A stretch of DNA of 64,000 nt from Polyangiaceae bacterium. Lineage in GTDB: Bacteria; Myxococcota_A; Polyangia; Polyangiales; Polyangiaceae. Where the stretch lies: assembly GCA_025936115.1 (NCBI GenBank), contig JAICTZ010000003.1, forward strand, positions 281,824-345,823. Direction: 5' to 3'. Position numbers and translations under genes: made by a program. The notes beneath the pieces are model-generated. The model was not told where the DNA came from, ran no database searches, and was given only the letters and a program-made list of their open reading frames with translations. Of this stretch, positions 1 through 64,000 are shown in pieces; the stretch's first letter is position 1, and each line of letters starts with the position of its first letter.

Positions 1-2076
1 GAAGAGCTGATGCAGCACGTCGTCGGCCCCGATTTCCCGACGGCGGGACAAATCTACGGCCGCTCGGGCATCTACCAAGCCTACAAGACCGGCCGCGGCT
101 CGATCGTGATGCGCGCGCGCACGCTCGTGGAAAAGGTCGCGGGCGCGAGCGATCGCGAGCAGATCGTCGTGACCGAGATTCCGTACCAGGTGAACAAGGC
201 GCGCTTGCACGCGAAAATCGGCGAGCTCATGCGCGACAAGCGCATCGAGGGCATCAAGGAAGCGCGCGACGAGAGCGACCGCGACGGCATGCGCCTCGTG
301 CTCGAGCTCAAAAAGGACGTCTTCCCGCAGGTGGTCTTGAACCAGCTCTTCCGGCTGACGGATCTCCAGAGCTCGTTCGGCATCATCAACCTCTCGATCG
401 TCGACGGGCGGCCGGCGGTGCTCGATCTGAAGCAGACGATCGAATACTTCGTCGGGCACCGGCGCGAGGTCGTGAGCCGGCGCACACGCTTCGAGCTCAC
501 GGAAGCGGAGGGCAAGCGCGAGATCGTCGAAGGTCTCGGCATGGCCGTCACGGAGGTCGACCTCGTGGTCAAGACCATCCGCGAATCGAAGGACCCGGAC
601 GAAGCCAAAGAACGCTTGATGCAGCTGCCGCTGCGCGGGCTCGAGGAATTCGTGCGGCGCGCGGGGCGGCCCGAGGCGGAGATCCAAGCGGCGGCGGCGC
701 AGAAGGATTATCGGCTGAGCGAGCGCCAGGCCAAGGTGATCCTCGACATGCGGCTCGCGCGCCTGACGGGCCTCGAGCGCGAAAAGCTCGCGGCCGAGTA
801 CGGCGAGCTCTGCGACGAGATCGCGCGCCTGCAAGCCATCCTCGCCGACGAAAAGCTCCTGCTCGATCTCATCGTCAAGGAGCTCGAAGAGGTCAAAGAG
901 AAGCACGGCGAGCCGCGGCGCACCGAGATCGTGGAGGACGAGGCCGAGATCCAGGTGGAGGACCTGATCCAAGAAGAGGACATGGTCGTCACCATCTCGC
1001 ACGAGGGCTACATCAAGCGGACGGCCGTCTCCGACTACAAGGCGCAGAAGCGCGGCGGCAAGGGCAACCGCGGCATGGAGGCTCGCGACGACGACTTCGT
1101 CAATCAGCTCTTCATCGCCTCGACGCACAGCTTCGTCTTCTTCTTCTCGAACCGCGGCAAGGTGTACGTGAAGAAGGTGTACGAGATCCCCCAGGCGGCC
1201 CGCACCGCCAAGGGACGCGCCATCGTCAACTTCATCGAGTTCGACGAGGGCGAGAAGATCGCCGCCATCACGCCCGTGACCGGCTTCACGGCGGGCCTGT
1301 TCGTGACGACGCTCACGCGTGGCGGACAGATCAAGAAGACCGAAGTCGTCGAATACGAGAATTACCGGGAAAAAGGCATCATCGGCGTGAAAATCGCCGA
1401 CGACGACACCCTGCTCACGGCGACGGTCACCGACGGCAATCAAGAGTTTTTGATCGCGACCAAGCAGGGGCAATCGATTCGTTTCCACGAGCAGCAGGTG
1501 CGCCCGATGGGGCGTAACGCGGGCGGCGTCAAAGCGATCGAGCTCGAGCCGGGCGACGAGGTCGTCGGGCTCGCGCGCACGGAGCCGGAGCGGACGTGGG
1601 TCATCGCGGTCTGCGAGCGCGGCTACGGCAAGCGCACGGCGCTCGAGGAGTTCCGCGCACAAAACCGCGGCGGCAAGGGCATCATTCTCATCGACTGCAG
1701 CGATCGCAACGGCCCGGTCGTCGGCATCGCGCTCGTGAAGCCCGAGGACGAGATCATGCTCATCACCGACCGCGGGCAAACCATCCGCACGGCGGTCGAC
1801 GGCGTGCGCGAGACGGGACGCAACGCCCAGGGCGTGAAGCTCATGAGCGTCGGCGACGACGAGCGCGTCGTCGCTTTCGAGCCGATCGGGGAGAGCAGCG
1901 CGGCCGCGGTGCTCGACGGTGGTTCGATTCCACCCGGACCAGGCGAAGAGGCCGACGGGGAGACGGGCGAAGAGTCCGAGGAAGAGGGCAGCGACGCGGG
2001 CGACGGCCCCGGCGGTATCGCGCCGACCTCCGGCGAGAACGGAGCCGGTGGCGATGGCGAGCCGGAAGAGCCCTGA
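1..2076 (+). CDS. gyrA: DNA gyrase subunit A, 3' part (5' end outside window)
   Basis: GyrA is the DNA breakage-reunion subunit of gyrase, which with GyrB introduces negative supercoils. The frame is open from base 1, so the N-terminal winged-helix region with the catalytic tyrosine lies upstream of the window. Visible are the end of the tower domain (ELMQHVVGPDFPTAG), the coiled-coil arm and the six-bladed C-terminal beta-pinwheel. The GyrA box QKRGGKG at 1045-1065 separates gyrase from topoisomerase IV ParC; a second box-like RAQNRGGKG follows near 1654. The protein ends in an acidic Gly/Glu-rich tail of about 50 residues, a feature that modulates supercoiling in some GyrA proteins. The tail overlaps the start of nth. 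Confidence 0.97.
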   Translation, partial: EELMQHVVGPDFPTAGQIYGRSGIYQAYKTGRGSIVMRARTLVEKVAGASDREQIVVTEIPYQVNKARLHAKIGELMRDKRIEGIKEARDESDRDGMRLVLELKKDVFPQVVLNQLFRLTDLQSSFGIINLSIVDGRPAVLDLKQTIEYFVGHRREVVSRRTRFELTEAEGKREIVEGLGMAVTEVDLVVKTIRESKDPDEAKERLMQLPLRGLEEFVRRAGRPEAEIQAAAAQKDYRLSERQAKVILDMRLARLTGLEREKLAAEYGELCDEIARLQAILADEKLLLDLIVKELEEVKEKHGEPRRTEIVEDEAEIQVEDLIQEEDMVVTISHEGYIKRTAVSDYKAQKRGGKGNRGMEARDDDFVNQLFIASTHSFVFFFSNRGKVYVKKVYEIPQAARTAKGRAIVNFIEFDEGEKIAAITPVTGFTAGLFVTTLTRGGQIKKTEVVEYENYREKGIIGVKIADDDTLLTATVTDGNQEFLIATKQGQSIRFHEQQVRPMGRNAGGVKAIELEPGDEVVGLARTEPERTWVIAVCERGYGKRTALEEFRAQNRGGKGIILIDCSDRNGPVVGIALVKPEDEIMLITDRGQTIRTAVDGVRETGRNAQGVKLMSVGDDERVVAFEPIGESSAAAVLDGGSIPPGPGEEADGETGEESEEEGSDAGDGPGGIAPTSGENGAGGDGEPEEP

Positions 2077-2980
2077 CGGCCGAAAGCCGCTGGGGCGCGC
2101 TGTCGCAGCGGCCAAGCCTGCGCCGAAACGCGCGCGGGTCGTGATTTCGGTCAAGCCGGCCGGCAAGCACGCGACGCGCGTCGCCGCGGGCAAGCCCGTG
2201 ACGGGCGCGCGCGCGGTAATCGTCGAAAAACGCGGCACGCAGGCCCGGCCGACCCCACCAAAAAAGGCGAGCGCCACGCGCGGCGCGAAGACGAAGCCGG
2301 GAGTGGCCGCCGAGCCGCTCGCGCCGCGTGCGGTGTTCCGAAAGCTCTCCGCGTACCACGCCGACGCGCACTGCGAGCTCGACCACCGCTCACCCTTCGA
2401 GCTCATCGTCGCGACCGTGGTCTCGGCGCAGAGCACCGACGTGGCCGTCAATCAGGTCACGCCCGAGCTCTTCCGCCGCTGGCCCACGCCGGCGGTGCTC
2501 GCGAGCGCGGACCCGGGCGACGTCGAGCGCGTGATCTTACGCACGGGCTTTTTTCGGCAGAAGACCAAATCGATTCAAGAGCTCGCTCGCAAGCTCGTCG
2601 CCGAGCACGGCGGCGAAGTACCGCGGACGCTGGCCGAGCTCGTGAAGCTTCCAGGCGTCGGCCGCAAGACCGCGAACGTCGTGCTCGGCGTCGCGTTCGG
2701 CACGCCCGAAGGCGTCGTGGTGGACACCCACGTGCAGCGGCTGAGCCAGCGGCTCGGCTGGACGCGACATCAGGAGCCGCTCGAAATCGAGCAGGATCTG
2801 ATGCGCGAGTTTCCGCGCGACGATTGGGACGCCATCGGTCACGTCCTCATCTTCCACGGTCGCCGCATCTGCACGGCGCGCAAACCCGCGTGCGCGAGCT
2901 GCCCCGTCGCGGCGCACTGTCCCTCGGCGTTCCGCGCGGAGAACGTCGGGCGCAAGCCCACGCGCTCGCGCCCGAGTTAG
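2054..2980 (+). CDS. nth: Endonuclease III (DNA glycosylase/AP lyase) with basic N-terminal extension
   Basis: This base-excision-repair enzyme removes oxidised pyrimidines and cleaves AP sites. The helix-hairpin-helix LPGVGRKTANVVLG carries the catalytic lysine, followed by VDTHV with the catalytic aspartate. The C-terminus has the [4Fe-4S] pattern C-X6-C-X2-C-X5-C (CTARKPACASCPVAAHC). I chose the ATG at 2054, which overlaps the last 23 bases of gyrA; an in-frame ATG at 1919 would only add residues read across gyrA. The glycosylase core begins near residue 95; before it is a Lys/Arg/Ala/Pro-rich stretch absent from the 211-residue E. coli enzyme and probably a nonspecific DNA-binding tail (inference). 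It converges on accC with 12 bases between. Confidence 0.95.
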   Translation: MASRKSPDGRKPLGRAVAAAKPAPKRARVVISVKPAGKHATRVAAGKPVTGARAVIVEKRGTQARPTPPKKASATRGAKTKPGVAAEPLAPRAVFRKLSAYHADAHCELDHRSPFELIVATVVSAQSTDVAVNQVTPELFRRWPTPAVLASADPGDVERVILRTGFFRQKTKSIQELARKLVAEHGGEVPRTLAELVKLPGVGRKTANVVLGVAFGTPEGVVVDTHVQRLSQRLGWTRHQEPLEIEQDLMREFPRDDWDAIGHVLIFHGRRICTARKPACASCPVAAHCPSAFRAENVGRKPTRSRPS

Positions 2981-2992
2981 CGGCGTCGCCGT

Positions 2993-4342
2993 CTAGCTAC
3001 GGCCCTTGGCCATCAGCTGCTCGACCGTGCGGGTCGTCATGCGACCTTCGCGCACCTCGGGCAGGTCGAGCAGGCGCTTGTGCAAGTCGATGTTCGTGCG
3101 GATGCCGCCGATGATGAACTCGTCGAGGGCGCGGCGCATGCGACGGAGGGCGTGCTCGCGCGTGGGCGCGTGCGCGATGATCTTCGCCAACAACGAGTCG
3201 TACTGGGAAGGCACGGTCCAACCGCCGAACACGCCCGAATCGACGCGGATGCCGATGCCACCCGGAGGGTGATATTCGGTGATGCGCCCGGGCCACGGAG
3301 CGAACGTCACCGGATCCTCGGCCAGGATGCGGCATTCGATCGCCGCGCCGCGGAAGCGCCACGGGCGCGTGTCGGGGATGTCGAGCTTCTCGCCCGCGGC
3401 AGCGCGGATTTGTTCGACGACGAGATCGAGCCCGGTCGTCATCTCCGTCACGGGATGCTCCACCTGCACGCGGGTGTTCATCTCCATGAAGTAGAGCTTG
3501 CCGTCGTCGTCCATCAAGAACTCGAGCGTGCCGAGCGACGTGTAGCCGGTCTCACGCACGGCCTCGCGGATGCGCTCCGCCATCTCGGCGCGGAGCTCGT
3601 CGGTCATGTTGGGGCTCGGCGCCTCCTCGACGAGCTTCTGGTTGCGGCGCTGGAGCGAGCACTCGCGCTCGCCGAGCGTCCAGACTTGGCCGTGCGAGTC
3701 GGCGAGCGCTTGGAACTCGATGTGCCTCGGCCGCTCGATGAAGCGTTCGAGGTAGAGCTCCGGGTTCTTGAAAGCGCTCATCGACTCGGCGGTCGCCGAT
3801 TCGAAGGCGCGGCGCACTTCTTCCCGCGTGCGCACGACGCGCATGCCGCGGCCGCCGCCGCCGCCGCGCGCCTTGATCATCACGGGGAAACCGACGCGCG
3901 CGGCTTCGGACTCCGCGTGATCGGCGTCGCGAAGCGCTTCGCTGCCGACGAGCAGCGGAAGGTTGAAGCGCTTGGCGGTCTCGCGCGCGCGGAGCTTGTC
4001 GCCCCAGAGCGCCATCACGTCCGACTTCGGACCGATGAAGCCGAGCTTGCAGCCCTCGACGATGCGCGCGAACTCGACGCTCTCGGAGAGGAAGCCGTAG
4101 CCCGGGTGAATGGCGTCGGCGGCCGTGATTTCCGCGGCGCTGATCAGGGCCGGAATGTTGAGGTAGCTCTGCGTCGAGGGCGGCGGACCGATGCAGACCG
4201 CCTCGTCGGCGAAGCGCACGTGGAGCGCGCCCGCGTCGGCCTCGGAGTGCACGGCGACCGTCGCGATACCGAGCTCGCGGCAGGCGCGAATGACGCGGAT
4301 GGCGATCTCGCCGCGGTTCGCGATCAGGACTTTTTTGAACAA
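2993..4342 (-). CDS. accC: Acetyl-CoA carboxylase, biotin carboxylase subunit
   Basis: AccC uses ATP and bicarbonate to carboxylate the biotin on AccB, the first half-reaction of malonyl-CoA synthesis. At 449 residues it has the standard bacterial length. Visible are the N-terminal MFKKVLIANRGEIA, the ATP-grasp glycine loop KARGGGGGRGMR, and the MNTRVQVEHPVTE signature that contributes metal and bicarbonate ligands. It lies 26 bases downstream of accB on the same strand, the usual accBC pairing. The carboxyltransferase genes accA and accD are not in the window. Confidence 0.97.
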   Translation of the reverse strand: MFKKVLIANRGEIAIRVIRACRELGIATVAVHSEADAGALHVRFADEAVCIGPPPSTQSYLNIPALISAAEITAADAIHPGYGFLSESVEFARIVEGCKLGFIGPKSDVMALWGDKLRARETAKRFNLPLLVGSEALRDADHAESEAARVGFPVMIKARGGGGGRGMRVVRTREEVRRAFESATAESMSAFKNPELYLERFIERPRHIEFQALADSHGQVWTLGERECSLQRRNQKLVEEAPSPNMTDELRAEMAERIREAVRETGYTSLGTLEFLMDDDGKLYFMEMNTRVQVEHPVTEMTTGLDLVVEQIRAAAGEKLDIPDTRPWRFRGAAIECRILAEDPVTFAPWPGRITEYHPPGGIGIRVDSGVFGGWTVPSQYDSLLAKIIAHAPTREHALRRMRRALDEFIIGGIRTNIDLHKRLLDLPEVREGRMTTRTVEQLMAKGRS

Positions 4343-4368
4343 GGGCCCGTTCCTAGCCTGGAGTTGGC

Positions 4369-4824
4369 CTACGGCGCCTTGCGGATCATGAAGAGCTTCT
4401 GGCCGTACTCGACGCTCTTGCCGTTCTCGACCAGGATTTCGGCGACCGTGCCGGCAAGCTCGGCTTCGATCTCGTTCATCAGCTTCATGGCTTCGACGAT
4501 GCAGAGCGTCTGGCCCTTCTTCACGCTGCTGCCGACCTCGACGAAGTTCGCCGATTCGGGCGACGCAGCGCGGTAAAAGGTCCCGACGAAGGGGGAGGTG
4601 ATCGCGACGAGATCCTCGGCCGGCGCAGCTGCCACGGTGGGCTTGGCCTCGACGGCGGCGACGGGCGAGCTGACCGGTGCGCGCGCGGCGACGGCGGACA
4701 CGGCCGCGCCGCGTGGGAATGCGATTTTCAGGCGGAGCTTGTCGTCTTCGTACTCGAATTCGGAGGCGCCGCCGGCGTCCAGCGTGCGAAGCAAAGACTC
4801 GAGCTGTGAGAGTGTGAGCTGCAT
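4369..4824 (-). CDS. accB: Biotin carboxyl carrier protein of acetyl-CoA carboxylase
   Basis: This carrier shuttles the carboxyl group between AccC and carboxyltransferase. The C-terminal biotinyl domain carries EAMKLMNEIEAE, whose lysine is biotinylated, preceded by the thumb-type SPFVGTFYRAASPE segment typical of the fatty-acid-synthesis carrier. An Ala/Pro/Val-rich linker connects it to an N-terminal MQLTLSQLESLLRTL helix. I start at the ATG at 4824 because this matches the family N-terminus; an in-frame GTG at 4845 would add seven residues. Neither start has a strong Shine-Dalgarno sequence. It precedes accC and follows the roadblock gene by 50 bases. Confidence 0.95.
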   Translation of the reverse strand: MQLTLSQLESLLRTLDAGGASEFEYEDDKLRLKIAFPRGAAVSAVAARAPVSSPVAAVEAKPTVAAAPAEDLVAITSPFVGTFYRAASPESANFVEVGSSVKKGQTLCIVEAMKLMNEIEAELAGTVAEILVENGKSVEYGQKLFMIRKAP

Positions 4825-4874
4825 GAGATGTTCTTGAAAGAGCACGGCGCCCGGGGACGCCGCGCGGTCACGCG

Positions 4875-5237
4875 CTACGTTGCGAGCTCTTGAGCGAGCT
4901 TCGGCGCGAGCACGCGCAGCAAAAATCGACTTTTACCGAGATTGCCCTCGGGCTCCATAGCGACGGCGACGAAGTAGCTCTGATTGATGACGCGGATCAA
5001 GGTCATCATCTTGTCGCTACGAAAGGAGACCTCGCTCGTCTGGCCGGCCTCGAGCATCTCGCTCGCGCGCTGGATGGCCTTGACGACGACGCTCACCTCC
5101 GCCCCGACGACTTCGATATCGAAAGCCGCACCCGGACGGGTGAAGCTCTCGAGCGGGATGCCCTCGAAGTCCATCAAGAGGCCGGCGATACCTCCCTCCG
5201 TGCCTTCGACCACGCTCTGCAGGGCCTCTCTAAACAT
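4875..5237 (-). CDS. Roadblock/LC7 domain protein (MglB-like fold)
   Basis: A single-domain 120-residue protein matching the roadblock/LC7 fold: N-terminal helix MFREALQSVVEGTEGGIAGLLMDFEGIPLESF, a central helix around VVKAIQRASEM, strands SEVSFRSDKMMTLIRVI and FVAVAMEPEGNLGKSRFLL, then a C-terminal helix. Bacterial members dimerise and often regulate small Ras-like GTPases; MglB is the GAP of the polarity GTPase MglA in myxobacteria. No MglA-like GTPase gene adjoins it here. It is the first gene of the roadblock-accB-accC run on the minus strand, so it may be co-transcribed with acetyl-CoA carboxylase. Function is otherwise unknown. Confidence 0.85.
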   Translation of the reverse strand: MFREALQSVVEGTEGGIAGLLMDFEGIPLESFTRPGAAFDIEVVGAEVSVVVKAIQRASEMLEAGQTSEVSFRSDKMMTLIRVINQSYFVAVAMEPEGNLGKSRFLLRVLAPKLAQELAT

Positions 5238-5524
5238 CCCGCGAGGTTAGCCGGTTTTACGCCTTCCGTGAATTTTCTCCGCGCTCGAGCATGCTGTTAA
5301 ACGTGAGGGCCGCGACGGCTGTCCGGCCTATCGGCCGAGGCCGCCCGCGAGCTCCAGGCTATTGCCGCCGCGCGATGACTGAGCGATGGCCTGTCCTTGG
5401 CGGCCGTCCGCGCGCCTTGACCCGGCTCTTGCCGAGCAGGTACCTTCCCGCTCCCGCCCGGCTTTTCGGTCGGAAGATTGCTTCGAGGAAGATGCGCGCG
5501 CGCGCAGGGGATCCGCCCCGCACC
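5238..5524. other. Divergent intergenic region between roadblock-accBC and aconitase-like gene
   Basis: These 287 bases separate two divergent transcription units. A plus-strand open frame continues upstream of 5525, but it is Arg/Pro-rich and does not resemble the family, so I treat the stretch as non-coding. It holds a possible promoter (5417-5446) and a GC-rich inverted repeat near 5328-5345 (CGGCC/GGCCG arms). Nothing else is recognisable. Confidence 0.5.
5417..5446 (+). promoter_or_regulatory. Possible sigma-70 promoter for the aconitase-like gene
   Basis: A TTGACC box at 5417-5422 is followed after an 18-base spacer by TACCTT at 5441-5446, giving 5/6 and 4/6 matches to the vegetative consensus. 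It lies about 80 bases before the chosen start at 5525. Matches of this quality occur by chance, so this is only a candidate. Confidence 0.25.
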
Positions 5525-7306
5525 ATGACCCAAAAGATCCTCGCCGGACGGGCTGAGGATCCGAGTCTTTCGAGCGATCTGCTTCGCGTGAAGATCGACC
5601 AGGTCGTGCTTTCGCGCGAACCGGAGCGAGCACTCTCGGAGGCGTTACTCGCGGGCAGTCGCAAGTTCGCCGTGGAGGTCGCGGTCGCTTACGACTCGCG
5701 CTGCATCACGCGCGCGGGCGACGCACCGAACCCGAGTGCACAGCGCGCTTATCGTGACGCGCTCGGTCTCGGCCTTTTGCTCGCACGCCCGGGCATCGGG
5801 TTTCCGGCGGCGGTGCACCTCGAGCGCTTCGGTAGTCCGGCGCGCCTCGCCGTCACGGACGACCCACGGCTCGCCTCGGTGGGCGGAGCCGGCATGCTCA
5901 CGCTCGTCGCGCCGCCAGCGCAGCTCGCCGAGGCGCTCGCGACCGGCAGCGTTTGGATACGTCGCCCGCGCAGCATTCAAGTGTTGCTCTCCGGGCGCGT
6001 GCGACCGTTCGTGTGCGTGCGCGACGTGGGGCTCGAGCTCTTGCGCCGCGGTTTGCGCGAGGCCGTGCATCGCGTCGATGCGGAGCACGGCGCGCCGATC
6101 GTGATCGAATTCGCGGGACCGAGCGCCCGGCTCCTCTCGGTCGCCGAACGCGCCGTGCTCGCCGCGATGGCGCCGCAACTCGGGGCCGCCGCCGCCGTCT
6201 TCGTGAGCGACGAAAAGACGGAGGTCTATCTCCGCGATCAGCGACGCTCGAAGGCGCACCGCGGGCTCTCGCCCGATCCCGGCGCCCCGTGCGAGGACGC
6301 CATCAGCGTCGACCTATCCGCGGTCGATCCCCTCGTGCTCGACGAAGAAGGCGTCGTGCGCCAAGTGCGCGAGCTCGCCGACAGCCCCGTCACGCAGGTC
6401 ATCCTCGGCGGCGACTCGGGCGCTTCCCTCCGCGATCTGCTCGCGGCAGCGGCGCTGCTCAAGAGCAAGCGCGTGCCGCCCCGACTCGATTTCCTCGTGG
6501 CGCCCTCGTCGCGCCAAACGCTCGAGGTGCTGGCGCAGTCCGGCGCGCTCGTCGACCTGATCGCCACCGGCGCCCGCATCGTGGAATCGGATCCGCGGCT
6601 GCTCACGGGCGAGCTCTACCCGCCCCCACCCGGCGGCGTTTCGCTGCGCACGTTCGATCCGGAGCCGGATCAGCCGCCCATGAAGGCCGTGATCGCGTCC
6701 GCGGAAACGCTCGCTTTCGCCGTGGCCACGGGCACCGTCGGCGATCCCCGCTCGTTCAAGCGGCCCGTACGCGTGACCGTGCCGCGCACGCTGCCGACGG
6801 ACGACGTGCTCATGGTGCGCAAGACCAAGGGCAAAGGTAAGGAAGGCGACGGCTCGCGCGCGGCCCCGCTCGAAGCGCCGCCCGTGCACGGCTGGCGCAC
6901 CGCGCAGACGCTCCCGCTCGTGGCCCAGCGCGGTAAACCCGAGCAGCCGAGCGCGCTACTCCTCGGCTCGCTCGACGACGTGCGTTGGATCGCGCGCCGC
7001 GCGCCGGAGCTCTCGGGCGCCGTGCGCGTGGTGATCGCGTCGCACATCCCCGCGGGCGTCGTGGCGCTGCTCGCCGGCACGGGCATCCTCGCGCTGCGCG
7101 CCGACGCGGACGCACTGCGCGCATTGCAGAGCCAGCCGTCCCTCGGTTTGCCCGCGCCGGCCGAGTGGAACGGCAAGAGCACGATCAGCGCGTCTGCGGG
7201 TGGCAAGGCCGTCGAGCTCACGTTCCTCGCCGTGGGCGCCGAACGCGAATGGACGGCCGCGGGCAGCGCGCGCACACAAGCCGTGGTCGCCGCGGCGAAG
7301 CGCTGA
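5525..7306 (+). CDS. Aconitase-fold protein lacking the Fe-S cluster cysteines
   Basis: The 593-residue protein follows the aconitase/homoaconitase layout: MTQKILAGRAEDP start, substrate-domain segments GIGFPAAVHLERFG, ALATGSVWIRRP, SIQVLLSGR, IEFAGPSARLLSVAERAVLAAMAPQLGA, then a C-terminal swivel-like part (VVIASHIPAGVVALLAGTGILAL). However, the usual GTDSHT is VTDDPR (110-115), the GSCTN loop is GGDSGAS (295-301), and the C-X2-C pair region reads ESDPRLLTG (354-362). Only three cysteines exist (60, 164, 256), none at cluster positions, and the SSRE-type substrate loop is not recognisable. It should not bind a canonical [4Fe-4S] cluster. I infer a pseudoenzyme or regulator. The start at ATG 5525 is chosen on family similarity. 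Confidence 0.75.
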   Translation: MTQKILAGRAEDPSLSSDLLRVKIDQVVLSREPERALSEALLAGSRKFAVEVAVAYDSRCITRAGDAPNPSAQRAYRDALGLGLLLARPGIGFPAAVHLERFGSPARLAVTDDPRLASVGGAGMLTLVAPPAQLAEALATGSVWIRRPRSIQVLLSGRVRPFVCVRDVGLELLRRGLREAVHRVDAEHGAPIVIEFAGPSARLLSVAERAVLAAMAPQLGAAAAVFVSDEKTEVYLRDQRRSKAHRGLSPDPGAPCEDAISVDLSAVDPLVLDEEGVVRQVRELADSPVTQVILGGDSGASLRDLLAAAALLKSKRVPPRLDFLVAPSSRQTLEVLAQSGALVDLIATGARIVESDPRLLTGELYPPPPGGVSLRTFDPEPDQPPMKAVIASAETLAFAVATGTVGDPRSFKRPVRVTVPRTLPTDDVLMVRKTKGKGKEGDGSRAAPLEAPPVHGWRTAQTLPLVAQRGKPEQPSALLLGSLDDVRWIARRAPELSGAVRVVIASHIPAGVVALLAGTGILALRADADALRALQSQPSLGLPAPAEWNGKSTISASAGGKAVELTFLAVGAEREWTAAGSARTQAVVAAAKR

Positions 7307-7328
7307 GCGCCGTGACCCACTCCGCGTC

Positions 7329-7931
7329 ATGAGCGGACAAGAGCGCTTGCTGCTCCTCGCGCCCGGCGCGGGCGCACCGAGCTCGTCAGGCTTCATGCGG
7401 TCGCAGAAGGAGCGGCTCGAGGCACTCGGACGCGTCGAGCCGTTCGACTACCCGTACCAGCTCGCCGGGAGGAAGTCGCCCGATCGCCTGCCCGTCCTGA
7501 TCGACGCCCACGTGGCGGCGCTCGAGCGCGCGAGCGCGGGACGGAGCGGGCCCGTCGTGCTCGTCGGCAAGAGCATGGGGGGTCGCGTCGATTGTCACGT
7601 AGCGGTGAAGCTCGGGGCGCGCGTCGCGGCGCTCGTGTGTCTCGGGTACCCGCTGGTCGGGCAGCGCGGTGACGTGCGTGAAGCCGTGTTGCTGGAGCTC
7701 GAGCGGCCGGTCCTGTTCGTGCAGGGCACGCGCGACAAGTTGTGTCCGCTCGAACGGCTGCGGCCGCTCTTGCCCCGGCTGCGCGCTCCGCACGCGCTCC
7801 ACGTCGTCGAAGGCGGCGACCATTCGCTCTTGGTCGGCAAGCGTGAGCTTGCCGCACGCGCTGAAACCCAAGCCACCGTCGACGCCGCCGTCACGCGCGC
7901 GATCGCGGCCTTTCTCGACGAGTACGCGTGA
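7329..7931 (+). CDS. Alpha/beta hydrolase, KANL3/Tex30-like family
   Basis: A compact 200-residue hydrolase. It begins LLLLAPGAGAPSSSGFM, with the small-residue oxyanion region typical of this family, then the nucleophile elbow GKSMGGR. The acid residue is probably in VQGTRDKLCP and the histidine in VEGGDHSLL. The substrate is unknown. The ATG at 7329 lies 22 bases after the preceding stop. Its stop codon overlaps the GTG start of the next gene (GTGA), so translation of the two is probably coupled. Confidence 0.8.
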   Translation: MSGQERLLLLAPGAGAPSSSGFMRSQKERLEALGRVEPFDYPYQLAGRKSPDRLPVLIDAHVAALERASAGRSGPVVLVGKSMGGRVDCHVAVKLGARVAALVCLGYPLVGQRGDVREAVLLELERPVLFVQGTRDKLCPLERLRPLLPRLRAPHALHVVEGGDHSLLVGKRELAARAETQATVDAAVTRAIAAFLDEYA

Positions 7932-8665
7932 GCGGCATGCTCGGCTACGGCTCGCTCAACGAGTGGCTCGTCGCGAGCGTGATCGTGATGACGGGCGCAG
8001 CGCTCCAGGGCAGCGCCGGTTTCGGCTTCGCGCTCTTGTCGGCGCCGATCCTCGGCTGGGTGGATCCTCACCTCGTCCCGGCCCCCCTCATCGTCGCCGT
8101 GACGCTGTTGCTCGCCTTGACGGCATGGCGCGAGCGGAGCGCGGTGGACTTGAAGGGGCTCGGTTGGGTGCTCGGCGGCCGCGTGCCGGGGACGGTCCTC
8201 GGCGCCTTCGCGCTCAAGCTCTTGAGCGAGCGCGCCCTCACGATCGTGCTCGGCCTGCTCGTGCTCGTCGCGGTCGGCGTCTCGCTCCGTTCCGTGAGGC
8301 TCGAGCGCCGCCCGCCGCTGCTCGTCGCCGCCGGCGTCGTGTCCGGTCTGATGGGGACGACCGCCGCGCTCGGAGGTCCGGCCGTCGCCGTGCTCTACCA
8401 ACACGAACGCGGCGCCCTCGTGCGCGCCACGTTGGCGACGTACTTCCTCGTGGGCGCCCTCATGTCGATGGCGGCGCTCGCCTTCGTGGGACGTCTCGGT
8501 CAGCGCGAGCTCGGCCTGGCGCTCGGGCTTTTGCCCGGCATAGCGCTCGGTTTCGGCGGCTCGCGCTGGACCAGCCGCTGGCTCGATCGGGGTTACACGC
8601 GCCGGGCCGTGCTCGCCATCGCGGGCCTAGCGGGCCTCGGCTCGGTGATACACGGCCTCGTCTGA
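7928..8665 (+). CDS. TauE/SafE-family sulfite/anion exporter-like permease
   Basis: An integral inner-membrane protein of 245 residues with about eight hydrophobic segments and the family's paired glycine-rich motifs: ALQGSAGFGFALLSAPIL near the N-terminus and VVSGLMGTTAALGGPAVAVLY in the middle. Known members move sulfite, sulfoacetate or other organosulfur anions; the substrate here cannot be read from sequence. The GTG start at 7928 overlaps the stop of the hydrolase gene; an ATG three codons later is an alternative. Confidence 0.85.
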   Translation: MSGMLGYGSLNEWLVASVIVMTGAALQGSAGFGFALLSAPILGWVDPHLVPAPLIVAVTLLLALTAWRERSAVDLKGLGWVLGGRVPGTVLGAFALKLLSERALTIVLGLLVLVAVGVSLRSVRLERRPPLLVAAGVVSGLMGTTAALGGPAVAVLYQHERGALVRATLATYFLVGALMSMAALAFVGRLGQRELGLALGLLPGIALGFGGSRWTSRWLDRGYTRRAVLAIAGLAGLGSVIHGLV

Positions 8666-8683
8666 ATCGGCTATCGTGCGGCC

Positions 8684-9445
8684 GTGGCGCCTCTCCGCCT
8701 GCTTCGCCTTGCTTCGCTGCTGCTCGTGCCCCTCTCGTTCTGGCTCGGCGCCGCGCGCCCGTGCTCCGCGGCCGAAAAAGAGGAGGACGAAAGCGCGAGC
8801 GCCAAGAACGACACGAGCGACGACTCCAAAGCGCCGGACAAGCCCGCCGCCGAGCGCGAAAAATCCGAAGCCGCGCCGCCCGCCGCCGAAGACACGAAGT
8901 ACGGCCACTTCGGCCAATTCGGCCTACGCGCGGGCCTCGTCGTCGGCTATCGCATGATCCTGCGTTACGCCGACTCGCCGTTCTGCGCGACGCCCGACGG
9001 TGGTCCGGCCGACTCGCAGCAAACCTTCTGCGGGCACGGGGCGCCGCTCGCGACCGACCTCGCGCTGAGCTTCGGCGTGTTGGATTTTCTCGAGCCGTTC
9101 GTGTGGGCGCGCCTCGGCTTCGCCCCCGAACGCCAGACCGACACGAATCCACTCCGCGTGATCGGCGTCGGCGTGCGCCTCTACACGATGAGCGACGCCG
9201 CCTTCAAAATCTTCATCGAGCCGGCGGTCGGCCTAGAGCTCGAGGGCGGCCGCGGCACGCCGGCCTGGCAGCTCAATAACCCGCAATACAAGAAGGACTT
9301 CTTGTTCAAGATCGCGGCGGGTCCTCAATACGACTTCGCGCGGTACGTCGGCGTTTACGTCACGGCCGGCGTGTCGGCGGCCTTCGTGCGCGCGTTCGGA
9401 GCGTCGCTCGATCTGAGCTTCGGCCTTCAAGGTCGCCTGCCATGA
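8684..9445 (+). CDS. Predicted outer-membrane beta-barrel protein
   Basis: The GTG-started 253-residue product has an N-terminal signal peptide (hydrophobic [19 protein letters not shown], likely cleavage after CSAA), then a charged low-complexity spacer rich in Lys, Glu, Ala and Pro up to about residue 70. Amphipathic strands with glycine and aromatic girdle residues follow ([56 protein letters not shown]), ending in a strand [12 protein letters not shown]. This looks like a small outer-membrane barrel; I cannot name its family. Its stop overlaps the ATG of the VOC gene (ATGA). Confidence 0.65.
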
Positions 9446-9918
9446 CGGCGACGCGACCCTTTCGCGTCCTCGGAGTGCAACAGGTCGCGATCGGGAGCGC
9501 CGACAAGCAGAAGCTCCGAACGCTCTGGGTCGATTTACTGGGACTCGAGCCGACCGGTGACTTTCGCAGCGAGGACGAGAACGTCGACGAAGTCATCCTG
9601 CGCGCGGGCGAAGGCGAGCACGCCGTCGAAATCGATCTGATGCAGCCGCTGCGCCCGGGCGAGCGCCCGCGCGTCGACGACCCTCCGCTGCATCACCTCG
9701 GCCTCTGGCTCGACGATCTGGCCGCGGCGCACGCCTGGCTCACGGCGCGCGGCGTTCGCTTTGCGCCAGGTGGCATTCGGCGCGGCGCCGCCGGCCACGA
9801 TGTGTGCTTCATCCACCCCAAAGGTTCCGCGGAAGCGCCCCAAGGTGGCGAAGGCGTCCTGATCGAGCTCATCCAAGCGCCGCCGAGCGTCATCGCCGCG
9901 GCAAAACAGCGGGCGTGA
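9442..9918 (+). CDS. VOC-superfamily protein, methylmalonyl-CoA epimerase-like
   Basis: At 158 residues this is a two-module VOC protein aligning along its length with methylmalonyl-CoA epimerase: [34 protein letters not shown] and [12 protein letters not shown]. The epimerase would convert the two C2 epimers of methylmalonyl-CoA, which suits the mutase and MeaB genes on the opposite strand nearby. Two of the four metal ligands of the characterised Propionibacterium enzyme differ: the first His is Gln, and the Gln of the second strand aligns with Glu. The later His and Glu are kept. The metal site may be altered, or this is a different VOC enzyme. It is translationally coupled to the barrel gene. 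Confidence 0.7.
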
Positions 9919-9970
9919 ATCGCTTCGGCGCGCTCGCGTCCGCGCTCGGCGCGCGTGGGCGCAGCGCACC

Positions 9971-10945
9971 TCAGCGGCCGAGTAGCAAGGCCACGGTGCG
10001 GCGTGCGGCGGCGCGGGGCGACAAGCGGCCGGCCAAGACTTCGGCTTCGAGACGGACGCGCTCGGCGGCGACAGCGGGCGGTGCGAGCTCGTGGAGCAGC
10101 GTGCGTTCGACCGCCTCGGCCAGGGCGCGCTTCAAGCCGTTCGCCCGGCGCTCGGCGAAGGCGCCGCTCTTGCGCCCTGACGCCAGGAACGCCTCCGTGG
10201 CGCTCCACAGTTCCTCGAGGCCGCGCTCTTCGCGCGCGCTCACCTGGAGCACGGGCGTGGGCTCGCCGCCGCGAGCAAAGAGACCGAGTGCGCTCTCGAG
10301 CTCGCTCGCGGCATGCTCGGCCGCGGGCAGCGTCGCACCGTCCGCCTTATTGACGGCGATGAGATCCGCGAGCTCCACGGCGCCGCGCTTCATCCCTTGA
10401 AGCTCGTCGCCCGCGCCCGGAATCAGCACGAGGACGAGCGCATCGACGAGGCCGGCGACGGCATGCTCCCCTTGACCCGTGCCGAGGGTTTCGACGAAGA
10501 CGACGGAGTAGCCGGCCGCTTCGCAGAGCAGGACGGTTTCGGCCGTGTCGCGAGCGATGCCCCCCTGCGCGCCGCGCGACGGGGTCGGGCGGATGAAGCT
10601 TTCGGGGGCGGCTGCGAGCCGCGCCATGCGCGTCTTATCGCCCAGAATACTGCCCCCGCCGAGCGGACTCGAGGGGTCGACGGCGAGGACGGCCACGCGC
10701 TCGCCGGATGTGACGAGCCGCGTGCCGAGGGCATCGATCAGCGTGCTTTTGCCGGCCCCCGGCGGGCCGGTGATCCCGATGCGCCGACTGCCGCCCGCGC
10801 GCGGCAAGAGCAACGCGAGCAGCTCTTCCGCGAGCGGCGCGTGTTCGGGACGCTCACTTTCGAGCAGCGTGATCGCGCGAGCTAGGGCACGGCGATCGCC
10901 GCTCGCGACACCGCGCGCGAGCGACGCGGCGAGCCGCTCAGCCAT
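9971..10945 (-). CDS. meaB: Methylmalonyl-CoA mutase-associated GTPase chaperone MeaB
   Basis: MeaB is a G3E GTPase that gates B12 cofactor loading and protects methylmalonyl-CoA mutase from inactivation. The 324-residue protein has the P-loop GPPGAGKST, the [19 protein letters not shown] stretch typical of this family, the switch-region [12 protein letters not shown] (VETVGVGQSE in most members) and the base-specificity NKAD. The ATG at 10945 overlaps the end of the mutase gene by 8 bases, so the pair is coupled. A longer frame upstream is excluded because it would read back through the mutase. Confidence 0.95.
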
Positions 10946-13091
10946 CGTTCGAGCCCGCCGCTTCGCCGTCGAGGAGCTCGAGCAAGCGCCGCGCGGCGTC
11001 GGCGACGCGCGTACCGGGGCCGAAGACCGCGGCGACGCCGGCGCGTTCGAGCGCGGGGAGATCGGCGGCCGGCACGATGCCGCCACATACGATGCGAATG
11101 TCGCCGGCGCCCGCGGCGTCGAGCTCGGCGCGCAGCTCGGGCACGAGCGTCAGATGCGCGCCGGCTTGCGACGAAATGCCGACGACGTGCACGTCGTTCT
11201 CGACGGCGTGGCGCGCGACCTCGCTCGGCGTCGTGAAGAGCGGCCCCAAATCCACGTCGAAGCCCAGATCGGCGAGCCCGGAAGCGATGACTTTTTGGCC
11301 GCGGTCGTGACCGTCTTGACCGAGCTTGGCGACGAGAATGCGTGGCCTTCGGCCCTCCCGCCCCGCGAACCGAGCGACGCGAGCTTTGAGCTCGGCCCAT
11401 TCGGCGTCGCCGCCGTATTGCTGATCGTACACGCCGCGCAAGACCGTGGCACTAGCTTCGTAGCGTCCGAACACGTCGGCAAGGGCCTCGCTGATTTCCC
11501 CGACCGCGGCGCGGGCGCGCGCGGCGACGATGCTCGCCGCAAGCAGGTTGCCGTCGCCCCGCGCCGCGGAGCGCAGCGCCTCGAGCGCTGCGTCCACGCG
11601 CGCGGCGTCTCGCGTGCGCTTGAGCGTCGCGAGCCGCGCGAGCTGCGCGTCGCGCACTGCCGCGGCATCGACGAAACGGACTGCCAGCGGCTCCTCGCGC
11701 TCACTCCGAAACGCGTTCACGCCCACGACGACCTCTGCGCCGCGATCGCGCCGCGCCTGCCGCCGCGCCGCCGCCGCCTCGATCCGCCGGCGCGCGAGCC
11801 CCGACTCGATGGCGCGCGCCATGCCGCCCAGAGCCTCGACTTCGTCGATCACGGCACGCGCGCGCGCCGCAAGCTCCGCCGTCAGGCTTTCGATGAAATA
11901 CGAGCCGCCGAGCGGGTCGATCACGTCCGTCACGCCGGTCTCGTGCGCGAGGATGAGCTGGGTCGCGCGCGCGACGCGGGCCGCGCCGTCACTCGGTAGG
12001 GCGAGCGCCTCGTCATAAGCGTTCGTGTGCAAGCTCTGCGTACCTCCGAGCACGGCTGCGAGCGCTTCGATCGTCGTGCGCGCGACGTTGTTGAGCGGCT
12101 CTTGCACCGTGAGGCTCACTCCTGAGGTCTGACAATGCGTGCGCAGCAAGAGCGAACGCGGATCGTTCGGCGCGAAACGCTCGCGCACGAGCGTTGCCCA
12201 GAGCAGTCGCGCCGCTCGCAGTTTAGCGATTTCGACGAAGAAATTCATGCCGACGCCGAAGAAGAACGAGAGCCGCGGCGCGAACGCGTCGATCTCGAGG
12301 CCACGCGCGACACCGGCACGCAGGTACTCGAGTCCGTCGGCGAGCGTGTAGCCGAGCTCGAGCTCCGCCGTCGCTCCGGCTTCTTGCATGTGATAGCCCG
12401 AGATCGAGAGCGAGTTGAAGCGCGGCAGGGTGCGCGTCAAATGCTCGATCACGTCGGCCACGATGCGGAGCGAAGGCGCGGGCGGGTAAACGAAGGTGTT
12501 TCTCACGAGAAACTCCTTCAAAATGTCGTTTTGAATCGTGCCCGTGAGGGCGCGCGCCGGGACGCCTTGTTCTTCGCCCGCGACGATGAACGCGGCGAGC
12601 ACGGGCAGCACGGCCCCGTTCATCGTCATCGAGACGCTCGCGCGCTCGAGGGGAATGCCCTCGAACAGACGCTTCATGTCCTCGACGGAATCGATCGCGA
12701 CGCCCGCTTTGCCGACGTCGCCCTGAACGCGGGGGTGGTCGCTGTCGTAGCCGCGATGAGTCGCGAGATCGAAGGCGACGCTCAAGCCCGTTTGGCCGCC
12801 GGCGAGCGCCTCGCGGAAAAATGCGTTCGTCTCCTCCGCCGTCGAGAAGCCCGCGTACTGGCGCAGCGTCCAGGGGCGCTTCGTGTACATCGTCGCGCGC
12901 ACGCCGCGCACGTAAGGAAACGCCCCCGGCACGCTCGCGAGCCACGGCACCTCGCCCACGTCTTCCGGCAAATAGAGGGGCGCGAGACGCACGCCTTCGG
13001 GGAGCTCGTGCACGAGCGTGTCCGGGCTTTTGCCGTCGAGCTCGGCGCGCGCCAGCTCGCGCCAGACTTCGCGCGGGTCGCGGCTCGTCAG
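10938..13091 (-). CDS. scpA: Methylmalonyl-CoA mutase, single-chain catalytic type
   Basis: This adenosylcobalamin enzyme interconverts methylmalonyl-CoA and succinyl-CoA. The N-terminal TIM barrel carries [44 protein letters not shown] and RTHCQTSG; the C-terminal B12 domain has [10 protein letters not shown], the base-off DXHXXG motif whose His ligates cobalt. The length of 717 residues compares with 714 for E. coli Sbm. The best start is a CTG at 13091: it lies 7-8 bases after GGGGAGGG and aligns with the Sbm N-terminus, while no in-frame ATG, GTG or TTG occurs nearby. The next in-frame GTG is too far inside the domain. Operon: GspE-N-domain gene, mutase, meaB. Confidence 0.95.
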
Positions 13092-13095
13092 GCGA

Positions 13096-14100
13096 CTACC
13101 CTCCCCGTTTGCGGCGGAGCAAAATGCGCTCGAGCGCCTGACCCGCGACGGCCGCCAAGGCGTCGATCCGTCGCGTCGCGTCGAGGCTTGCGCCGAGCAC
13201 CGAGGGATCGCAAATGACGACGAGCGTCGGGTGACCCGACGCCGACACCGACACGACGTACACCTCGTCGTCGTTGTCACCGAAGAAGGCGCGGAGCTCG
13301 GCGTGCGGCGGCGTGTGCGGCAACGCGCCGAGGTAAAACCCGACGCTCGACGCTGTCTGCACGACGCTCGGCGACGAATTCAAAATTTCGACCCGCCGCA
13401 CGGCCTCGCGCTCGAACGCCGCGCTCCCCGCTCGCCCCACGTAGGACGTCGAACGCACGGCAAGCACGATGCTGCGCGCGGGCGCGAGTCCTTCGATGAG
13501 CGCGGTCACGACCTCGTCGGGCGTACGCGTTTGCTCGAAGCCGGCTTTGGCGAGCTCGAGCGGCAGGAGCGGGCCGGGCGGAACCGCGGTCCGCGGCGGC
13601 TTCGGCCGCGCGAGCTGCAACACGGGTTCGTCGTCGGGCACGACCTTGCGCACCAAAAGGATCGGCGGGCCACTCGGCGAGCGTGGCGGAGTGGTGCCAG
13701 CGAGCGCTGCGCCGATCGCCGCCGGGTCGGCGCGCAGCACGCGAACCTTCGCGCCGAGGTGAAACTCGAGCTCGGTCACGACATGCGCGTCGAGCGGATC
13801 GAGCGCCGCCACGTCGATGCGACCCGACCGCCCGTCTTTGCGCACGGGCACGGCGCCCAGGCGCTCGGCGAGCCCCGGCGGTAGCAACGCGAGTTGCTCG
13901 GTTTCGGCTCGCACGAGCTCGATTGACGGGACTTCGACGCGCTCGAGCTCCCGCTCCAGTCGCTGCTCGAGCTCCGGTTCGGCGTCGCCCACGAGCTTGG
14001 CGAGCGTCTGCCCCAGAGCGACGGCACGCCCGAGTGCGTCCTCCACCTGGGCTTCCGAGGCGCCCGCGCGGAGCAACAGCCGAACGACCTCGAACGACAC
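13096..14100 (-). CDS. Protein with GspE/MshE-type N-terminal domain, function unknown
   Basis: A GTG-started 334-residue soluble protein. Residues about 5-140 resemble the N-terminal (T2SSE_N) domain of type II secretion ATPases: a first helical part ([19 protein letters not shown]) then [15 protein letters not shown] and [23 protein letters not shown]. In myxobacteria such domains also occur as stand-alone adaptors. The C-terminal half (about 190-330) has a GAF-like pattern of helices and strands ([24 protein letters not shown]) but I am not certain. No ATPase domain follows. Its stop lies four bases before the mutase start, and its last codons supply that gene's Shine-Dalgarno sequence. 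The link to the mutase is unexplained. Confidence 0.65.
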
Positions 14101-14209
14101 GATCAGAGCCTATACCGCGCCGCCACGGGCTGCGAATGTACTAAACGCGCGGGCACCGTCCGAGCGGGAATTTTGGGGTGTTCATGTTCGGCGCGAGACT
14201 TCCATCGTT

Positions 14210-14503
14210 TCAACGTCGGAATTGAAACACGACTTCGGTTTGACGCAGGAGGCCAAGCTCGTCACGAGCGGCGCGTTCGACATAGGCGGGATCCTCTTTG
14301 ACTCGCTGAACTTCGGCGCGGAGACGCTCGATCTCGCGAGATAGCCGCGTGACCTCTTCTTCGGCGCGCGCGCGTTCCTGTCGCAGGGCTGTCAGGCGAG
14401 CGAGGCCGGAAGGGGAAAAGATGAGGAGCGGCACCGCCACTGCGGCACCGGCCGTGACGAATAGAGGCAGGACACGCTGGGCGAAAAGGTCGATCGACTT
14501 CAT
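14210..14503 (-). CDS. ftsB: FtsB/DivIC-family septum formation initiator
   Basis: A 97-residue bitopic membrane protein: short cytoplasmic N-terminus, one membrane helix (about 11-29, VLPLFVTAGAAVAVPLLIF), a coiled coil with regular heptads (about 35-70, rich in Glu/Arg/Leu) and the family's terminal motif DPAYVERAARDELGLLR. FtsB-type proteins bridge FtsL and FtsQ in the divisome. No division genes are next to it; it is separated from its minus-strand neighbour by 109 bases with no recognisable element. Confidence 0.75.
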   Translation of the reverse strand: MKSIDLFAQRVLPLFVTAGAAVAVPLLIFSPSGLARLTALRQERARAEEEVTRLSREIERLRAEVQRVKEDPAYVERAARDELGLLRQTEVVFQFRR

Positions 14504-14675
14504 CTGTCGCGGTCTTCCACTGCCACCTCTCCCACACGACGATTCCGTGGGCCAAGTCGTTCAGTAGGAATTTTGCGGCAGGCGGCCCGGAAGGCGAGCT
14601 ATCGTTTCGAGCCTTCGCCCGACGGCCAAGTTTTCGGGCGAGCGCCCGGGCGGCATTCTCCATGGACCTCTTCTC

Positions 14676-17600
14676 ATGATCGAGACCGACCTTTTGCGCG
14701 CGGAGCTCGAGCGTTCGTTCGAGCTCGAAGAACTACTTCACCTCAGTCGTGATGTGTTGGGCTTCGAGCCCGAGCGCGTCGGCGGTACGGCGGCGCGAGC
14801 TTCCTTCGCCGGTGCGCTCGCAGCCCACTGCGCCGAGGAAGACGCGGTCGAGGCGCTCTGCGACGCGGTGCTCGCGCTGCGCCCCGACGCGAACCCCGAG
14901 CTCTTGCGCATCCGAACCACGGGCCTCGTCGCAGACGACGAGCTCCCCGCTGGTTCGAGCTTCGGGCCGTTCACGCTCGCGCTCAAGCTCGGCGAAGGTC
15001 GCTCGGCGGTGGTGTACGCAGCCACGCGAGACGGCAAGGACTATCGCTTGCGCATCCTGCGGCACGAAGCGACGCGCGACCGCCGAGGGCTGCAGCGCTT
15101 TCTCACCGTGAACCGCCTGATCGCCGACATCGAGCATGAATACCTGCCGCAACGGCTCGAAGCCGGCACGATCGACGGTCGTCACTACGTGGCGCACGAG
15201 CTCCTCGCGGGTGAAACGCTCGCGTCGCGCGTGACGCGCACGGGCCCCATGCACGGCAACGACGCCCGCCCGCTCCTGCGCGCCGTGCTCGAGGCGCTCG
15301 ACGCGCTGCATCAGCGTCGCATCGCGCACGGTGACTTGCGGCTCGACAACGTCGTCTCGCTGAGGACGCACGAAGGCGCGCTTCGCGTCGTCTTGCTCGA
15401 CGCCGGGGCCGACCGTTTGCGCGCTCGTCCACGCCTTGGAACCGGGCGCAGCGATCTGTACGCGACGATGGCGTCGCCGTGGACCGCCGCGCCGGAGCAG
15501 ATCCGCGGCCTCGATGCCGATCCACGCAGCGACGTCTACTCGTTCGGCGCCATGGCTTACGCGCTCCTCACGGGGCGCCCGCCCTTCGGCGACGGATCTG
15601 CGCTCGACTCGGCGTTCGGGCACCTCACGCGCGCCCCCGCCACGGCGAGCACGCTCGCGCCGAAGGGCTTCGTTTCGCCCGAAATGGACGAGCTTTTGGC
15701 GCAGCTGCTCGAAAAGGACCCGGAAAAGCGACCGCCGAACGCGGCCGCCGTGCTCGCGAGCCTCGAGCAGACGGCGCGTGTCCTCAGCATCGCGCCCCCG
15801 ATGTCTCCCGCGGAGGTCGACGGCTTGCTCGAGCGGCTCAGGACCGAGCCGACCAACGAGAGCGTCGCGATGCAGCTCGAATCGGCGGCCGAGGGCGCGC
15901 CGGAGCGTGTGGCGACGGCGTTCGTCGCGGCGGCGCACGAGCTCGCGGGCGACGCCGTTCAAACCAAGAAGGATCTGTTGTTCCGCGCCGCGCGCATCCA
16001 TGCGGCGCGCGCTCCGAGCCTCCCCGAGGCCGAGGCGCTCTACAAAGAGATCGTCGAGCTCGATCCCGAGGACCGCGTCGCCTTCGGCGCGCTCGAGGAC
16101 GTGCGGCGCAGGCTCGGTAAGTTCGACGAGCTCGTCGAGACGTTGCTCGAACGCGTGGAGCGCACGGGGACGCGCAGCGAGCGCTCGCGTCTGTTCGCCG
16201 AGATCGGACGCATCTACGCGCGCGACATCAAGGATCGCGATCAGGCGCTCGTCGCCTTCACGCAGGCGCTGTGCGAAGACCCGCGCCAGAGCCCGATCGC
16301 CACGGAAGTCGAACGTCTCGCGGGCGGCCGTGGCGACACGTGGAACGACGTGCTCACGACGATGACCGAAGCCGCCCAGGGCGACGCCCTGCCGCCGGAA
16401 GAAAAGAGCGCGCTTTTTCTACGCGCTGCGCGCTGGTACGCCGACAAAGCTCAGCGGCTCGATCTCGCGCTCTTGGGCTACCAGGCGGTCGTCGCCCTCG
16501 ACCCCGCGAACGAAGCGGCGCTCGACGGCCTCACGCGCATCTATCGCAAAGCGCAGCAGTGGCAGGAGCTCGGCACCGTGCTGACTCGCCGCGCCGACGC
16601 CGCCGCGAGCCCCGCCCAAGCCCGGGATTTTCGCGCCGAGGCGGCGGAGCTGCTCGAGCTTTACCTGAACGACGCCGCGTCCGCGCGCGCCATGGTCGAG
16701 GCCGTGCTCGCGGAGGATCCCGGTCACGTCTCCGCGAGCAACCAGCTCGTGCGGCTGTGTGAACGCGCGAGCGACTTCGCGGGCCTCGTGAAGATCCTCG
16801 AGCGACGCGCGCAGGCAGAGCGCGGGGAAGAACGCCTGAAAACGCTGTCCCGCATCGCCGAGCTCTACGAACAGAAGCTGTCGGACGATGCAGGAGCCGA
16901 GCAACGCTACCAGGCCGTGCTCGACCTCGACGCGAAGAACCTCGACGCCCTGCGCGGTCTCGACCGGCTCTACACCAAAGCGGGTCGCTTCAAGGATCTG
17001 CTGCAAAACCTCGATCTGCAGATCGAAGCGGCCGCGACGCCGCGCCAAAAAATCGCGCTCTGGGAGCGCATCGCCTCGATTTACGAAGAAGAGTTCCTCG
17101 ACCACGACAAGGCCGCGTCCGCGCTCGAAAACCTGCTCGAGCTCGATCCGTCCCACGACGCGGCGCTCGGCGCCCTCGCCCGCCACTACCGCGCGCTCGA
17201 GCGCTGGGACGACGTGGCCGCCCTGTACGAGCGTCACGAGCGCATTCTCAGCGACCCCGGCAGGAAGCTCGCGATCCTCTTGCAACGCGCGCGTCTGCTC
17301 GCCGATCAACTGAACGCGCCCGATCGCGCGATCGACGCCTACGAGCAGGTCCTCACGCTCTCGCCCGAACACCCTCAAGCGCTCGAAGCGCTCGCGCGCT
17401 TGCGCGAGTCGGCGGGTGACGCGGACGCTGCGCTCGCCGCCATCGACGCCCTCGCCGCCAAGGCGACGACCCCCGAGGCCAAAGGCGAACAGCTCGTGCG
17501 AGCCGCGAAATTGCTCGAGGCGCGCGGCGATCGCGACGGCGCCATCGAGCGCTACAAAGAAGCGCTCGACGCCAATCCCGCAGACAGCGGCGCGGCCACG

Positions 17601-19976
17601 GCCCTTCGCGAAGCGTACGTCGCGCGCGGCGACGTGAACGCCGCCATTCAGCTGATCGAACGCGCCATGGAGCACACCGAGGGCGACCGCGCCAAGGCGA
17701 AGCTCGCAGGGCAGATCGCCGTGCTCTACAAGCACAAGCTCAAAGACGACCGCCGCGCCGAGGAAGCGGGCAAACGCGCCGTTCAGCTCGATCCCACGAA
17801 CCTCGACGGCCTGCTCGTACTCGGCGATCTCGCGCTCGACGCCGGCCGCTACCTCGAGGCGTCCAAACACTACGAGGTCATCGCCGGCCGCGCCGACTCG
17901 CTGCCGCGCCCGGACGCCGTACGCATGCTCATCCGCTACGTCGACGCCCTCTCGCTCTCGGGCTCGACGGAGCAAGCGCTCGCGCCGATGGACACGCTCC
18001 TGCGGCTAGCGCCCGACGACCGCGACGCGCTCGAACGCGTCGCTCAAGTCACCTTCGAGCACGGCTCGCCCGCGCGTGCGGCCGAGCTGTACGGCACGTT
18101 GATCGACCGCTTCGATCCCATCCTCGACGACGACAGCCGCTACCTCGCCTACTATCGGCGCGGCGAATCGCTACGCCGCACGGGCGAGCTCGCCGCGGCC
18201 GTCCCGCTGCTCGAAACCGCGGCGGAAGTCGCGCCCAACAAGACGGAACCGCTCACGGCCCTCGCGCAGGCTTACGTCGCGCTCGAAAACTGGGACGAGG
18301 CCATTCGCACCAAGACGCGCCACCTCGACATCGCCGTCGGTGACGATCGCGTCCAGCTCCTGCTCGACATCGGGGAAATCGCCTCGAGCAAGAGCAACGA
18401 CCGCACCCAAGCGGCCAAGAGCTTCGTCGCCGCGCTCGAAGAGCGTCCCGACGACCGTCGCATCCTCGCGAAGTTGATGCAGCTCTACAGTGAGGAAAAG
18501 GACTGGAACAAGCTGGTCGAGGTCGTGCTCCGCCTCGCCGACTTCGTCGAAGATCCGAAGCAGCGCGTCAAATACCTGCACACGGCCGCCAACATCACCG
18601 CCAAACAAATCGGTGACACGGGGCGCGCGCTCGAGTTCTACACGCAAGTCTTGGAGCTCGATCCGAGCCTAGAAAAAGCCGAGAAAGAAGCGCTCGAGCT
18701 CTACCTCGATCGCAAGGAATTCGCCGGCGCCGAGCGCATCCTCAAGAACAAGCTCGAACGCGCGACGGCCGCCGACGATCAGGCGGCCATGCTCGCGGCG
18801 TTCTCGGACCTCGGCGAGGTGTACGAGCAGAGCGGCGCGACCGACAAGAGCATCGACGCGCTCGAAGCGGCCCAGACGCTCGACCCGGAAAACCGCGAGC
18901 GCGCCGAAAAGCTGAGCGCGCTCTACGCCACGGACCCCGAGCGCTACCTCGACAAGGCAGTCGCCGCTCAGGGCGTGCTGCTCAAGCAAAATCCCTATCG
19001 CGCCGACTCGTACAAGGCCCTGCGCCGCCTGTACACGGAGACGCGGCGCGCCGACTCGGCGTGGTGTTTGTGTCAAGCCCTCACGCTGCTCAAGCTCGCC
19101 GAACCCGACGAAGAGCGTTTCTTCAAGCGCATGCGCTCGGACACGGCCGCGATGGCGCAAGCCGCGCTCACGGACGACGACTGGCTGAACCTACTCACCC
19201 ACCACGACGTGGACCCGCTGCTCACGGCCGTCTTCGCCTTGATCGAGCCCGCCGTCGCCGTGAAACGCGGCCAAGCGCTGGGCGAGCTCGGCTACGACGA
19301 GACCCACGTCATCGACGTCTCGACGCACCCCGCGCCGGTCTGCCAAAGCCTCTACTACGCGGCCGGTGTGCTCGGCGTCCCGCTGCCGACCATCGTCGAG
19401 AATCGCGGCGACCGCGGCGGCCTCGGCTTCGTCGTCGCGCGCGAGCCCGTGATCTCGCTCGGCCGCACCGCGCTCTTGGCCGACGTCCCGCTACGCCCCG
19501 CGGCCTTCATCGCTGCGCGCCAGCTCGCGTACGTGCGCCCCGGCAGCTACCTCCGTCACGTGCTCGAGTCGGGCACCGCCCTCAAATCCTGGCTCTTTGC
19601 CGCGATCAAGCTGACGGCCCCGCACTTCCCCGTCGCCGCCGAGCTCGAGGGTGCCGTCGCCGAAGCCATGCGCGCCCTCGACACGGGCATCCAAGGACCC
19701 GCGCGCGATCAGCTCACCCGCGTCGTCGCCAAACTGCTCCAGTCGGGCACCGCGCTCGATCTCAAGCGCTGGGTGAGCGGCCTCGATCTCACGGCCGACC
19801 GCGCAGGCTTCCTCCTGACGCACGACCTCGAGACGGCGACGACCGTCATCCGCGCCTCCGATGAAGCCTCGAGCGCCGTGTCACACGAAGATCGCTTCCA
19901 AGAGCTCGTGCTCTTCAGCGTGAGCCCGGCGTACTTCATGCTCCGGGAACGGCTCGGGATCACGGTCGATGCGTGA
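14676..19976 (+). CDS. Giant protein with N-terminal pseudokinase domain and TPR array
   Basis: At 1766 residues this is the largest gene here. A Hanks-type kinase fold spans about 95-365: glycine loop KLGEGRSAVVYA, catalytic-loop region IAHGDLRLDN, LLDAG at the DFG position, AAPEQIRG and a YSFGAMAYALLTGRPPF subdomain IX. The VAIK lysine is replaced by Arg (YRLRIL), HRD is HGD, and the catalytic-loop Lys is Arg, so it is probably a pseudokinase. From about 380 to 1530 are many TPR-like helical pairs (ALYKEIVELDPED, RAIDAYEQVL and similar). A C-terminal domain of about 230 residues (HHDVDPLLTAVFALIEP onward) is distinct. No membrane segment was seen. Likely a large scaffold; partners unknown. 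Confidence 0.8.
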   Translation: MIETDLLRAELERSFELEELLHLSRDVLGFEPERVGGTAARASFAGALAAHCAEEDAVEALCDAVLALRPDANPELLRIRTTGLVADDELPAGSSFGPFTLALKLGEGRSAVVYAATRDGKDYRLRILRHEATRDRRGLQRFLTVNRLIADIEHEYLPQRLEAGTIDGRHYVAHELLAGETLASRVTRTGPMHGNDARPLLRAVLEALDALHQRRIAHGDLRLDNVVSLRTHEGALRVVLLDAGADRLRARPRLGTGRSDLYATMASPWTAAPEQIRGLDADPRSDVYSFGAMAYALLTGRPPFGDGSALDSAFGHLTRAPATASTLAPKGFVSPEMDELLAQLLEKDPEKRPPNAAAVLASLEQTARVLSIAPPMSPAEVDGLLERLRTEPTNESVAMQLESAAEGAPERVATAFVAAAHELAGDAVQTKKDLLFRAARIHAARAPSLPEAEALYKEIVELDPEDRVAFGALEDVRRRLGKFDELVETLLERVERTGTRSERSRLFAEIGRIYARDIKDRDQALVAFTQALCEDPRQSPIATEVERLAGGRGDTWNDVLTTMTEAAQGDALPPEEKSALFLRAARWYADKAQRLDLALLGYQAVVALDPANEAALDGLTRIYRKAQQWQELGTVLTRRADAAASPAQARDFRAEAAELLELYLNDAASARAMVEAVLAEDPGHVSASNQLVRLCERASDFAGLVKILERRAQAERGEERLKTLSRIAELYEQKLSDDAGAEQRYQAVLDLDAKNLDALRGLDRLYTKAGRFKDLLQNLDLQIEAAATPRQKIALWERIASIYEEEFLDHDKAASALENLLELDPSHDAALGALARHYRALERWDDVAALYERHERILSDPGRKLAILLQRARLLADQLNAPDRAIDAYEQVLTLSPEHPQALEALARLRESAGDADAALAAIDALAAKATTPEAKGEQLVRAAKLLEARGDRDGAIERYKEALDANPADSGAATALREAYVARGDVNAAIQLIERAMEHTEGDRAKAKLAGQIAVLYKHKLKDDRRAEEAGKRAVQLDPTNLDGLLVLGDLALDAGRYLEASKHYEVIAGRADSLPRPDAVRMLIRYVDALSLSGSTEQALAPMDTLLRLAPDDRDALERVAQVTFEHGSPARAAELYGTLIDRFDPILDDDSRYLAYYRRGESLRRTGELAAAVPLLETAAEVAPNKTEPLTALAQAYVALENWDEAIRTKTRHLDIAVGDDRVQLLLDIGEIASSKSNDRTQAAKSFVAALEERPDDRRILAKLMQLYSEEKDWNKLVEVVLRLADFVEDPKQRVKYLHTAANITAKQIGDTGRALEFYTQVLELDPSLEKAEKEALELYLDRKEFAGAERILKNKLERATAADDQAAMLAAFSDLGEVYEQSGATDKSIDALEAAQTLDPENRERAEKLSALYATDPERYLDKAVAAQGVLLKQNPYRADSYKALRRLYTETRRADSAWCLCQALTLLKLAEPDEERFFKRMRSDTAAMAQAALTDDDWLNLLTHHDVDPLLTAVFALIEPAVAVKRGQALGELGYDETHVIDVSTHPAPVCQSLYYAAGVLGVPLPTIVENRGDRGGLGFVVAREPVISLGRTALLADVPLRPAAFIAARQLAYVRPGSYLRHVLESGTALKSWLFAAIKLTAPHFPVAAELEGAVAEAMRALDTGIQGPARDQLTRVVAKLLQSGTALDLKRWVSGLDLTADRAGFLLTHDLETATTVIRASDEASSAVSHEDRFQELVLFSVSPAYFMLRERLGITVDA

Positions 19977-19980
19977 GCGA

Positions 19981-20982
19981 CTACTTCGGAGCGTGCGGTA
20001 GCCCGGGCTTCTTCGGCACGGCGCCGCCGCTCGGGAAGAACACCGGGTTACTGAGCGAGCCGTTGACGCGCCAGGAGTAGAAGCCGTCCGGGCGCTTGGC
20101 GCGGCGGTTCTTGGCGTCGAGATCGAAGGCGCCCGAAGGGCCGAACAGAGCGCGCGTCATGTCGTCCTTGTTCGTGTAGTGGTCGGTGAATTTGAACTCC
20201 GCCGAAAGGCTCAGGATGCTCTGTTCCGCCTGGTCGCGCAGGCGAATCGTACCCTGGGCGTTCAGCTGCAGATCGGGGCCGTTGGCGGCGAGCTCGGTCA
20301 CGTTGACCTGGCCGCTCTTCACTTCCGCTTCGAGTGTGAGCTCGCCCGCGTCGAGCTTCGGCAGCGCGATGATGTCCCGGATCTTGGCTTTGCCGTCGCC
20401 GACCGAGAGGCCCGCGAGCTTCAAGGAAACTTTGCCCTCGGCCTTGCTCAGGCGCGCCTCGGGCGTGACGAGGTTTGCCGTACCCGAGAGTTTGCCCGAG
20501 ACCGGGAGGCCGATGAGCCCCGCGAGCACGGGCGTCTGGCCGAGGTCGAGACTTTCGAGCTCCACGTCGAGCATGCGCTCGGCGTCCGAGTCCGTCACGC
20601 TGCCGTCGAGGCTGCCGCCGAAGGCTTTGGCGCCGAAGCTTACGACGCGGCGGCCGAGCAGCAGCGAGAACAAGGAAATCCGCGCGTGAGCTTGTTCGAC
20701 CGTCGTGACCTTGGGTTTGACGGGTTTGCCGGTGGGGTCGGGCGGCGGGGTCGAGATGAGTCGCATGCCGTCGGCCTCGACGCCGCTCAGCCAATAGGAG
20801 CTGATCGAATCGACCTCGAGGCGCAGCGGATCGGGTCCCGTCTGGCGAGCGTTGAAGTCGTGGACCAGGCGTTCCTTGAGCCGCTCGTAAGGGAACGTGA
20901 GAAAGAAGAAGACGACCAGCATGAGCCAGTAAAAGGCTCCGTAGCCAATCGCGAGCAGGATCTTGCGCCGGCGCGGGGTCAC
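19981..20982 (-). CDS. gspN: Type II secretion system protein GspN
   Basis: Last gene of the T2SS operon, 333 residues. A single N-terminal membrane anchor (about 8-29, ILLAIGYGAFYWLMLVVFFFL) is followed by a large periplasmic part with AsmA-like repeated strands (LDVELESLDLGQ, VSLKLAGLSVGDGKAKIRDI, GELTLEAEVKSGQ) ending in WRVNGSLSNPVFFPSG. This matches the GspN type found in deltaproteobacterial systems; its precise role in secretion is unknown. The start overlaps the stop of gspM by four bases. Confidence 0.85.
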   Translation of the reverse strand: MTPRRRKILLAIGYGAFYWLMLVVFFFLTFPYERLKERLVHDFNARQTGPDPLRLEVDSISSYWLSGVEADGMRLISTPPPDPTGKPVKPKVTTVEQAHARISLFSLLLGRRVVSFGAKAFGGSLDGSVTDSDAERMLDVELESLDLGQTPVLAGLIGLPVSGKLSGTANLVTPEARLSKAEGKVSLKLAGLSVGDGKAKIRDIIALPKLDAGELTLEAEVKSGQVNVTELAANGPDLQLNAQGTIRLRDQAEQSILSLSAEFKFTDHYTNKDDMTRALFGPSGAFDLDAKNRRAKRPDGFYSWRVNGSLSNPVFFPSGGAVPKKPGLPHAPK

Positions 20983-21635
20983 TGGCTCTCCTCGCTGCCG
21001 CTGTGCGCCGAGGATATTTCTCCCGTCGCCGGGGCGCTCGCCGTGTCGCTCGACGCCGCCGGAGCGCCGCCGTCGACGCCCGGTTTGGCGCCGGGCTTCG
21101 GCTCCGGGGCTTTGCGATCGAAAGCGCTCACGACGAGGTCTACGTCGTAAGAGTCCGGGTCAGGACGTTTACGGATGTCGATCTGAGACACCTTGATCGG
21201 GTGGCCGGAGAGCTCGATTTTCTCGAGGAAGCGGACGAGCTTCAACATGCCGACCTTCCGCAGCGTGACCTTGGTCGAGCGCTCGTCGAAGCGTTTGCCG
21301 CGCGGGACGACTTGACGGTCCTGGCTCTCCGGAATTTCGACGCCCACGTCGCTCGCGAGCTTGGCGAGGAAGGCTTGGAGCTGCGGCGCGGGGCTCCTGT
21401 AACGCTCGGTGAGCGCGAGCTTCTCGGCCTTGGCGTGTTGGATCACGTCGGATTGTGACTCGATCGCGGTGATCGCCTCGCGCACGGCTTCGACGTCGGT
21501 CTTCTTGCTGTGCAGGACCGCGAGCAGCGCGATCGGCGGCGCGAGGATGATGCCGATGCCGGCGATGAGCGCGGCGAAGCCGAGCAGGCGACGCTCGCGT
21601 TCTTCGAGGCCTTGGAGCCGTTCGCGGAGGTTCAC
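20979..21635 (-). CDS. gspM: Type II secretion system protein GspM
   Basis: Inner-membrane platform protein of about 218 residues. It has a short cytoplasmic segment (VNLRERLQGLEERERRLL), one membrane helix (LGFAALIAGIGIILAPPIALLAVL), a helical stalk and a periplasmic ferredoxin-like domain (TKVTLRKVGMLKLVRFLEKIE). The C-terminus is low-complexity, rich in Ala, Pro and Ser. I start at the GTG that overlaps the gspL stop (GTGA), because an upstream ATG at 21797 would read through gspL. It partners GspL in anchoring the GspE ATPase. Confidence 0.85.
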   Translation of the reverse strand: MNLRERLQGLEERERRLLGFAALIAGIGIILAPPIALLAVLHSKKTDVEAVREAITAIESQSDVIQHAKAEKLALTERYRSPAPQLQAFLAKLASDVGVEIPESQDRQVVPRGKRFDERSTKVTLRKVGMLKLVRFLEKIELSGHPIKVSQIDIRKRPDPDSYDVDLVVSAFDRKAPEPKPGAKPGVDGGAPAASSDTASAPATGEISSAHSGSEESQ

Positions 21636-23128
21636 GGTGCCGCCTCGCCTTCGGCGGGAGCGGTCTTTTCGCCGGCAGCCGGTTTCTTTTTGGCGCCCAC
21701 TTCGTCGGGGCAGCGTACGTCGTACTCGAGCACGTACTTTTGTTTGCTGCCGTTCACCACTTGGGAAACTTTGGCGATTTTGGCGTCGTTCACGCAAGGG
21801 GTTTCGGAGATTTTGTCGCGCACGAGCGACGCGTCGCCCGTCGTGTTCACGACCGCTTGAATGCGGACGTGGCCGCGCTGCATGTCGAGCTCTTCGATGT
21901 CGTGCGTGACGCTCATCGGGATGGCCTTCGAAATTTCGACCATGACGTCGAAGGCATCCATGCGCGGCATCGGATCACTCTCGGCTCTGGCCTTCGTCTG
22001 CTCCAAGAGCTCGGTCGCCTCCGCCGGATCGGTCGTGCCTTTCTCGAACGCGCTCTGCGTCGTGCGCTCGAGCTCGGCCGTCGCGGCGTCGAGGTCGCGC
22101 CCGAGCGCGCGCAGCTCCGCCCACATCGCGAACAGGAAGCTCACGGCGACGGAGCCGACCAACCCCGTCAGGAGCGGGGCCTTTTCCTTCAGGAACGAGA
22201 AGCCGCGCTGGAACGCGAGCGGACCGCGGCGCAGGTCGATGTCGTGGCCGCGTCCGGCGGCTCCGAGCGCGAGCCCGATCGCCTTCGCGTAACGCGGCAA
22301 GACCGGGAGCTGCTCCGGCAAAACGCCCGGCAGCGAGAGCGGCGGCAGCGGCCGCACGGGAACGCCGAGCTCGTAGCCGAAATACGCCTCCGCGCCGGGC
22401 GACTGCGCGCCGTCACCGACGAGATAGAGCGCCGTCACGGCCTCCCCGCGCTCGGCCACCCACGCGAGGAGCGTCTGGCGGAGCTCGGCGGCCAGCGCCG
22501 GTGCGGCGTCGGGCAAGCCGTCCGTGCCGCGCGAGAGCGTGCGCACGAAGAGCGCTTCCCCTGCGACGAGCACCGTGACCTCGGTGGTGCGGCCGCCGAG
22601 ATCGACGATCGCGATCGGCTCGGGCGCTCTGAGCTCATGCGAGAGCGTCGTCAGATTCGCGAGCGAGAGCGCGCCGTGGCCGACGCGATCGGGTTCACGG
22701 CCGATCGCGCCGCGCAAGAGCTCGATGCGCTGCCGGACTTCTTCGGTGCGCGCCGCGGTCGCGAGCACGACGAGCGGCTCCTTGTTGTCCTTGCGCCGCA
22801 AGAGCCGGTGTCCCCAAACGAGCTCGTCGACTTCGACCGGGACGGCTGCTTCGAGCTCGAACTGCAGGATCTGGTCGATTTGCTTGAGCGCCGTCACGGG
22901 CATCGTCAGCCGGTGCGTGAAGGTGCGATCACCCTCGAGCGCGACGCCGACCGCTTCGATTTGCGGCGTGAGCGCGAAGGCCGCAGCGCGTACGGCCGCC
23001 TCGAGCGACGGATGATCGGCGATCGTCGTGTCGGCGAGTGCACTCAGCGCGAGCTTGCGAAACCCAATGTCCAGCACGGCCGCGGTGACGACGCGGGAGC
23101 CGATGTCGATGCCGAGAAAGCGTCCCAT
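21632..23128 (-). CDS. gspL: Type II secretion system protein GspL (actin-like platform protein)
   Basis: 498 residues. The cytoplasmic part has the PilM/ASKHA fold: GRFLGIDIGSRVVTAAVLD phosphate-1 motif, IAIVDLGGRTTEVTVL phosphate-2 motif and LYLVGDGAQSPG. A membrane helix near 320-340 (LLTGLVGSVAVSFLFAMW) leads to a periplasmic domain with ferredoxin-like strands (HVRIQAVVNTTGDASLVRDKI) and a Lys/Ala/Glu-rich tail. GspL recruits GspE to the membrane and pairs with GspM. It starts with ATG immediately after gspK. Confidence 0.9.
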   Translation of the reverse strand: MGRFLGIDIGSRVVTAAVLDIGFRKLALSALADTTIADHPSLEAAVRAAAFALTPQIEAVGVALEGDRTFTHRLTMPVTALKQIDQILQFELEAAVPVEVDELVWGHRLLRRKDNKEPLVVLATAARTEEVRQRIELLRGAIGREPDRVGHGALSLANLTTLSHELRAPEPIAIVDLGGRTTEVTVLVAGEALFVRTLSRGTDGLPDAAPALAAELRQTLLAWVAERGEAVTALYLVGDGAQSPGAEAYFGYELGVPVRPLPPLSLPGVLPEQLPVLPRYAKAIGLALGAAGRGHDIDLRRGPLAFQRGFSFLKEKAPLLTGLVGSVAVSFLFAMWAELRALGRDLDAATAELERTTQSAFEKGTTDPAEATELLEQTKARAESDPMPRMDAFDVMVEISKAIPMSVTHDIEELDMQRGHVRIQAVVNTTGDASLVRDKISETPCVNDAKIAKVSQVVNGSKQKYVLEYDVRCPDEVGAKKKPAAGEKTAPAEGEAAP

Positions 23129-24649
23129 TCAATCAACCCTGAAATAGATGATACTACCGCCGGGCGAGGGCTTGAGCACTGCTTGCATCGCCATGTTGGC
23201 GGCCGTCTGGCCCGACGAAGCGCCGCCCGCCGTGGTCGGCGCGGTCGACAGCGACCCGGCCGTATTCGTGAGGGCGTTCTGTGCCGCGTTCATGGTTTGC
23301 AGGGCGGCCATGTTGACGCCCGGCGCAGGCGCGGCGCGGAAATCGACGACGGCGTGGATTTTCGAGTGCGTGATGCGCGAACCCGACTTCACCCGCCCGG
23401 TCGCGTAGATGCTGAACACCTTGCTCTCGGTGCCCATCTGCTTTTTGAGCACGTCGTTCGATTTGAACACGATCGGCATGACGCCGAGGCTCGTGAGCAC
23501 CGGGCCGAACAGGCCCTTGCCCTGCATCGAGGAGATGAACAGATCGGGCGAGCCGAAGAGCGGCGCTCCCCGCGTGAAGGTCCGCACGAGCCCGAAGGCC
23601 ATCAAGAATTTTTGGGCTTCCATCGGGTCGTGGCACATGGGCGTGGTCGTCGGATCGACGTTCGAACAGACGAGCGCGTAGAGCGTCTGCGGGTTCGCCG
23701 TGTTGACGTTGACCGTACCCGTGCCCCAAACCGTCACCGTGCGCTTGGACGGGTCGTCCGGATCGGGATCGATGAACGTCGACCAGAAGTCTTCACTCAT
23801 GCCCCGCACGCGGTGGAGCTCCTCGAAGCTGTCGAGCGCGGCGTTCTTGCGCTCGTAGGGCCGCGGCAGCGACTGGTAAAAGCCGTCTTCGGCGCCGGTC
23901 TGCTGCGCCGTCATCGAGGTCGGATCGCAAAACGACTGATCGGCGTCCTGGTCGGGATCGATGAAGTCGATGATGGCGCCGCAAATCGCCTGGCGATCGG
24001 AGTGCTGGCCGTCCGCGTCGCGGCTCGAAAACAGCGGATCGTACTGCGGGCCCGCCATCAGTCCCGCGAGCTGCGAACCCAAGCGCGCCTTGGAGAACGA
24101 GTCGCCGCGCGCGGGCGCGTTGAGGTCGATCTTCGAATCTTCGTCGACGATTTCGAGCTCGAAGCCGGCGCCGTCGAGGCCGAGATTCTTGCCGTTGGCG
24201 ATGTCGAGACCCGCGAGCGAGGCGAAGCCCTCCGCGCCTTCCTTGTCGTTGAACGCGCCGAGCACGCGCGGCGCGTGATCCCAGACCGGCAACTGCGGGA
24301 CGGTGCCCCCGAAGAGCAAGCCGAGGATCGGGCTCACGGCCTTGCGAATCGTCGGCTCGGCGGCGATGAGCAGGCGCGACAGGTTCACGCCGCTCTTGGC
24401 GGCGTATTCGGCGATGAGCTGGTCACGCGTCGCGAGCGCGCTCGCGAAGTCCGCCGAGCTCTCGTCCTGGCTCTCGGTGAGCATGACCGTCAAGATCGTG
24501 AGGGCGCCGATCACGAGGAGCAGCGCCACGCCGCGCTCGCGCCCCAAACGACGGCGGCGCGCGCGGCGCACCAGCAACGCAGCGACGAACTGCCGCTCCG
24601 GTTGCAGTTCGCGCCGGCTGCGTCGCTGGAAGTGAGTACGCACGCTCAT
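23129..24649 (-). CDS. gspK: Type II secretion minor pseudopilin GspK
   Basis: About 506 residues from the ATG at 24649, which overlaps the gspJ stop as ATGA. A long Arg-rich leader of about 44 residues precedes the hydrophobic pseudopilin helix GVALLLVIGALTILTVML; like other GspK proteins it lacks the strict glutamate-5 of major pseudopilins. The globular domain contains the characteristic KIDLNAPARGD segment, a TVNVNTANPQTLYALV helix-hairpin region and RGMSEDFW. GspK caps the pseudopilus together with GspI and GspJ. The C-terminus is Ala/Thr/Gly-rich. Confidence 0.88.
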   Translation of the reverse strand: MSVRTHFQRRSRRELQPERQFVAALLVRRARRRRLGRERGVALLLVIGALTILTVMLTESQDESSADFASALATRDQLIAEYAAKSGVNLSRLLIAAEPTIRKAVSPILGLLFGGTVPQLPVWDHAPRVLGAFNDKEGAEGFASLAGLDIANGKNLGLDGAGFELEIVDEDSKIDLNAPARGDSFSKARLGSQLAGLMAGPQYDPLFSSRDADGQHSDRQAICGAIIDFIDPDQDADQSFCDPTSMTAQQTGAEDGFYQSLPRPYERKNAALDSFEELHRVRGMSEDFWSTFIDPDPDDPSKRTVTVWGTGTVNVNTANPQTLYALVCSNVDPTTTPMCHDPMEAQKFLMAFGLVRTFTRGAPLFGSPDLFISSMQGKGLFGPVLTSLGVMPIVFKSNDVLKKQMGTESKVFSIYATGRVKSGSRITHSKIHAVVDFRAAPAPGVNMAALQTMNAAQNALTNTAGSLSTAPTTAGGASSGQTAANMAMQAVLKPSPGGSIIYFRVD

Positions 24650-25362
24650 TGGATCGCGAACGAAAGCGGCTGGTTGATGTTGATGGGCACCGTCGTTTCG
24701 AACCGCAGCGACCCGCGCAGGCGTCCCGACGCACTCCTGCGCCCGCCGTTGACGACCAGGGTCACTCGCACGAAGAGCGGCATCCGGTTCTGCTGGCCGG
24801 TCGCCGAGGTGCTGTCCCAGGTGTCGACCCACTGGCTCGTCGTCGGATCGAGGAACGCGAGATCGAAGAGATCGATGTCTGTGGCGACCACGTCGATACG
24901 TCCGCCCTTGTCCGGGTAGAGATCGAGATACTGGCTGCTCCGGCGCACGAGGTCGGTCGTGCCGGGCGTTTCGAGGCTGTCTTCGCCGAAATAGGAAACC
25001 TCGAGCTCGTCGGTGACGTGTGAGTTGCGGTCGCGGCGGATGTTCGTGAAGGTGTTGAAGTCGATGCGATCGGCCGGGGTCGATTGCTTGCCCATGAACG
25101 ACGTCTTCAGCGCGGCGATTTGTTGGTTGATGGGCAGGTGCTGTGAAATGTAGGCGCTCTGCAAATCGCGCACGAGGCGCGAGAGCGCGATGCGCCCTTC
25201 GCGGTAGCGATCCTGCACGCGCGTGAGTCCGTCGCGCGTGTGCTTCATTCCGTTGAAGGCGCCGTAGAGCAGCATCGTGATGAACGCGAGCACCGTGATC
25301 GCCACGATGAGCTCGAGCAGCGTGAAGCCGCGCAGCGAACGACGCGCACGCACGTAGGTCAA
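24646..25362 (-). CDS. gspJ: Type II secretion minor pseudopilin GspJ
   Basis: 238 residues with a textbook prepilin leader: RRSLRGFTLLELIVAITVLAF, cleaved after the glycine, with Glu at +5 and a hydrophobic assembly helix. The remainder has the GspJ alpha/beta head (RIALSRLVRDLQSAYISQ, LEVSYFGEDS, FVRVTLVVNGG). The start codon is TTG overlapping the gspI stop (TTGA); a GTG three codons on is an alternative. It is a tip component of the pseudopilus. Confidence 0.9.
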   Translation of the reverse strand: MTYVRARRSLRGFTLLELIVAITVLAFITMLLYGAFNGMKHTRDGLTRVQDRYREGRIALSRLVRDLQSAYISQHLPINQQIAALKTSFMGKQSTPADRIDFNTFTNIRRDRNSHVTDELEVSYFGEDSLETPGTTDLVRRSSQYLDLYPDKGGRIDVVATDIDLFDLAFLDPTTSQWVDTWDSTSATGQQNRMPLFVRVTLVVNGGRRSASGRLRGSLRFETTVPININQPLSFAIQ

Positions 25363-26204
25363 TGCGTGTCCGTCAGCGGCTGAGGCGCCGCGCCCTGCAT
25401 GAGACCCGGAGAACCGACGCCGGCTCCGAGCCCGCCAAAGGTCGCGCCGGGCATTCCGGGCATTCCAGGAATCCCGGGCATTCCGGGCATTCCGGGCATC
25501 ATGCCGCCGTCGCCCATCAACCCGCCGTCCGGCAGGCCTTGCTGCGGATTCGTGATGTATTGGGTAATGCGAAGCGTCCGCTCCTTCGAGCCTTCGCGCC
25601 AGTGCACCGTCACGATCGCCTTGCGAATGCTCTCCTCGAGCATCGGTTTGAGCGTCGGATACACCATGCTCATCGCCATCGAAGCGATGCCGTCCACGCC
25701 GCTCATCGAACCGCTAAGCGAGCTCGCGAGCGTACTCATGTCCGGCTTGGCGCCGAGCGGGTCGCTCTTTCCGCCCTGGAGCTGCATCAGCATCCCGAGC
25801 GGCCCTGCGGACGACGACGAGAAATCCATGCCCGCGCCGAGGTTCATCTCCGTCGACGCGAGGCCGCCGTCGATACCGCCGTCACCCCCCAAGTTCTGGT
25901 CGGGCAGCGTGACGCGCTGAACCTTCCAGCTGCAGGTGTAGCCGTCGGCGGGCTGATCCATGCAGCATGGCCCTTCGCCGTCGGCATCGACGTAGGGGAA
26001 ACCCTTCTGCAGGAGCTCGACCTCGACCTCGCTCATGCGACAGCGAGCGAGTCCCGTCGCGAGGCTGATGTGTTCGGTGCGCGTCGCGCTCGCGAAGAGA
26101 CCCGTTTGGGCCCCGAGCAACACCGACAGGCCGAGGCCCAAGATGGCGATCGCCATCAGCACTTCGAGCAACGTGAAGCCCCGGTTCAAAAAGTGCCGGT
26201 TCAA
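25359..26204 (-). CDS. gspI: Type II secretion minor pseudopilin GspI, unusually long
   Basis: The leader NRGFTLLEVLMAIAILGLGL identifies GspI, the nucleator of the pseudopilus tip. Typical members are about 120-130 residues; this one is 281. Extra sequence includes a Gly/Ser/Met-rich insertion after TLPDQNLGG (about residues 110-175) and a C-terminal tail of Pro-Gly-Met repeats. The conserved pieces flank these: TGLARCRMSEVEVELLQKG and KAIVTVHWREGSKERTLRITQYI. Two vicinal cysteines (GPCCMD) are present. It overlaps both neighbours by four bases. Confidence 0.85.
   Translation of the reverse strand: MNRHFLNRGFTLLEVLMAIAILGLGLSVLLGAQTGLFASATRTEHISLATGLARCRMSEVEVELLQKGFPYVDADGEGPCCMDQPADGYTCSWKVQRVTLPDQNLGGDGGIDGGLASTEMNLGAGMDFSSSSAGPLGMLMQLQGGKSDPLGAKPDMSTLASSLSGSMSGVDGIASMAMSMVYPTLKPMLEESIRKAIVTVHWREGSKERTLRITQYITNPQQGLPDGGLMGDGGMMPGMPGMPGIPGMPGMPGATFGGLGAGVGSPGLMQGAAPQPLTDTH
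25449..25502 (-). repeat. 9-bp tandem repeat encoding the Pro-Gly-Met tail of GspI
   Basis: Six consecutive 9-base units occur on the plus strand as gggcattcc (25449-25457, 25458-25466, 25476-25484, 25485-25493), with divergent units at 25467-25475 and 25494-25502. Read on the minus strand they encode alternating PGM/PGI triplets in gspI. Such an array can change copy number by slippage without shifting frame. Confidence 0.85.
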
Positions 26205-26968
26205 AAGTTGCTCCGATCGCCCTGGTCTTCTTCTTTGTCCGTGCGCGCCTCGGGCAGATCGATGAGGCCCTTCTCGATTTTGGTGCGCCCCGTGAGCGGG
26301 CTGATGATGACGGTGAGCGCCTCCGTCGTGCCGTGGTGCTTGAGCTCGACGTGGGCCCGCTCGGTCAAACCGCCGGGCCAGAAGTAGACGTACGCGCGAC
26401 CGGTCGTGACGGGCGCGTCGTCGTGCTCGGTCTGGACCTGAGCGATCTCGACGCCCTTGCCGAGCTCCCGGCCCTGCGCGGTGTCCGCGAAGCTTGCGAC
26501 CGGATGGAAGGACGCGCGCGGCGCGTGCGGACCCTCGATGATGCGATCGCTCTCGACCTTGGCCTTCTGCTCAGCCTCCGTGGCCGCGTCGGCCCCGCCT
26601 GCCGGTTTTTTCTTTTCGCGGAGCATCACCGAGCCCGTCGCCTCCTCGAGCACGACGCGGCCGTGGTCGAGGTCGAGGGTGAGCCGGCCTGCGTGGCCCG
26701 TCGTATTCGCGCGCGCGATGCCGAGACGAACGGCGTTGGCGATGAGCGTCGCGCCACCGCGCAGCCGGCTTGCGCCGAGCATACCGCCGCCGAACATCAC
26801 CGCCCCCGACAAGATCGCGATCAACGCGACGACGATGAGCACCTCGACGAGCGTGACGCCCGCCTGGGTCCCTGCCCGACTACGCCCTCGCCGTCCGAGC
26901 ACGGAGCCCCGCGGAGCGCGGCGCGTGATGCCGCGCGGCTCGGCTGAAAGGCGGTAGGGGCGTGGCAC
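26201..26968 (-). CDS. gspH: Type II secretion minor pseudopilin GspH
   Basis: 255 residues from a GTG start. A long basic leader (about 36 residues, Arg/Pro-rich) precedes the prepilin motif GVTLVEVLIVVALIAILSG with Glu at +5. The head has the GspH signature of short strands (RLTLDLDHGRVVLEE, AYVYFWPGGLTERAHVEL) with a Lys/Ala/Glu-rich insertion (about 120-145). The usual length is about 170, so it is expanded. It lies 28 bases after gspG and overlaps gspI by four bases. Confidence 0.85.
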   Translation of the reverse strand: MPRPYRLSAEPRGITRRAPRGSVLGRRGRSRAGTQAGVTLVEVLIVVALIAILSGAVMFGGGMLGASRLRGGATLIANAVRLGIARANTTGHAGRLTLDLDHGRVVLEEATGSVMLREKKKPAGGADAATEAEQKAKVESDRIIEGPHAPRASFHPVASFADTAQGRELGKGVEIAQVQTEHDDAPVTTGRAYVYFWPGGLTERAHVELKHHGTTEALTVIISPLTGRTKIEKGLIDLPEARTDKEEDQGDRSNF

Positions 26969-26996
26969 GGTCCTGCTCGCTGAACTCCGGGCGCGA

Positions 26997-27452
26997 CTAC
27001 TCCGCCGCCTGCGCGCCCTGCGGCACGACGATGTCGTCCTTGGTGCCGCGCTTCTTGTCGGGGCCGTTCGAGATGACGGTCACGTCTTCGTCGCTGCAGC
27101 TGATCGCGAAAGCCTGACCCCACGGATCGGCCGTGTTCTGGCCAGGGTCGAGCAGCTTGTCCTGCACGAGCTGGCTGATGCTCGGGCAGTCGGTCTCGTT
27201 GTTGGTTGCTCGCCATTGGGACGCCGCCTGGCGCACGACACGTGCCGCACCCATGGCCGTGTCCTTCTTGGCCTTGTTGAACTGCGGCAGGGCGAAGAAC
27301 GCCACGCCGCCAGCGATCATCGCGAGGATCGCGACGACGATGAGCACCTCGAACAGCGTCACGCCGCGCTCGCCGTACCGGCGTCGTCTCGTTCGCATGT
27401 ATCTCATAACCAACTCGCTTTGACGTTGTTTCATGTTCGTCCTCGTTGTCAT
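26997..27452 (-). CDS. gspG: Type II secretion major pseudopilin GspG
   Basis: Main subunit of the pseudopilus, 151 residues. The leader RYGERGVTLFEVLIVVAILAM is cleaved after glycine, with Glu at +5, followed by the hydrophobic helix and a head with LPQFNKAKKDTAMGAARVV. The calcium-loop region characteristic of GspG is present as DPWGQAFAISCSDEDVTVISNGPDKKRGTKDDIV. The ATG at 27452 overlaps the stop of the preceding gene (ATGA), which supports it over the ATG at 27434. Confidence 0.92.
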   Translation of the reverse strand: MTTRTNMKQRQSELVMRYMRTRRRRYGERGVTLFEVLIVVAILAMIAGGVAFFALPQFNKAKKDTAMGAARVVRQAASQWRATNNETDCPSISQLVQDKLLDPGQNTADPWGQAFAISCSDEDVTVISNGPDKKRGTKDDIVVPQGAQAAE

Positions 27453-27856
27453 TCGACGCGATCCAGGCCTCCGGGCTCACCGTCTGGTCCGTCACTCAAG
27501 AGCTCGTAGCGTGCCCCGTCCCAGCGTCCGGGGCACACGAGTCGCAAGGGGCGTCCCCAGGCGTCCTTCGGCACGCTTTCCAGGTGCGCGTCTTCGCTCG
27601 CCGCCTCGAAGGACGGCGGACAGCCGCCGTCGTGGTCGGCGAGATAAGCGTCGACGACGCGCCGCGCGCCGAGCAGCGTCGCCCGCGTCTGCCGCAGGCC
27701 GGAAGCCCGCCGTTCGCGCGCGCCGACGAGCGTCACGAAGCCGACGACGCCGAAAATCACGACGAACGGCCTGAGCCGCCCGAGCCGGAAGAAGCGACGC
27801 AACCCTCCGCGCGCCTCCCACGGAAACAAGATCTTCGGATCGCTACGCGCCCGCAT
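27449..27856 (-). CDS. GspG-like protein without prepilin leader
   Basis: A 135-residue protein between gspF and gspG. It has one membrane helix (about 30-46, PFVVIFGVVGFVTLVGA) but no G-F/V-T-L-x-E prepilin cleavage motif. Its C-terminal half copies the GspG head layout: a helix (TRATLLGARRVVDAYLADH), CPPSFEAA, DAWGRPLRLVCPG, then YELLSDGPDGEPGG, equivalent to the GspG calcium loop. I read it as a GspG paralogue that cannot be processed by prepilin peptidase and stays in the inner membrane. It starts 3 bases after gspF and overlaps gspG by four bases, so it is made with the secretion machinery. Confidence 0.7.
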   Translation of the reverse strand: MRARSDPKILFPWEARGGLRRFFRLGRLRPFVVIFGVVGFVTLVGARERRASGLRQTRATLLGARRVVDAYLADHDGGCPPSFEAASEDAHLESVPKDAWGRPLRLVCPGRWDGARYELLSDGPDGEPGGLDRVE

Positions 27857-27859
27857 GCC

Positions 27860-29086
27860 CTACTCCACGAGCTGATTCATCTGAATCAGCGGCATCAGGA
27901 TCGCGAAGGCGACGAAACCGACCATGCCGCCCAAGATGACGATGATGAGCGGCTCGAGCACGCTCGTGAGCGCCGCGACGCGCGTCTCCACGTCCGCCTC
28001 GTAGGCTCGGCTCACGTTTTCGAGCATGGCTTCGAGCTGCCCGGTGCGCTCACCGACGGCGATCATGTGCGTGACCATCGGTGGAAACGCGCGGCTGCGC
28101 TTGAGCGGGTCCGCGATGTTGGCGCCGCCTCGGATCGAGAGAATCGCCTCCCCGACGACGACCTCGAGCTTCGCGTTCTCGAGCACGTTGCGGCCGATTT
28201 CCATGGCCGGCAGGAGCTGCACGCCGCTCGCGAGCAACGTCGAGAGCGTGCGGCAGAACCGAGCGACACAGGCGAGCAGCTCGAGCCGGCCGAAGAGCGG
28301 CGCGCGCAGGCGGAATTGCGCCCATTTGAGCTTGCCGCTCGGCGTGTTCTTGAAGCGGCGGAAGCCGACGACCGCCACCACGAACAGCCCGATGATGAGC
28401 CACCAAAAGCCGCCCACGATGTTGGAGATCGTGATGAGCAAGCGCGTGTACCAGGGCAGCGCTTGGCCCAAGCTGTCGAACACGGTCGTCACCTTGGGCA
28501 CGACGGCGACCATCAAGAACGCCACGAGCCCGATGCCGAACACGGACATCAGCGCCGGGTAAGCGAGCGCGCCCGCGACTTTGCCGCGCAAGCGCGCCTG
28601 ACCTTCCATGAAGTCGGCGAGCCGCTCGAGCACCGCCTCGAGCGTGCCGGAAGCTTCTCCCGCGGCGATCATGTTCGTGTAGAGCGTCGGAAACGTGCGC
28701 GGATGCTGCTCGAGGCTTTTGGCGAAGGCCGTACCGGCGTTCAAGCTCTCGCGCACCGTCGTGAGGATGCGCGTGAGTTGCTCGTTTTCGACCTGCTCGG
28801 TGAGCGCGGCGACCGACTCGACGAGCGGCACGCCCGCGCGCACGAGCGTCGCGAGCTGGCGCGTCATCACGCTCACGTCCCGCGCGCTCGGCCGCTTGAA
28901 GAACGCGAAGGGATCGAATTTTTTCTGCTCGCGCAGGACGCGCTCGGCCTCGATCGTGGCCTGCGTGAGCAGGATGCCGTCGCGGCGCAGCGCGGCACGC
29001 AGCGTCTTCGGGTTCTCTGCGTCCCGGAAGCCTTTGACCGCCTTACCGCTGCCGACTTCGACGCCGCGGAATTCGAAGACCGCCAT
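27860..29086 (-). CDS. gspF: Type II secretion inner-membrane platform protein GspF
   Basis: 408 residues with two duplicated T2SSF helical domains. The first contains RDVSVMTRQLATLVRAGVPLVESVAAL, the second FCRTLSTLLASGVQLLPAMEI, each followed by the conserved GE motif (AAGEASGTLE, AVGERTGQLE). Membrane helices are near 170-190, 225-245 and the C-terminus (PLIIVILGGMVGFVAFAILMPL). GspF is the platform on which pseudopilins are assembled. An 88-base GC-rich gap separates it from gspE, the largest within the operon. Confidence 0.95.
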   Translation of the reverse strand: MAVFEFRGVEVGSGKAVKGFRDAENPKTLRAALRRDGILLTQATIEAERVLREQKKFDPFAFFKRPSARDVSVMTRQLATLVRAGVPLVESVAALTEQVENEQLTRILTTVRESLNAGTAFAKSLEQHPRTFPTLYTNMIAAGEASGTLEAVLERLADFMEGQARLRGKVAGALAYPALMSVFGIGLVAFLMVAVVPKVTTVFDSLGQALPWYTRLLITISNIVGGFWWLIIGLFVVAVVGFRRFKNTPSGKLKWAQFRLRAPLFGRLELLACVARFCRTLSTLLASGVQLLPAMEIGRNVLENAKLEVVVGEAILSIRGGANIADPLKRSRAFPPMVTHMIAVGERTGQLEAMLENVSRAYEADVETRVAALTSVLEPLIIVILGGMVGFVAFAILMPLIQMNQLVE

Positions 29087-29174
29087 GGTTCACGCCCTTC
29101 CTTCGGCCGGCGCGCGCGGCGCGGCAGGCCCGTCGAGAGCGGCAGCGACGGGCGCGTGGAGAGCGAGCGGGCGA

Positions 29175-30950
29175 CTAGTCATCGAGCACCACGTCGTCCT
29201 GCGTCGCCGCAACGACTTCTTCGACGGTGGTGTTGCCCTGGAGCACCTTGCGCGCTCCGTCGTCGCGCAGCGAATCCATGCCTTGCGCCTGCGCCGCGCG
29301 CTTGATCGTGCGTGCGTCGGCGTTGTCGAGCACGAGCCGCCCGACGACGTCCTCGACCACGAGCATCTCGTAAATGCCGAAGCGGCCCGTGAAGCCCTTG
29401 TTGTCGCACTTGTCGCAACCCTTCGGCCGATAAAAGATCGGCGAGTGCGCTTCGCGCCAACCGGGCGGTTCGTATTCGACGCCGTGCGGCATGTAACGCG
29501 GCGACAGCTTGCGCTCGTCGCGTTTGCGCGTCCGCTCGGGATCGATGCCGAGCTGCTCGAGCTCGTAGGCCGTCGCCTCGTACGGCTCTTTGCAGCTCGG
29601 GCACAGGCGGCGCACGAGGCGCTGCGCGAGGATCGCCGCCAGCGTCGAACGCACGAGGAACGGCTCGATTTCCATCTCGACCAGGCGCGTCACGGCCGAG
29701 GCGGCGTCGTTGGTGTGCAGCGTCGAGAGCACGAGGTGACCCGTCATCGAGGCGTGAATGGCGATTTCCGCCGTCTCACGGTCACGGATCTCGCCGACCA
29801 GAATGACGTCCGGATCCTGACGCAAGAAGGCGCGCAGGGCGCTCGCGAACGTGAGCCCGATCTTCGGCTGCACGTGCACCTGATGAATGCCGAGGATCTC
29901 GTACTCGACCGGATCCTCCGCCGTCAGGATGTTGATGTCGGGCGTGTTGATGCGGTTCAAGCACGAGTAGAGCGTCGTCGTCTTACCGCTACCCGTCGGC
30001 CCCGTGACGAGCATGATGCCGTCGGGCCGCCGGATCATGTCGTCCATCAACTTGAAGTCGCGCGGCGCGAAGCCGAGCTCCGACAGGTCCAAGAGGACGT
30101 TCGACTTGTGAAGCAGACGCATCACGACGCGCTCGTGATCGCGGCTCGTGGGGATGGTCGAGACGCGCACGTCGATGCTGCGGCCGCCGATTTTGCGCGA
30201 AATGCGGCCGTCTTGCGGCAGGCGCTTCTCGGCGATGTTCAGGCCGGCCATGATCTTCACGCGCGCGATCACGGCGCTCATGAATTGGCGGCTCGCGCGC
30301 TTGGCGACGTAGAGCTGCCCGTCCACGCGGTAGCGCACGAGCACCTCGCGCTCCTCCGGCTCGATGTGAATGTCGCTCGCCCGCTCCTTGACGGCCTGCG
30401 ACAAGAGGCCGTTCACCCAGCGGATGATCGGCGCGTCCTCGTCCGAGTCGAGGATGTCGATCTCGCCCTCGTCGTCCTCCGTCTTCTCGGTCGACTCGAG
30501 CTCGTTCATCGTGGCGCCGCGCTCGTAAACGCGGTTGATGGCGTCGACGACCAGTTCGTTCGGGGCGACCGTGAGCGCGAGCGGCTTCCTGAAGAGCGCG
30601 CGCACGTCGTCGAGCCCCGCCGTATCCAACGGATCGGCGCAGATCACCGTCACCTCCTCGTCGCTTTCGGCGGTGACCAACAGGCCGTGGCTCTTCGCGT
30701 ACGTGATGGGCACGCGGATCGCGAGCTCGGCCGGGATCGCGTCCACGTCGATCTTCTCGACGAAGGGCAGCCGGCACTCGGCCGCGAGCGCACGCGCCAC
30801 GTCGCTCTCGCTCGCGAGCTGTGCCTCGAGCACGAGCTCGACCAACCCCTGCGGCTTGTCGATCTGCGTGAGGTACAAAGGCTCGAGGGCCTCCGGCTGC
30901 ACGGCGCCGTGCCGCACGAGGATCTGGCCGAGAGCGCGCTGGGGCGTCAT
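29175..30950 (-). CDS. gspE: Type II secretion ATPase GspE
   Basis: 591-residue hexameric ATPase that powers pseudopilus assembly. Order: an extra N-terminal T2SSE_N module (MTPQRALGQILVRHGAV to about 140), an acidic linker, the N2 domain (ASDIHIEPEEREVLVRYRVDG), Walker A GPTGSGKTTTL near 315, Asp box TAEDPVEYE, Walker B LRQDPDVILVGEIRD, His box HLVLSTLHTND, and a zinc module with CPSC and CDKC. All catalytic motifs are intact. The ATG overlaps the gspD stop. Confidence 0.96.
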   Translation of the reverse strand: MTPQRALGQILVRHGAVQPEALEPLYLTQIDKPQGLVELVLEAQLASESDVARALAAECRLPFVEKIDVDAIPAELAIRVPITYAKSHGLLVTAESDEEVTVICADPLDTAGLDDVRALFRKPLALTVAPNELVVDAINRVYERGATMNELESTEKTEDDEGEIDILDSDEDAPIIRWVNGLLSQAVKERASDIHIEPEEREVLVRYRVDGQLYVAKRASRQFMSAVIARVKIMAGLNIAEKRLPQDGRISRKIGGRSIDVRVSTIPTSRDHERVVMRLLHKSNVLLDLSELGFAPRDFKLMDDMIRRPDGIMLVTGPTGSGKTTTLYSCLNRINTPDINILTAEDPVEYEILGIHQVHVQPKIGLTFASALRAFLRQDPDVILVGEIRDRETAEIAIHASMTGHLVLSTLHTNDAASAVTRLVEMEIEPFLVRSTLAAILAQRLVRRLCPSCKEPYEATAYELEQLGIDPERTRKRDERKLSPRYMPHGVEYEPPGWREAHSPIFYRPKGCDKCDNKGFTGRFGIYEMLVVEDVVGRLVLDNADARTIKRAAQAQGMDSLRDDGARKVLQGNTTVEEVVAATQDDVVLDD

Positions 30951-33571
30951 TCCACTCGCTCGACGTTCACGCTGCGCGCGATGGGGTTCACGATGATCGG
31001 GGAGTCGAGCTCGCCGCGGCGACCGCCGCGTGGACGAGCCGGCGCGCGCGTCGGCGCGGCCTTGGTCGGGGCGGCTTTGGCTGGCGCCGCCGCCTTGGGC
31101 TTCGCCACGAGCTCGGCGGAGTTGCCTTCGCGCACGCTCGTCGGCAGCTCGATCGGCTCGCTCGGCTGGCGATCGCCGGTGTCTTCGTAGGCCTTGCTCT
31201 CCTTCTCGACCTCTTCTTGCACCTCGACCTTGAGGTAGGCCTGGCGAATGTCTTCGACCAAGCCGTTCGTGCGCGACCAGTCCTTCGGCGGCTTCCAGTC
31301 CACGTCCGAAAACACGAAGTAGCGGTCGATGAACTCCTGCCGCTCCTCCATCTTGCGTTCGAAGATGCGCCGCAAATCCGCCTGTGCCCGGATCACGTGG
31401 GGCGTGAGGATCAAGAGCAGGTTCGTCTTCCGCTTCACGGTGTTCGAGTGCCGGAACAGGGCGCCGAGCACTGGCAAATCACCCAAAATCGGCACTTTTT
31501 CACGCGAGACCGTGTACTCGTCGCGCATGAGGCCGCCGATGACGACCGTCTGCTGATCGGCGACGACGACGGTCGTATTGGCCGTACGCTTGGTGATCGG
31601 CACGGCACCCAGCGTGCCGACCGGAGCGCCCGGCGCGCTCGACTCTTGATCGATCTCGAGCCGCACCTGGTTCGACTCGTTGATGTGCGGCGTGACCTTG
31701 ATCTTGTTGCCGACGTCCTGGCGCGGCGCGTTGAAGCCGAAGCCGCCGCCCAGGCCGAGCAGCGGTGCGATACCGGCCGTGGCGGCCGAGCCGCCCGCGA
31801 GACCGGCGAGCGAGCCGACGCTCGTGCCGCCGGCGTTCGTCTGCAGCGGGATGTTCTCGCCGATGCTGATCTCCGCCGCGACGTTGTCGGTCGCGATGAT
31901 GTGCGGCGTCGCGAGAATGTTGGTGCGGCCGCCCGAGGCGAGCGCGTTCAAGACCACGCCGAAGGCCGGGATACTGATGCCCGGACCGAGTAGATCCTGG
32001 GTGCCTGGAAGCTCGCTGCCGCGGACGCCGGCGGCAAAGCCCTGAAGCAAGCTCGGATCTTGAGGAAACGCGAGGGATTTGCCGGCGTTGAAACCGGACA
32101 GGAGAAAGGGATCGTTCGCGCCGCCGCCGAAGCTGTGGCCGCCGTGGAACGAAACGCCCATATCGAGCGTGTCCGAGACGCCCATGTCCATGATGACGGC
32201 TTCGATGAAGACCTGGCGTCGCGGGCGATCGAGCTTGTCGATCACGAGCCGGAACGTCGCGAAATCGCGCCCCGACGAGGTCACGATCAGCGAGTTGGTG
32301 CTCTTGTCGGGCGTGACGCGCACGTCGCCCTCGAACATGCCGCCCGCCGTGCCGACGCCCGTCGCGCCCGCTTGCTTGTTCGCCTGTCCGGCGAGCATCT
32401 GCGTCAGCGTCTGCGAGAGCTCTTCGGAAATCGCGTACTGCAGCGGCAGAACGTGGATGTGGCCGGCGTCCGTGCCTTGCGTGTCCAGTCGCTTCAAAAG
32501 CTCGAGCAGCTTCAGGTACGAGTCTTCCGTACCGACGACGATGAGGCTCTGCGACTGATCGTCGGCGACCACGCGCGAGATACCCGACGGTTGCTTGGCG
32601 GTACCCGGCGCTCCGGCCGCGGGGGCCGCGCCGGGCGCGCCGATTTCGAAGAGCTCGTTCAAGCGCTTCGCCATGTCGGCCGCCGTGCCGTGGTGCACGG
32701 GCTCGATCCACATGTGCTGGCCCGAGCCGCCGATGTCGACTTCTTCGATGATGCGGATGAGCCGGCGCACCTGGGTCGCCGTGTCGGTGATGATGAGCAG
32801 GCGGCCGGGCGCGTAGGGCGTGATGTCGCCGTCCTTGCTCTTGAATTTGTTGAGCACGGCGGCCACGTCGTCGGGCGTCGCGTTCTCGAGCCGGTAGAGC
32901 CGCGTGATATAGCGATCGGCGTCCGGCACGGGCTCGCCGCGCGCGACGATCGGCGTCGGCTGCGTGACGACACCGCCGCTGTCGATGATCTTGTAGAAGC
33001 GGCCGTGCGGCACGACCGTCATGCCGTTCGCCTCCAGGATCGAGAGGAACGCCTGGTATGCCTCGTCGAGCGTCACTGGCTCAGGTGAGACTACGGTCGC
33101 TTTGATCTGGCGAACCTTGGCGCCGTAGATGAAGCGCCGGCCCGTGAGGCCGCTGATGTGGTTGACGAGCTCGGCGAGGTCGGCGTCGTTCAGATTGAAC
33201 TTCACCATGTGGCCGCCCGGCTTCGCGTGATACGGCACGTCGGCCGCCTGAGCGATTTTATCCATGTTGGACGGCAACGGGCCCGCCGCGCCGGGCGGCT
33301 CCTTGTCGCTCGGACTCGAAGGCACGACCGGTGTGGCGGCGGCGGGGGGCGTCGCGGCCGCTGCTGCGGGCGGGGCCGCTTGCTCCTCAGGTGCGGGCGT
33401 CGCGGCAGGCCGCGGGCGTCGAGGGCGCCGCTGCAGTGGGCGAGGACGCCGCGGCTTCGGCGCCGGTGCGGCCGGATCGGCAGGCGGGTCTTGTGCGAGA
33501 GCCGGCTCCGCGATCGCAGCGGCGGCGAGCACGAGCAACAAGGAACGCAGGGAGCGGGCAGACGTCTTCAT
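30947..33571 (-). CDS. gspD: Type II secretion outer-membrane secretin GspD
   Basis: 874 residues. A signal peptide (LLLVLAAAAIAEPALAQ) is followed by an Ala/Pro-rich spacer to about residue 110, then the N0 domain (MVKFNLNDADLAELVNHISGLTGRRFIYG), N1-N3 modules (YITRLYRLENATPDDVAAVLNKF; IHVLPLQYAISEELSQTL) and the secretin core with VFIEAVIMDMGVSD, GENIPLQTNAGG and VVIGGLMRDE, ending LLLILTPHVIRAQ. A C-terminal S-domain-like and Ala/Lys/Pro-rich extension follows. A Gly/Ala-rich insertion in the core (SVGSLAGLAGGSAATAG) is typical of secretin variability. It forms the outer-membrane gate. Confidence 0.95.
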   Translation of the reverse strand: MKTSARSLRSLLLVLAAAAIAEPALAQDPPADPAAPAPKPRRPRPLQRRPRRPRPAATPAPEEQAAPPAAAAATPPAAATPVVPSSPSDKEPPGAAGPLPSNMDKIAQAADVPYHAKPGGHMVKFNLNDADLAELVNHISGLTGRRFIYGAKVRQIKATVVSPEPVTLDEAYQAFLSILEANGMTVVPHGRFYKIIDSGGVVTQPTPIVARGEPVPDADRYITRLYRLENATPDDVAAVLNKFKSKDGDITPYAPGRLLIITDTATQVRRLIRIIEEVDIGGSGQHMWIEPVHHGTAADMAKRLNELFEIGAPGAAPAAGAPGTAKQPSGISRVVADDQSQSLIVVGTEDSYLKLLELLKRLDTQGTDAGHIHVLPLQYAISEELSQTLTQMLAGQANKQAGATGVGTAGGMFEGDVRVTPDKSTNSLIVTSSGRDFATFRLVIDKLDRPRRQVFIEAVIMDMGVSDTLDMGVSFHGGHSFGGGANDPFLLSGFNAGKSLAFPQDPSLLQGFAAGVRGSELPGTQDLLGPGISIPAFGVVLNALASGGRTNILATPHIIATDNVAAEISIGENIPLQTNAGGTSVGSLAGLAGGSAATAGIAPLLGLGGGFGFNAPRQDVGNKIKVTPHINESNQVRLEIDQESSAPGAPVGTLGAVPITKRTANTTVVVADQQTVVIGGLMRDEYTVSREKVPILGDLPVLGALFRHSNTVKRKTNLLLILTPHVIRAQADLRRIFERKMEERQEFIDRYFVFSDVDWKPPKDWSRTNGLVEDIRQAYLKVEVQEEVEKESKAYEDTGDRQPSEPIELPTSVREGNSAELVAKPKAAAPAKAAPTKAAPTRAPARPRGGRRGELDSPIIVNPIARSVNVERVE

Positions 33572-34557
33572 TGGATCTGATAATCGATACTCACGGGCGC
33601 GCCGCGACGGCTCACCTTGACGTTGAGACTCGTGGCAGTGCGGAGACGGGCGTAGGCCTCGAGCGCTTTCTCGGGGCTACCCATGTTGAAGCCGTTGATG
33701 CTCTCGAGCCGATCGCCGTTCTGAATACCCAGCGTGCCGAGGAGCGTGTCGGGGCGGATCCCGAACAGACGGATGCCGAGCACCTTACCGTCCTTCTGCT
33801 CGGGCACGATGCGCGCCGACTTCATGAGCTCGGCCTGATGCTCGAGGATGTTGTCGATCACGGCATGATCGACCTTGAACTCGGTGTCGCTGACCTTCTG
33901 GATCTTCGAGGCGATGTCCGCGGGTACCGAAGGCGCGCCGTGGGTCGGTGTGGGGGGCGGCGGTGCTTCGGCGGGGGCTGCTGAGGCGGCAGCCGCAGGC
34001 GGCGGCGCGGTGCGGAAGAGCAGCGCCTGACACAGCGTCCCGGCGTTCGAGAGCCAGACCGACGGGCTGTTTTCCACGGGGTTATACCCGATGTACTCGA
34101 CGCGCTTGCCCGCCACGTCGTCCCCGATGCGGCGCATGCGCGGCCGCGGCTCGCCCGTGCCCTGGAGCGCCGCGACGGACCAAAGCCGGTCGTTGGATTC
34201 CGTGATGATGAACGCCGTGACGCCTTCACACTGATCGGCGTGGAGCGGATCCTTGGCGACGAGCTCGGTGTCCTTCGGCACGGGCGCAGGCGTCTCGATC
34301 GGCTTCGCATTGAGCGGCCCCGTCACCGAGTCGAACGGGTTGCGCTCGATGATGGGTTCCGCCGAGCGCGGCTCCGACCGGGGCACGTTGAGCGGCGGAT
34401 GCAACGGCAACCGCGCGGCGCTTCCACTCGCCGCCGGCGCGATGAACGCCGCGCCCACGAGCTCCGACGCCCCCGACGCCTCGAAGTACGCACTCAGGGC
34501 GAGCAGTGCCAGCACGAGCACCGGGAAGTACTTACGGAGCAGGGGGTCGAGAGCCAA
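33568..34557 (-). CDS. gspC: Type II secretion protein GspC
   Basis: First gene of the operon, 329 residues. One membrane helix (about 12-24, YFPVLVLALLALSAYF), a proline-rich linker, the homology-region domain that contacts GspD (RNPFDS near 90, then CEGVTAFIITESNDRLWSVAAL) and a C-terminal PDZ domain (LGIRLFGIRPDTLLGTLGIQNGDRLESINGF). The start is a TTG at 34557 with no good Shine-Dalgarno sequence. A strong sigma-54 type promoter sits 18-33 bases before it, implying a very short leader. The stop overlaps the gspD ATG. Confidence 0.9.
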   Translation of the reverse strand: MALDPLLRKYFPVLVLALLALSAYFEASGASELVGAAFIAPAASGSAARLPLHPPLNVPRSEPRSAEPIIERNPFDSVTGPLNAKPIETPAPVPKDTELVAKDPLHADQCEGVTAFIITESNDRLWSVAALQGTGEPRPRMRRIGDDVAGKRVEYIGYNPVENSPSVWLSNAGTLCQALLFRTAPPPAAAASAAPAEAPPPPTPTHGAPSVPADIASKIQKVSDTEFKVDHAVIDNILEHQAELMKSARIVPEQKDGKVLGIRLFGIRPDTLLGTLGIQNGDRLESINGFNMGSPEKALEAYARLRTATSLNVKVSRRGAPVSIDYQIQ

Positions 34558-34574
34558 TGGTCCGAGTCGAACTA

Positions 34575-34590
34575 AGCGAACGGCGTGCCA
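34575..34590 (-). promoter_or_regulatory. Sigma-54 (-24/-12) promoter candidate for the T2SS operon
   Basis: On the minus strand the site reads TGGCACGCCGTTCGCT. It matches TGGCACG-N4-TTGCW at all but one base, with the diagnostic GG and GC dinucleotides at the correct spacing. The predicted start of transcription is near 34564, only a few bases before the gspC TTG codon. The gene directly upstream encodes a sigma-54 activator, which adds weight. Confidence 0.6.
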
Positions 34591-34718
34591 GCCGCTAGCT
34601 ACCGCACGAACAAGCTGAAATTCCAGCAGTTTTTACGAGACGTCCCAGGGTCACTTCGGCAGGCCCTTCGACAACCTGACTGCTTTTCGCGATCGGCGGG
34701 CAGCGCGTTGCCACTTTG

Positions 34719-36128
<1,410 letters not shown>

Positions 36129-36213
36129 TCGAGTGCTAATCTGTCATGTGTCTTGACCCGTTGTCAAGGCTCAGACAATCGGTCACGGGCCAACGGGCCG
36201 CGCAGTCACCCGG

Positions 36214-36696
36214 CTACAGGCGCGGAGGCTTGCTTTTCGGCGGCAGCGAGAGCGAGGCGAGCCCATCGGGGATTCCGAGCCCGCGCTCGACGAAGGCTCC
36301 GAGGCTTTGCTCGACCACCTGCCGCGCGTCGGCGGCGAAACCTTGGAGTATCAGCCGATCGGCAAGCTCGCGCGTGATCTCGACGACGCTCGCCGCCGAC
36401 CGCGGCAGCCGGCTCAGCTCGACGTGAAGCGCCGTGCGAAGCGGTGCCAGGGCCTGGCGAGCAAAGCCGGTCTGCGCGTACGCCACCGCGGCGCGGCGAT
36501 AGTGCCGCACGGCGACCTCACTTTGGCCGAGCCGACGCGCAAGCTCCGCCGTGTCGAGCTCGACGCGAGCGCGGCCGGGGAGAGCGTCGGAGGATTGTCG
36601 CAGGAGAGCGAGCGCTTTTTCGTGCTCGCCGCGAGCATGAAAGCGCTTGGCTTCGAGAGCCAAGGCTTCTGCTTCGGAAGGGGTCGTGCGCCTCAT
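36214..36696 (-). CDS. Small TPR-like helical protein
   Basis: 160 residues, predominantly helical. The N-terminal part has a TPR-like pair (EAEALALEAKRFHARGEHEKALALLRQSSDALPG) and a second pair (VELDTAELARRLGQSEVAVRHYRRAAVAYAQTG), followed by two more helices and a Lys/Pro-rich tail. No signal peptide or membrane segment is visible. It lies just upstream of the NtrC-type regulator, 85 bases away and in the same direction, so it may share its transcript. Function unknown. Confidence 0.6.
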   Translation of the reverse strand: MRRTTPSEAEALALEAKRFHARGEHEKALALLRQSSDALPGRARVELDTAELARRLGQSEVAVRHYRRAAVAYAQTGFARQALAPLRTALHVELSRLPRSAASVVEITRELADRLILQGFAADARQVVEQSLGAFVERGLGIPDGLASLSLPPKSKPPRL

Positions 36697-36780
36697 GGGT
36701 GCCCCTATTGCAGCTTGCGTACCGGAGCTCGAATCGCTCCCATTGCCGCAGAATCCATGGCGTCTCGCGCGCGCGGTCCA

Positions 36781-36805
36781 CCGACGTCTCGTACGGAGAC
36801 GACGG
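36781..36805. terminator. Hairpin downstream of the ferredoxin gene
   Basis: The sequence ccgacgtctcgtacggagacgacgg forms a stem of CGTCTC/GAGACG extended by CCG/CGG across one mismatch. It lies about 50 bases past the minus-strand ferredoxin stop. There is no T tract, so intrinsic termination is uncertain. Confidence 0.3.
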
Positions 36806-36855
36806 GTCGCGCCACCCGTCTCGAATAGAGAACGTGGTGTCGCGCCGAGCTGAAG

Positions 36856-37236
36856 CTAACCGAGCTTGGCTTTCCTCTCGGCCTGCTCACGCTCGCGGAT
36901 GTCGCGCGGCATCTCGAAATCACTCGGCGAGAGCACGAGCCGCTCGACGCGCTCGCCGCGCGCGAGGCCATCGACGATCTCCTCGAGGTCCGTCTCCTTC
37001 ACGCGGCCGTAGAAGTAGTTGTCAGGCTCGACTGCGATGGTGGGGCCCGCCCAGCACGTGTCGAGACAGCTCGACGTACAAGCGCGCACCTCGGTCCCTG
37101 CGAGCCCCCGCTCCTTCAAGAGCTGCTTCAAGCGTGCATGCAAGCCTTCGGCACCGCGCGCCGCGCACGAGCCCTTGGGCGTGCCGTCGGGGCGGCGGTT
37201 CACGCACACGAAGAGGTAGCGCTTTCGCTGGGGCAT
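36856..37236 (-). CDS. Thioredoxin-like [2Fe-2S] ferredoxin-domain protein
   Basis: A 126-residue protein of the thioredoxin-like ferredoxin class. Cluster ligands fit the pattern: FVCVNRRPDGTPKGSC, then after about 30 residues RACTSSCLDTCWAGP, followed by the VEPDNYFYGRV strand. Related proteins act as small electron carriers or as subunits of hydrogenase and NADH dehydrogenase. I start at the ATG at 37236 (MPQRKRYLFVCV), the usual start for the family. The C-terminal 20 residues are charged. No redox partner gene adjoins it. Confidence 0.82.
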   Translation of the reverse strand: MPQRKRYLFVCVNRRPDGTPKGSCAARGAEGLHARLKQLLKERGLAGTEVRACTSSCLDTCWAGPTIAVEPDNYFYGRVKETDLEEIVDGLARGERVERLVLSPSDFEMPRDIREREQAERKAKLG

Positions 37237-37280
37237 CGTTCCAGTGGTTAACACCCGCGCCCCGCCCTGACCAGCGCCTG

Positions 37281-37306
37281 ACGCGTGATGCGCTTCAGCG
37301 CACGCG
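37281..37306. terminator. GC-rich hairpin across the stop of a VWA lipoprotein gene
   Basis: ACGCGT arms (37281-37286 and 37301-37306) enclose GCGC/GCGC around a TTCA loop, with a three-base bulge. The structure spans the stop codon of the minus-strand VWA gene. No U tract follows, so it may stabilise the 3' end rather than terminate transcription. Confidence 0.3.
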
Positions 37307-38941
37307 TTGCTGACAGCCGAGTTTCACGCTGATCTGCGCGTTCTTGGCCAGCTTAAGCGCGTCGCAGGTCTTCGGGCAGGCGACGAGCTTCGTCGGTTTC
37401 TTCGTCTGGTCGTAGTGCCACTCGTCGGGAGAGCCCGTGCAGCCGTCGGGTGCTACGTTGTAGAGCTCCGACATCGTCGTGTCGGTTTTAAGCTCGACGT
37501 TGACCTGCATGGGGTCGATGCTCGCACCGGGCGCCGGTTGCGGCATCTGGAATTCGCACGCGAGTCGCGCTGCGCGTATGTCGTTCAGCGCTGTGAGGAA
37601 GTCCTGCTGAACGTTGCCGCCCGAGCTCACGACGAATGCGTGATCGGAGCCGCCCGCCATCGCAATCTTGTCCAGATTCATCTGCGCGGACATGGCCTCC
37701 GCATCGGCGAACACTCCGACCACGAACGTCTCGATGCTGGCGTCCGTAGCGGCTTTCGGGGTGAAGCCCTCCGTCACGACGCCGACAACCTCGTTCAGCG
37801 CGGTGTCGCTTTCACCCGACACTTCTCGACCACCGGTGCAATCTGTGGGCAGGCCGTCCGTGGCGAGCACGATCACGACGGAGTGCCCCACGTTATTTTT
37901 GGCGTGTTCGCGCGCGTGCGCGACAGCGCCGAGCAGCGCTTGGCGCGTCGGCGTGTCACCTGCCGGCATCTGCGCGGCAATAGAGGTGTTGAGCGCCATC
38001 GCGGTGTCCGGCAACGAGAGGAACTCGACCGCCGGTGTCGCGTACGTGGCCGGATCGCATACTGTCTCGTGCACACAGAACGAGCTCGTGACGGCGACGC
38101 ACATGCCGGCGGTGTTGTTCGCGCCGCAGCCCGGCTGATCGTGGCCCGGATTCGAGATGCCGCACGACAACGTGGGATCACCCGCGCACGAGCCGAACTG
38201 CACGCACTTACCAAGCGACGCTTGGATGGTCTGGCAGTCGGTGTCACCCATGCACGCCTTGCCGCTCAACTGGCACACGGAGCCCGTGCAGGGGCCGTCG
38301 TCGCGCTGAACGGCGTTCGTGCAGGGTGCCGGGTCGGATGCGTCCATGCTGTTCGGCGTGCACGCTACGAACACGCCCGGGGTCTGCTGGCATACGTAGC
38401 GCAAGCAGGGCCCCGCCGCGCCGCAGTCGGTGTCGCTCGTGCAGCTCGTCGGTGTACCGGGCGTGCGGAGCGGGAAGTATTGAATTGCCACACTCAAGCC
38501 CGCGGATGCTGCGTCACCGAAGAAGGCGTTGAGTGCACTCTTGACGGCGTCCCACTTCGTCATGCCGGCCGTGCCGCTCGGGTCCGTCATCGACCCGGAG
38601 ATATCGAGCATCACGTACACGTCGACGGGGATGGGTTTCCCCATCTCCACGTCGCCCGCGCATTCCGTAATCATCATCGTGCCGCCCGTGCCGGACATGC
38701 CCGAGCTGCCAGCACCTGTCGTGCCGCCCGTGAGGGAGATCGAACCACCCGTGGAGCCGCCCGCGCCCGTCGTCGAACCGCCCGTCGCTCCGCTACCAAC
38801 GGTACCGCCGGCACCACCCGTTCCGCCACCTTGGTCGGGGTCGAGATTGACCGGATCGTGCTTGCCCGCACTGCACGCCCCCGCGAGGCCCAGAGCAAAG
38901 ACAGGGGCCACGAGCCCCAAAGCGCGGCGGAAAGTAAACAT
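37295..38941 (-). CDS. VWA-domain lipoprotein, Cys-rich
   Basis: 548 residues. A lipoprotein signal (VAPVFALGLAGACSAG, lipobox LAGAC) is followed by a Gly/Thr/Ser-rich spacer to about residue 85. The von Willebrand A domain starts with VDVYVMLDISGSM, a complete DxSxS MIDAS motif. The domain is interrupted by a cysteine-rich insertion (about 165-270, many C-x(4-9)-C pairs) before VIVLATDGLPTDCTGG. The C-terminal part (PMQVNVELKTDTTMSELYNV) is a small strand domain shared with related proteins. It is probably a surface adhesion or metal-binding lipoprotein. I start at ATG 38941, directly before the signal helix. Divergent from the two related genes on the other side. Confidence 0.8.
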   Translation of the reverse strand: MFTFRRALGLVAPVFALGLAGACSAGKHDPVNLDPDQGGGTGGAGGTVGSGATGGSTTGAGGSTGGSISLTGGTTGAGSSGMSGTGGTMMITECAGDVEMGKPIPVDVYVMLDISGSMTDPSGTAGMTKWDAVKSALNAFFGDAASAGLSVAIQYFPLRTPGTPTSCTSDTDCGAAGPCLRYVCQQTPGVFVACTPNSMDASDPAPCTNAVQRDDGPCTGSVCQLSGKACMGDTDCQTIQASLGKCVQFGSCAGDPTLSCGISNPGHDQPGCGANNTAGMCVAVTSSFCVHETVCDPATYATPAVEFLSLPDTAMALNTSIAAQMPAGDTPTRQALLGAVAHAREHAKNNVGHSVVIVLATDGLPTDCTGGREVSGESDTALNEVVGVVTEGFTPKAATDASIETFVVGVFADAEAMSAQMNLDKIAMAGGSDHAFVVSSGGNVQQDFLTALNDIRAARLACEFQMPQPAPGASIDPMQVNVELKTDTTMSELYNVAPDGCTGSPDEWHYDQTKKPTKLVACPKTCDALKLAKNAQISVKLGCQQRVR

Positions 38942-39236
38942 CCAGCGACTATAACATCTAGGATCGATTCGGCAGGTAAGCTCCGCCATTTGGCAACGTG
39001 CTCAATCGCTTAGCCGCGGCGGCGACTCCTCCCGCATGTGGAAGAGTGCACCGCCAGCGCACCGCCAGCGCCATGCGAGGGCCTTGGCTCGCCTCGAGAC
39101 TGCCAACTCCGGTGACTGCACCGCCCGGGACTCGGTTTTTTTCACTAGCCGCTGTTCGCGCGGGGTAGCCGCTGTTCGCGCGGGTAACGGAGGCAAGCTA
39201 CGGTGAGAGCTGCCGAACATGGTATGCTCAATCTCC
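38942..39236. other. Divergent intergenic region between VWA lipoprotein genes
   Basis: 295 bases with no supported gene. It contains an 11-base duplication of caccgccagcg around 39050-39072, a T7 run at 39136-39142 without a hairpin before it, and the 20-base direct repeat described separately. The two VWA units are transcribed away from here, so their promoters should lie inside. Confidence 0.5.
39146..39184. repeat. Tandem 20-bp direct repeat upstream of VWA lipoprotein gene
   Basis: Two adjacent copies of tagccgctgttcgcgcggg (39146-39165 including one extra g, and 39166-39184) lie about 50-90 bases before the plus-strand VWA start. Perfect spacing of 20 bases, about two helical turns, would suit a pair of regulator sites, but a simple slippage duplication is equally possible. 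Confidence 0.7.
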
Positions 39237-40799
39237 ATGACGTCCTCTTTGCGGCTCCGCGTTCAGAGAGCCCTCCTCCCTTCCCTTTCGCTCGTCGCGG
39301 CATGCAGCGCCGGCCAGCCACTCGACAAGGATCCGGACTTCGGCACCGGCGGCACCGGTGTCACGAACACCGGCGGTGCGGGTGGCAGCGCGGCAGTCGG
39401 GCAGGGTGGCAGCTCCGCGACTGGCCAAGGTGGCAGCTCCGCGGCGAGCGCAGGTGGCTCGTCTGCGACGGGGGGCACGAGTGGTTCTGCGGCGATGGGT
39501 GGAACCGATACCGGAAGCGGCGGCACTACGTCGACGGGCGGTAGCTCCGCGGGCGGAACCAGCGGCACCGCAGCGAGCGGCGGCGATGCCGGCATGAGCG
39601 TCGGCGGCAGCGCGGCAACCGGCGGCAGCGCGGCAACCGGCGGCAGCGCGGCGACCGGCGGCAGCTCGGCGACGGGCGGCAGCGCGGGCGTGACGGGGAC
39701 GGGCGGGACCGATCCCGGCATTTGCCAGCAACTCAGCGTCGTCCCGACGCCGCAGGTGCCCACGGTGGAGCTCTTGGTCGACACGTCCTCGAGCATGTTC
39801 GAGACGATGCCGACTGCGTGGTCGGTTCTTTACAACGCGCTCATGGATCCGAACACGAGCCCGGTGAAGCAGCTTCAAGGCAAGGTCAATTTCGGTTTCG
39901 CGAGCTACAAGGGCAAGCAGGGTACTTCGGAAACGGATGCGTCCTGCGCGACGATGACGACGGTGCCTCCGGCGCTCGACAACTTCGACGCGATCAACAC
40001 GGTCTATCAAACGGTGGGCAAGAGCTACGATCCGACGAGCCCGCCGTCGCCGAAGTGGGAAACGCCGACGAACTACGGCATCTATTACGCGCAGCAGATC
40101 CTCACGGCGTTCATGCCGCCGCAGCCGGGCGGGAAGTACATCCTGCTCGTGACCGACGGCAATCCCAACACCTGCGAGGAGCTCGATCCGCAGTGTGGTC
40201 AAGACTACGCGATCAAGGCCGCGCAAGACGCCTACGCGGCCGGCATCGGTTTGTTCGTGCTCGGCGTGGGCGACATCGTGAAAAATCCGAACTCGGGCTG
40301 CCCAACGAGCGCGCGTTGCGGAGGATTGGCTCTGCAAGACATGGCGGATGCCGGCGTCGGTGCCCCGGTGACCGCCCCAACGGGATGCGAGGATCCGACC
40401 TCCACCAGCTGCCAATTCAGGTACGAGTCGTGCAACAAGAACAGCACGCTCACGGCGTCGTACGGCACCGGCACCTCGATGCCCGGCACGCCTTACGAAG
40501 TGGATACCAGCGCGAGCGACGCCCAGACGAAGCTCGCTGCGGCGCTCTCGGCGCTCTTGAGCAACGTTCCCTGCGCCATCGACATGGACGCGATCGTGAC
40601 CGGCGATCCTTCGCTCGGCGACGTCGAAGTCGGTAGCACCAAGAAGACGTACAACGATCCGGATGGCTGGACGCTCGATTCGAATTCGTACACCGTGATT
40701 CTCCAAGGCACGGCGTGCACGAGCTTCCGCAGCGGACAAGACGTCAAGATCAGCTTCCCCTGCGATCCGAGCGGCAACCCGATCGCCGTCCACCGCTGA
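39237..40799 (+). CDS. VWA-domain lipoprotein, first of a tandem pair
   Basis: 520 residues. It starts at ATG 39237, which directly precedes the signal (RALLPSLSLVAACSAG, lipobox VAAC). A Gly/Ser/Ala/Thr spacer of about 135 residues follows, encoded partly by an 18-bp tandem repeat. The VWA domain opens with TVELLVDTSSSM (MIDAS DxSxS) and includes KYILLVTDGNPNTCEEL and GIGLFVLGVGD. The C-terminal strand module ends SFPCDPSGNPIAVHR, shared with the next gene. Likely an exported calcium/magnesium-dependent binding protein at the cell surface. Confidence 0.82.
   Translation: MTSSLRLRVQRALLPSLSLVAACSAGQPLDKDPDFGTGGTGVTNTGGAGGSAAVGQGGSSATGQGGSSAASAGGSSATGGTSGSAAMGGTDTGSGGTTSTGGSSAGGTSGTAASGGDAGMSVGGSAATGGSAATGGSAATGGSSATGGSAGVTGTGGTDPGICQQLSVVPTPQVPTVELLVDTSSSMFETMPTAWSVLYNALMDPNTSPVKQLQGKVNFGFASYKGKQGTSETDASCATMTTVPPALDNFDAINTVYQTVGKSYDPTSPPSPKWETPTNYGIYYAQQILTAFMPPQPGGKYILLVTDGNPNTCEELDPQCGQDYAIKAAQDAYAAGIGLFVLGVGDIVKNPNSGCPTSARCGGLALQDMADAGVGAPVTAPTGCEDPTSTSCQFRYESCNKNSTLTASYGTGTSMPGTPYEVDTSASDAQTKLAAALSALLSNVPCAIDMDAIVTGDPSLGDVEVGSTKKTYNDPDGWTLDSNSYTVILQGTACTSFRSGQDVKISFPCDPSGNPIAVHR
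39603..39692 (+). repeat. 18-bp tandem repeat in the VWA lipoprotein spacer
   Basis: Five consecutive 18-base units starting ggcggcagc; the first two (39603-39620, 39621-39638) are identical and the third differs by one base. Each encodes GGSAAT or a close variant in the Gly/Ser-rich spacer. Copy-number change would lengthen or shorten the spacer in frame. Confidence 0.85.
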
Positions 40800-40820
40800 G
40801 CGGAGCTCGGTCGAGCCAGC

Positions 40821-42296
40821 ATGAGAACGTCGTCGATTGCCGCAAGCGCCCTAGCGTTCGCCTCGTTCGTCGCGTGCAGCGCGGGCAAGCCACGGCAACC
40901 GAGCGGTGAGGACGGGTTCAGCACTGGCGCGACGGGTGGCTCGCAGACGGCCGGCACGACCGGCGCGGGCGCGACGGGCGGAACGATCCCGCTGAGCAGC
41001 GGCGGTAGCGTCAATGCGGGCAGCGGAGGCAGCTCCGCGCCGGGAGGCACCGGTGGCACGGCAGCAAGTGCCGGAAACGGCGGAACCTCAGCTGGCTCAG
41101 GCAGCTCGGGCAGCTCGGGCATGGCCGCCAGCGGGACGGCTGGACTCGGCGCAAGCTCCGGTGCGGGCGGCGCCGGGGCAGCTCCGGCCGCGGGCATGGG
41201 CGGCATGAACCCAGGAGTGTGCCAGCAGCTCGACGTGGTTTCGACGCCGCAAATCCCGACGGTCGAGCTCCTCGTCGATACGTCCTCGAGCATGTGGGAG
41301 ACGCAGCCGCCCGCGTGGCCGCTGCTCTACGGCGCGCTCATGGACGCGAAGAGCGGCGTCGTCGCGGCGCTGCAGGCAAAGCTGCGCTTCGGCTTCGCGA
41401 GCTACAAAGGCTTCCTCGGCACGTCCGAGAGCGATCCGGCCTGCGCCACGATGACCACAGTGGCCCCGGCGCTCGACAATCACGACGCGATCGATGCCGT
41501 GTACCAAGCGGTCGGCGCCTCCTACGACCCCGTCTCCAAGCCGAAGTGGGAGACGCCCACCGGCTACGCCATCGATTACGCCACGAAGATCCTGACCGAC
41601 TTCATGCCGGATCCACCCGGCAAGAAGTACATTTTGCTCGTCACCGACGGCAATCCGAACACCTGCCAAGTCACCGATCCGCAGTGCGGGCAAGATTTGT
41701 CCATCAAAGCCACGCAGGACGCGTTCGCGGCCGGGATTGGTCTCTTCGTGCTCGGGCTCGGGGACATCGTCAAGCAGCCGATGAACGGCTGCCCCAGCTC
41801 GGCCCGTTGCGGCCTCTTGCACCTGCAGGACCTTGCGAACGCAGGCGTGGGCGCCGGCGTGCATCCGACGCCAGGGTGCGACGATTGGCACGCTTCGGGT
41901 TGCACCTTCACGCACGAGGCGTGCAACCAGAATCAAATGCTGCTCGCGACCTACACGCCCGACGCGCCCGACGTCGGGATGCCGTTCGCCGTTGACACGA
42001 CGGCGACGAACGCCACGGCCGAGCTCATCGCCGGATTTTCCGCGCTCTTGAACAACGCGGTCTCCTGCACGGTCGACATGGACGCGATCGTCAGCGGCGA
42101 CCCGTCGCTCGGCGACGTCGAGCTCACCGGACAGCGGCTCACCTACGCTGACCCGAACGGCTGGATCCTCGAAGCGAACTCCTACAGCGTGACGCTCCAG
42201 GGAACGGCTTGCAGCGCGTTCCGCGCCGGCGGCCAAAACCTCAGCATCACGTTCCCTTGCGACGCGAGCGGCAATCCGATCGCGGTGCACCGGTAG
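40821..42296 (+). CDS. VWA-domain lipoprotein, second of a tandem pair
   Basis: 491-residue paralogue of the preceding gene, 21 bases downstream. It has a signal with lipobox (ALAFASFVACSAGKP), a Gly/Ser/Thr spacer of about 115 residues with no exact repeat array, then TVELLVDTSSSM, KYILLVTDGNPNTCQV and GIGLFVLGLGD. The C-terminal module again ends FPCDASGNPIAVHR. The spacers have diverged while both folded domains stay very similar, as expected after a tandem duplication. Probably co-transcribed with the first copy. Confidence 0.82.
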   Translation: MRTSSIAASALAFASFVACSAGKPRQPSGEDGFSTGATGGSQTAGTTGAGATGGTIPLSSGGSVNAGSGGSSAPGGTGGTAASAGNGGTSAGSGSSGSSGMAASGTAGLGASSGAGGAGAAPAAGMGGMNPGVCQQLDVVSTPQIPTVELLVDTSSSMWETQPPAWPLLYGALMDAKSGVVAALQAKLRFGFASYKGFLGTSESDPACATMTTVAPALDNHDAIDAVYQAVGASYDPVSKPKWETPTGYAIDYATKILTDFMPDPPGKKYILLVTDGNPNTCQVTDPQCGQDLSIKATQDAFAAGIGLFVLGLGDIVKQPMNGCPSSARCGLLHLQDLANAGVGAGVHPTPGCDDWHASGCTFTHEACNQNQMLLATYTPDAPDVGMPFAVDTTATNATAELIAGFSALLNNAVSCTVDMDAIVSGDPSLGDVELTGQRLTYADPNGWILEANSYSVTLQGTACSAFRAGGQNLSITFPCDASGNPIAVHR

Positions 42297-42300
42297 GGTC

Positions 42301-42343
42301 GCCGATCGCGATCTGGTCTTCCCAAGATCGCCCCACTCGCGGC
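42301..42343 (+). repeat. Intergenic palindromic repeat, copy A
   Basis: Contains gccgatcgcgatctgg followed by tcttcccaagatc. It shares the core of copies at 49330, 55177 and (inverted) 54915. The second part can fold as GGTCTT/AAGATC with one G-U pair. It lies 13 to 55 bases before the phosphoesterase start, in the same orientation relative to the gene as copies B and C. Confidence 0.6.
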
Positions 42344-42355
42344 TAGGATGTGGGC

Positions 42356-43705
42356 GTGAAATCGCTGCTCTCCGCGCCCCTGGTTGCCGCTTGGTTTGCG
42401 CTCGGCTGCGCGGGACACACGAGCGAAGTCACGAGAGCGGACTTGCCGCCCGTTACTTCGTCGAATAGCCGACTTTCGCCTGCATCACCTGCATCGCCTG
42501 GCATCGCGACGACACCAGGCGGCACGGCGTCGCCGACCGGCGCGCCGCTTGCCACGACGAGCAGCGCCGCGGCAGGTCCGACGCCGCCCCGGGGCGCCGC
42601 ACTGAACACGCCCGCGTCTTCCGCCGGCTCGTCCGCCACTATTGCGGGGAGCAGCGCTGGATTTCCACCATGCGGCATGCCCTCGGCGCTCGTCGCGCGT
42701 AGGTGGCGCACCGAGCTTGCCCCAACGAGCACGCTGGAGTCACCGCCCTTCGAGCCGGGCACGACGACGATCGTCGTGCTGCCGGACACGCAGTACTACG
42801 CGTCCTGCGCGTCGCGCTATTTCGGCGACCAGGTGCGCTGGGCCGCCGCGGAGAAGGCGCGCCGCAACGTCGCGCTTGCGCTGACGCTCGGCGATCTCAC
42901 GGACAAGAACACGCCGGAGGAGTGGCATTTCATCCGCGAGGGGTTGCGCCCGGTCCAAGATGAGCTGCCGTTCGTGCTCGTGACGGGCAACCACGATCAC
43001 GCGCTCGGGGGCACGACGGGCGACCGTTCGAGCTTATTTCAACGGACTTTCCCGCACGCCCCCGGTGCCGCGCAAAAGGTGCTGGCCGAAAGCATGCAGC
43101 CGGGAAACGTGGAGAACGCCTACTACCGCGTACGGCTCGCGCGCGTGACGCTCGGTGTGCTCGCGCTCGAATGGTCACCGCGCGCGGCGACGGTCGCCTG
43201 GGCGAACCATGTGCTCGATCGCTACCCGAGTGACCGCGCCATCGTCGTGACGCACGCCTACCTCTACGAGGACGGCACGCGTTACGATTGGCAGACCAAG
43301 GGGAAGCTCCAGGAGTGGAACCCCCTGTCCTACGGCACCGGCAAGGGCGCGCCGGAAAAGCAACGCCGGCCGGAGCCGCTCGAGCCGGACGCCGCGTACG
43401 ACGGGGAGATGCTGTGGCGCGATCTCGCGGCGCGCCACGCGGGCGTTTTTCTCGTTCTTTCAGGGCATGTGCTCGGCGCCGGCACCGGCGTGCTCACGAG
43501 CCGAGGCGAGCACGGCAATCTCGTGCAGCAGGTGCTCGTGAATTTTCAGATGCTCAAAGACGGCGGGCTCGGTTATCTGCGGCTGCTCGAGCTCTTGCCC
43601 GACGGAAAGACGCTGCGCATGAAGACGTTTTCGCCGACGCTCGGTGTGTTCGCGACGTCGAGCGACCAGACCGGCACGCTCGCCCTCGAGCCGCCGCTCT
43701 GGTAG
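42356..43705 (+). CDS. Calcineurin-like metallophosphoesterase lipoprotein
   Basis: 449 residues from the GTG at 42356 (an in-frame GTG lies two codons earlier). The signal MKSLLSAPLVAAWFALGCAG has lipobox ALGC, then a Pro/Ser/Thr/Ala-rich spacer to about residue 120. The phosphoesterase domain carries the dimetal motifs: TIVVLPDTQYY, LGDLTDKN, VTGNHDHA, VVTHAYLY and LSGHVLG. Substrate cannot be told; relatives include exported purple-phosphatase-like and cyclic-nucleotide phosphodiesterases. It follows the VWA pair and probably sits in the cell envelope. Confidence 0.85.
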   Translation: MKSLLSAPLVAAWFALGCAGHTSEVTRADLPPVTSSNSRLSPASPASPGIATTPGGTASPTGAPLATTSSAAAGPTPPRGAALNTPASSAGSSATIAGSSAGFPPCGMPSALVARRWRTELAPTSTLESPPFEPGTTTIVVLPDTQYYASCASRYFGDQVRWAAAEKARRNVALALTLGDLTDKNTPEEWHFIREGLRPVQDELPFVLVTGNHDHALGGTTGDRSSLFQRTFPHAPGAAQKVLAESMQPGNVENAYYRVRLARVTLGVLALEWSPRAATVAWANHVLDRYPSDRAIVVTHAYLYEDGTRYDWQTKGKLQEWNPLSYGTGKGAPEKQRRPEPLEPDAAYDGEMLWRDLAARHAGVFLVLSGHVLGAGTGVLTSRGEHGNLVQQVLVNFQMLKDGGLGYLRLLELLPDGKTLRMKTFSPTLGVFATSSDQTGTLALEPPLW

Positions 43706-43708
43706 CGC

Positions 43709-45007
43709 TCAAGCGCCGCGCCGGCAGACGACCCCTACCGACTCTTCGACGATGCCGAGGAGCTCGTCGAGCTCGGCGTCGGGCATATTGACGGGCGGCG
43801 TCACGTACACCGTCGAGCCGAGCGGACGCAGGTAGGCGCCGCGGCGCCGTGCCTCCTCGTACACGTGCCAGCCGGCTTGGTCGAGGTAGCCGCGCGTGTT
43901 GAGATCGAGGGCGCCCACCATGCCGAGGCTGCGCGAACCGGCGACGCCCGGGAGCGCTCCGAGGCGCGCGAAGCAGGCGGCGATGCGTTCGGCCTTCGGC
44001 CGCGCGAGCTCGATGACGCGCTCGTCGCGAAAGACGGCGAGCACCTCGAGCGCGACGCGAGCGCCGAGGGGATTGCCCGTGAAGGTATGCCCGTGCATGA
44101 AGGCGCGCGACGGATCTCCCAAAAATCCCTCGAAAATACGGCGTGAGGCGAGCGTCGCCGCCATGGGTAGCAAGCCGGACGTGAAGCCCTTGCCGACGCA
44201 CACGAGATCGGGTTCGACGCCCGCGTGTTCAGCGGCCCACATGGGGCCCGTGCGGCCGTAACCGGTGAACACTTCGTCGAGGACGAGAAAGATGTCGTGC
44301 TGCGCCGTGATTTCGCGCGCCGCCCGTAGCAAACCGGGATCGTAGATGCGCATGCCGCCGGCGCCTTGAACGACCGGCTCGAGCACGACGGCGGCGATCT
44401 CGTCAACATGGGCCGCGACGAGCTCCGAGAGCACGGCGAACGTGCGTTCGTAGCCACCTGCGTCCGTCGGCGCGCGCAGGCAGTCCCCGACGAGCCCGCC
44501 GAACGCCCGCCGGAAGAGCTCGATGCCGCCCAGCATCGTCGCGCCGAGCGTCTCCCCGTGGAACGCGCCCTCGAGCGCGACGAAGCGCCGCCGCGCCGGA
44601 CGGCCATTTTGCGCCCAATATTGCGCTGCGAGCTTGAGCGCTGCTTCGACGGCCGTCGAGCCGTCGTCACTGAAGAAGACGTGCGGCAGCCTGCCCGGTG
44701 CGCGCGCGGCAAGCTCCGCGGCCAGACGCGCGGCAGGCTCGTGCGTCACACCCGCGAGCGCGACGTGACAGAGGGTCTCGGCTTGTTCGCAGAGCGCCGC
44801 CACGAGTCGAGGGTGACGATGGCCGAGCGCCGCGCAGTACCAAGACGAATTGGCGTCGAAGTACGAGCGCCCGTCGGCGTCGAACAAGCGGGAGCCCTCG
44901 GCCCGTACGATGACGAGCGGATCGGTTTCCGCGACGTAGCGGCTCATGGCCGTGTACGGGTGCCAGACGTGGAGCTTGTCGAGCTCGACGATGCGCGCGC
45001 GATTCAT
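43709..45007 (-). CDS. bioA: Adenosylmethionine-8-amino-7-oxononanoate aminotransferase
   Basis: BioA transfers the amino group of S-adenosylmethionine to KAPA to make DAPA in biotin synthesis. The 432-residue PLP enzyme has the N-terminal HVWHPYTAM motif characteristic of BioA (SAM pocket), SSWYCAALGHRHP, VFFSDDGSTAVEAALKLA, the PLP-phosphate contact ALEGAFHGETLGA, LDEVFTGYGRTG and the PLP lysine in VGKGFTSG (about residue 272). No other bio genes are nearby. Its ATG overlaps the stop of the histidine kinase gene upstream. Biotin demand by the accB product in this window is a functional link. Confidence 0.93.
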   Translation of the reverse strand: MNRARIVELDKLHVWHPYTAMSRYVAETDPLVIVRAEGSRLFDADGRSYFDANSSWYCAALGHRHPRLVAALCEQAETLCHVALAGVTHEPAARLAAELAARAPGRLPHVFFSDDGSTAVEAALKLAAQYWAQNGRPARRRFVALEGAFHGETLGATMLGGIELFRRAFGGLVGDCLRAPTDAGGYERTFAVLSELVAAHVDEIAAVVLEPVVQGAGGMRIYDPGLLRAAREITAQHDIFLVLDEVFTGYGRTGPMWAAEHAGVEPDLVCVGKGFTSGLLPMAATLASRRIFEGFLGDPSRAFMHGHTFTGNPLGARVALEVLAVFRDERVIELARPKAERIAACFARLGALPGVAGSRSLGMVGALDLNTRGYLDQAGWHVYEEARRRGAYLRPLGSTVYVTPPVNMPDAELDELLGIVEESVGVVCRRGA

Positions 45008-46503
45008 GAGGCGATGCTCGCGCGCTCACCGTGCGCCAGCGAGGTCGGTCCGGCAACTGGAAAGTGCAGCGTCACCGTGGTGCCGACCGCCTCGGTGCTC
45101 TCGATCGCGAGCCGCCCGCCGTGCGCCTCGACGATGCGCTGCACGATCGGCAAACCGAGGCCGGTGCCGCTCGGGCGCGTCGTATAAAAAGGGTCGAGCG
45201 CGCGCCGCCGCACGTCGGGCGACATGCCCTGACCTCGGTCCTCGACCTCGACGCGCACGCAGGGAACGCCGGGCAGATCGTCGCGGCGCAGGCGCACCTC
45301 GACCGTTCCGCCGTCACGCATCGCCTGTCGCGCGTTCGAGATCAAATTGTCGAACACCAGACGGAAGAGGTTCGGATCCACCCACACGATCTCTGCGTCC
45401 GGCGCCCCGTCGACGTGCACGTGGACGGCTTGACCTTCGTCGTCGGTATCGTTGAAGCGGTTGGCCATTTCGATCAGCGAAACCTGCTGCCGGCTGATGG
45501 CGAACGGTCGCGCGAAGCGCAAGAGGTCGCCGACGAGCCGGTTCAGCCGCCCCGCCTCCTCTTCGACGATGTCGAGGAGCGTCGTTCTGTCCTCCGGCCT
45601 GAGGCTGCCCCGGCGCAGGCCCGCCACGGCGTTGACGATGACGGCGAGCGGATTTCTCACCTCGTGCGCGATGGCTGCCGCGAGCTCTCCGACGACGGCG
45701 AGCTGCCTCTTGGTCGAGAGCTCGTCCTGGATCTGGCGCAGCTCGGCGTGAGAGTGTTTGAGCTCTTCGGTGCGCTCGCGCAGGCTGCTCGCCGCGCTCT
45801 CGAGCTCGCCTTTGGCGATGCGATAGCGGAGTAGCAGCGCGGAGGCGACGCTGAACGCGTAGAGCAAGAACGCGTGCGGCAAGAGCGGCATGGTGCGGGT
45901 GATCCAGCCGCTCGCGAGGCCGATGTCGTTGGCGGCGGCCGGCACCAGGATGCCGGCGCCGATCAGCGCGCTCAGCGCCTCCTTGCGCCCGAACACGTAG
46001 GCGCGCAGCAAGAGGCTGCTCGTGACCAGCACCTCGAACAAGCCGATCGCGTAGAGGAGCTCGCAGAGGACGCTCGGCACCCCGATGCTGTAATGCATGC
46101 TCGCGCCGAGCACGGTGGTCGTGAACGTGCGGCGCGCGACCCAGAGCCCGCCCGTGAAGTTGACGATTTCGAACGCCAACGCGACGCCGTAGAGCACGAA
46201 CGCGATACGGCGTTGCTCGCGCACCCGGCCGAATGCGAGCGCGAAATGGACGTTGACCGCAGCGCCCATGATGTAGCCGGCGTGCGTCAGCATGTCGGCG
46301 CGCACGTAGGCTTCGGTCGTGCGCGCGAGGTAGTCGCTGGCTTCGCCGAGGCTCGCGAGGCTGAACGTGAAGCAGAGCGCGCTGAACAGCAGGATCTCGC
46401 GCTCGCGCCGGCCGAGCGCGTAGGCGAGCAAGAAGTAAATCCCGAGCGCGGCGTGGGTCACCGACCACGCGCCCACGACGCCGGCGATGACCTCGCTGCT
46501 CAT
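45004..46503 (-). CDS. Membrane-bound sensor histidine kinase
   Basis: 499 residues. The N-terminal 215 residues form seven or eight hydrophobic helices with a conserved polar pattern, resembling 7TM-type sensory modules rather than a periplasmic loop sensor. A coiled-coil segment (about 220-265) leads to the HisKA helix with AIAHEVRNPLAVIV (His near 279), then the ATPase lid motifs DNLISNARQAM (N box), VEDRGQGMSPDV (G1), FYTTRPSGTGLGLPI (F/G2). It is complete except that no receiver partner adjoins. It is translationally coupled to bioA, an unexpected pairing. Confidence 0.9.
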   Translation of the reverse strand: MSSEVIAGVVGAWSVTHAALGIYFLLAYALGRREREILLFSALCFTFSLASLGEASDYLARTTEAYVRADMLTHAGYIMGAAVNVHFALAFGRVREQRRIAFVLYGVALAFEIVNFTGGLWVARRTFTTTVLGASMHYSIGVPSVLCELLYAIGLFEVLVTSSLLLRAYVFGRKEALSALIGAGILVPAAANDIGLASGWITRTMPLLPHAFLLYAFSVASALLLRYRIAKGELESAASSLRERTEELKHSHAELRQIQDELSTKRQLAVVGELAAAIAHEVRNPLAVIVNAVAGLRRGSLRPEDRTTLLDIVEEEAGRLNRLVGDLLRFARPFAISRQQVSLIEMANRFNDTDDEGQAVHVHVDGAPDAEIVWVDPNLFRLVFDNLISNARQAMRDGGTVEVRLRRDDLPGVPCVRVEVEDRGQGMSPDVRRRALDPFYTTRPSGTGLGLPIVQRIVEAHGGRLAIESTEAVGTTVTLHFPVAGPTSLAHGERASIAS

Positions 46504-46606
46504 GGCCCGGCCGGGGCGAGCGGGAGGAGCGGCTCGGCCGACATCCGCTCTATCGTACCACCCTCCCTCGCGCCGGGCTGTGGGATCTGCTAGGCGGACG
46601 ATCCCC

Positions 46607-48601
46607 GTGAGCTACGTCGTTCTCGCACGCAAGTGGCGCCCCATGCGCTTCGAGGATCTGGTCGGCCAAGATCACGTGTCGCGCACGCTCGGCAACGCGA
46701 TCAAGAGCGGCCGCGTCGCGCACGCCTTCTTGTTCACGGGTGTACGCGGCGTCGGCAAGACGACGAGCGCGCGGATTTTGGCCAAGGCGCTCAACTGCCT
46801 CGGCGATCCCGCGACGACGCCGCCGGGCACCGATCCCGGGCCGACCGTGACGCCCTGCCTCAAGTGCGCGGCTTGCCTCGAGATCGCCACGGGCACGGAC
46901 GTCGATGTGTGGGAGATCGACGGCGCGAGCTACAACGGCATCGACGAAGTCCGAAAGCTGCAAGATTCGCTGCCGTATCGGCCACAGCGCGATCGCTACA
47001 AGATCTTCATCGTCGACGAGGTCCACATGCTGTCGCAAAGCGCGTGGAACGCCTTCTTGAAGACGCTCGAGGAGCCGCCGCCGCACGTGAAGTTCATCTT
47101 CGCGACGACCGAGGTGCACAAGGTCCCGGTCACGATACTCAGCCGCGTGCAGCGCTTCGATTTCAAGCTGATCGCGGCGTCTGCCATCGCTCAGCGTCTC
47201 AAGCACGTGCTCGGCGTCGAGGGCATCGCGGCGGACGACGCGGCCGTCGCGCTCATCGCGCGCGAAGCCGCCGGCAGCATGCGCGACGCCATGAGCCTGC
47301 TCGACCAGGTGATCGCCTGGGGCGGCGATACGCTCGCCGGCGAAGAGGTCGCGAAGGTACTCGGCGTCGCGAGCCGGAGCGCCCTGCACGCGCTCGCGGC
47401 GGCGCTCGTCGCGGGTGACGCGGAGCGCTGCCTCGCGCTCGTCGCCGAGCTCGCCGAGCAAGGTTACGATCTGGTGCACGTCGCGCGCGACCTGCTCGCG
47501 ATGCTGCGCGACCTCGTGGTCGGCAAGGTGTGCAGCGACCCGACGGACCTGCTCGATCTGCCCGCCGAGGAGACGAAAGACGTGCTCGCGCTCGCCTCGA
47601 GCGCGACGGTGGACGACCTCTTGCGGCTCCACCAAGGCTTTTCGCAAGGCTTCGACGACATCGCGCGGAGCGGTCAGGCGCGCGCCGCGTTCGAGATGTT
47701 GCTCGTCCGGCTCGCGCGCCGCCCGCCGCTGCTCCCGCTCGACGACCTACTCGGACGCCTCGGCGCGCTCGAACGGCGACTCACGTCCGGCGGGGCGAGC
47801 GGCTCGTCCGGCTCGCGGGAGCGCACCCCTTCGCCGCGCGCGGAGCAGCTGCCCGCTTCGGCGCCCGCCAACTCTGCGACGCCCGAGTCGAACCCACCTT
47901 CGGCCCGACCGCCCTCACCGCCCGCGCCCGTCCCGGAAGTAGCGGCCACGCGCGCCCCGGCCGCGCCTGCGCTGAGTGTACCGGCCGCGCGCACGCCGAA
48001 CGCACCCGCCGCGCCCCCCTCGTCCTTACCGGCACCACCGCCCCGCGTCGCCGCCACGACACGCCCCGCCGCGAGTCCGCGCAGTAACGCCGCGGCCGCT
48101 CACGTGTTCGTCGTGCCGGAATTCCCGGACGCACCGGAACCCGCGCCTCAAGCGCGCCCGGCGCCAGTGCGTGTCGTGCCTGCCGCTCCGCCGGCCGTGG
48201 CGACGGAAGCCCACGCCGTGCTCCGCGCCATCATCGAGCGACTGCCGGACGATCGCTTCGAGCTACGCGCCTTCCTCGCGCGTTCGGCGCCGCTCGAGGC
48301 GAGCGCCAGCGCGCTCGTGCTCGCCTTCGCACCGGGCGAGCCGTTCGTGAGCGAGGTCGAGCGGGAAATTCGCCTGATCGAGCGCGTCGCGGGCGAGCAC
48401 TTCGGCAGCGCCACTCAAGTGTCCATCGCGCGCGACTCCGATCGCGTCGGGGCCGTCGCGACGCTCGCGATGCTCGACGCCGAGGAGGAGGAGCGCCAGC
48501 GCCGTGCCGCGCTCGCCAAGGTGAGAAACCACCCGCGCGTCGCCGAGGCCGTCGAGGTACTCGGCGCGCGTGTGAAGGACCTGAAGCTCGCGGGGCAGTG
48601 A
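46607..48601 (+). CDS. dnaX: DNA polymerase III subunits tau/gamma
   Basis: 664-residue clamp-loader subunit. SYVVLARKWRPMRFEDLVGQDHV is the standard N-terminus, then Walker A GVRGVGKTTSAR, a zinc module with LNC followed by PCLKCAAC (with an insertion of about 15 residues between the first and second Cys relative to E. coli), IVDEVHML and the sensor-1 FIFATTEVHKVP. A Pro/Ala-rich linker (about 440-550) connects to the tau C-terminal domain. The start is GTG 46607, preceded by AGGCGGA at 8 bases. I saw no A-rich slippery heptamer, so a programmed gamma product is not supported. Confidence 0.95.
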   Translation: MSYVVLARKWRPMRFEDLVGQDHVSRTLGNAIKSGRVAHAFLFTGVRGVGKTTSARILAKALNCLGDPATTPPGTDPGPTVTPCLKCAACLEIATGTDVDVWEIDGASYNGIDEVRKLQDSLPYRPQRDRYKIFIVDEVHMLSQSAWNAFLKTLEEPPPHVKFIFATTEVHKVPVTILSRVQRFDFKLIAASAIAQRLKHVLGVEGIAADDAAVALIAREAAGSMRDAMSLLDQVIAWGGDTLAGEEVAKVLGVASRSALHALAAALVAGDAERCLALVAELAEQGYDLVHVARDLLAMLRDLVVGKVCSDPTDLLDLPAEETKDVLALASSATVDDLLRLHQGFSQGFDDIARSGQARAAFEMLLVRLARRPPLLPLDDLLGRLGALERRLTSGGASGSSGSRERTPSPRAEQLPASAPANSATPESNPPSARPPSPPAPVPEVAATRAPAAPALSVPAARTPNAPAAPPSSLPAPPPRVAATTRPAASPRSNAAAAHVFVVPEFPDAPEPAPQARPAPVRVVPAAPPAVATEAHAVLRAIIERLPDDRFELRAFLARSAPLEASASALVLAFAPGEPFVSEVEREIRLIERVAGEHFGSATQVSIARDSDRVGAVATLAMLDAEEEERQRRAALAKVRNHPRVAEAVEVLGARVKDLKLAGQ

Positions 48602-48605
48602 GCCC

Positions 48606-49214
48606 ATGTTGCCCGCCCGCCTCACGCGCCTGGTCGATCTCTTCGCGCGCCTGCCCGGCGTGGGCGAAAAGACCGCACAGCGCTTCGCGCTCTGGCTCGC
48701 CGTCGAGCGCGGCGACGTCGCGAGCGAGCTCGGCAAGGCGCTCGTCGAGCTCGCCGACGCGGTGCGGCCCTGCGAGCGCTGCGGCAACGTGGCCGAGGTC
48801 GACGAGACGCGGCACGCGCTCTGTGCCGTGTGCGGCGACGCGCGCCGCGATCCGAGCGTGCTTTGCATCGTCGCGCGCGTGCAGGACCTACTCGCCGTCG
48901 AGCGCAGCGGCGCGATGCGCGGGCGCTACTTCGTACTCGGACGCCTGCTGTCGCCGCTCGACGGCGTCGGACCCGAGGAGCTGCCGCTGCCCAAGCTCAT
49001 GGCCCGCATCGTCGGCGACGGCGTGCGCGAGGTAATTTTGGCGACGCCGCCCTCGGTGGACGGCGAGGCGACGGCGCTCCTGCTCGCGCGCGAGCTCGCC
49101 GGGCGTGGCCTTGCCATTTCGCGCATCGCGAGCGGCGTGCCCCACGGCGGCGACCTCGAATTCGCCGACCAAATCACGCTTGGCCGCGCGATCGACGGCC
49201 GGCGCCCCGTGTGA
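48606..49214 (+). CDS. recR: Recombination mediator RecR
   Basis: 202 residues. An N-terminal helix-hairpin-helix (RLPGVGEKTAQRFALWL), a zinc module CERCGNVAEVDETRHALCAVCGD, and a Toprim domain (LCIVARVQDLLAVERSG, LATPPSVDGEATALLLA) are all present. RecR with RecO and RecF loads RecA at gaps. It lies four bases after dnaX; the small ybaB/ebfC gene that usually sits between these two is absent. Confidence 0.96.
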   Translation: MLPARLTRLVDLFARLPGVGEKTAQRFALWLAVERGDVASELGKALVELADAVRPCERCGNVAEVDETRHALCAVCGDARRDPSVLCIVARVQDLLAVERSGAMRGRYFVLGRLLSPLDGVGPEELPLPKLMARIVGDGVREVILATPPSVDGEATALLLARELAGRGLAISRIASGVPHGGDLEFADQITLGRAIDGRRPV

Positions 49215-49281
49215 GGACCGAGCTCGCATCGCCCGCGTCGGGCCTCGCTGCCAATCCCGTTGCCGGGTCGGCGGCCCGAGC

Positions 49282-49287
49282 ATTGAC
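49282..49287 (+). promoter_or_regulatory. Isolated TTGACA box before ridA
   Basis: A perfect -35 hexamer TTGACA lies in the recR-ridA gap, but no good -10 hexamer follows at 16-18 bases (GTTCGT at 17). It is recorded as a weak candidate only. Confidence 0.2.
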
Positions 49288-49328
49288 ACTACGTCGCCGG
49301 TTTTTGTTCGTAGCTCGTCTCCACCCGT

Positions 49329-49367
49329 GCCGATCGTGATCTGGCCATCAAGACTGGCAAAGTAGTA
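49329..49367 (+). repeat. Intergenic palindromic repeat, copy B
   Basis: Reads gccgatcgtgatctgg (49330 on) preceded by ccacccgt, as in copy C, and followed by ccatcaagactggc. The second half differs from the other copies in sequence yet still pairs with itself (GCCA/TGGC), a compensatory-looking change. It ends about 30 bases before the ridA start, within the 181-base recR-ridA gap. Confidence 0.6.
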
Positions 49368-49395
49368 TTAATGCGCTGCCCCGGAACTCGAACCC

Positions 49396-49782
49396 ATGCC
49401 CAAGCGAAAAATCTTGAGGTCCGCCGATGCTCCCGCCCCCGTGGCGAGCTACTCGCAAGCCGTGCGTGCGGGCAAATTCGTCTTTTGCTCCGGACAGATC
49501 CCCATCCATCCGCGCACGCGCGAGCTCGTGACCGGCGGCATCGAGGAACAGACGCGCCGCGTGCTCGATAACCTCGGTGCCGTGCTCGCCGAGGCGGGAC
49601 TCGGCTATGGCGACGTGGTCAAGTGCACCGTATTTTTGACGGACATGAACGATTTTCCCGCGTTCGACGGCGCCTACGCACATTATTTCGGCGCGAGCCC
49701 GCCGGCGCGGTCCACCCTCGGCGTCGCCGCACTGCCGCGTGGCGCCCGTATCGAGGTCGAGGCAATCGCGCTCGTGCGCTAA
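49396..49782 (+). CDS. ridA: RidA family enamine/imine deaminase
   Basis: 128 residues, the typical length. RidA trimers hydrolyse reactive 2-aminoacrylate and related enamines released by PLP enzymes. Conserved pieces include PVASYSQAVRAGKFVFCSGQIPI, the glycine-rich QTRRVLDNLGAVL helix and PPARSTLGVAALPRGARIEVEAIA; Arg105, which binds the substrate carboxylate, is present in the PARS motif. A class IV PLP aminotransferase is encoded 1.3 kb away, but they are not in one operon. Confidence 0.92.
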   Translation: MPKRKILRSADAPAPVASYSQAVRAGKFVFCSGQIPIHPRTRELVTGGIEEQTRRVLDNLGAVLAEAGLGYGDVVKCTVFLTDMNDFPAFDGAYAHYFGASPPARSTLGVAALPRGARIEVEAIALVR

Positions 49783-49840
49783 GAAACCCGAGCGGACGGC
49801 GGCTGACCCATGCCGCGCCGCCTGCAACCGACGAGGATCC

Positions 49841-50971
49841 ATGATCAAAGCCGAGCAAATCTCTTCTTCTCCCTTCGACGACTCTGAGCTCGGGGTCGGC
49901 GCAGACGCCGCGCTCGCGGCGCTCGAACGTGCCGGTGAGCGCGCCGAAGCGCTCGTCGAAGCCTGGGTCAAAGCGAACAACGCCGCTGCCGTCGCCGCGG
50001 CCGCTGACGGCGCGCAAGGCAAAGCGCGCAAGGCGGCCCGCCGCGGTCTCAACGTGCTGAAGTCGCGGGGCGTGAAAGCGCCCGCCGCGTCGCGCGTCGT
50101 GAGCCTGCGCGAAAAAGGACCCGAGACGGTCGAAGCCTGGCTCCTGCCGCCCGACACGAACGGCGTCGCGCTCGTCGCGATCGCGGCGCGCACGCCCACG
50201 AGTCGCTACCGCGTCGCCTTCGCGTTCCTAGCGCCCGAGATCGGCGTGCTGCGCGCGACCTCCGGCGAGATGACGCAGACCGAGCTCAAGGATTCGTTCC
50301 AGCGTGCGAGCCGCGGCGCCTATCGCGCCGTCAAGATCCCCGTCGAGTACGCGCGCTTCCGCATCGCGGAGGCGCGCCGACGCCAGAAAGAACGTGGTCT
50401 CGCCGAGACGCTCGGGTTCGCGAGCGGCGAGTCCTTGCTCGCGGGCGCCCCGGCGCAGGCCGAACATCCCTTCGACGCCGAAGGCCTCGAGCTCGCCGAC
50501 GAGGACGCGAAGGAGCTCGCGGCCAAATCGGGCGACCTGCACGCTTTGCCCGAGTTCGGCAGCTGGCTGCCCGAGCGAGCCGCCGTCGACGAGCTCTTGT
50601 TCAAGGTGGGGCAGTCGCTGACGCCCGGCGAGCCGCCCGACCAGTCGCAGTTCGAAGCGGCATTACGCGCGGAGGTGCTCGCCGCGGTCGATCGCTACTT
50701 CACGCCCGAGCGCCGCGCGGACCTCGTCTTGCGCATGAAAGACAGCGCGCTCGGGGTGCTGGCGCGCGACGGCGAAGCCCGCGCACTCGAGGTCGTGGCT
50801 GCGATGAAAGCCATCGAAAAGACGGGGCTCATCACCGATCCGCCGCGCGACCTGCCATTTTTGCGCGCCTTCTTCGACAAGGCCATCGCCGTGCTGCTCG
50901 CTCAGGGCAACGGGCAATTGCGCGTGCCGATCCCGCGCGCCGCCACGCCGAAACCTGCCGAAACAGCCTGA
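49841..50971 (+). CDS. Hypothetical protein, soluble, Ala/Arg-rich
   Basis: I do not recognise this 376-residue protein. It starts at ATG 49841 with GAGG five bases upstream. No signal peptide or membrane segment is visible. The first 100 residues are Ala-rich helices (AALERAGERAEALVEAWVKANNAAAVA, then a basic ARKAARRGLNVLKSRG). A strand-rich part follows (VEAWLLPPDTNGVALVAIAA, YRVAFAFLAPEIGVLRA), then a long helical section with PEFGSWLPERAAVDELLFKVGQSLTPGE. Spacing from ridA is 58 bases, so they may form one unit. A strong hairpin follows it. Confidence 0.6.
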   Translation: MIKAEQISSSPFDDSELGVGADAALAALERAGERAEALVEAWVKANNAAAVAAAADGAQGKARKAARRGLNVLKSRGVKAPAASRVVSLREKGPETVEAWLLPPDTNGVALVAIAARTPTSRYRVAFAFLAPEIGVLRATSGEMTQTELKDSFQRASRGAYRAVKIPVEYARFRIAEARRRQKERGLAETLGFASGESLLAGAPAQAEHPFDAEGLELADEDAKELAAKSGDLHALPEFGSWLPERAAVDELLFKVGQSLTPGEPPDQSQFEAALRAEVLAAVDRYFTPERRADLVLRMKDSALGVLARDGEARALEVVAAMKAIEKTGLITDPPRDLPFLRAFFDKAIAVLLAQGNGQLRVPIPRAATPKPAETA

Positions 50972-50994
50972 CCGCGCCGTCGGGCCGACAAAAG

Positions 50995-51028
50995 CGAACC
51001 CCGAGGGGGTGCAGCCGCTCGGGGTTCG
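50995..51028. terminator. Bidirectional terminator-like hairpin
   Basis: A perfect 11-bp stem, CGAACCCCGAG (50995-51005) with CTCGGGGTTCG (51018-51028), encloses a 12-base loop. It sits between two convergent genes, 24 bases past the hypothetical protein stop and 102 bases from the aminotransferase stop. There is an AAAA run before it, which would serve as a U tract for the minus-strand transcript, but no T run after it. Confidence 0.6.
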
Positions 51029-51129
51029 GACGAGCCTTGTGGGCGCGCCGTTCCAATCGATGGAGCTCGCGGCAAAAGGTTCCCGCGTCGCGGCGCCGAC
51101 ACCGACTGCCTCAGCCGGACGCGAAGCGC

Positions 51130-51990
51130 TCAGCCCGCGCGGGTGAGCGCTCGGTAGGCTTCGAGCAGACGCGCCGTGAGCGCTCCCGGCTTGCCACCGC
51201 CGGCCGACTTGCCATCCATCGCGACGACCGGCACGAGCTCTCGAATGCTCGATGTGATGAACACCTCGTCCGCGGCGACGAGCTCCGCGGGCGGAAACGT
51301 GCGGAGCTCGCACGGGATCCCGAACGAGCGCGCGAGCTCGAGCACCTTGGCGCGCGTGATGCCCGCGAGGAGCCCCGCCTCGTCGGGCGGCGTCACGAGC
51401 CCGCCGTCCTTCACGAGGAACACGTTCGAGGTCGTACCCTCCACGATCTGTCCCGCAGCGTTCAAAATCAGCGCCTCGTCCGCGCCGCGCGCGTGCGCCT
51501 CGTGCGTGGCGAGGATGCTCAAGAGGTAGTTGCCGAGCTTCGCGCCCACGGCGGAGGTGCCCTCGGAAATACGCTGCGTGCGATGAGTGATGACTGTAAC
51601 ACCGCGCTCGTACATCCACGCGGGCGGCACGGGCACGTCGGTCGCGATCACGACGCGTAGCGGCGCACGCGCGAGCGACGGATCGAGCCCGAGCGCCTTG
51701 CCGCTGCCGCGCGTCACGACGATACGCACGTAGGTCTCGGCGTTTCCCGTCGCGCGCGCGACCTCGAGCACTTCCTGACGTAGCCGGTCGATGTCCGAGA
51801 ACTCAATCAGCGCCAGCTCGGCGCTGCGCTTCAAGCGCGCCAGGTGCTCCTCGAAGCCGAAGAAAACGCCGCCGTACGTGCGCAGTACCTCGAACACCGA
51901 GTCGCCGTAGAGAAACCCGCGATCGAAGACGCTCACCTCGGCGCGCTCGGGCGGGACGATGCGGCCGTCGAGCGAGACGAGCGTCGTCAT
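51130..51990 (-). CDS. Class IV PLP aminotransferase
   Basis: 286 residues of the BCAT/D-amino-acid transaminase/aminodeoxychorismate lyase fold. Landmarks are VSVFDRGFLYGDSVFEVLRTY, RIVVTRGSG, the PLP lysine in VGAKLGNYLLSI, ADEALILNAAGQIVEGTTSNVFLV and the phosphate loop AGITRAKVLELA. Substrate specificity cannot be assigned securely; relatives with this pattern are annotated as branched-chain or D-alanine transaminases and as PabC. ATG 51990 overlaps the stop of the upstream glycosidase gene (ATGA). Confidence 0.85.
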   Translation of the reverse strand: MTTLVSLDGRIVPPERAEVSVFDRGFLYGDSVFEVLRTYGGVFFGFEEHLARLKRSAELALIEFSDIDRLRQEVLEVARATGNAETYVRIVVTRGSGKALGLDPSLARAPLRVVIATDVPVPPAWMYERGVTVITHRTQRISEGTSAVGAKLGNYLLSILATHEAHARGADEALILNAAGQIVEGTTSNVFLVKDGGLVTPPDEAGLLAGITRAKVLELARSFGIPCELRTFPPAELVAADEVFITSSIRELVPVVAMDGKSAGGGKPGALTARLLEAYRALTRAG

Positions 51991-53531
51991 GACGGCTCGA
52001 TCTCGATTTCTTCCTCTCCAGCGCCCCAACGCAAGCGGAGCCGGAACGGCACGTTGCTCTTCACGTGCAGCGTGGGCCGCGTCGCCGCGTCGGGCCGCGC
52101 GTCGGCGATGAGATCGACCGAGCCGAACTCACCGAGCGGATAGCGATACACGCCGTGCTCGTCGAGGCGCCGCACGTCCCACAAAAGCTCGCCCGCGATG
52201 CCGTCCGTGCGCAAACCGAGCACGTACTCGAACAAGACGGCGATGGGCGTGATGGCCGTCCAGCCGACGAAGTCCTTGCGCCCGCGGCCCTCGGCGGGCG
52301 CGTCGGGCGCGTGGTGCTCCCAGATCGAGCCGGTGCGCTCGAACGAGCCGAGCACGTGCATGTAATGGTTTTCCGCGATGGCGTAGGCGAGGTCGTGCTT
52401 GCCGTGCTCGGTGAGGCCGCGCAAAACCATGTAATTCGTGGGGGCCCACACGCCGCCGAGCCAGTGCCCGCCGTCGGGATCGAAGCCGCGGGTGTCGGCC
52501 GAGAGGCTCGGCACGCGGTGCACGCGGTTGAACTCCGCTTGGTTTTCGAGGTGCCACAAGAAGCGATCGAGTCGCTCGGAGGGCACGGCGCGCGCGAGGA
52601 GGGCCCAGTACGCTCCAATGGTCTTGAGCTCCGTCGCCCGCGTCTGATCACGGCGGAGGTCGTGATAAAAGCCCGTGCCCTCGTCCCAGAGGCATTGGTT
52701 GATCCAGGGCACGAGCGCCGCGTTCTCCGCTGCGGCCGCCTGCACCTCTTCTTCACGCCCGAGCTCCTCCGCGATGCGGATGATGAGGCGGTTATTGAGC
52801 ACGGCCTGGAAGTTGGTATCGACCCAGGTCCGATGCGCGTGGTCGAACCAGATGTGCGCACCGGACGGCGTGCGCGGCTGGTTGTCCATGCCCGTGGCCC
52901 AGCCCGTGCCCCAGTAGCTGCCGTTCGGCCACGTACGGTAGCGGCGGTGCCATTCGGCGTGGGCGACGAGCGGCGCGAAAACCTCGGCCAAACGCGTGCG
53001 ATCGCCGCGCAGGCGGTAGTACTCCCACTCGCTCCAAGCGAGCAGGTTCGGGCCGCTACCCGCCGGATCGAAGCGGCTGAAGACTTCGGTGCCGTCGGTC
53101 TCGCGCAGCTGGCGACAGATGCCACCGTCGGGGTGTTGCTTGGCGTAGAAGTTGTCGAGGGTGTGCTGGAACCTCCACGCGCGGTCGCCGTAGCGACCGA
53201 AGAGCGTGATGAAGACGGAGTCCCAGATGAAGAGCGCGTCGTCGTACATCGTCGACGAGTAGTCGGACACGAAGCCGTTCTCCGGCGTCGCGCGGCGGAA
53301 GTTCTTGAACGCGATCTCCCAGCAGTGGTGGTAACACTCGACCGCCTTGGGCAAGGCGGGCAGGTGCGGCAGCGGCAAGAGCGTGTCTCGCGTCGTCTCG
53401 AACGTGGGCCAGGGGTCGACGTTGCGACGCGCACGAGCGACGAACGTGTTCTCGCCCGCGTAGCGGTTCTCGACGTACGTCTCGAGGTAGCGCGGTGTCG
53501 CGGCGTTGCGCAGATTGAGCGGGTTTCGCAT
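51987..53531 (-). CDS. (Alpha/alpha)6-barrel glycoside hydrolase, GH63/GH37-like
   Basis: 514 residues with the pattern of the trehalase/MGH1-like clan: an N-terminal linker region, then FVSDYSSTMYDDALFIWDSVFITLFG, WRFQHTLDNFYAKQHPDGGICRQ, WSEWEYYRLRGD, YWGTGWATGMDNQPR (aspartate that acts as acid in this clan), QCLWDEGTGFYHDL, GGVWAPTNYMVLRGL and SIWEHHAPD (a glutamate at the base position). A C-terminal beta-sandwich ends the protein. No signal peptide is seen, so it is probably cytoplasmic, acting on an alpha-glucoside or mannosylglycerate-like substrate (inference). Confidence 0.75.
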   Translation of the reverse strand: MRNPLNLRNAATPRYLETYVENRYAGENTFVARARRNVDPWPTFETTRDTLLPLPHLPALPKAVECYHHCWEIAFKNFRRATPENGFVSDYSSTMYDDALFIWDSVFITLFGRYGDRAWRFQHTLDNFYAKQHPDGGICRQLRETDGTEVFSRFDPAGSGPNLLAWSEWEYYRLRGDRTRLAEVFAPLVAHAEWHRRYRTWPNGSYWGTGWATGMDNQPRTPSGAHIWFDHAHRTWVDTNFQAVLNNRLIIRIAEELGREEEVQAAAAENAALVPWINQCLWDEGTGFYHDLRRDQTRATELKTIGAYWALLARAVPSERLDRFLWHLENQAEFNRVHRVPSLSADTRGFDPDGGHWLGGVWAPTNYMVLRGLTEHGKHDLAYAIAENHYMHVLGSFERTGSIWEHHAPDAPAEGRGRKDFVGWTAITPIAVLFEYVLGLRTDGIAGELLWDVRRLDEHGVYRYPLGEFGSVDLIADARPDAATRPTLHVKSNVPFRLRLRWGAGEEEIEIEPS

Positions 53532-53668
53532 CGGAAGAGGGCGTCTGGCGGCCGGACTCAGCGAAATACCACATCCGGGCTCGCGGTCGGGGGCCCCGGG
53601 CCCCTCGAACGACTTTACACGGGCGTATTGCGACTGAAGAAAGGCGGCATTAGGAAAAGGGCGGCGTC

Positions 53669-54913
53669 ATGGCAGACCAGCTCAGCAGCGATCTCGCCGC
53701 GCTCCGGATCGAGCGCACCCCGGCCCGCCGTCAGGGCGGCGGCTGGTTCGGGCGCATTGCTGCCGTCCTGGTCTTGGTCGGAGTGGGGGTCGGCGCGTAC
53801 GTCGTCGGCATGCCGTACCTCGAGGCCAAGGTCTTCAAGACCGAAATCGACGTGACCGAGGTGGCGCTGGTGTCACCAGCCCAAGCCACGATCGAGCTCA
53901 CGTCGACCGGCTACGTCGTCGCGCAGGCCGTCTCCAAGGTCGCGCCCAAGGTGCCGGGCAAAGTCGTCAAATCGAACGTTCGCGAAGGCGCCAAAGTCAA
54001 AGCCGGCGACGTGCTCTTCGAGCTCGATCCGATCGACGTGCAGGCCGCCATCGCCACGGCCGCGAGCCAAGTCGCCGCCGCCAGGGCGCGTGCCCAAACC
54101 GCGCGAGCGACCCTGGCCGAGGCGCGCGTTCAATTCGCGCGTGCGCAAGCAATGGCCAAAGACGGCATTGGACCGAAGTCGACGGCTGAAGATCTGGAGA
54201 CCCGCGTCACCTCGCTCGAAGAGAGCGTGAAGGCGTCGGACGCCGAAGCCAAGGCCGCGAGCGCTCAGGTCGCCGCGTTGAATGTCACGCTCGGCTCTTA
54301 CAAGGTCATCACGCCTCTGAGCGGCACGGTGGTCAACAAACCCCCGGAAGTCGGGGAAATGGTGGCTCCCCAGCCCGCCGGCATCGCCGTCGACATGGGC
54401 GGCGTCGAAGTCGCCGATTTCGACACGCTCGAGGTGGAAACCGACGTGCCCGAACAGCGCCTGTCGCAGGTCAAAGTGGGCGGCCCCTGCGAGATCGTGC
54501 TCGACGCCTACCCGAGCAAGCGCTTCCGCGGCAGAGCCCACGAAATCACGCCGCGCGTGAACCGCACCAAGGCGACCGTCGTCGTCAAAGTCGCGTTCGT
54601 CGACGACCGTGAGGGCGTTTTGCCCGACATGGCGGCGCGCGTGAGCTTTCTGTCGAGTGAGCTCGACAAGGCGGAGCTCAAGCAGCCCCCGAAGACGATC
54701 GTGCCGTCCGACGCCATCGCGACACTCGGCGGCGTGAAGGTCGTGTACGTCGTCGACGACGGCAAGGTGCGGGCGACGCCCATCGAGCTCGGCCCGGCCT
54801 TCGGCAGCGGGTTCGAGGTCGCGCGTGGGCCCGGCGCGGGCACGAAGCTCGTGAAGAGTCCGCCCGCTGGGCTCGCCGACGGTCAGCGCGTCAAAGAAAA
54901 GGGCGGCAGTTAG
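53669..54913 (+). CDS. Periplasmic adaptor (membrane fusion) protein, MacA/HlyD-like
   Basis: 414 residues. A membrane anchor (about 30-50, IAAVLVLVGVGVGAYVVGM) is followed by a barrel-sandwich half (VSKVAPKVPGKVVKSNVREGAKVKAGDVLFELDP), a coiled-coil hairpin (about 125-195, Ala/Arg/Glu-rich), the second lipoyl half (YKVITPLSGTVVNKPPEVGEMV) and a beta-barrel with PEQRLSQVKVGGPCEIVLD. It links the inner-membrane transporter to an outer-membrane channel. The ABC ATPase and two FtsX-like permeases downstream make this a MacAB-type system, although a 349-base gap with an inverted repeat intervenes. No outer-membrane TolC gene is near. Confidence 0.88.
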   Translation: MADQLSSDLAALRIERTPARRQGGGWFGRIAAVLVLVGVGVGAYVVGMPYLEAKVFKTEIDVTEVALVSPAQATIELTSTGYVVAQAVSKVAPKVPGKVVKSNVREGAKVKAGDVLFELDPIDVQAAIATAASQVAAARARAQTARATLAEARVQFARAQAMAKDGIGPKSTAEDLETRVTSLEESVKASDAEAKAASAQVAALNVTLGSYKVITPLSGTVVNKPPEVGEMVAPQPAGIAVDMGGVEVADFDTLEVETDVPEQRLSQVKVGGPCEIVLDAYPSKRFRGRAHEITPRVNRTKATVVVKVAFVDDREGVLPDMAARVSFLSSELDKAELKQPPKTIVPSDAIATLGGVKVVYVVDDGKVRATPIELGPAFGSGFEVARGPGAGTKLVKSPPAGLADGQRVKEKGGS

Positions 54914-54914
54914 A

Positions 54915-54994
54915 CTCGACTTGCGCGGTCTTGGAATAACAGATCGCGATCGCCGCAAGAGGCCGCGAGCTATGCGAGAGCCGGCGAGGCCGGC
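54915..54994 (-). repeat. Intergenic palindromic repeat, copy D (left inverted arm)
   Basis: Starts two bases after the adaptor stop. Its first 50 bases match the complement of the right arm with about eight differences, including cttgcgcggtcttggaa and cagatcgcgatcg. The far end, ccggcgaggccgg (54981-54993), is a perfect match to the complement of 55134-55146. It is the only copy in the minus orientation. Confidence 0.75.
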
Positions 54995-55133
54995 GCATTG
55001 CTCCCGTCAGCTCGACTGTGCCGCCTACTCGCGAGGACGAAGGAAAGCTCGTTCCGGGACTTTCTCGTTGCGAACGCGAAACGACCCTGCCGAAAGGCCC
55101 TGCGTCACTACCCCGCCGAAAGCGGCCAAAGAG

Positions 55134-55214
55134 CCGGCCTCGCCGGAATTTCACGTTAGCTATTGGCCACCCGCGCCGATCGTGATCTGGTCTTCCAAGA
55201 CCGCGCAACTCGAG
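55134..55214 (+). repeat. Intergenic palindromic repeat, copy C (right inverted arm)
   Basis: Contains ccggcctcgccgg, then ccacccgcgccgatcg, tgatctgg and the perfect palindrome ggtcttccaagacc (55189-55202), ending gcgcaactcgag. It lies 49 bases before the ABC ATPase start and is the most complete copy of the family, shared in part with copies at 42301 and 49330. Confidence 0.75.
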
Positions 55215-55262
55215 GCGCCGCCCTCTTGCGGCGCGGACAAAGCGCACTAAGGAAGGGCGGCC

Positions 55263-55967
55263 ATGAGCGACGGTGAGTCGGGTACAGAGGGGAAGGGCGC
55301 CATCATCCGCCTGGAAAAAGTGCGAAAGAGCTTTTTCCGCGGCAAAGAGCAGCTCGACGTGCTCGCGGGTCTCGATCTCACGATCCAAGAGGGCTCGTTC
55401 GAAGCGCTGATGGGCCCGTCGGGTTCGGGCAAATCGACGCTCTTGAATTTGATCGCCGGGCTCGACCAGCCGACTTCGGGCCGACTCGTCGTCGCCGGCT
55501 CGGACATCGGCAGCATGAGCGAGGGCCAGCGCGCGAACTGGCGCGCCCACAACATCGGCTTCGTGTTTCAAACCTATAACCTGATGCCCGTGCTCACGGC
55601 CGTGGAGAACGTCGAGCTCCCGCTCCTGCTCGCGAAGCTGCCCGCGAGCGAGCGCCGCAAGCGCGCCGAGATCGCGCTGCGGGCCGTCGGGCTCGAAGAT
55701 CGCGGCGGACACCTACCGAGCCAGCTCTCCGGCGGTCAAGAACAACGCGTGACGATCGCGCGCGCCATCGTCACCGATCCGAAGATCATCGTCGCCGACG
55801 AGCCGACCGGCGATCTCGATCGCACGAGCGCGGACGAAATCTTGCGCCTGCTCGAGAAGCTCAACACGGAGTTCGGCAAGACCATCGTGATGGTGACGCA
55901 CGATCCGGCCGCGGCCGAACGCGCGAAGATCGTGCATCGCCTCGACAAGGGCGTGCTCGCGGCCTAG
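55263..55967 (+). CDS. ABC transporter ATP-binding protein, MacB/LolD type
   Basis: 234 residues. Walker [11 protein letters not shown]-loop [24 protein letters not shown] (the Leu-Met-Pro-x-Leu stretch typical of the MacB/LolD group), signature LSGGQEQRV, Walker [13 protein letters not shown] and switch MVTHDP. The signature has Glu in place of the usual Gln-Arg context but is otherwise complete. It energises the two FtsX-like permeases encoded next. Confidence 0.94.
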
Positions 55968-55987
55968 GCCGCGGCGCGGGAACAGCC

Positions 55988-57154
55988 ATGCAACTCGCGA
56001 CCATTGCCGCTCGCAACGTCTGGCGCAACAAGGTGCGCACGCTCTTGACGCTCGCGGGCGTCATGATCGCCGTGATGACGTTCCTGTTGCTCCGCACCTT
56101 CATCTGGTCGTGGAGCGCGTCGGCCGAGCAGGGCGCGCGCGACCGCATCGGTATCCGGCACAAGGTGAGCTTCATCATGCAGCTCCCACGCCGCTACGTC
56201 GAAGAGGTGCGCCAGATCCCCGGCGTGAAGCAGGTCGCGCACGCGAGCTGGTTCGGCGCGAAGGATCCCAATCACCCGGAGGACTTCTTCGGCACCATGG
56301 CCGTCGAGCCCGACGACTTCTTGAAGGTCTACGACGAAATCAAGGTGCCGCCCGAGCAGGTGCAGGCCTGGAAAGAAGATCGCGAGGGCGCGATCGTCGG
56401 CGACGTGCTCGCCAAGAAGAAAGGCTGGAAGATCGGCCAAAAGATCGTGCTCGCCGGCACGATCTACCCCGGGGATTGGGAGTTTCACATCTCCGGCATC
56501 TACACGGCCGACAGCCCCACGGTCGATCGGTCCTCGCTGTGGTTTCAGTACAAGTACTTGGACGAGTCGCGTCCCGAGCGGAGCAAGGATCAGGTCGGCT
56601 GGATCATGGCCCGCGTCGACGATCCGGGCCGCGCCGCCGAAATCGCCCGCGCCGTCGACAAAAAATTCGAGGATCGCGACATCCAGACCATCAGCATGAG
56701 CGAGCGCGCGCTGCAGGCCTCGTTCCTCGGGATGGTGTCGGCGATCCTCAAGCTCATCGGCATCGTCAGCGTCGTGATGATGGCGATCATGGCGCTGATC
56801 TTGGGCAACACCATCGCGATGAGCGTGCGCGAGCGCACCCACGAGTACGGCGTCTTGCGTGCCATCGGCTTTTTGCCTTCGCACATCGTGCGTTTCATCC
56901 TGCTCGAGGGGCTCGTGCTCGGGGCGCTCGGCGGCCTTGCGGGGCTGCTCTTCGGTTATCCGCTGATTCAAAACGGGATCGGCCCGGCCCTCGAGCAGAA
57001 TCTCGGCGCGATGTTCGCCGTATTCCGCGTCACACCCGAGCTCGCCGGGCTCTCGTTCGTGCTCGCGCTCGTGCTCGGGGCGGCGGCAGCGGTGATTCCC
57101 GCGCGCACCGCCGCACGCCTCGAAGTCGTCTCCGCCCTCCGGCGGGTCGGGTGA
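55988..57154 (+). CDS. FtsX-like ABC transporter permease 1
   Basis: 388 residues with MacB topology: an N-terminal membrane helix (VRTLLTLAGVMIAVMTFLLL), a periplasmic domain of about 200 residues (GVKQVAHASWFGAKDPN, WEFHISGIYTADSPTVD) and three C-terminal helices with the FtsX motif (VVMMAIMALILGNTIAMSVRERTHEYGVLRAIGF). It sits 20 bases after the ATPase gene and 7 bases before the second permease. Confidence 0.9.
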   Translation: MQLATIAARNVWRNKVRTLLTLAGVMIAVMTFLLLRTFIWSWSASAEQGARDRIGIRHKVSFIMQLPRRYVEEVRQIPGVKQVAHASWFGAKDPNHPEDFFGTMAVEPDDFLKVYDEIKVPPEQVQAWKEDREGAIVGDVLAKKKGWKIGQKIVLAGTIYPGDWEFHISGIYTADSPTVDRSSLWFQYKYLDESRPERSKDQVGWIMARVDDPGRAAEIARAVDKKFEDRDIQTISMSERALQASFLGMVSAILKLIGIVSVVMMAIMALILGNTIAMSVRERTHEYGVLRAIGFLPSHIVRFILLEGLVLGALGGLAGLLFGYPLIQNGIGPALEQNLGAMFAVFRVTPELAGLSFVLALVLGAAAAVIPARTAARLEVVSALRRVG

Positions 57155-57161
57155 GGTCAGC

Positions 57162-58331
57162 GTGATTCCCCTTTCCTACAACGTCCGTAGTCTGCTCGTG
57201 CGCAAGACGACCACGATCGCGACGGCGCTCGGCGTCGGGCTCGTCGTGTTCGTGCTCGCCGCGGCTTTCATGCTCGGCACCGGCATCACGAAGACGATGG
57301 TCGGCGCGGGGCGGCGCGACAACGCCATCGTGCTGCGCAAGGGCTCGGACACCGAGATGGCGAGCAGCCTCGAGGTGAATACGCTCAGCATGATTGCGGG
57401 GGCCCCGGGCGTGAAGCGCTCGACGTCCGGCACCTCGCTCGTCTCGGGTGAGGTCGTGCTCGTGATCGCGCAAGAGAAGCTCGGCACGAATGGGCAGATC
57501 GCCAACGTGCTCGTGCGCGGCGTGCCCGCCGTCGCACTCGAGGTGCGGCCCGAGATTCACGTGGTCGCAGGCCGTCCCCCGCGTCCCGGCACGGACGAAG
57601 TCATGATCGGCCAAGGCCTGCGCGGCAAATACCAGGGCATGGATCTCGAGCAGAGCTTCGAGCTCAAGAAGAACCGCGCGGTCAAGGTGGTCGGCGTGTT
57701 CGAATCGGGCGGCTCGAGCTTCGAGTCCGAGGTCTGGGCCGACATCGACACGGCGCGGTCCTCGTTCGGGCGTGAAGGGCTCGTGTCTTCGGCCACGGTT
57801 CGGCTCGAATCACCGAGCAAGTTCGACGCCTTCAAGGCGACGATGGAGAGCGACAAGCGCCTCGGCCTCGAGACGCTGACGGAGACCGGCTACTACGAAA
57901 AGCAGTCGAGCCAGACCTCGCTCTTCATCAAGATCACGGGCGCCATCATCGTCTTCTTCATCTCGCTCGGCGCCATGGTCGGTGCGCTCATCACGATGCA
58001 GGCCGCCGTGTCTCAGCGCCAGCGCGAGATTGGGACGCTGCGCGCGCTCGGCTTTTCGCGCTTTTCGATCCTCACGTCGTTCCTGCTCGAATCCACGGTG
58101 CTCGCTCTGGGCGGCGGCGTGCTCGGCGTGCTCGCCGCGCTCTGCATGACGTTCGTGAAGCTCTCGATGATGAACTTTGCGACCTGGCAAGAGGTCACCT
58201 TCTCGTTCGATCCGAACCCGCAGGTCCTCGTCGTTTCGCTCGTCTTCGGCGCGCTCATGGGGGTCATCGGCGGCTTCTTCCCCGCCCTGCGCGCGGCTCG
58301 CGTTTCGCCCATCGAGGCGATGCGGAACTAA
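57162..58331 (+). CDS. FtsX-like ABC transporter permease 2
   Basis: 389 residues from a GTG start. Same topology as the preceding permease: first helix TTIATALGVGLVVFVLAAAFML, a periplasmic domain (LVSGEVVLVIAQ, VRGVPAVALEVRPEI), then LGAMVGALITMQAAVSQRQREIGTLRALGFSRF and two further helices, ending ARVSPIEAMRN, the classic FtsX C-terminus. With the first permease it would form a heterodimer. Substrate unknown; related systems export macrolides, peptides or lipoproteins. Confidence 0.9.
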   Translation: MIPLSYNVRSLLVRKTTTIATALGVGLVVFVLAAAFMLGTGITKTMVGAGRRDNAIVLRKGSDTEMASSLEVNTLSMIAGAPGVKRSTSGTSLVSGEVVLVIAQEKLGTNGQIANVLVRGVPAVALEVRPEIHVVAGRPPRPGTDEVMIGQGLRGKYQGMDLEQSFELKKNRAVKVVGVFESGGSSFESEVWADIDTARSSFGREGLVSSATVRLESPSKFDAFKATMESDKRLGLETLTETGYYEKQSSQTSLFIKITGAIIVFFISLGAMVGALITMQAAVSQRQREIGTLRALGFSRFSILTSFLLESTVLALGGGVLGVLAALCMTFVKLSMMNFATWQEVTFSFDPNPQVLVVSLVFGALMGVIGGFFPALRAARVSPIEAMRN

Positions 58332-58397
58332 TTATCGCCTTCTAGCGTCAGATTTTCGATGCCAAGAAGCGGCGGCAGACCGCGTGACAACGGCCCG

Positions 58398-58419
58398 GAG
58401 GAACCTGGGGAGGTTCCTC
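58398..58419 (+). terminator. Hairpin after the ABC exporter operon
   Basis: A perfect 9-bp stem, GAGGAACCT (58398-58406) and AGGTTCCTC (58411-58419), with a GGGG loop. It lies 67 bases past the last permease stop and 77 bases before the next gene. No T tract follows, so it may act with Rho or as an RNA end stabiliser. Confidence 0.5.
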
Positions 58420-58495
58420 GACGTTCAGCGTAATCTACCGGCATGCGCCGGGCGGAGGGCCGCCAACGAAGTAAGCATCGATTGGAAGGCCGAAG

Positions 58496-59548
58496 ATGAA
58501 GCGAATTTTTATCGCGCCATGGCTGATCGCGGCGTTGGCTGCGACACTCTCCTGCGGCTCGAGTAAGAGACACACGCCGGCGCCGGGCGCCTCCGCAGGG
58601 GGCGAGAGCGCCCCGGGTGGTGCTGGAAACGGCGGTGGCGTCGGGGGCGCCAGCACGATGGCTGGGCGTGCCGGCGCTATTGGCCGGGGTGGCACGCTCT
58701 CCGTCAGCGGCGGGGCAAGCGGTGCGGGGGCGGCAAGCGTGGACGGCAGCGCCGGGGCTTCGCCCGGCACGTCCGGTGGGAGCACGAGCGGCGGAGCAGG
58801 CGGGTCGGATGAGCTCGGGGGCGAGGCTGGCGATACGCCCGTTCCCATGGGCGGAAGCGGAGCCGGACGCGCCAGCTCGGGAGGCGCTGGGGGAGCGCGT
58901 CCCGGGGGCCCGATGCTCGAGAGCTGCGCAACTTGGACGCTCGAAACGGCTCGTCTCGCCACCTCGACCATTACCCTCACGGACGGCGGACTGCTCCTCT
59001 TCCGCCCGGGCGACGCTTCCAACACGCAGACGTTGTACAACTCGTCCGACGTAGCGATCTCACAGTCTGGCCTCACGGGCGACTTCGACGTCCTCGTCGA
59101 GTACGATCACTTCCAACCGGGCGACGCCCAACCCTTCTTCGGCCCCCAATTCGAGGCGGGCGTGTGGTTCCACGATCCGAGCGGCTCCATTTATCAAGCG
59201 AGCGGCACCGTCGGTGCGGCTGATGGCACACTCGCCGTGATCGTGCCCGACGACGACACGCCGATCCATAGCTTCGATCCGATTCCAGATTCCCTGGTCG
59301 ACGCCTCGGGCGGGATTGAGCTTCAGCGTAAGGCTGGTGTCTTCACGGTGACCGTCACCATCAACGGCGTCGAGAACTCGATTTCATCATCCAAGTCGTA
59401 CGACGCGGGGCCACTCGTGCTGTTCATCGGCATGGGCCTCAGGGGCGAGAGTGTTGGCCCCGCGGATGCCTCCGTACGGATCACGCGCGTCACGGTGGAG
59501 GGGGGCGGCGGAAGCGTGCTCTCGGACACGTTCGACTGCCCGCCCTGA
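58496..59548 (+). CDS. Gly/Ser-rich-spacer lipoprotein with beta-sandwich domain
   Basis: 350 residues. The signal MKRIFIAPWLIAALAATLSCG has lipobox TLSC. A spacer of about 120 residues, mostly Gly, Ala and Ser, precedes the folded part (about 145-350), which is strand-rich (TLETARLATSTITLTDGGLLLF, GDFDVLVEYDHFQPGD, QFEAGVWFHDPSGSIYQA, GGIELQRKAGVFTVTVTINGV) and ends VLSDTFDCPP. The pattern recalls DUF1349 or concanavalin-type sandwiches, but I cannot assign it. Two cysteines at the domain ends could form a disulfide. It has the same spacer style as the VWA lipoproteins but no VWA domain. Confidence 0.7.
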   Translation: MKRIFIAPWLIAALAATLSCGSSKRHTPAPGASAGGESAPGGAGNGGGVGGASTMAGRAGAIGRGGTLSVSGGASGAGAASVDGSAGASPGTSGGSTSGGAGGSDELGGEAGDTPVPMGGSGAGRASSGGAGGARPGGPMLESCATWTLETARLATSTITLTDGGLLLFRPGDASNTQTLYNSSDVAISQSGLTGDFDVLVEYDHFQPGDAQPFFGPQFEAGVWFHDPSGSIYQASGTVGAADGTLAVIVPDDDTPIHSFDPIPDSLVDASGGIELQRKAGVFTVTVTINGVENSISSSKSYDAGPLVLFIGMGLRGESVGPADASVRITRVTVEGGGGSVLSDTFDCPP

Positions 59549-59651
59549 CTCGCCCGCGGGTGTGGGCGGGGCGCCACGCTCGCGACGCCAGCTCACGGCA
59601 ACGGCCTGAGCGCTGCTGTTGACGGCGGCAGGCGTCGATTATAGCCGAATC

Positions 59652-60398
59652 ATGATGGCCGCCCGCGCTCGCGCGACCTGGGGTGGCCGGCGGCCCGGCG
59701 CCGGCCGTAAACCCGGGCCGAATCCGAAGACCCCACACCGCGCGCTCACGAAGCACACGGGCAAGAGCCCCGTGCTCATGACGCTCCACGCGAGCATCGA
59801 TACGTTACGGAGCGAGCGCCCGTTCGACGCCATCCTGCGCGCCATCGCCGGCGCGAACGCCTTGGCGCCCGACGATTTTCGCATCGTGCATTTTTCGGTC
59901 GCGCCAAGTCGCGTTTACCTCATCGCAGAGGCGCAGAATGCGCGCTCGCTCTCGACCGGCGCGCGCAGTGTCGCGATCCGCATTGCGCGCTACCTGAACG
60001 ACGCTTTGTCTCGCAGCGGTCGACTCTGGGCCGACCGCTGGCGGCGCCGTGATCTGAAGACGCCCGAGGACGTCAGAAACGCGCTCGTGCAGCTGTTCGC
60101 GAATTTCCGCGAGCACGTCACGCACGCTGCGCGGCCGGGCATCGACCCCTATTCGTCGGCGGCGTGGTTCGACGGTTTTCGCGGCTACGAGCCCGGCTCG
60201 GCTGCGCCGCCGTTCGCCGCGCTGCGCGTCGGCGTCGCGCTCACGTACGAGCCGTCATCGTCCGCTCCCGTCTTGCCGCCGAAAAGCGCATCCCTCGCCA
60301 GGGATTGGAGAAAGCTCGGACTGATCCGGCTCGATGAAGCACCGAGCACGGAGCGAAGCGGGAGAGCACGCACAGCGCGCAAAGCGCGGGCTCGTTGA
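59652..60398 (+). CDS. RAYT-like (Y1 transposase family) protein with eroded catalytic motifs
   Basis: 248 residues. The architecture follows REP-associated tyrosine transposases: a basic start GGRRPGAGRKPG, LMTLHASIDTLRSERPF, DDFRIVHFSVAPSRVYLIAEA, SVAIRIARYLNDALSRSGRLWADRW, TPEDVRNALVQLFANFREH and YSSAAWFDGF. In active relatives the metal-binding NHxH motif falls where residues 85-89 read PSRVY, DRYH aligns with DRWR (128-131), and the Y-x2-N tyrosine region aligns with QLFAN (147-151). The HUH pair and tyrosine are therefore missing. The open frame is otherwise full length, suggesting a domesticated DNA-binding protein rather than a dead remnant (inference). It converges on the radical SAM gene, 32 bases away. 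Confidence 0.75.
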   Translation: MMAARARATWGGRRPGAGRKPGPNPKTPHRALTKHTGKSPVLMTLHASIDTLRSERPFDAILRAIAGANALAPDDFRIVHFSVAPSRVYLIAEAQNARSLSTGARSVAIRIARYLNDALSRSGRLWADRWRRRDLKTPEDVRNALVQLFANFREHVTHAARPGIDPYSSAAWFDGFRGYEPGSAAPPFAALRVGVALTYEPSSSAPVLPPKSASLARDWRKLGLIRLDEAPSTERSGRARTARKARAR

Positions 60399-60430
60399 AG
60401 AGCCGCCCCACTGCGCGCTTGTCCGCGCCC

Positions 60431-61468
60431 TCACCCTCCGAACAAGTCGAGCTGCGGGCCCGGGCGCCGGAACGTGCTCGCGCGCGGCGGTGTCATGTCG
60501 CGACGATTGAGACCCAGCCGGCGCACCGTCACCTCGAAGAGCTCGAGCACCGTCTCGATGTAGCGACCGCTGCCCTGCATGCGGGCACCGAAGCGCGGGT
60601 CGTTGAGCTTGCCGCCGCGCATTTCGCGCACGCGGGTGAGCACTTTTTCGGCAGCGAGCGGCAAGGCGTCGCGCAGACGCTCGGTGAAGACCTCGGCGAC
60701 GGCCCCGGGCAGGCGCAGCGGCACGATGCCGGCGGTCGTCGCGCCCGCGTCGGCCACGGCCTCGAGAATCGGCACGACGGCGCGATCGTTGAGGCCCGGG
60801 ATGAGCGGCGCGACGTTGACGCCCACGGCGATGCCCGCAGCCGCGAGGCGCCGCACGGCCTCGATGCGACGACTCGGCGGCGGCGCGTAGGGTTCGATCG
60901 CGCGTGCAGTGTCCACATCGAGGAACGGAATGCTCAGCGTGACGCTCGCGTGGGCCTCGTCGCGGAGCTTCGTCAACAGATCGATGTCGCGTTCGACGAG
61001 CACGCTCTTCGTGATGACGTGGACCGGGTTGCGGTAGCGGGCGCACACGTCGAGGCAGCCGCGCGTGAGCTCGAGCTCCTTTTCGAGCGGCTGGTAGCAA
61101 TCGGTGTTGCCGCTGAAGACGACGAGCTCCCCGGTCCAGCTCTTCTTGTCGAACGCCTGGGCCAAGAGCTCGGGCGCCCGGCGCTTGACGACGAGCTTGC
61201 GCTCGAAATCGCTACCGGCGCCGAAGCCCAAATATTCGTGCGAAGGTCGCGCGTAACAGTACGCGCAGCCGTGTAGGCAGCCGCGATACGGGTTCACGCT
61301 GAAGCGAAAGCCGAGATCGGGACTGTCGTTTTCCGAGAGAATCGTGTGGCTCTGGTCCTCGTAAATGTCGAGGGACGCGGGCGGAGCGCCGTCCTCGTAC
61401 TCGACGCGGAACCGCTCGAAGCGACTGGCCGGGTTTTCGAGAAGCAGGCGCCGAACCATGTGGGTCAT
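60431..61468 (-). CDS. Radical SAM protein, PA0069/Rv2578c family
   Basis: 345 residues. The [4Fe-4S]-SAM motif is C-X3-C-X2-C at Cys64, Cys68 and Cys71 (GCLHGCAYCYA). Family landmarks are FSVNPYRGC before it and SGNTDCYQPLEKELELTRGCLDV after it, then VITKSVLVERDIDLL and GVNVAPLIPGLND. These proteins are related to spore photoproduct lyase-type enzymes, but their reaction is unknown. Start is the ATG at 61468; an ATG three codons later is possible. A TATACC sequence lies directly before the first ATG. Confidence 0.88.
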   Translation of the reverse strand: MTHMVRRLLLENPASRFERFRVEYEDGAPPASLDIYEDQSHTILSENDSPDLGFRFSVNPYRGCLHGCAYCYARPSHEYLGFGAGSDFERKLVVKRRAPELLAQAFDKKSWTGELVVFSGNTDCYQPLEKELELTRGCLDVCARYRNPVHVITKSVLVERDIDLLTKLRDEAHASVTLSIPFLDVDTARAIEPYAPPPSRRIEAVRRLAAAGIAVGVNVAPLIPGLNDRAVVPILEAVADAGATTAGIVPLRLPGAVAEVFTERLRDALPLAAEKVLTRVREMRGGKLNDPRFGARMQGSGRYIETVLELFEVTVRRLGLNRRDMTPPRASTFRRPGPQLDLFGG

Positions 61469-61476
61469 GGTATACT
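61468..61476 (+). promoter_or_regulatory. Extended -10 promoter candidate for dnaG
   Basis: The sequence TGGTATACT fits an extended -10 (TGn-TATAAT with one mismatch). No -35 box is recognisable at 17 bases upstream. It would start transcription about 63 bases before dnaG. A short inverted repeat ACTGA/TCAGT (61474-61491) follows it. Confidence 0.3.
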
Positions 61477-61546
61477 GAACAGACGCTCAGTCAAGTGCGA
61501 CGGACGCCGCTGTCAAACGCCCGCAAAGTAATGCTAGGCGTGTCGT

Positions 61547-63445
61547 GTGATCGGTCAGGAGACGCTCGATCGCGTCCGTCGGGACGTGAACATCGTCGAG
61601 ATCGTGTCCGAGAGCGTGAAGCTCCAGAAGCGCGGGCGCAGTCACGTGGGGCTCTGCCCTTTTCACAAAGAGAAGACTCCGAGCTTTCACGTGAACCCCG
61701 AGCGGGGCTTTTACCATTGCTTCGGCTGCCACGCGTCGGGGGACGCGATCAAGTTCGTGCAGGAGACGGAGGGCCTCGAGTTCATCGAAGCCGTGCGGCG
61801 CCTCGCGGAACGACTCGGTATCGACGTGATCGAAACGGCGACCGACGCGGAACGCCGCCAGCACCAGGAGTCGCGGCGCCGGCAACAAGAGCTCTACGAG
61901 ATCGGCGCGCAGGCTGCGCGCTTCTTCGAGCGCATGCTCAGGGAACACCCGCTCAAGGACATCGCCGAAAAGGAGCTCGCGCGGCGCGGTCTCGTGCCGA
62001 GCACGCCGACCGACGCGATCGCCGACGCGCTGCAAGCCTTCCGCGTCGGCTACGCACCTTATGGTTGGGACGAGCTCTCCAAGCACCTGCGCGACTTCGG
62101 CGCGAGCCTCGGCGCCGCCGAGAAGGTCGGGCTCGTCATGCCGCGCAAGTCCGGCTCGGGCTACTACGACCGTTTTCGGCACCGTTTGATGTTCGCCGTG
62201 CTCGACGGGCAGGGCCGCGTGATCGCCTTCAGCGGCCGCGCGCTCGACGAACCAGAGCCCGCGCGCCTGCGCACTCTGGATCTCGAACCGAGCACGAGCA
62301 CGGAGCCGCCAGCGAAGTACATGAATTCGCCGGAGTCCCCCGTGTACAAGAAGCGCGAGGCCGTGTTCGGCTTGTACCAGGCGCGCCAGGCGCTCAGGAG
62401 CGCGGACCGCGCCGTGATCGTCGAGGGCAACTTCGACGTGCTCAGCCTGCACGCGCGTGGCCTGAAGCACGTGGTCGCGCCGCTCGGCACGGCGTTCACG
62501 GTCGAACAAGCGCGCGCCATTCGACGCTTCACGCAGGAAGTGACGCTCCTCTTCGATCCGGACGAGGCGGGGCGGCGCGCCGTGCGGAGCGCGCGCGACG
62601 TGTGTCGGGAGGCGGGCTTGAGCGCGCGCGTCGCGTCGTTGCCCGCGGGCGCCGATCCGGACGAGCTCGTGCGGCGTGGCGGCGTCGAGCAAGCCGAGCG
62701 CGTGCTCGCGGCCGCACAACCGCTCGCGGAGTTTTTGATCAACGAGCTCGTCGACGACTATCGCGCGCTGAACGACGCGGACGCGCAGGCGCGCTGCGTG
62801 CGCGACATCATCGCGCTCATCGCGAGCGAGGACGATCCCACTGCGCGGGCGCTCGCTGAACAGCACGCGCGGCGGCGGCTGGCGGGTGCGCTCGGCCTGC
62901 GCGAGGTACCGACACTCGCGGCGATCGAGCGCCAACTCGCTACCGCGGGGACAGGCCGACCGCAGCCGACAACACAAGCTATCCCCAGGGTTCAGCCTCC
63001 GCATCGCGCCCGGTCACGCGACCGACGCGAAGAGCTCGGCCTCGAAATCTTGGGAGCTCTCCTCGATTTTCCCGAGCTTTTTGAGTCCCCGGAGGCGATG
63101 GCGGCGGCGTTGCTGCTCGAAGGCGACGTGGCCGCGGCCATTGCCGCATTGCGTCAAGCGCACGAGTCCGGTGTTACCGATTCCGAACTAGTGCTTGCGA
63201 AGGTAGCGGCTCCGATCCATCCATTCGCGCTCGCCCGAACGGCCGCGCCCAAGCATGAACGCTTGGTCGATGCTAAGGCCGAGTTGGTCGGAAACTTGAG
63301 AAGGCTAGAGTCGTTCGATTTGTCTCGTGAAAAGTCCCTCGGCATGAGCGAACTCCAGCAGCTCGAGAAAACCGGCAACGTCGACGACGAGCTTACAATC
63401 TTGCGACGTGTCTGGGACAAAGCACGTGAGCGCCGCGGCGTCTGA
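61547..63445 (+). CDS. dnaG: DNA primase
   Basis: 632-residue primase that lays RNA primers for replication. The zinc-binding domain has CPFHKEKTPSFHV and FYHCFGCHASGD (CHC2 pattern). The RNA polymerase domain follows (LRDFGASLGAAEKVGLV, RHRLMFAVLDGQGRVIAFSGRALD), with Toprim motifs VIVEGNFDVLSLHA and LLFDPDEAGRRA. The C-terminal helicase-binding part (about 450-632) is Ala-rich and helical. GTG 61547 is used because the family N-terminus begins there (IGQETLDRVRRDVNIVEIV). It is followed by rpoD after 34 bases, the classic operon. Confidence 0.95.
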   Translation: MIGQETLDRVRRDVNIVEIVSESVKLQKRGRSHVGLCPFHKEKTPSFHVNPERGFYHCFGCHASGDAIKFVQETEGLEFIEAVRRLAERLGIDVIETATDAERRQHQESRRRQQELYEIGAQAARFFERMLREHPLKDIAEKELARRGLVPSTPTDAIADALQAFRVGYAPYGWDELSKHLRDFGASLGAAEKVGLVMPRKSGSGYYDRFRHRLMFAVLDGQGRVIAFSGRALDEPEPARLRTLDLEPSTSTEPPAKYMNSPESPVYKKREAVFGLYQARQALRSADRAVIVEGNFDVLSLHARGLKHVVAPLGTAFTVEQARAIRRFTQEVTLLFDPDEAGRRAVRSARDVCREAGLSARVASLPAGADPDELVRRGGVEQAERVLAAAQPLAEFLINELVDDYRALNDADAQARCVRDIIALIASEDDPTARALAEQHARRRLAGALGLREVPTLAAIERQLATAGTGRPQPTTQAIPRVQPPHRARSRDRREELGLEILGALLDFPELFESPEAMAAALLLEGDVAAAIAALRQAHESGVTDSELVLAKVAAPIHPFALARTAAPKHERLVDAKAELVGNLRRLESFDLSREKSLGMSELQQLEKTGNVDDELTILRRVWDKARERRGV

Positions 63446-63479
63446 AGCACGCCAAACGCGCAATTACTAAGAGGTAGCG

Positions 63480-64000
<521 letters not shown>

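What the first reader, a model, noticed from the sequence alone, without database searches (positions are those of the whole stretch)
42301..55214. Dispersed intergenic repeat family with conserved palindrome
At least four intergenic copies share a core near GCCGATCGYGATCTGG followed by a short hairpin (GGTCTTCCAAGACC in the best copy). The hairpin seems to be preserved by compensating changes in copies A and B. Three copies point the same way just upstream of genes (phosphoesterase, ridA, ABC ATPase) and one is inverted. I know no named element with this core. It may be a REP-like unit, a regulator site or a small structured RNA.
Basis: partly seen in the sequence, partly recalled or inferred. 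Interest (0 to 1): 0.7.

Follow-up and report, generated by a model that had tools for sequence, protein, structure and literature searches.

The report
Orphan CTAG-bounded MITE family in Polyangiaceae
The four repeats are the ends and remnants of three copies of a short DNA element with no predicted gene, whose arms occur at least 150 times in this bacterium's genome, mostly between genes and bounded by the letters CTAG, and which was likely spread by a transposase that the searches made here did not find.

Summary
The repeat is real and well beyond chance: the core pattern has 87 hits in the 8.06-Mb genome against 0 for the reversed control, and a model of 67 arms scores 150 arms, its cap. 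Thirty-two outward-facing arm pairs give elements whose homology stops at CTAG. 139 of 150 arms lie mostly outside predicted genes, and relatives show sites without the element. [quoted passage not shown] Inferred mechanism: cut-and-paste in trans at CTAG by an IS630-like transposase, lost or undetected. A different hairpin, in unpaired arms without a CTAG-type end, does covary (0 of 2000 shuffles); this subset also occurs in tandem and is unexplained. New family of a known kind, with one odd subset.

The parts
54910..55219 (.). Full-length element, 310 bp including both terminal tetranucleotides (TTAG left; CGCC, a decayed CTAG, right). The left TTAG contains the TAG stop codon of the HlyD-type gene 53669-54913.
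   Evidence: inverted arms; alignment of 16 full elements; boundaries; a relative, L209, lacks it; ORF end; Pfam
54915..54972 (-).
55157..55214 (+).
55133..55146 (+). CCGG hairpin (GCCGGCCTCGCCGG) of the right arm, near-invariant in the family
   Evidence: alignment; (95.8% of cells of this helix paired)
55178..55187 (+). GATCGYGATC core palindrome, the best-conserved block with the CCGG hairpin
49283..49371 (+). Short form of subfamily c, 89 bp: TTGA C ACTAC ... GTAGT A TTAA; left arm reduced to its outer end
   Evidence: arm-model match 49256-49376
42293..42346 (+). Truncated form of subfamily a, 54 bp, from GTAG (holding the stop codon of ORF 40821-42296) to CTAG
   Evidence: outer-end pattern hit C19:324146-324168; not among the 150 model hits

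Best explanation
[quoted passage not shown] Shown: a full copy is two inverted arms; each arm holds a CCGG hairpin, a GATCGYGATC core and an outer end whose homology stops at CTAG; copies are dispersed, mostly intergenic, without preferred orientation, patchy among relatives, and missing from the matching sites of relatives. Inferred: the arms are the transposase-binding sites, and excision and insertion follow the cut-and-paste route of IS630/Tc1-mariner elements at the TA of CTAG. CTAG is rare in this genome and about a third of the CTAG sites tested in the window are stop codons, so that many copies end inside a neighbour's TAG stop codon without breaking the gene.
For: Copy number: 87 pattern hits against 0 in the control; 150 arms scored, the cap. 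Architecture: 32 outward-facing adjacent pairs, 10 of 286-290 and 17 of 307-324 bp outer length, 5 others of 178-269; alignments of 16 and 8 full elements. Boundary: in 51 a-type and 24 c-type ends information falls to background right after CTAG, in 17 e-type ends one base later (the patterns that found the ends included CTAG, so the high value at CTAG itself is partly built in). Position: 11 of 150 arms more than half in predicted genes, while 93% of the window is coding by the same model. No orientation bias. Element-free sites in relatives: the window's element in L209; three junction-spanning sites in G007, breakpoint clean in one. Stop codons: 16 of 44 usable YTAG ends carry the neighbour's in-frame stop; 7 of 20 window CTAG sites are stops; 21 CTAG in the window against 190 expected. 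Patchy: 8 of 59 and 7 of 108 genomes, own included. The genome's one PF13358 element also lies between CTAG sites.
Against: No partner found: the ends of the one PF13358 element differ, 7 relatives have no PF13358 match, and other transposase families except Y1_Tnp were not searched. The duplication is unresolved: both end tetramers read NTAN in 13 of 32 pairs and agree in 8 of these, which fits TA or CTAG. Two of the three G007 junctions are gapped. 86 of 150 arms are unpaired, 47 of these lack a recognised CTAG-type end, and this subset has a covarying hairpin, tandem units and positions kept between species, which a plain MITE model does not explain.
Confidence: 0.78

Rival explanations
1. 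A REP/REPIN- or TIRYT-type system: unpaired arms correspond to REPs and inverted pairs to REPINs, moved by one of the genome's RAYT-like (Y1) transposases through recognition of single-stranded hairpins.
For: Single, tandem and inverted double units coexist; a hairpin with conserved pairing and free sequence in unpaired arms; 11 Y1_Tnp genes, one of them matching NCBIfam REP_Tyr_transpos at 33 bits, below its cut-off of 80. PMC3733652 (passages) describes RAYT-like genes flanked by long inverted repeats.
Against: No arm at the 11 loci by pattern or model and no flanking inverted repeats there (four of the loci are shorter, at contig ends). No GTAG or CGTC tag beside a hairpin. CTAG ends are typical of double-strand insertion.
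Confidence: 0.12
2. The d-type arms are a functional structured RNA or terminator-like unit, and the MITEs are later derivatives of it.
For: Covarying hairpin: own-arm pairing 5.62 of 7 Watson-Crick pairs against 4.59 shuffled, 0 of 2000 shuffles, 42 arms; 62 paired arms show none (3.95 against 3.93). One unit keeps its place between tRNA-Tyr and tRNA-Gly in two species.
Against: No orientation bias in the 23 d-type arms: the upstream neighbour shows its 3' end in 11 and its 5' end in 9. No Rfam match. Patchy presence.
Confidence: 0.06
3. Binding sites of a chromosome-organising or regulatory protein that recognises GATCGYGATC.
For: The GATCGYGATC palindrome is among the best-conserved blocks.
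Against: Homology extends over whole elements with sharp ends, and relatives show sites without the element.
Confidence: 0.04

Closest known systems
RUP (Streptococcus pneumoniae) and Correia elements (Neisseria), described as IS630-derived MITEs (PMC2817692 and PMC3049150, passages)
   Same: Short, dispersed, inverted ends, no gene, mostly between genes, proposed movement in trans.
   Different: No resident IS with matching ends was found; arms are long and hold a CCGG hairpin and a GATCGYGATC core; GC-rich; many unpaired and tandem arms.
IS630/Tc1-mariner insertion sequences (ISY100; IS630)
   Same: TA at both ends inside CTAG. PMC2170065 (passages) reports insertion into TA with duplication for ISY100 and lists a paper titled on the preference of an IS630 composite transposon for TA in CTAG.
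   Different: No transposase gene in the element; duplication length not resolved.
REP/REPIN elements with RAYT transposases, and TIRYT/TIR families
   Same: Unpaired and inverted double units, hairpins; RAYT-like genes in the genome.
   Different: Arms of about 104 nt, against 20-40 bp; no GTAG or CGTC tag; no arms at the RAYT-like loci (PMC3733652 and PMC2817692, abstracts and passages).
IS5-group elements that insert at YTAR (recalled, not from a call)
   Same: CTAG/TTAG ends would fit a 4-base YTAR duplication.
   Different: Not tested: no IS5-type transposase search was made.

Membership tests
MITE (general) | Short element without a transposase gene | tested here: met
   Elements of about 50-310 bp; no gene called in 54910-55219 by the gene model; the mechanical list has an ORF of 109 aa there
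MITE (general) | Terminal inverted repeats | tested here: met
MITE (general) | Many dispersed copies, element-free sites in relatives | tested here: met
MITE (general) | Target-site duplication | tested here: inconclusive
   CTAG-like at both ends; tetramers equal in 8 of the 13 pairs in which both read NTAN, of 32 pairs; 2 or 4 bases not resolved
IS630-derived MITE | Ends shared with a resident IS630-type transposon | tested here: not met
   One PF13358 element, with other ends; 0 of 7 relatives
IS630-derived MITE | Insertion at the TA of CTAG | tested here: inconclusive
   Ends fit; a 4-base CTAG duplication fits as well
REP/REPIN | 20-40-bp palindrome with a GTAG or CGTC tag | tested here: not met
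   Arms of about 104 nt ending in CTAG; definition from PMC3733652
REP/REPIN | A RAYT gene flanked by the repeats | tested here: not met
   0 of 11 Y1_Tnp loci have an arm
Structured RNA | Covarying helix | tested here: inconclusive
Structured RNA | Match to a known family | tested here: not met
   Rfam: none in the window at gathering scores, none at E up to 0.1 in 6 loci
Structured RNA | Transcription | not testable with these tools
   No RNA-seq available

The most novel reading that the evidence does not exclude
One conserved arm (CCGG hairpin, 25-35 nt, GATCGYGATC) serves two kinds of mobile DNA in the same genomes: CTAG-bounded inverted-pair MITEs, and single or tandem units with a further hairpin whose sequence changes freely while its pairing is kept. 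Both would be recognised by one unknown transposase that reads structure as well as sequence, a bridge between DDE-type MITEs and REP-type hairpin elements.
Probability: 0.17. Interest if true: 0.65.

Novelty: new member of a known kind. Interest (0 to 1): 0.38.

Why it matters
It is a high-copy small mobile element in Polyangiaceae; the five literature searches made (open-access library, listings only) listed no report of it. It shows how scarcity of CTAG inside genes can steer an element to stop codons and gene borders without harm. It is an orphan as far as searched: a relative assembled in 5 contigs (G069) holds 135 arms and no autonomous copy was recognised, so it makes the question of how MITEs outlive their transposase testable. 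The pairing-conserved hairpin in unpaired arms is the part least explained by current MITE models.

Tried and rejected
RAYT link: no arm at 11 Y1_Tnp loci, no inverted repeats there. IS630 parent: ends differ; none in 7 relatives. Other transposase families were not searched.

Autonomous copy by pairs of ends: among adjacent outward-facing arms in the genome the gaps run up to 118 bp and then jump to 4978, 5278 and 5957 bp. I fetched these three intervals and a 7.4-kb pair of outer ends in G028: 20 of their 29 predicted genes were scanned and none matched a transposase family in Pfam; the rest, short ones in the main, were not scanned. One interval is a ribosomal-protein operon. Outer-end patterns: G000 60, G001 0, G007 2, G020 7 (control 1), G028 24. 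In G069 the reversed control (32 and 37) equalled the pattern (30 and 42) at up to 2 mismatches, so only rows with 0-1 mismatch mean anything there.

Duplication of NCTAGN: the outer base matched in 7 and the inner base in 4 of 13 pairs, not supported. Phages, plasmids, IMG/VR: no match.

Third hairpin: 37 unpaired arms had a stem; 23 were kept by stem position and by hand, and 3 more were dropped for odd geometry before the pair count. Those arms were chosen for having a stem, so the 20-of-20 pairing and the shuffle are partly circular. One search repeats the test on all 42 (of 47) unpaired arms without a CTAG-type end that have a recognisable core, without choosing by stem.
Full report
What is in the window. 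The core GCCGATCGYGATCTGG is exact at 42301, 49329 and 55175 and inverted with 2 mismatches at 54939-54954; 20 matches at up to 3 mismatches compare with 5.2 in shuffles. Stretches 54915-54972 and 55157-55214 are 58-nt arms, 81% complementary. The 'inverted copy' and the 'best copy' are therefore the two ends of one 310-bp element (54910-55219) between an HlyD-type gene and an ABC ATPase gene. Its left end, TTAG, contains the TAG stop codon of the HlyD-type gene. Copy B is an 89-bp short form (49283-49371) and copy A a 54-bp truncated form (42293-42346). Four copies are thus three elements.

Genome-wide. The window lies in an 8.06-Mb assembly of 83 contigs. A 24-base pattern at up to 3 mismatches gives 87 hits against 0 for the reversed pattern. 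In fetched loci 107 hits at up to 5 mismatches were seen. For the model I kept 67 arms with the upstream CCGG hairpin: 23 arms without a match to it, 8 listed short or edge cases and 9 near-identical arms were left out, besides any arm too near a contig edge (alignment). The covariance model scored 150 arms in the genome; 150 is the cap, and the weakest has E 6.8e-6. The true number is probably higher.

Anatomy. Towards its outer end an arm reads: CCGGCCTCGCCGG hairpin, about 25-35 variable bases, GATCGYGATC, TGGTCTTCCAAGAC or variants, and an outer end: CAACTCGAGNCTAG (a), GCGAAGTAGTRCTAG (c) or GGCAGTAGTGYTAG (e). Over 92 recognised ends, information per column falls to background right after CTAG in a (51) and c (24), and one base later in e (17); the patterns used to find the ends included CTAG. 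Thirty-two adjacent arm pairs face outward: outer lengths (model matches, slightly longer than the elements) cluster at 286-290 (10) and 307-324 (17), with 5 others of 178-269; 86 arms are unpaired. Very short palindromes lacking the middle also exist.

Where they sit. A simple codon-usage gene model% of the window coding. Eleven of 150 arms lie more than half inside predicted genes. Orientation relative to neighbours shows no clear bias in any class. CTAG occurs 21 times in the window against 190 expected from base composition, and 7 of the 20 sites tested are stop codons. Of 47 intact YTAG element ends, 3 were too near a locus edge; of the other 44, 16 carry the in-frame stop of the neighbouring gene. 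That proportion is about the same as for window CTAG sites in general, so no preference for stop codons beyond CTAG is needed.

Mobility. A Polyangiaceae MAG (JAICUB010000035.1, L209; 85% identity in the adjacent protein) has the same two genes with no element between them. Joined flanks of 8 elements were searched in 8 genomes of the genus (own included); three gave junction-spanning hits, all in G007 and all without the element. The breakpoint is clean in one (C24: own GTACTAG then CGTCGC, relative GTGCTCAG then CGGCCC) and gapped in two. The arm model finds nothing above 14.5 bits in those loci, and nothing at E up to 1 in L209. The duplication length stays open: both tetramers read NTAN in 13 of 32 pairs and are equal in 8.

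Distribution. 8 of 59 genomes (own included) match at E<=1e-4: own 67 (cap of that search), G001 30, G007 20, G020 18, G028 13, G005 3, G006 3, G003 1. In a family panel 7 of 108 genomes (own included), in 3 of 48 genera, match at E<=1e-9. These panels use stricter filters that lose weak matches. G069 (9.5 Mb, 5 contigs) has 135 arms at E<=1e-3 among 150 scored. Many of the 30 printed have one full arm and a short CTAG-type end on the other side, about 200 bp in all, so the double-arm form is not universal.

Which enzyme. The genome has one PF13358 (IS630-type) gene; its element sits between two CTAG sites, but its ends read TGCACCGGGACTGAG. Seven relatives have no PF13358 match. Eleven Y1_Tnp genes exist; the one scanned against NCBIfam matches REP_Tyr_transpos below its cut-off; no arm and no flanking inverted repeat was found at their loci. 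Three long outward intervals and one 7.4-kb pair of ends in G028 held no transposase among the 20 of 29 predicted genes scanned. Other transposase families were not searched. I commit to an IS630/Tc1-mariner-like partner acting in trans because of the CTAG ends and the MITE form. PMC2170065 (passages) reports TA insertion and duplication for ISY100, and its reference list holds a paper titled on the CTAG preference of IS630. This step is inferred; an IS5-type partner with a 4-base duplication (recalled) would also fit.

Hairpins. Another hairpin follows the core in unpaired arms. In 23 arms picked for it, a stem of 6-11 bp starts 36-44 bases after the core start, and in 20 of them pairs 2, 4, 5 and 6 from the loop exchange GC, CG, TA and AT, while pairs 1 and 3 do not vary. 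Because these were picked for a stem, I tested all unpaired arms without a CTAG-type end: of 47, 42 have a recognisable core. The 7-mer at +40 pairs with the arm's own downstream stretch at 5.62 Watson-Crick pairs on average, against 4.59 when stretches are dealt to other arms (0 of 2000 shuffles as high; 16 of 42 perfect against a rate of 0.028 between arms). Sixty-two arms of inverted pairs show nothing (3.95 against 3.93). So the pairing is kept while the sequence changes, in this subset only. Related units stand in tandem: 172 bp apart on contig C58, 161-187 bp in G069. One sits between tRNA-Tyr and tRNA-Gly in both G000 and G007. I have no good explanation for this subset.

Compared with what is known. 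It works like the RUP and Correia MITEs (PMC3049150 and PMC2817692, passages) but no resident parent was found, so I do not file it as IS630-derived. It fails the tested features of REP/RAYT elements. PMC10969869, a MITE review (passages), holds neither 'CTAG' nor 'myxo'. The literature searches listed no report of such a family in this lineage; only an open-access library was searched, and listings and passages were seen, not whole papers. I call it a new family of a known kind, with one subset that may prove to be more.

Noticed in passing
L113:923-2058 (G000:C60, about 45304-46439): The genome's only PF13358 (IS630-type) element, with ends TGCACCGGGACTGAG and CTAG on both sides; its target looks like that of the MITE family, but its ends differ.
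   Followed up: partly
L001 (G000:C3:16163) and L144 (G007:C23:681-783): A d-type arm lies between tRNA-Tyr(gta) and tRNA-Gly(tcc) in two species of the genus, so at least this unit is inherited in place.
   Followed up: partly
L218 and L223: Two RAYT-like loci share flanking stretches of about 185 nt (94% identical) and 90 nt (87%), a possible further repeat family.
   Followed up: no
L216 and L222: A 36-bp repeat (94% identical) occurs once in L216 and twice in L222, near RAYT-like genes.
   Followed up: no
L106 (G000:C76, upstream of 9762): At least three head-to-tail units of about 50 nt (CAAACGTGACCAAACAAG..TCCCGTTTTCGGGGCTGGGGCCCCGAAAA) stand just upstream of an arm.
   Followed up: no
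L324 (G000:C54:8500-14900): A ribosomal-protein operon (S3, L5, L6, S5 and L15-type among those scanned) has one arm at each end, facing outward, 5957 bp apart; read as chance or as gene-border insertion.
   Followed up: partly
   Followed up: no
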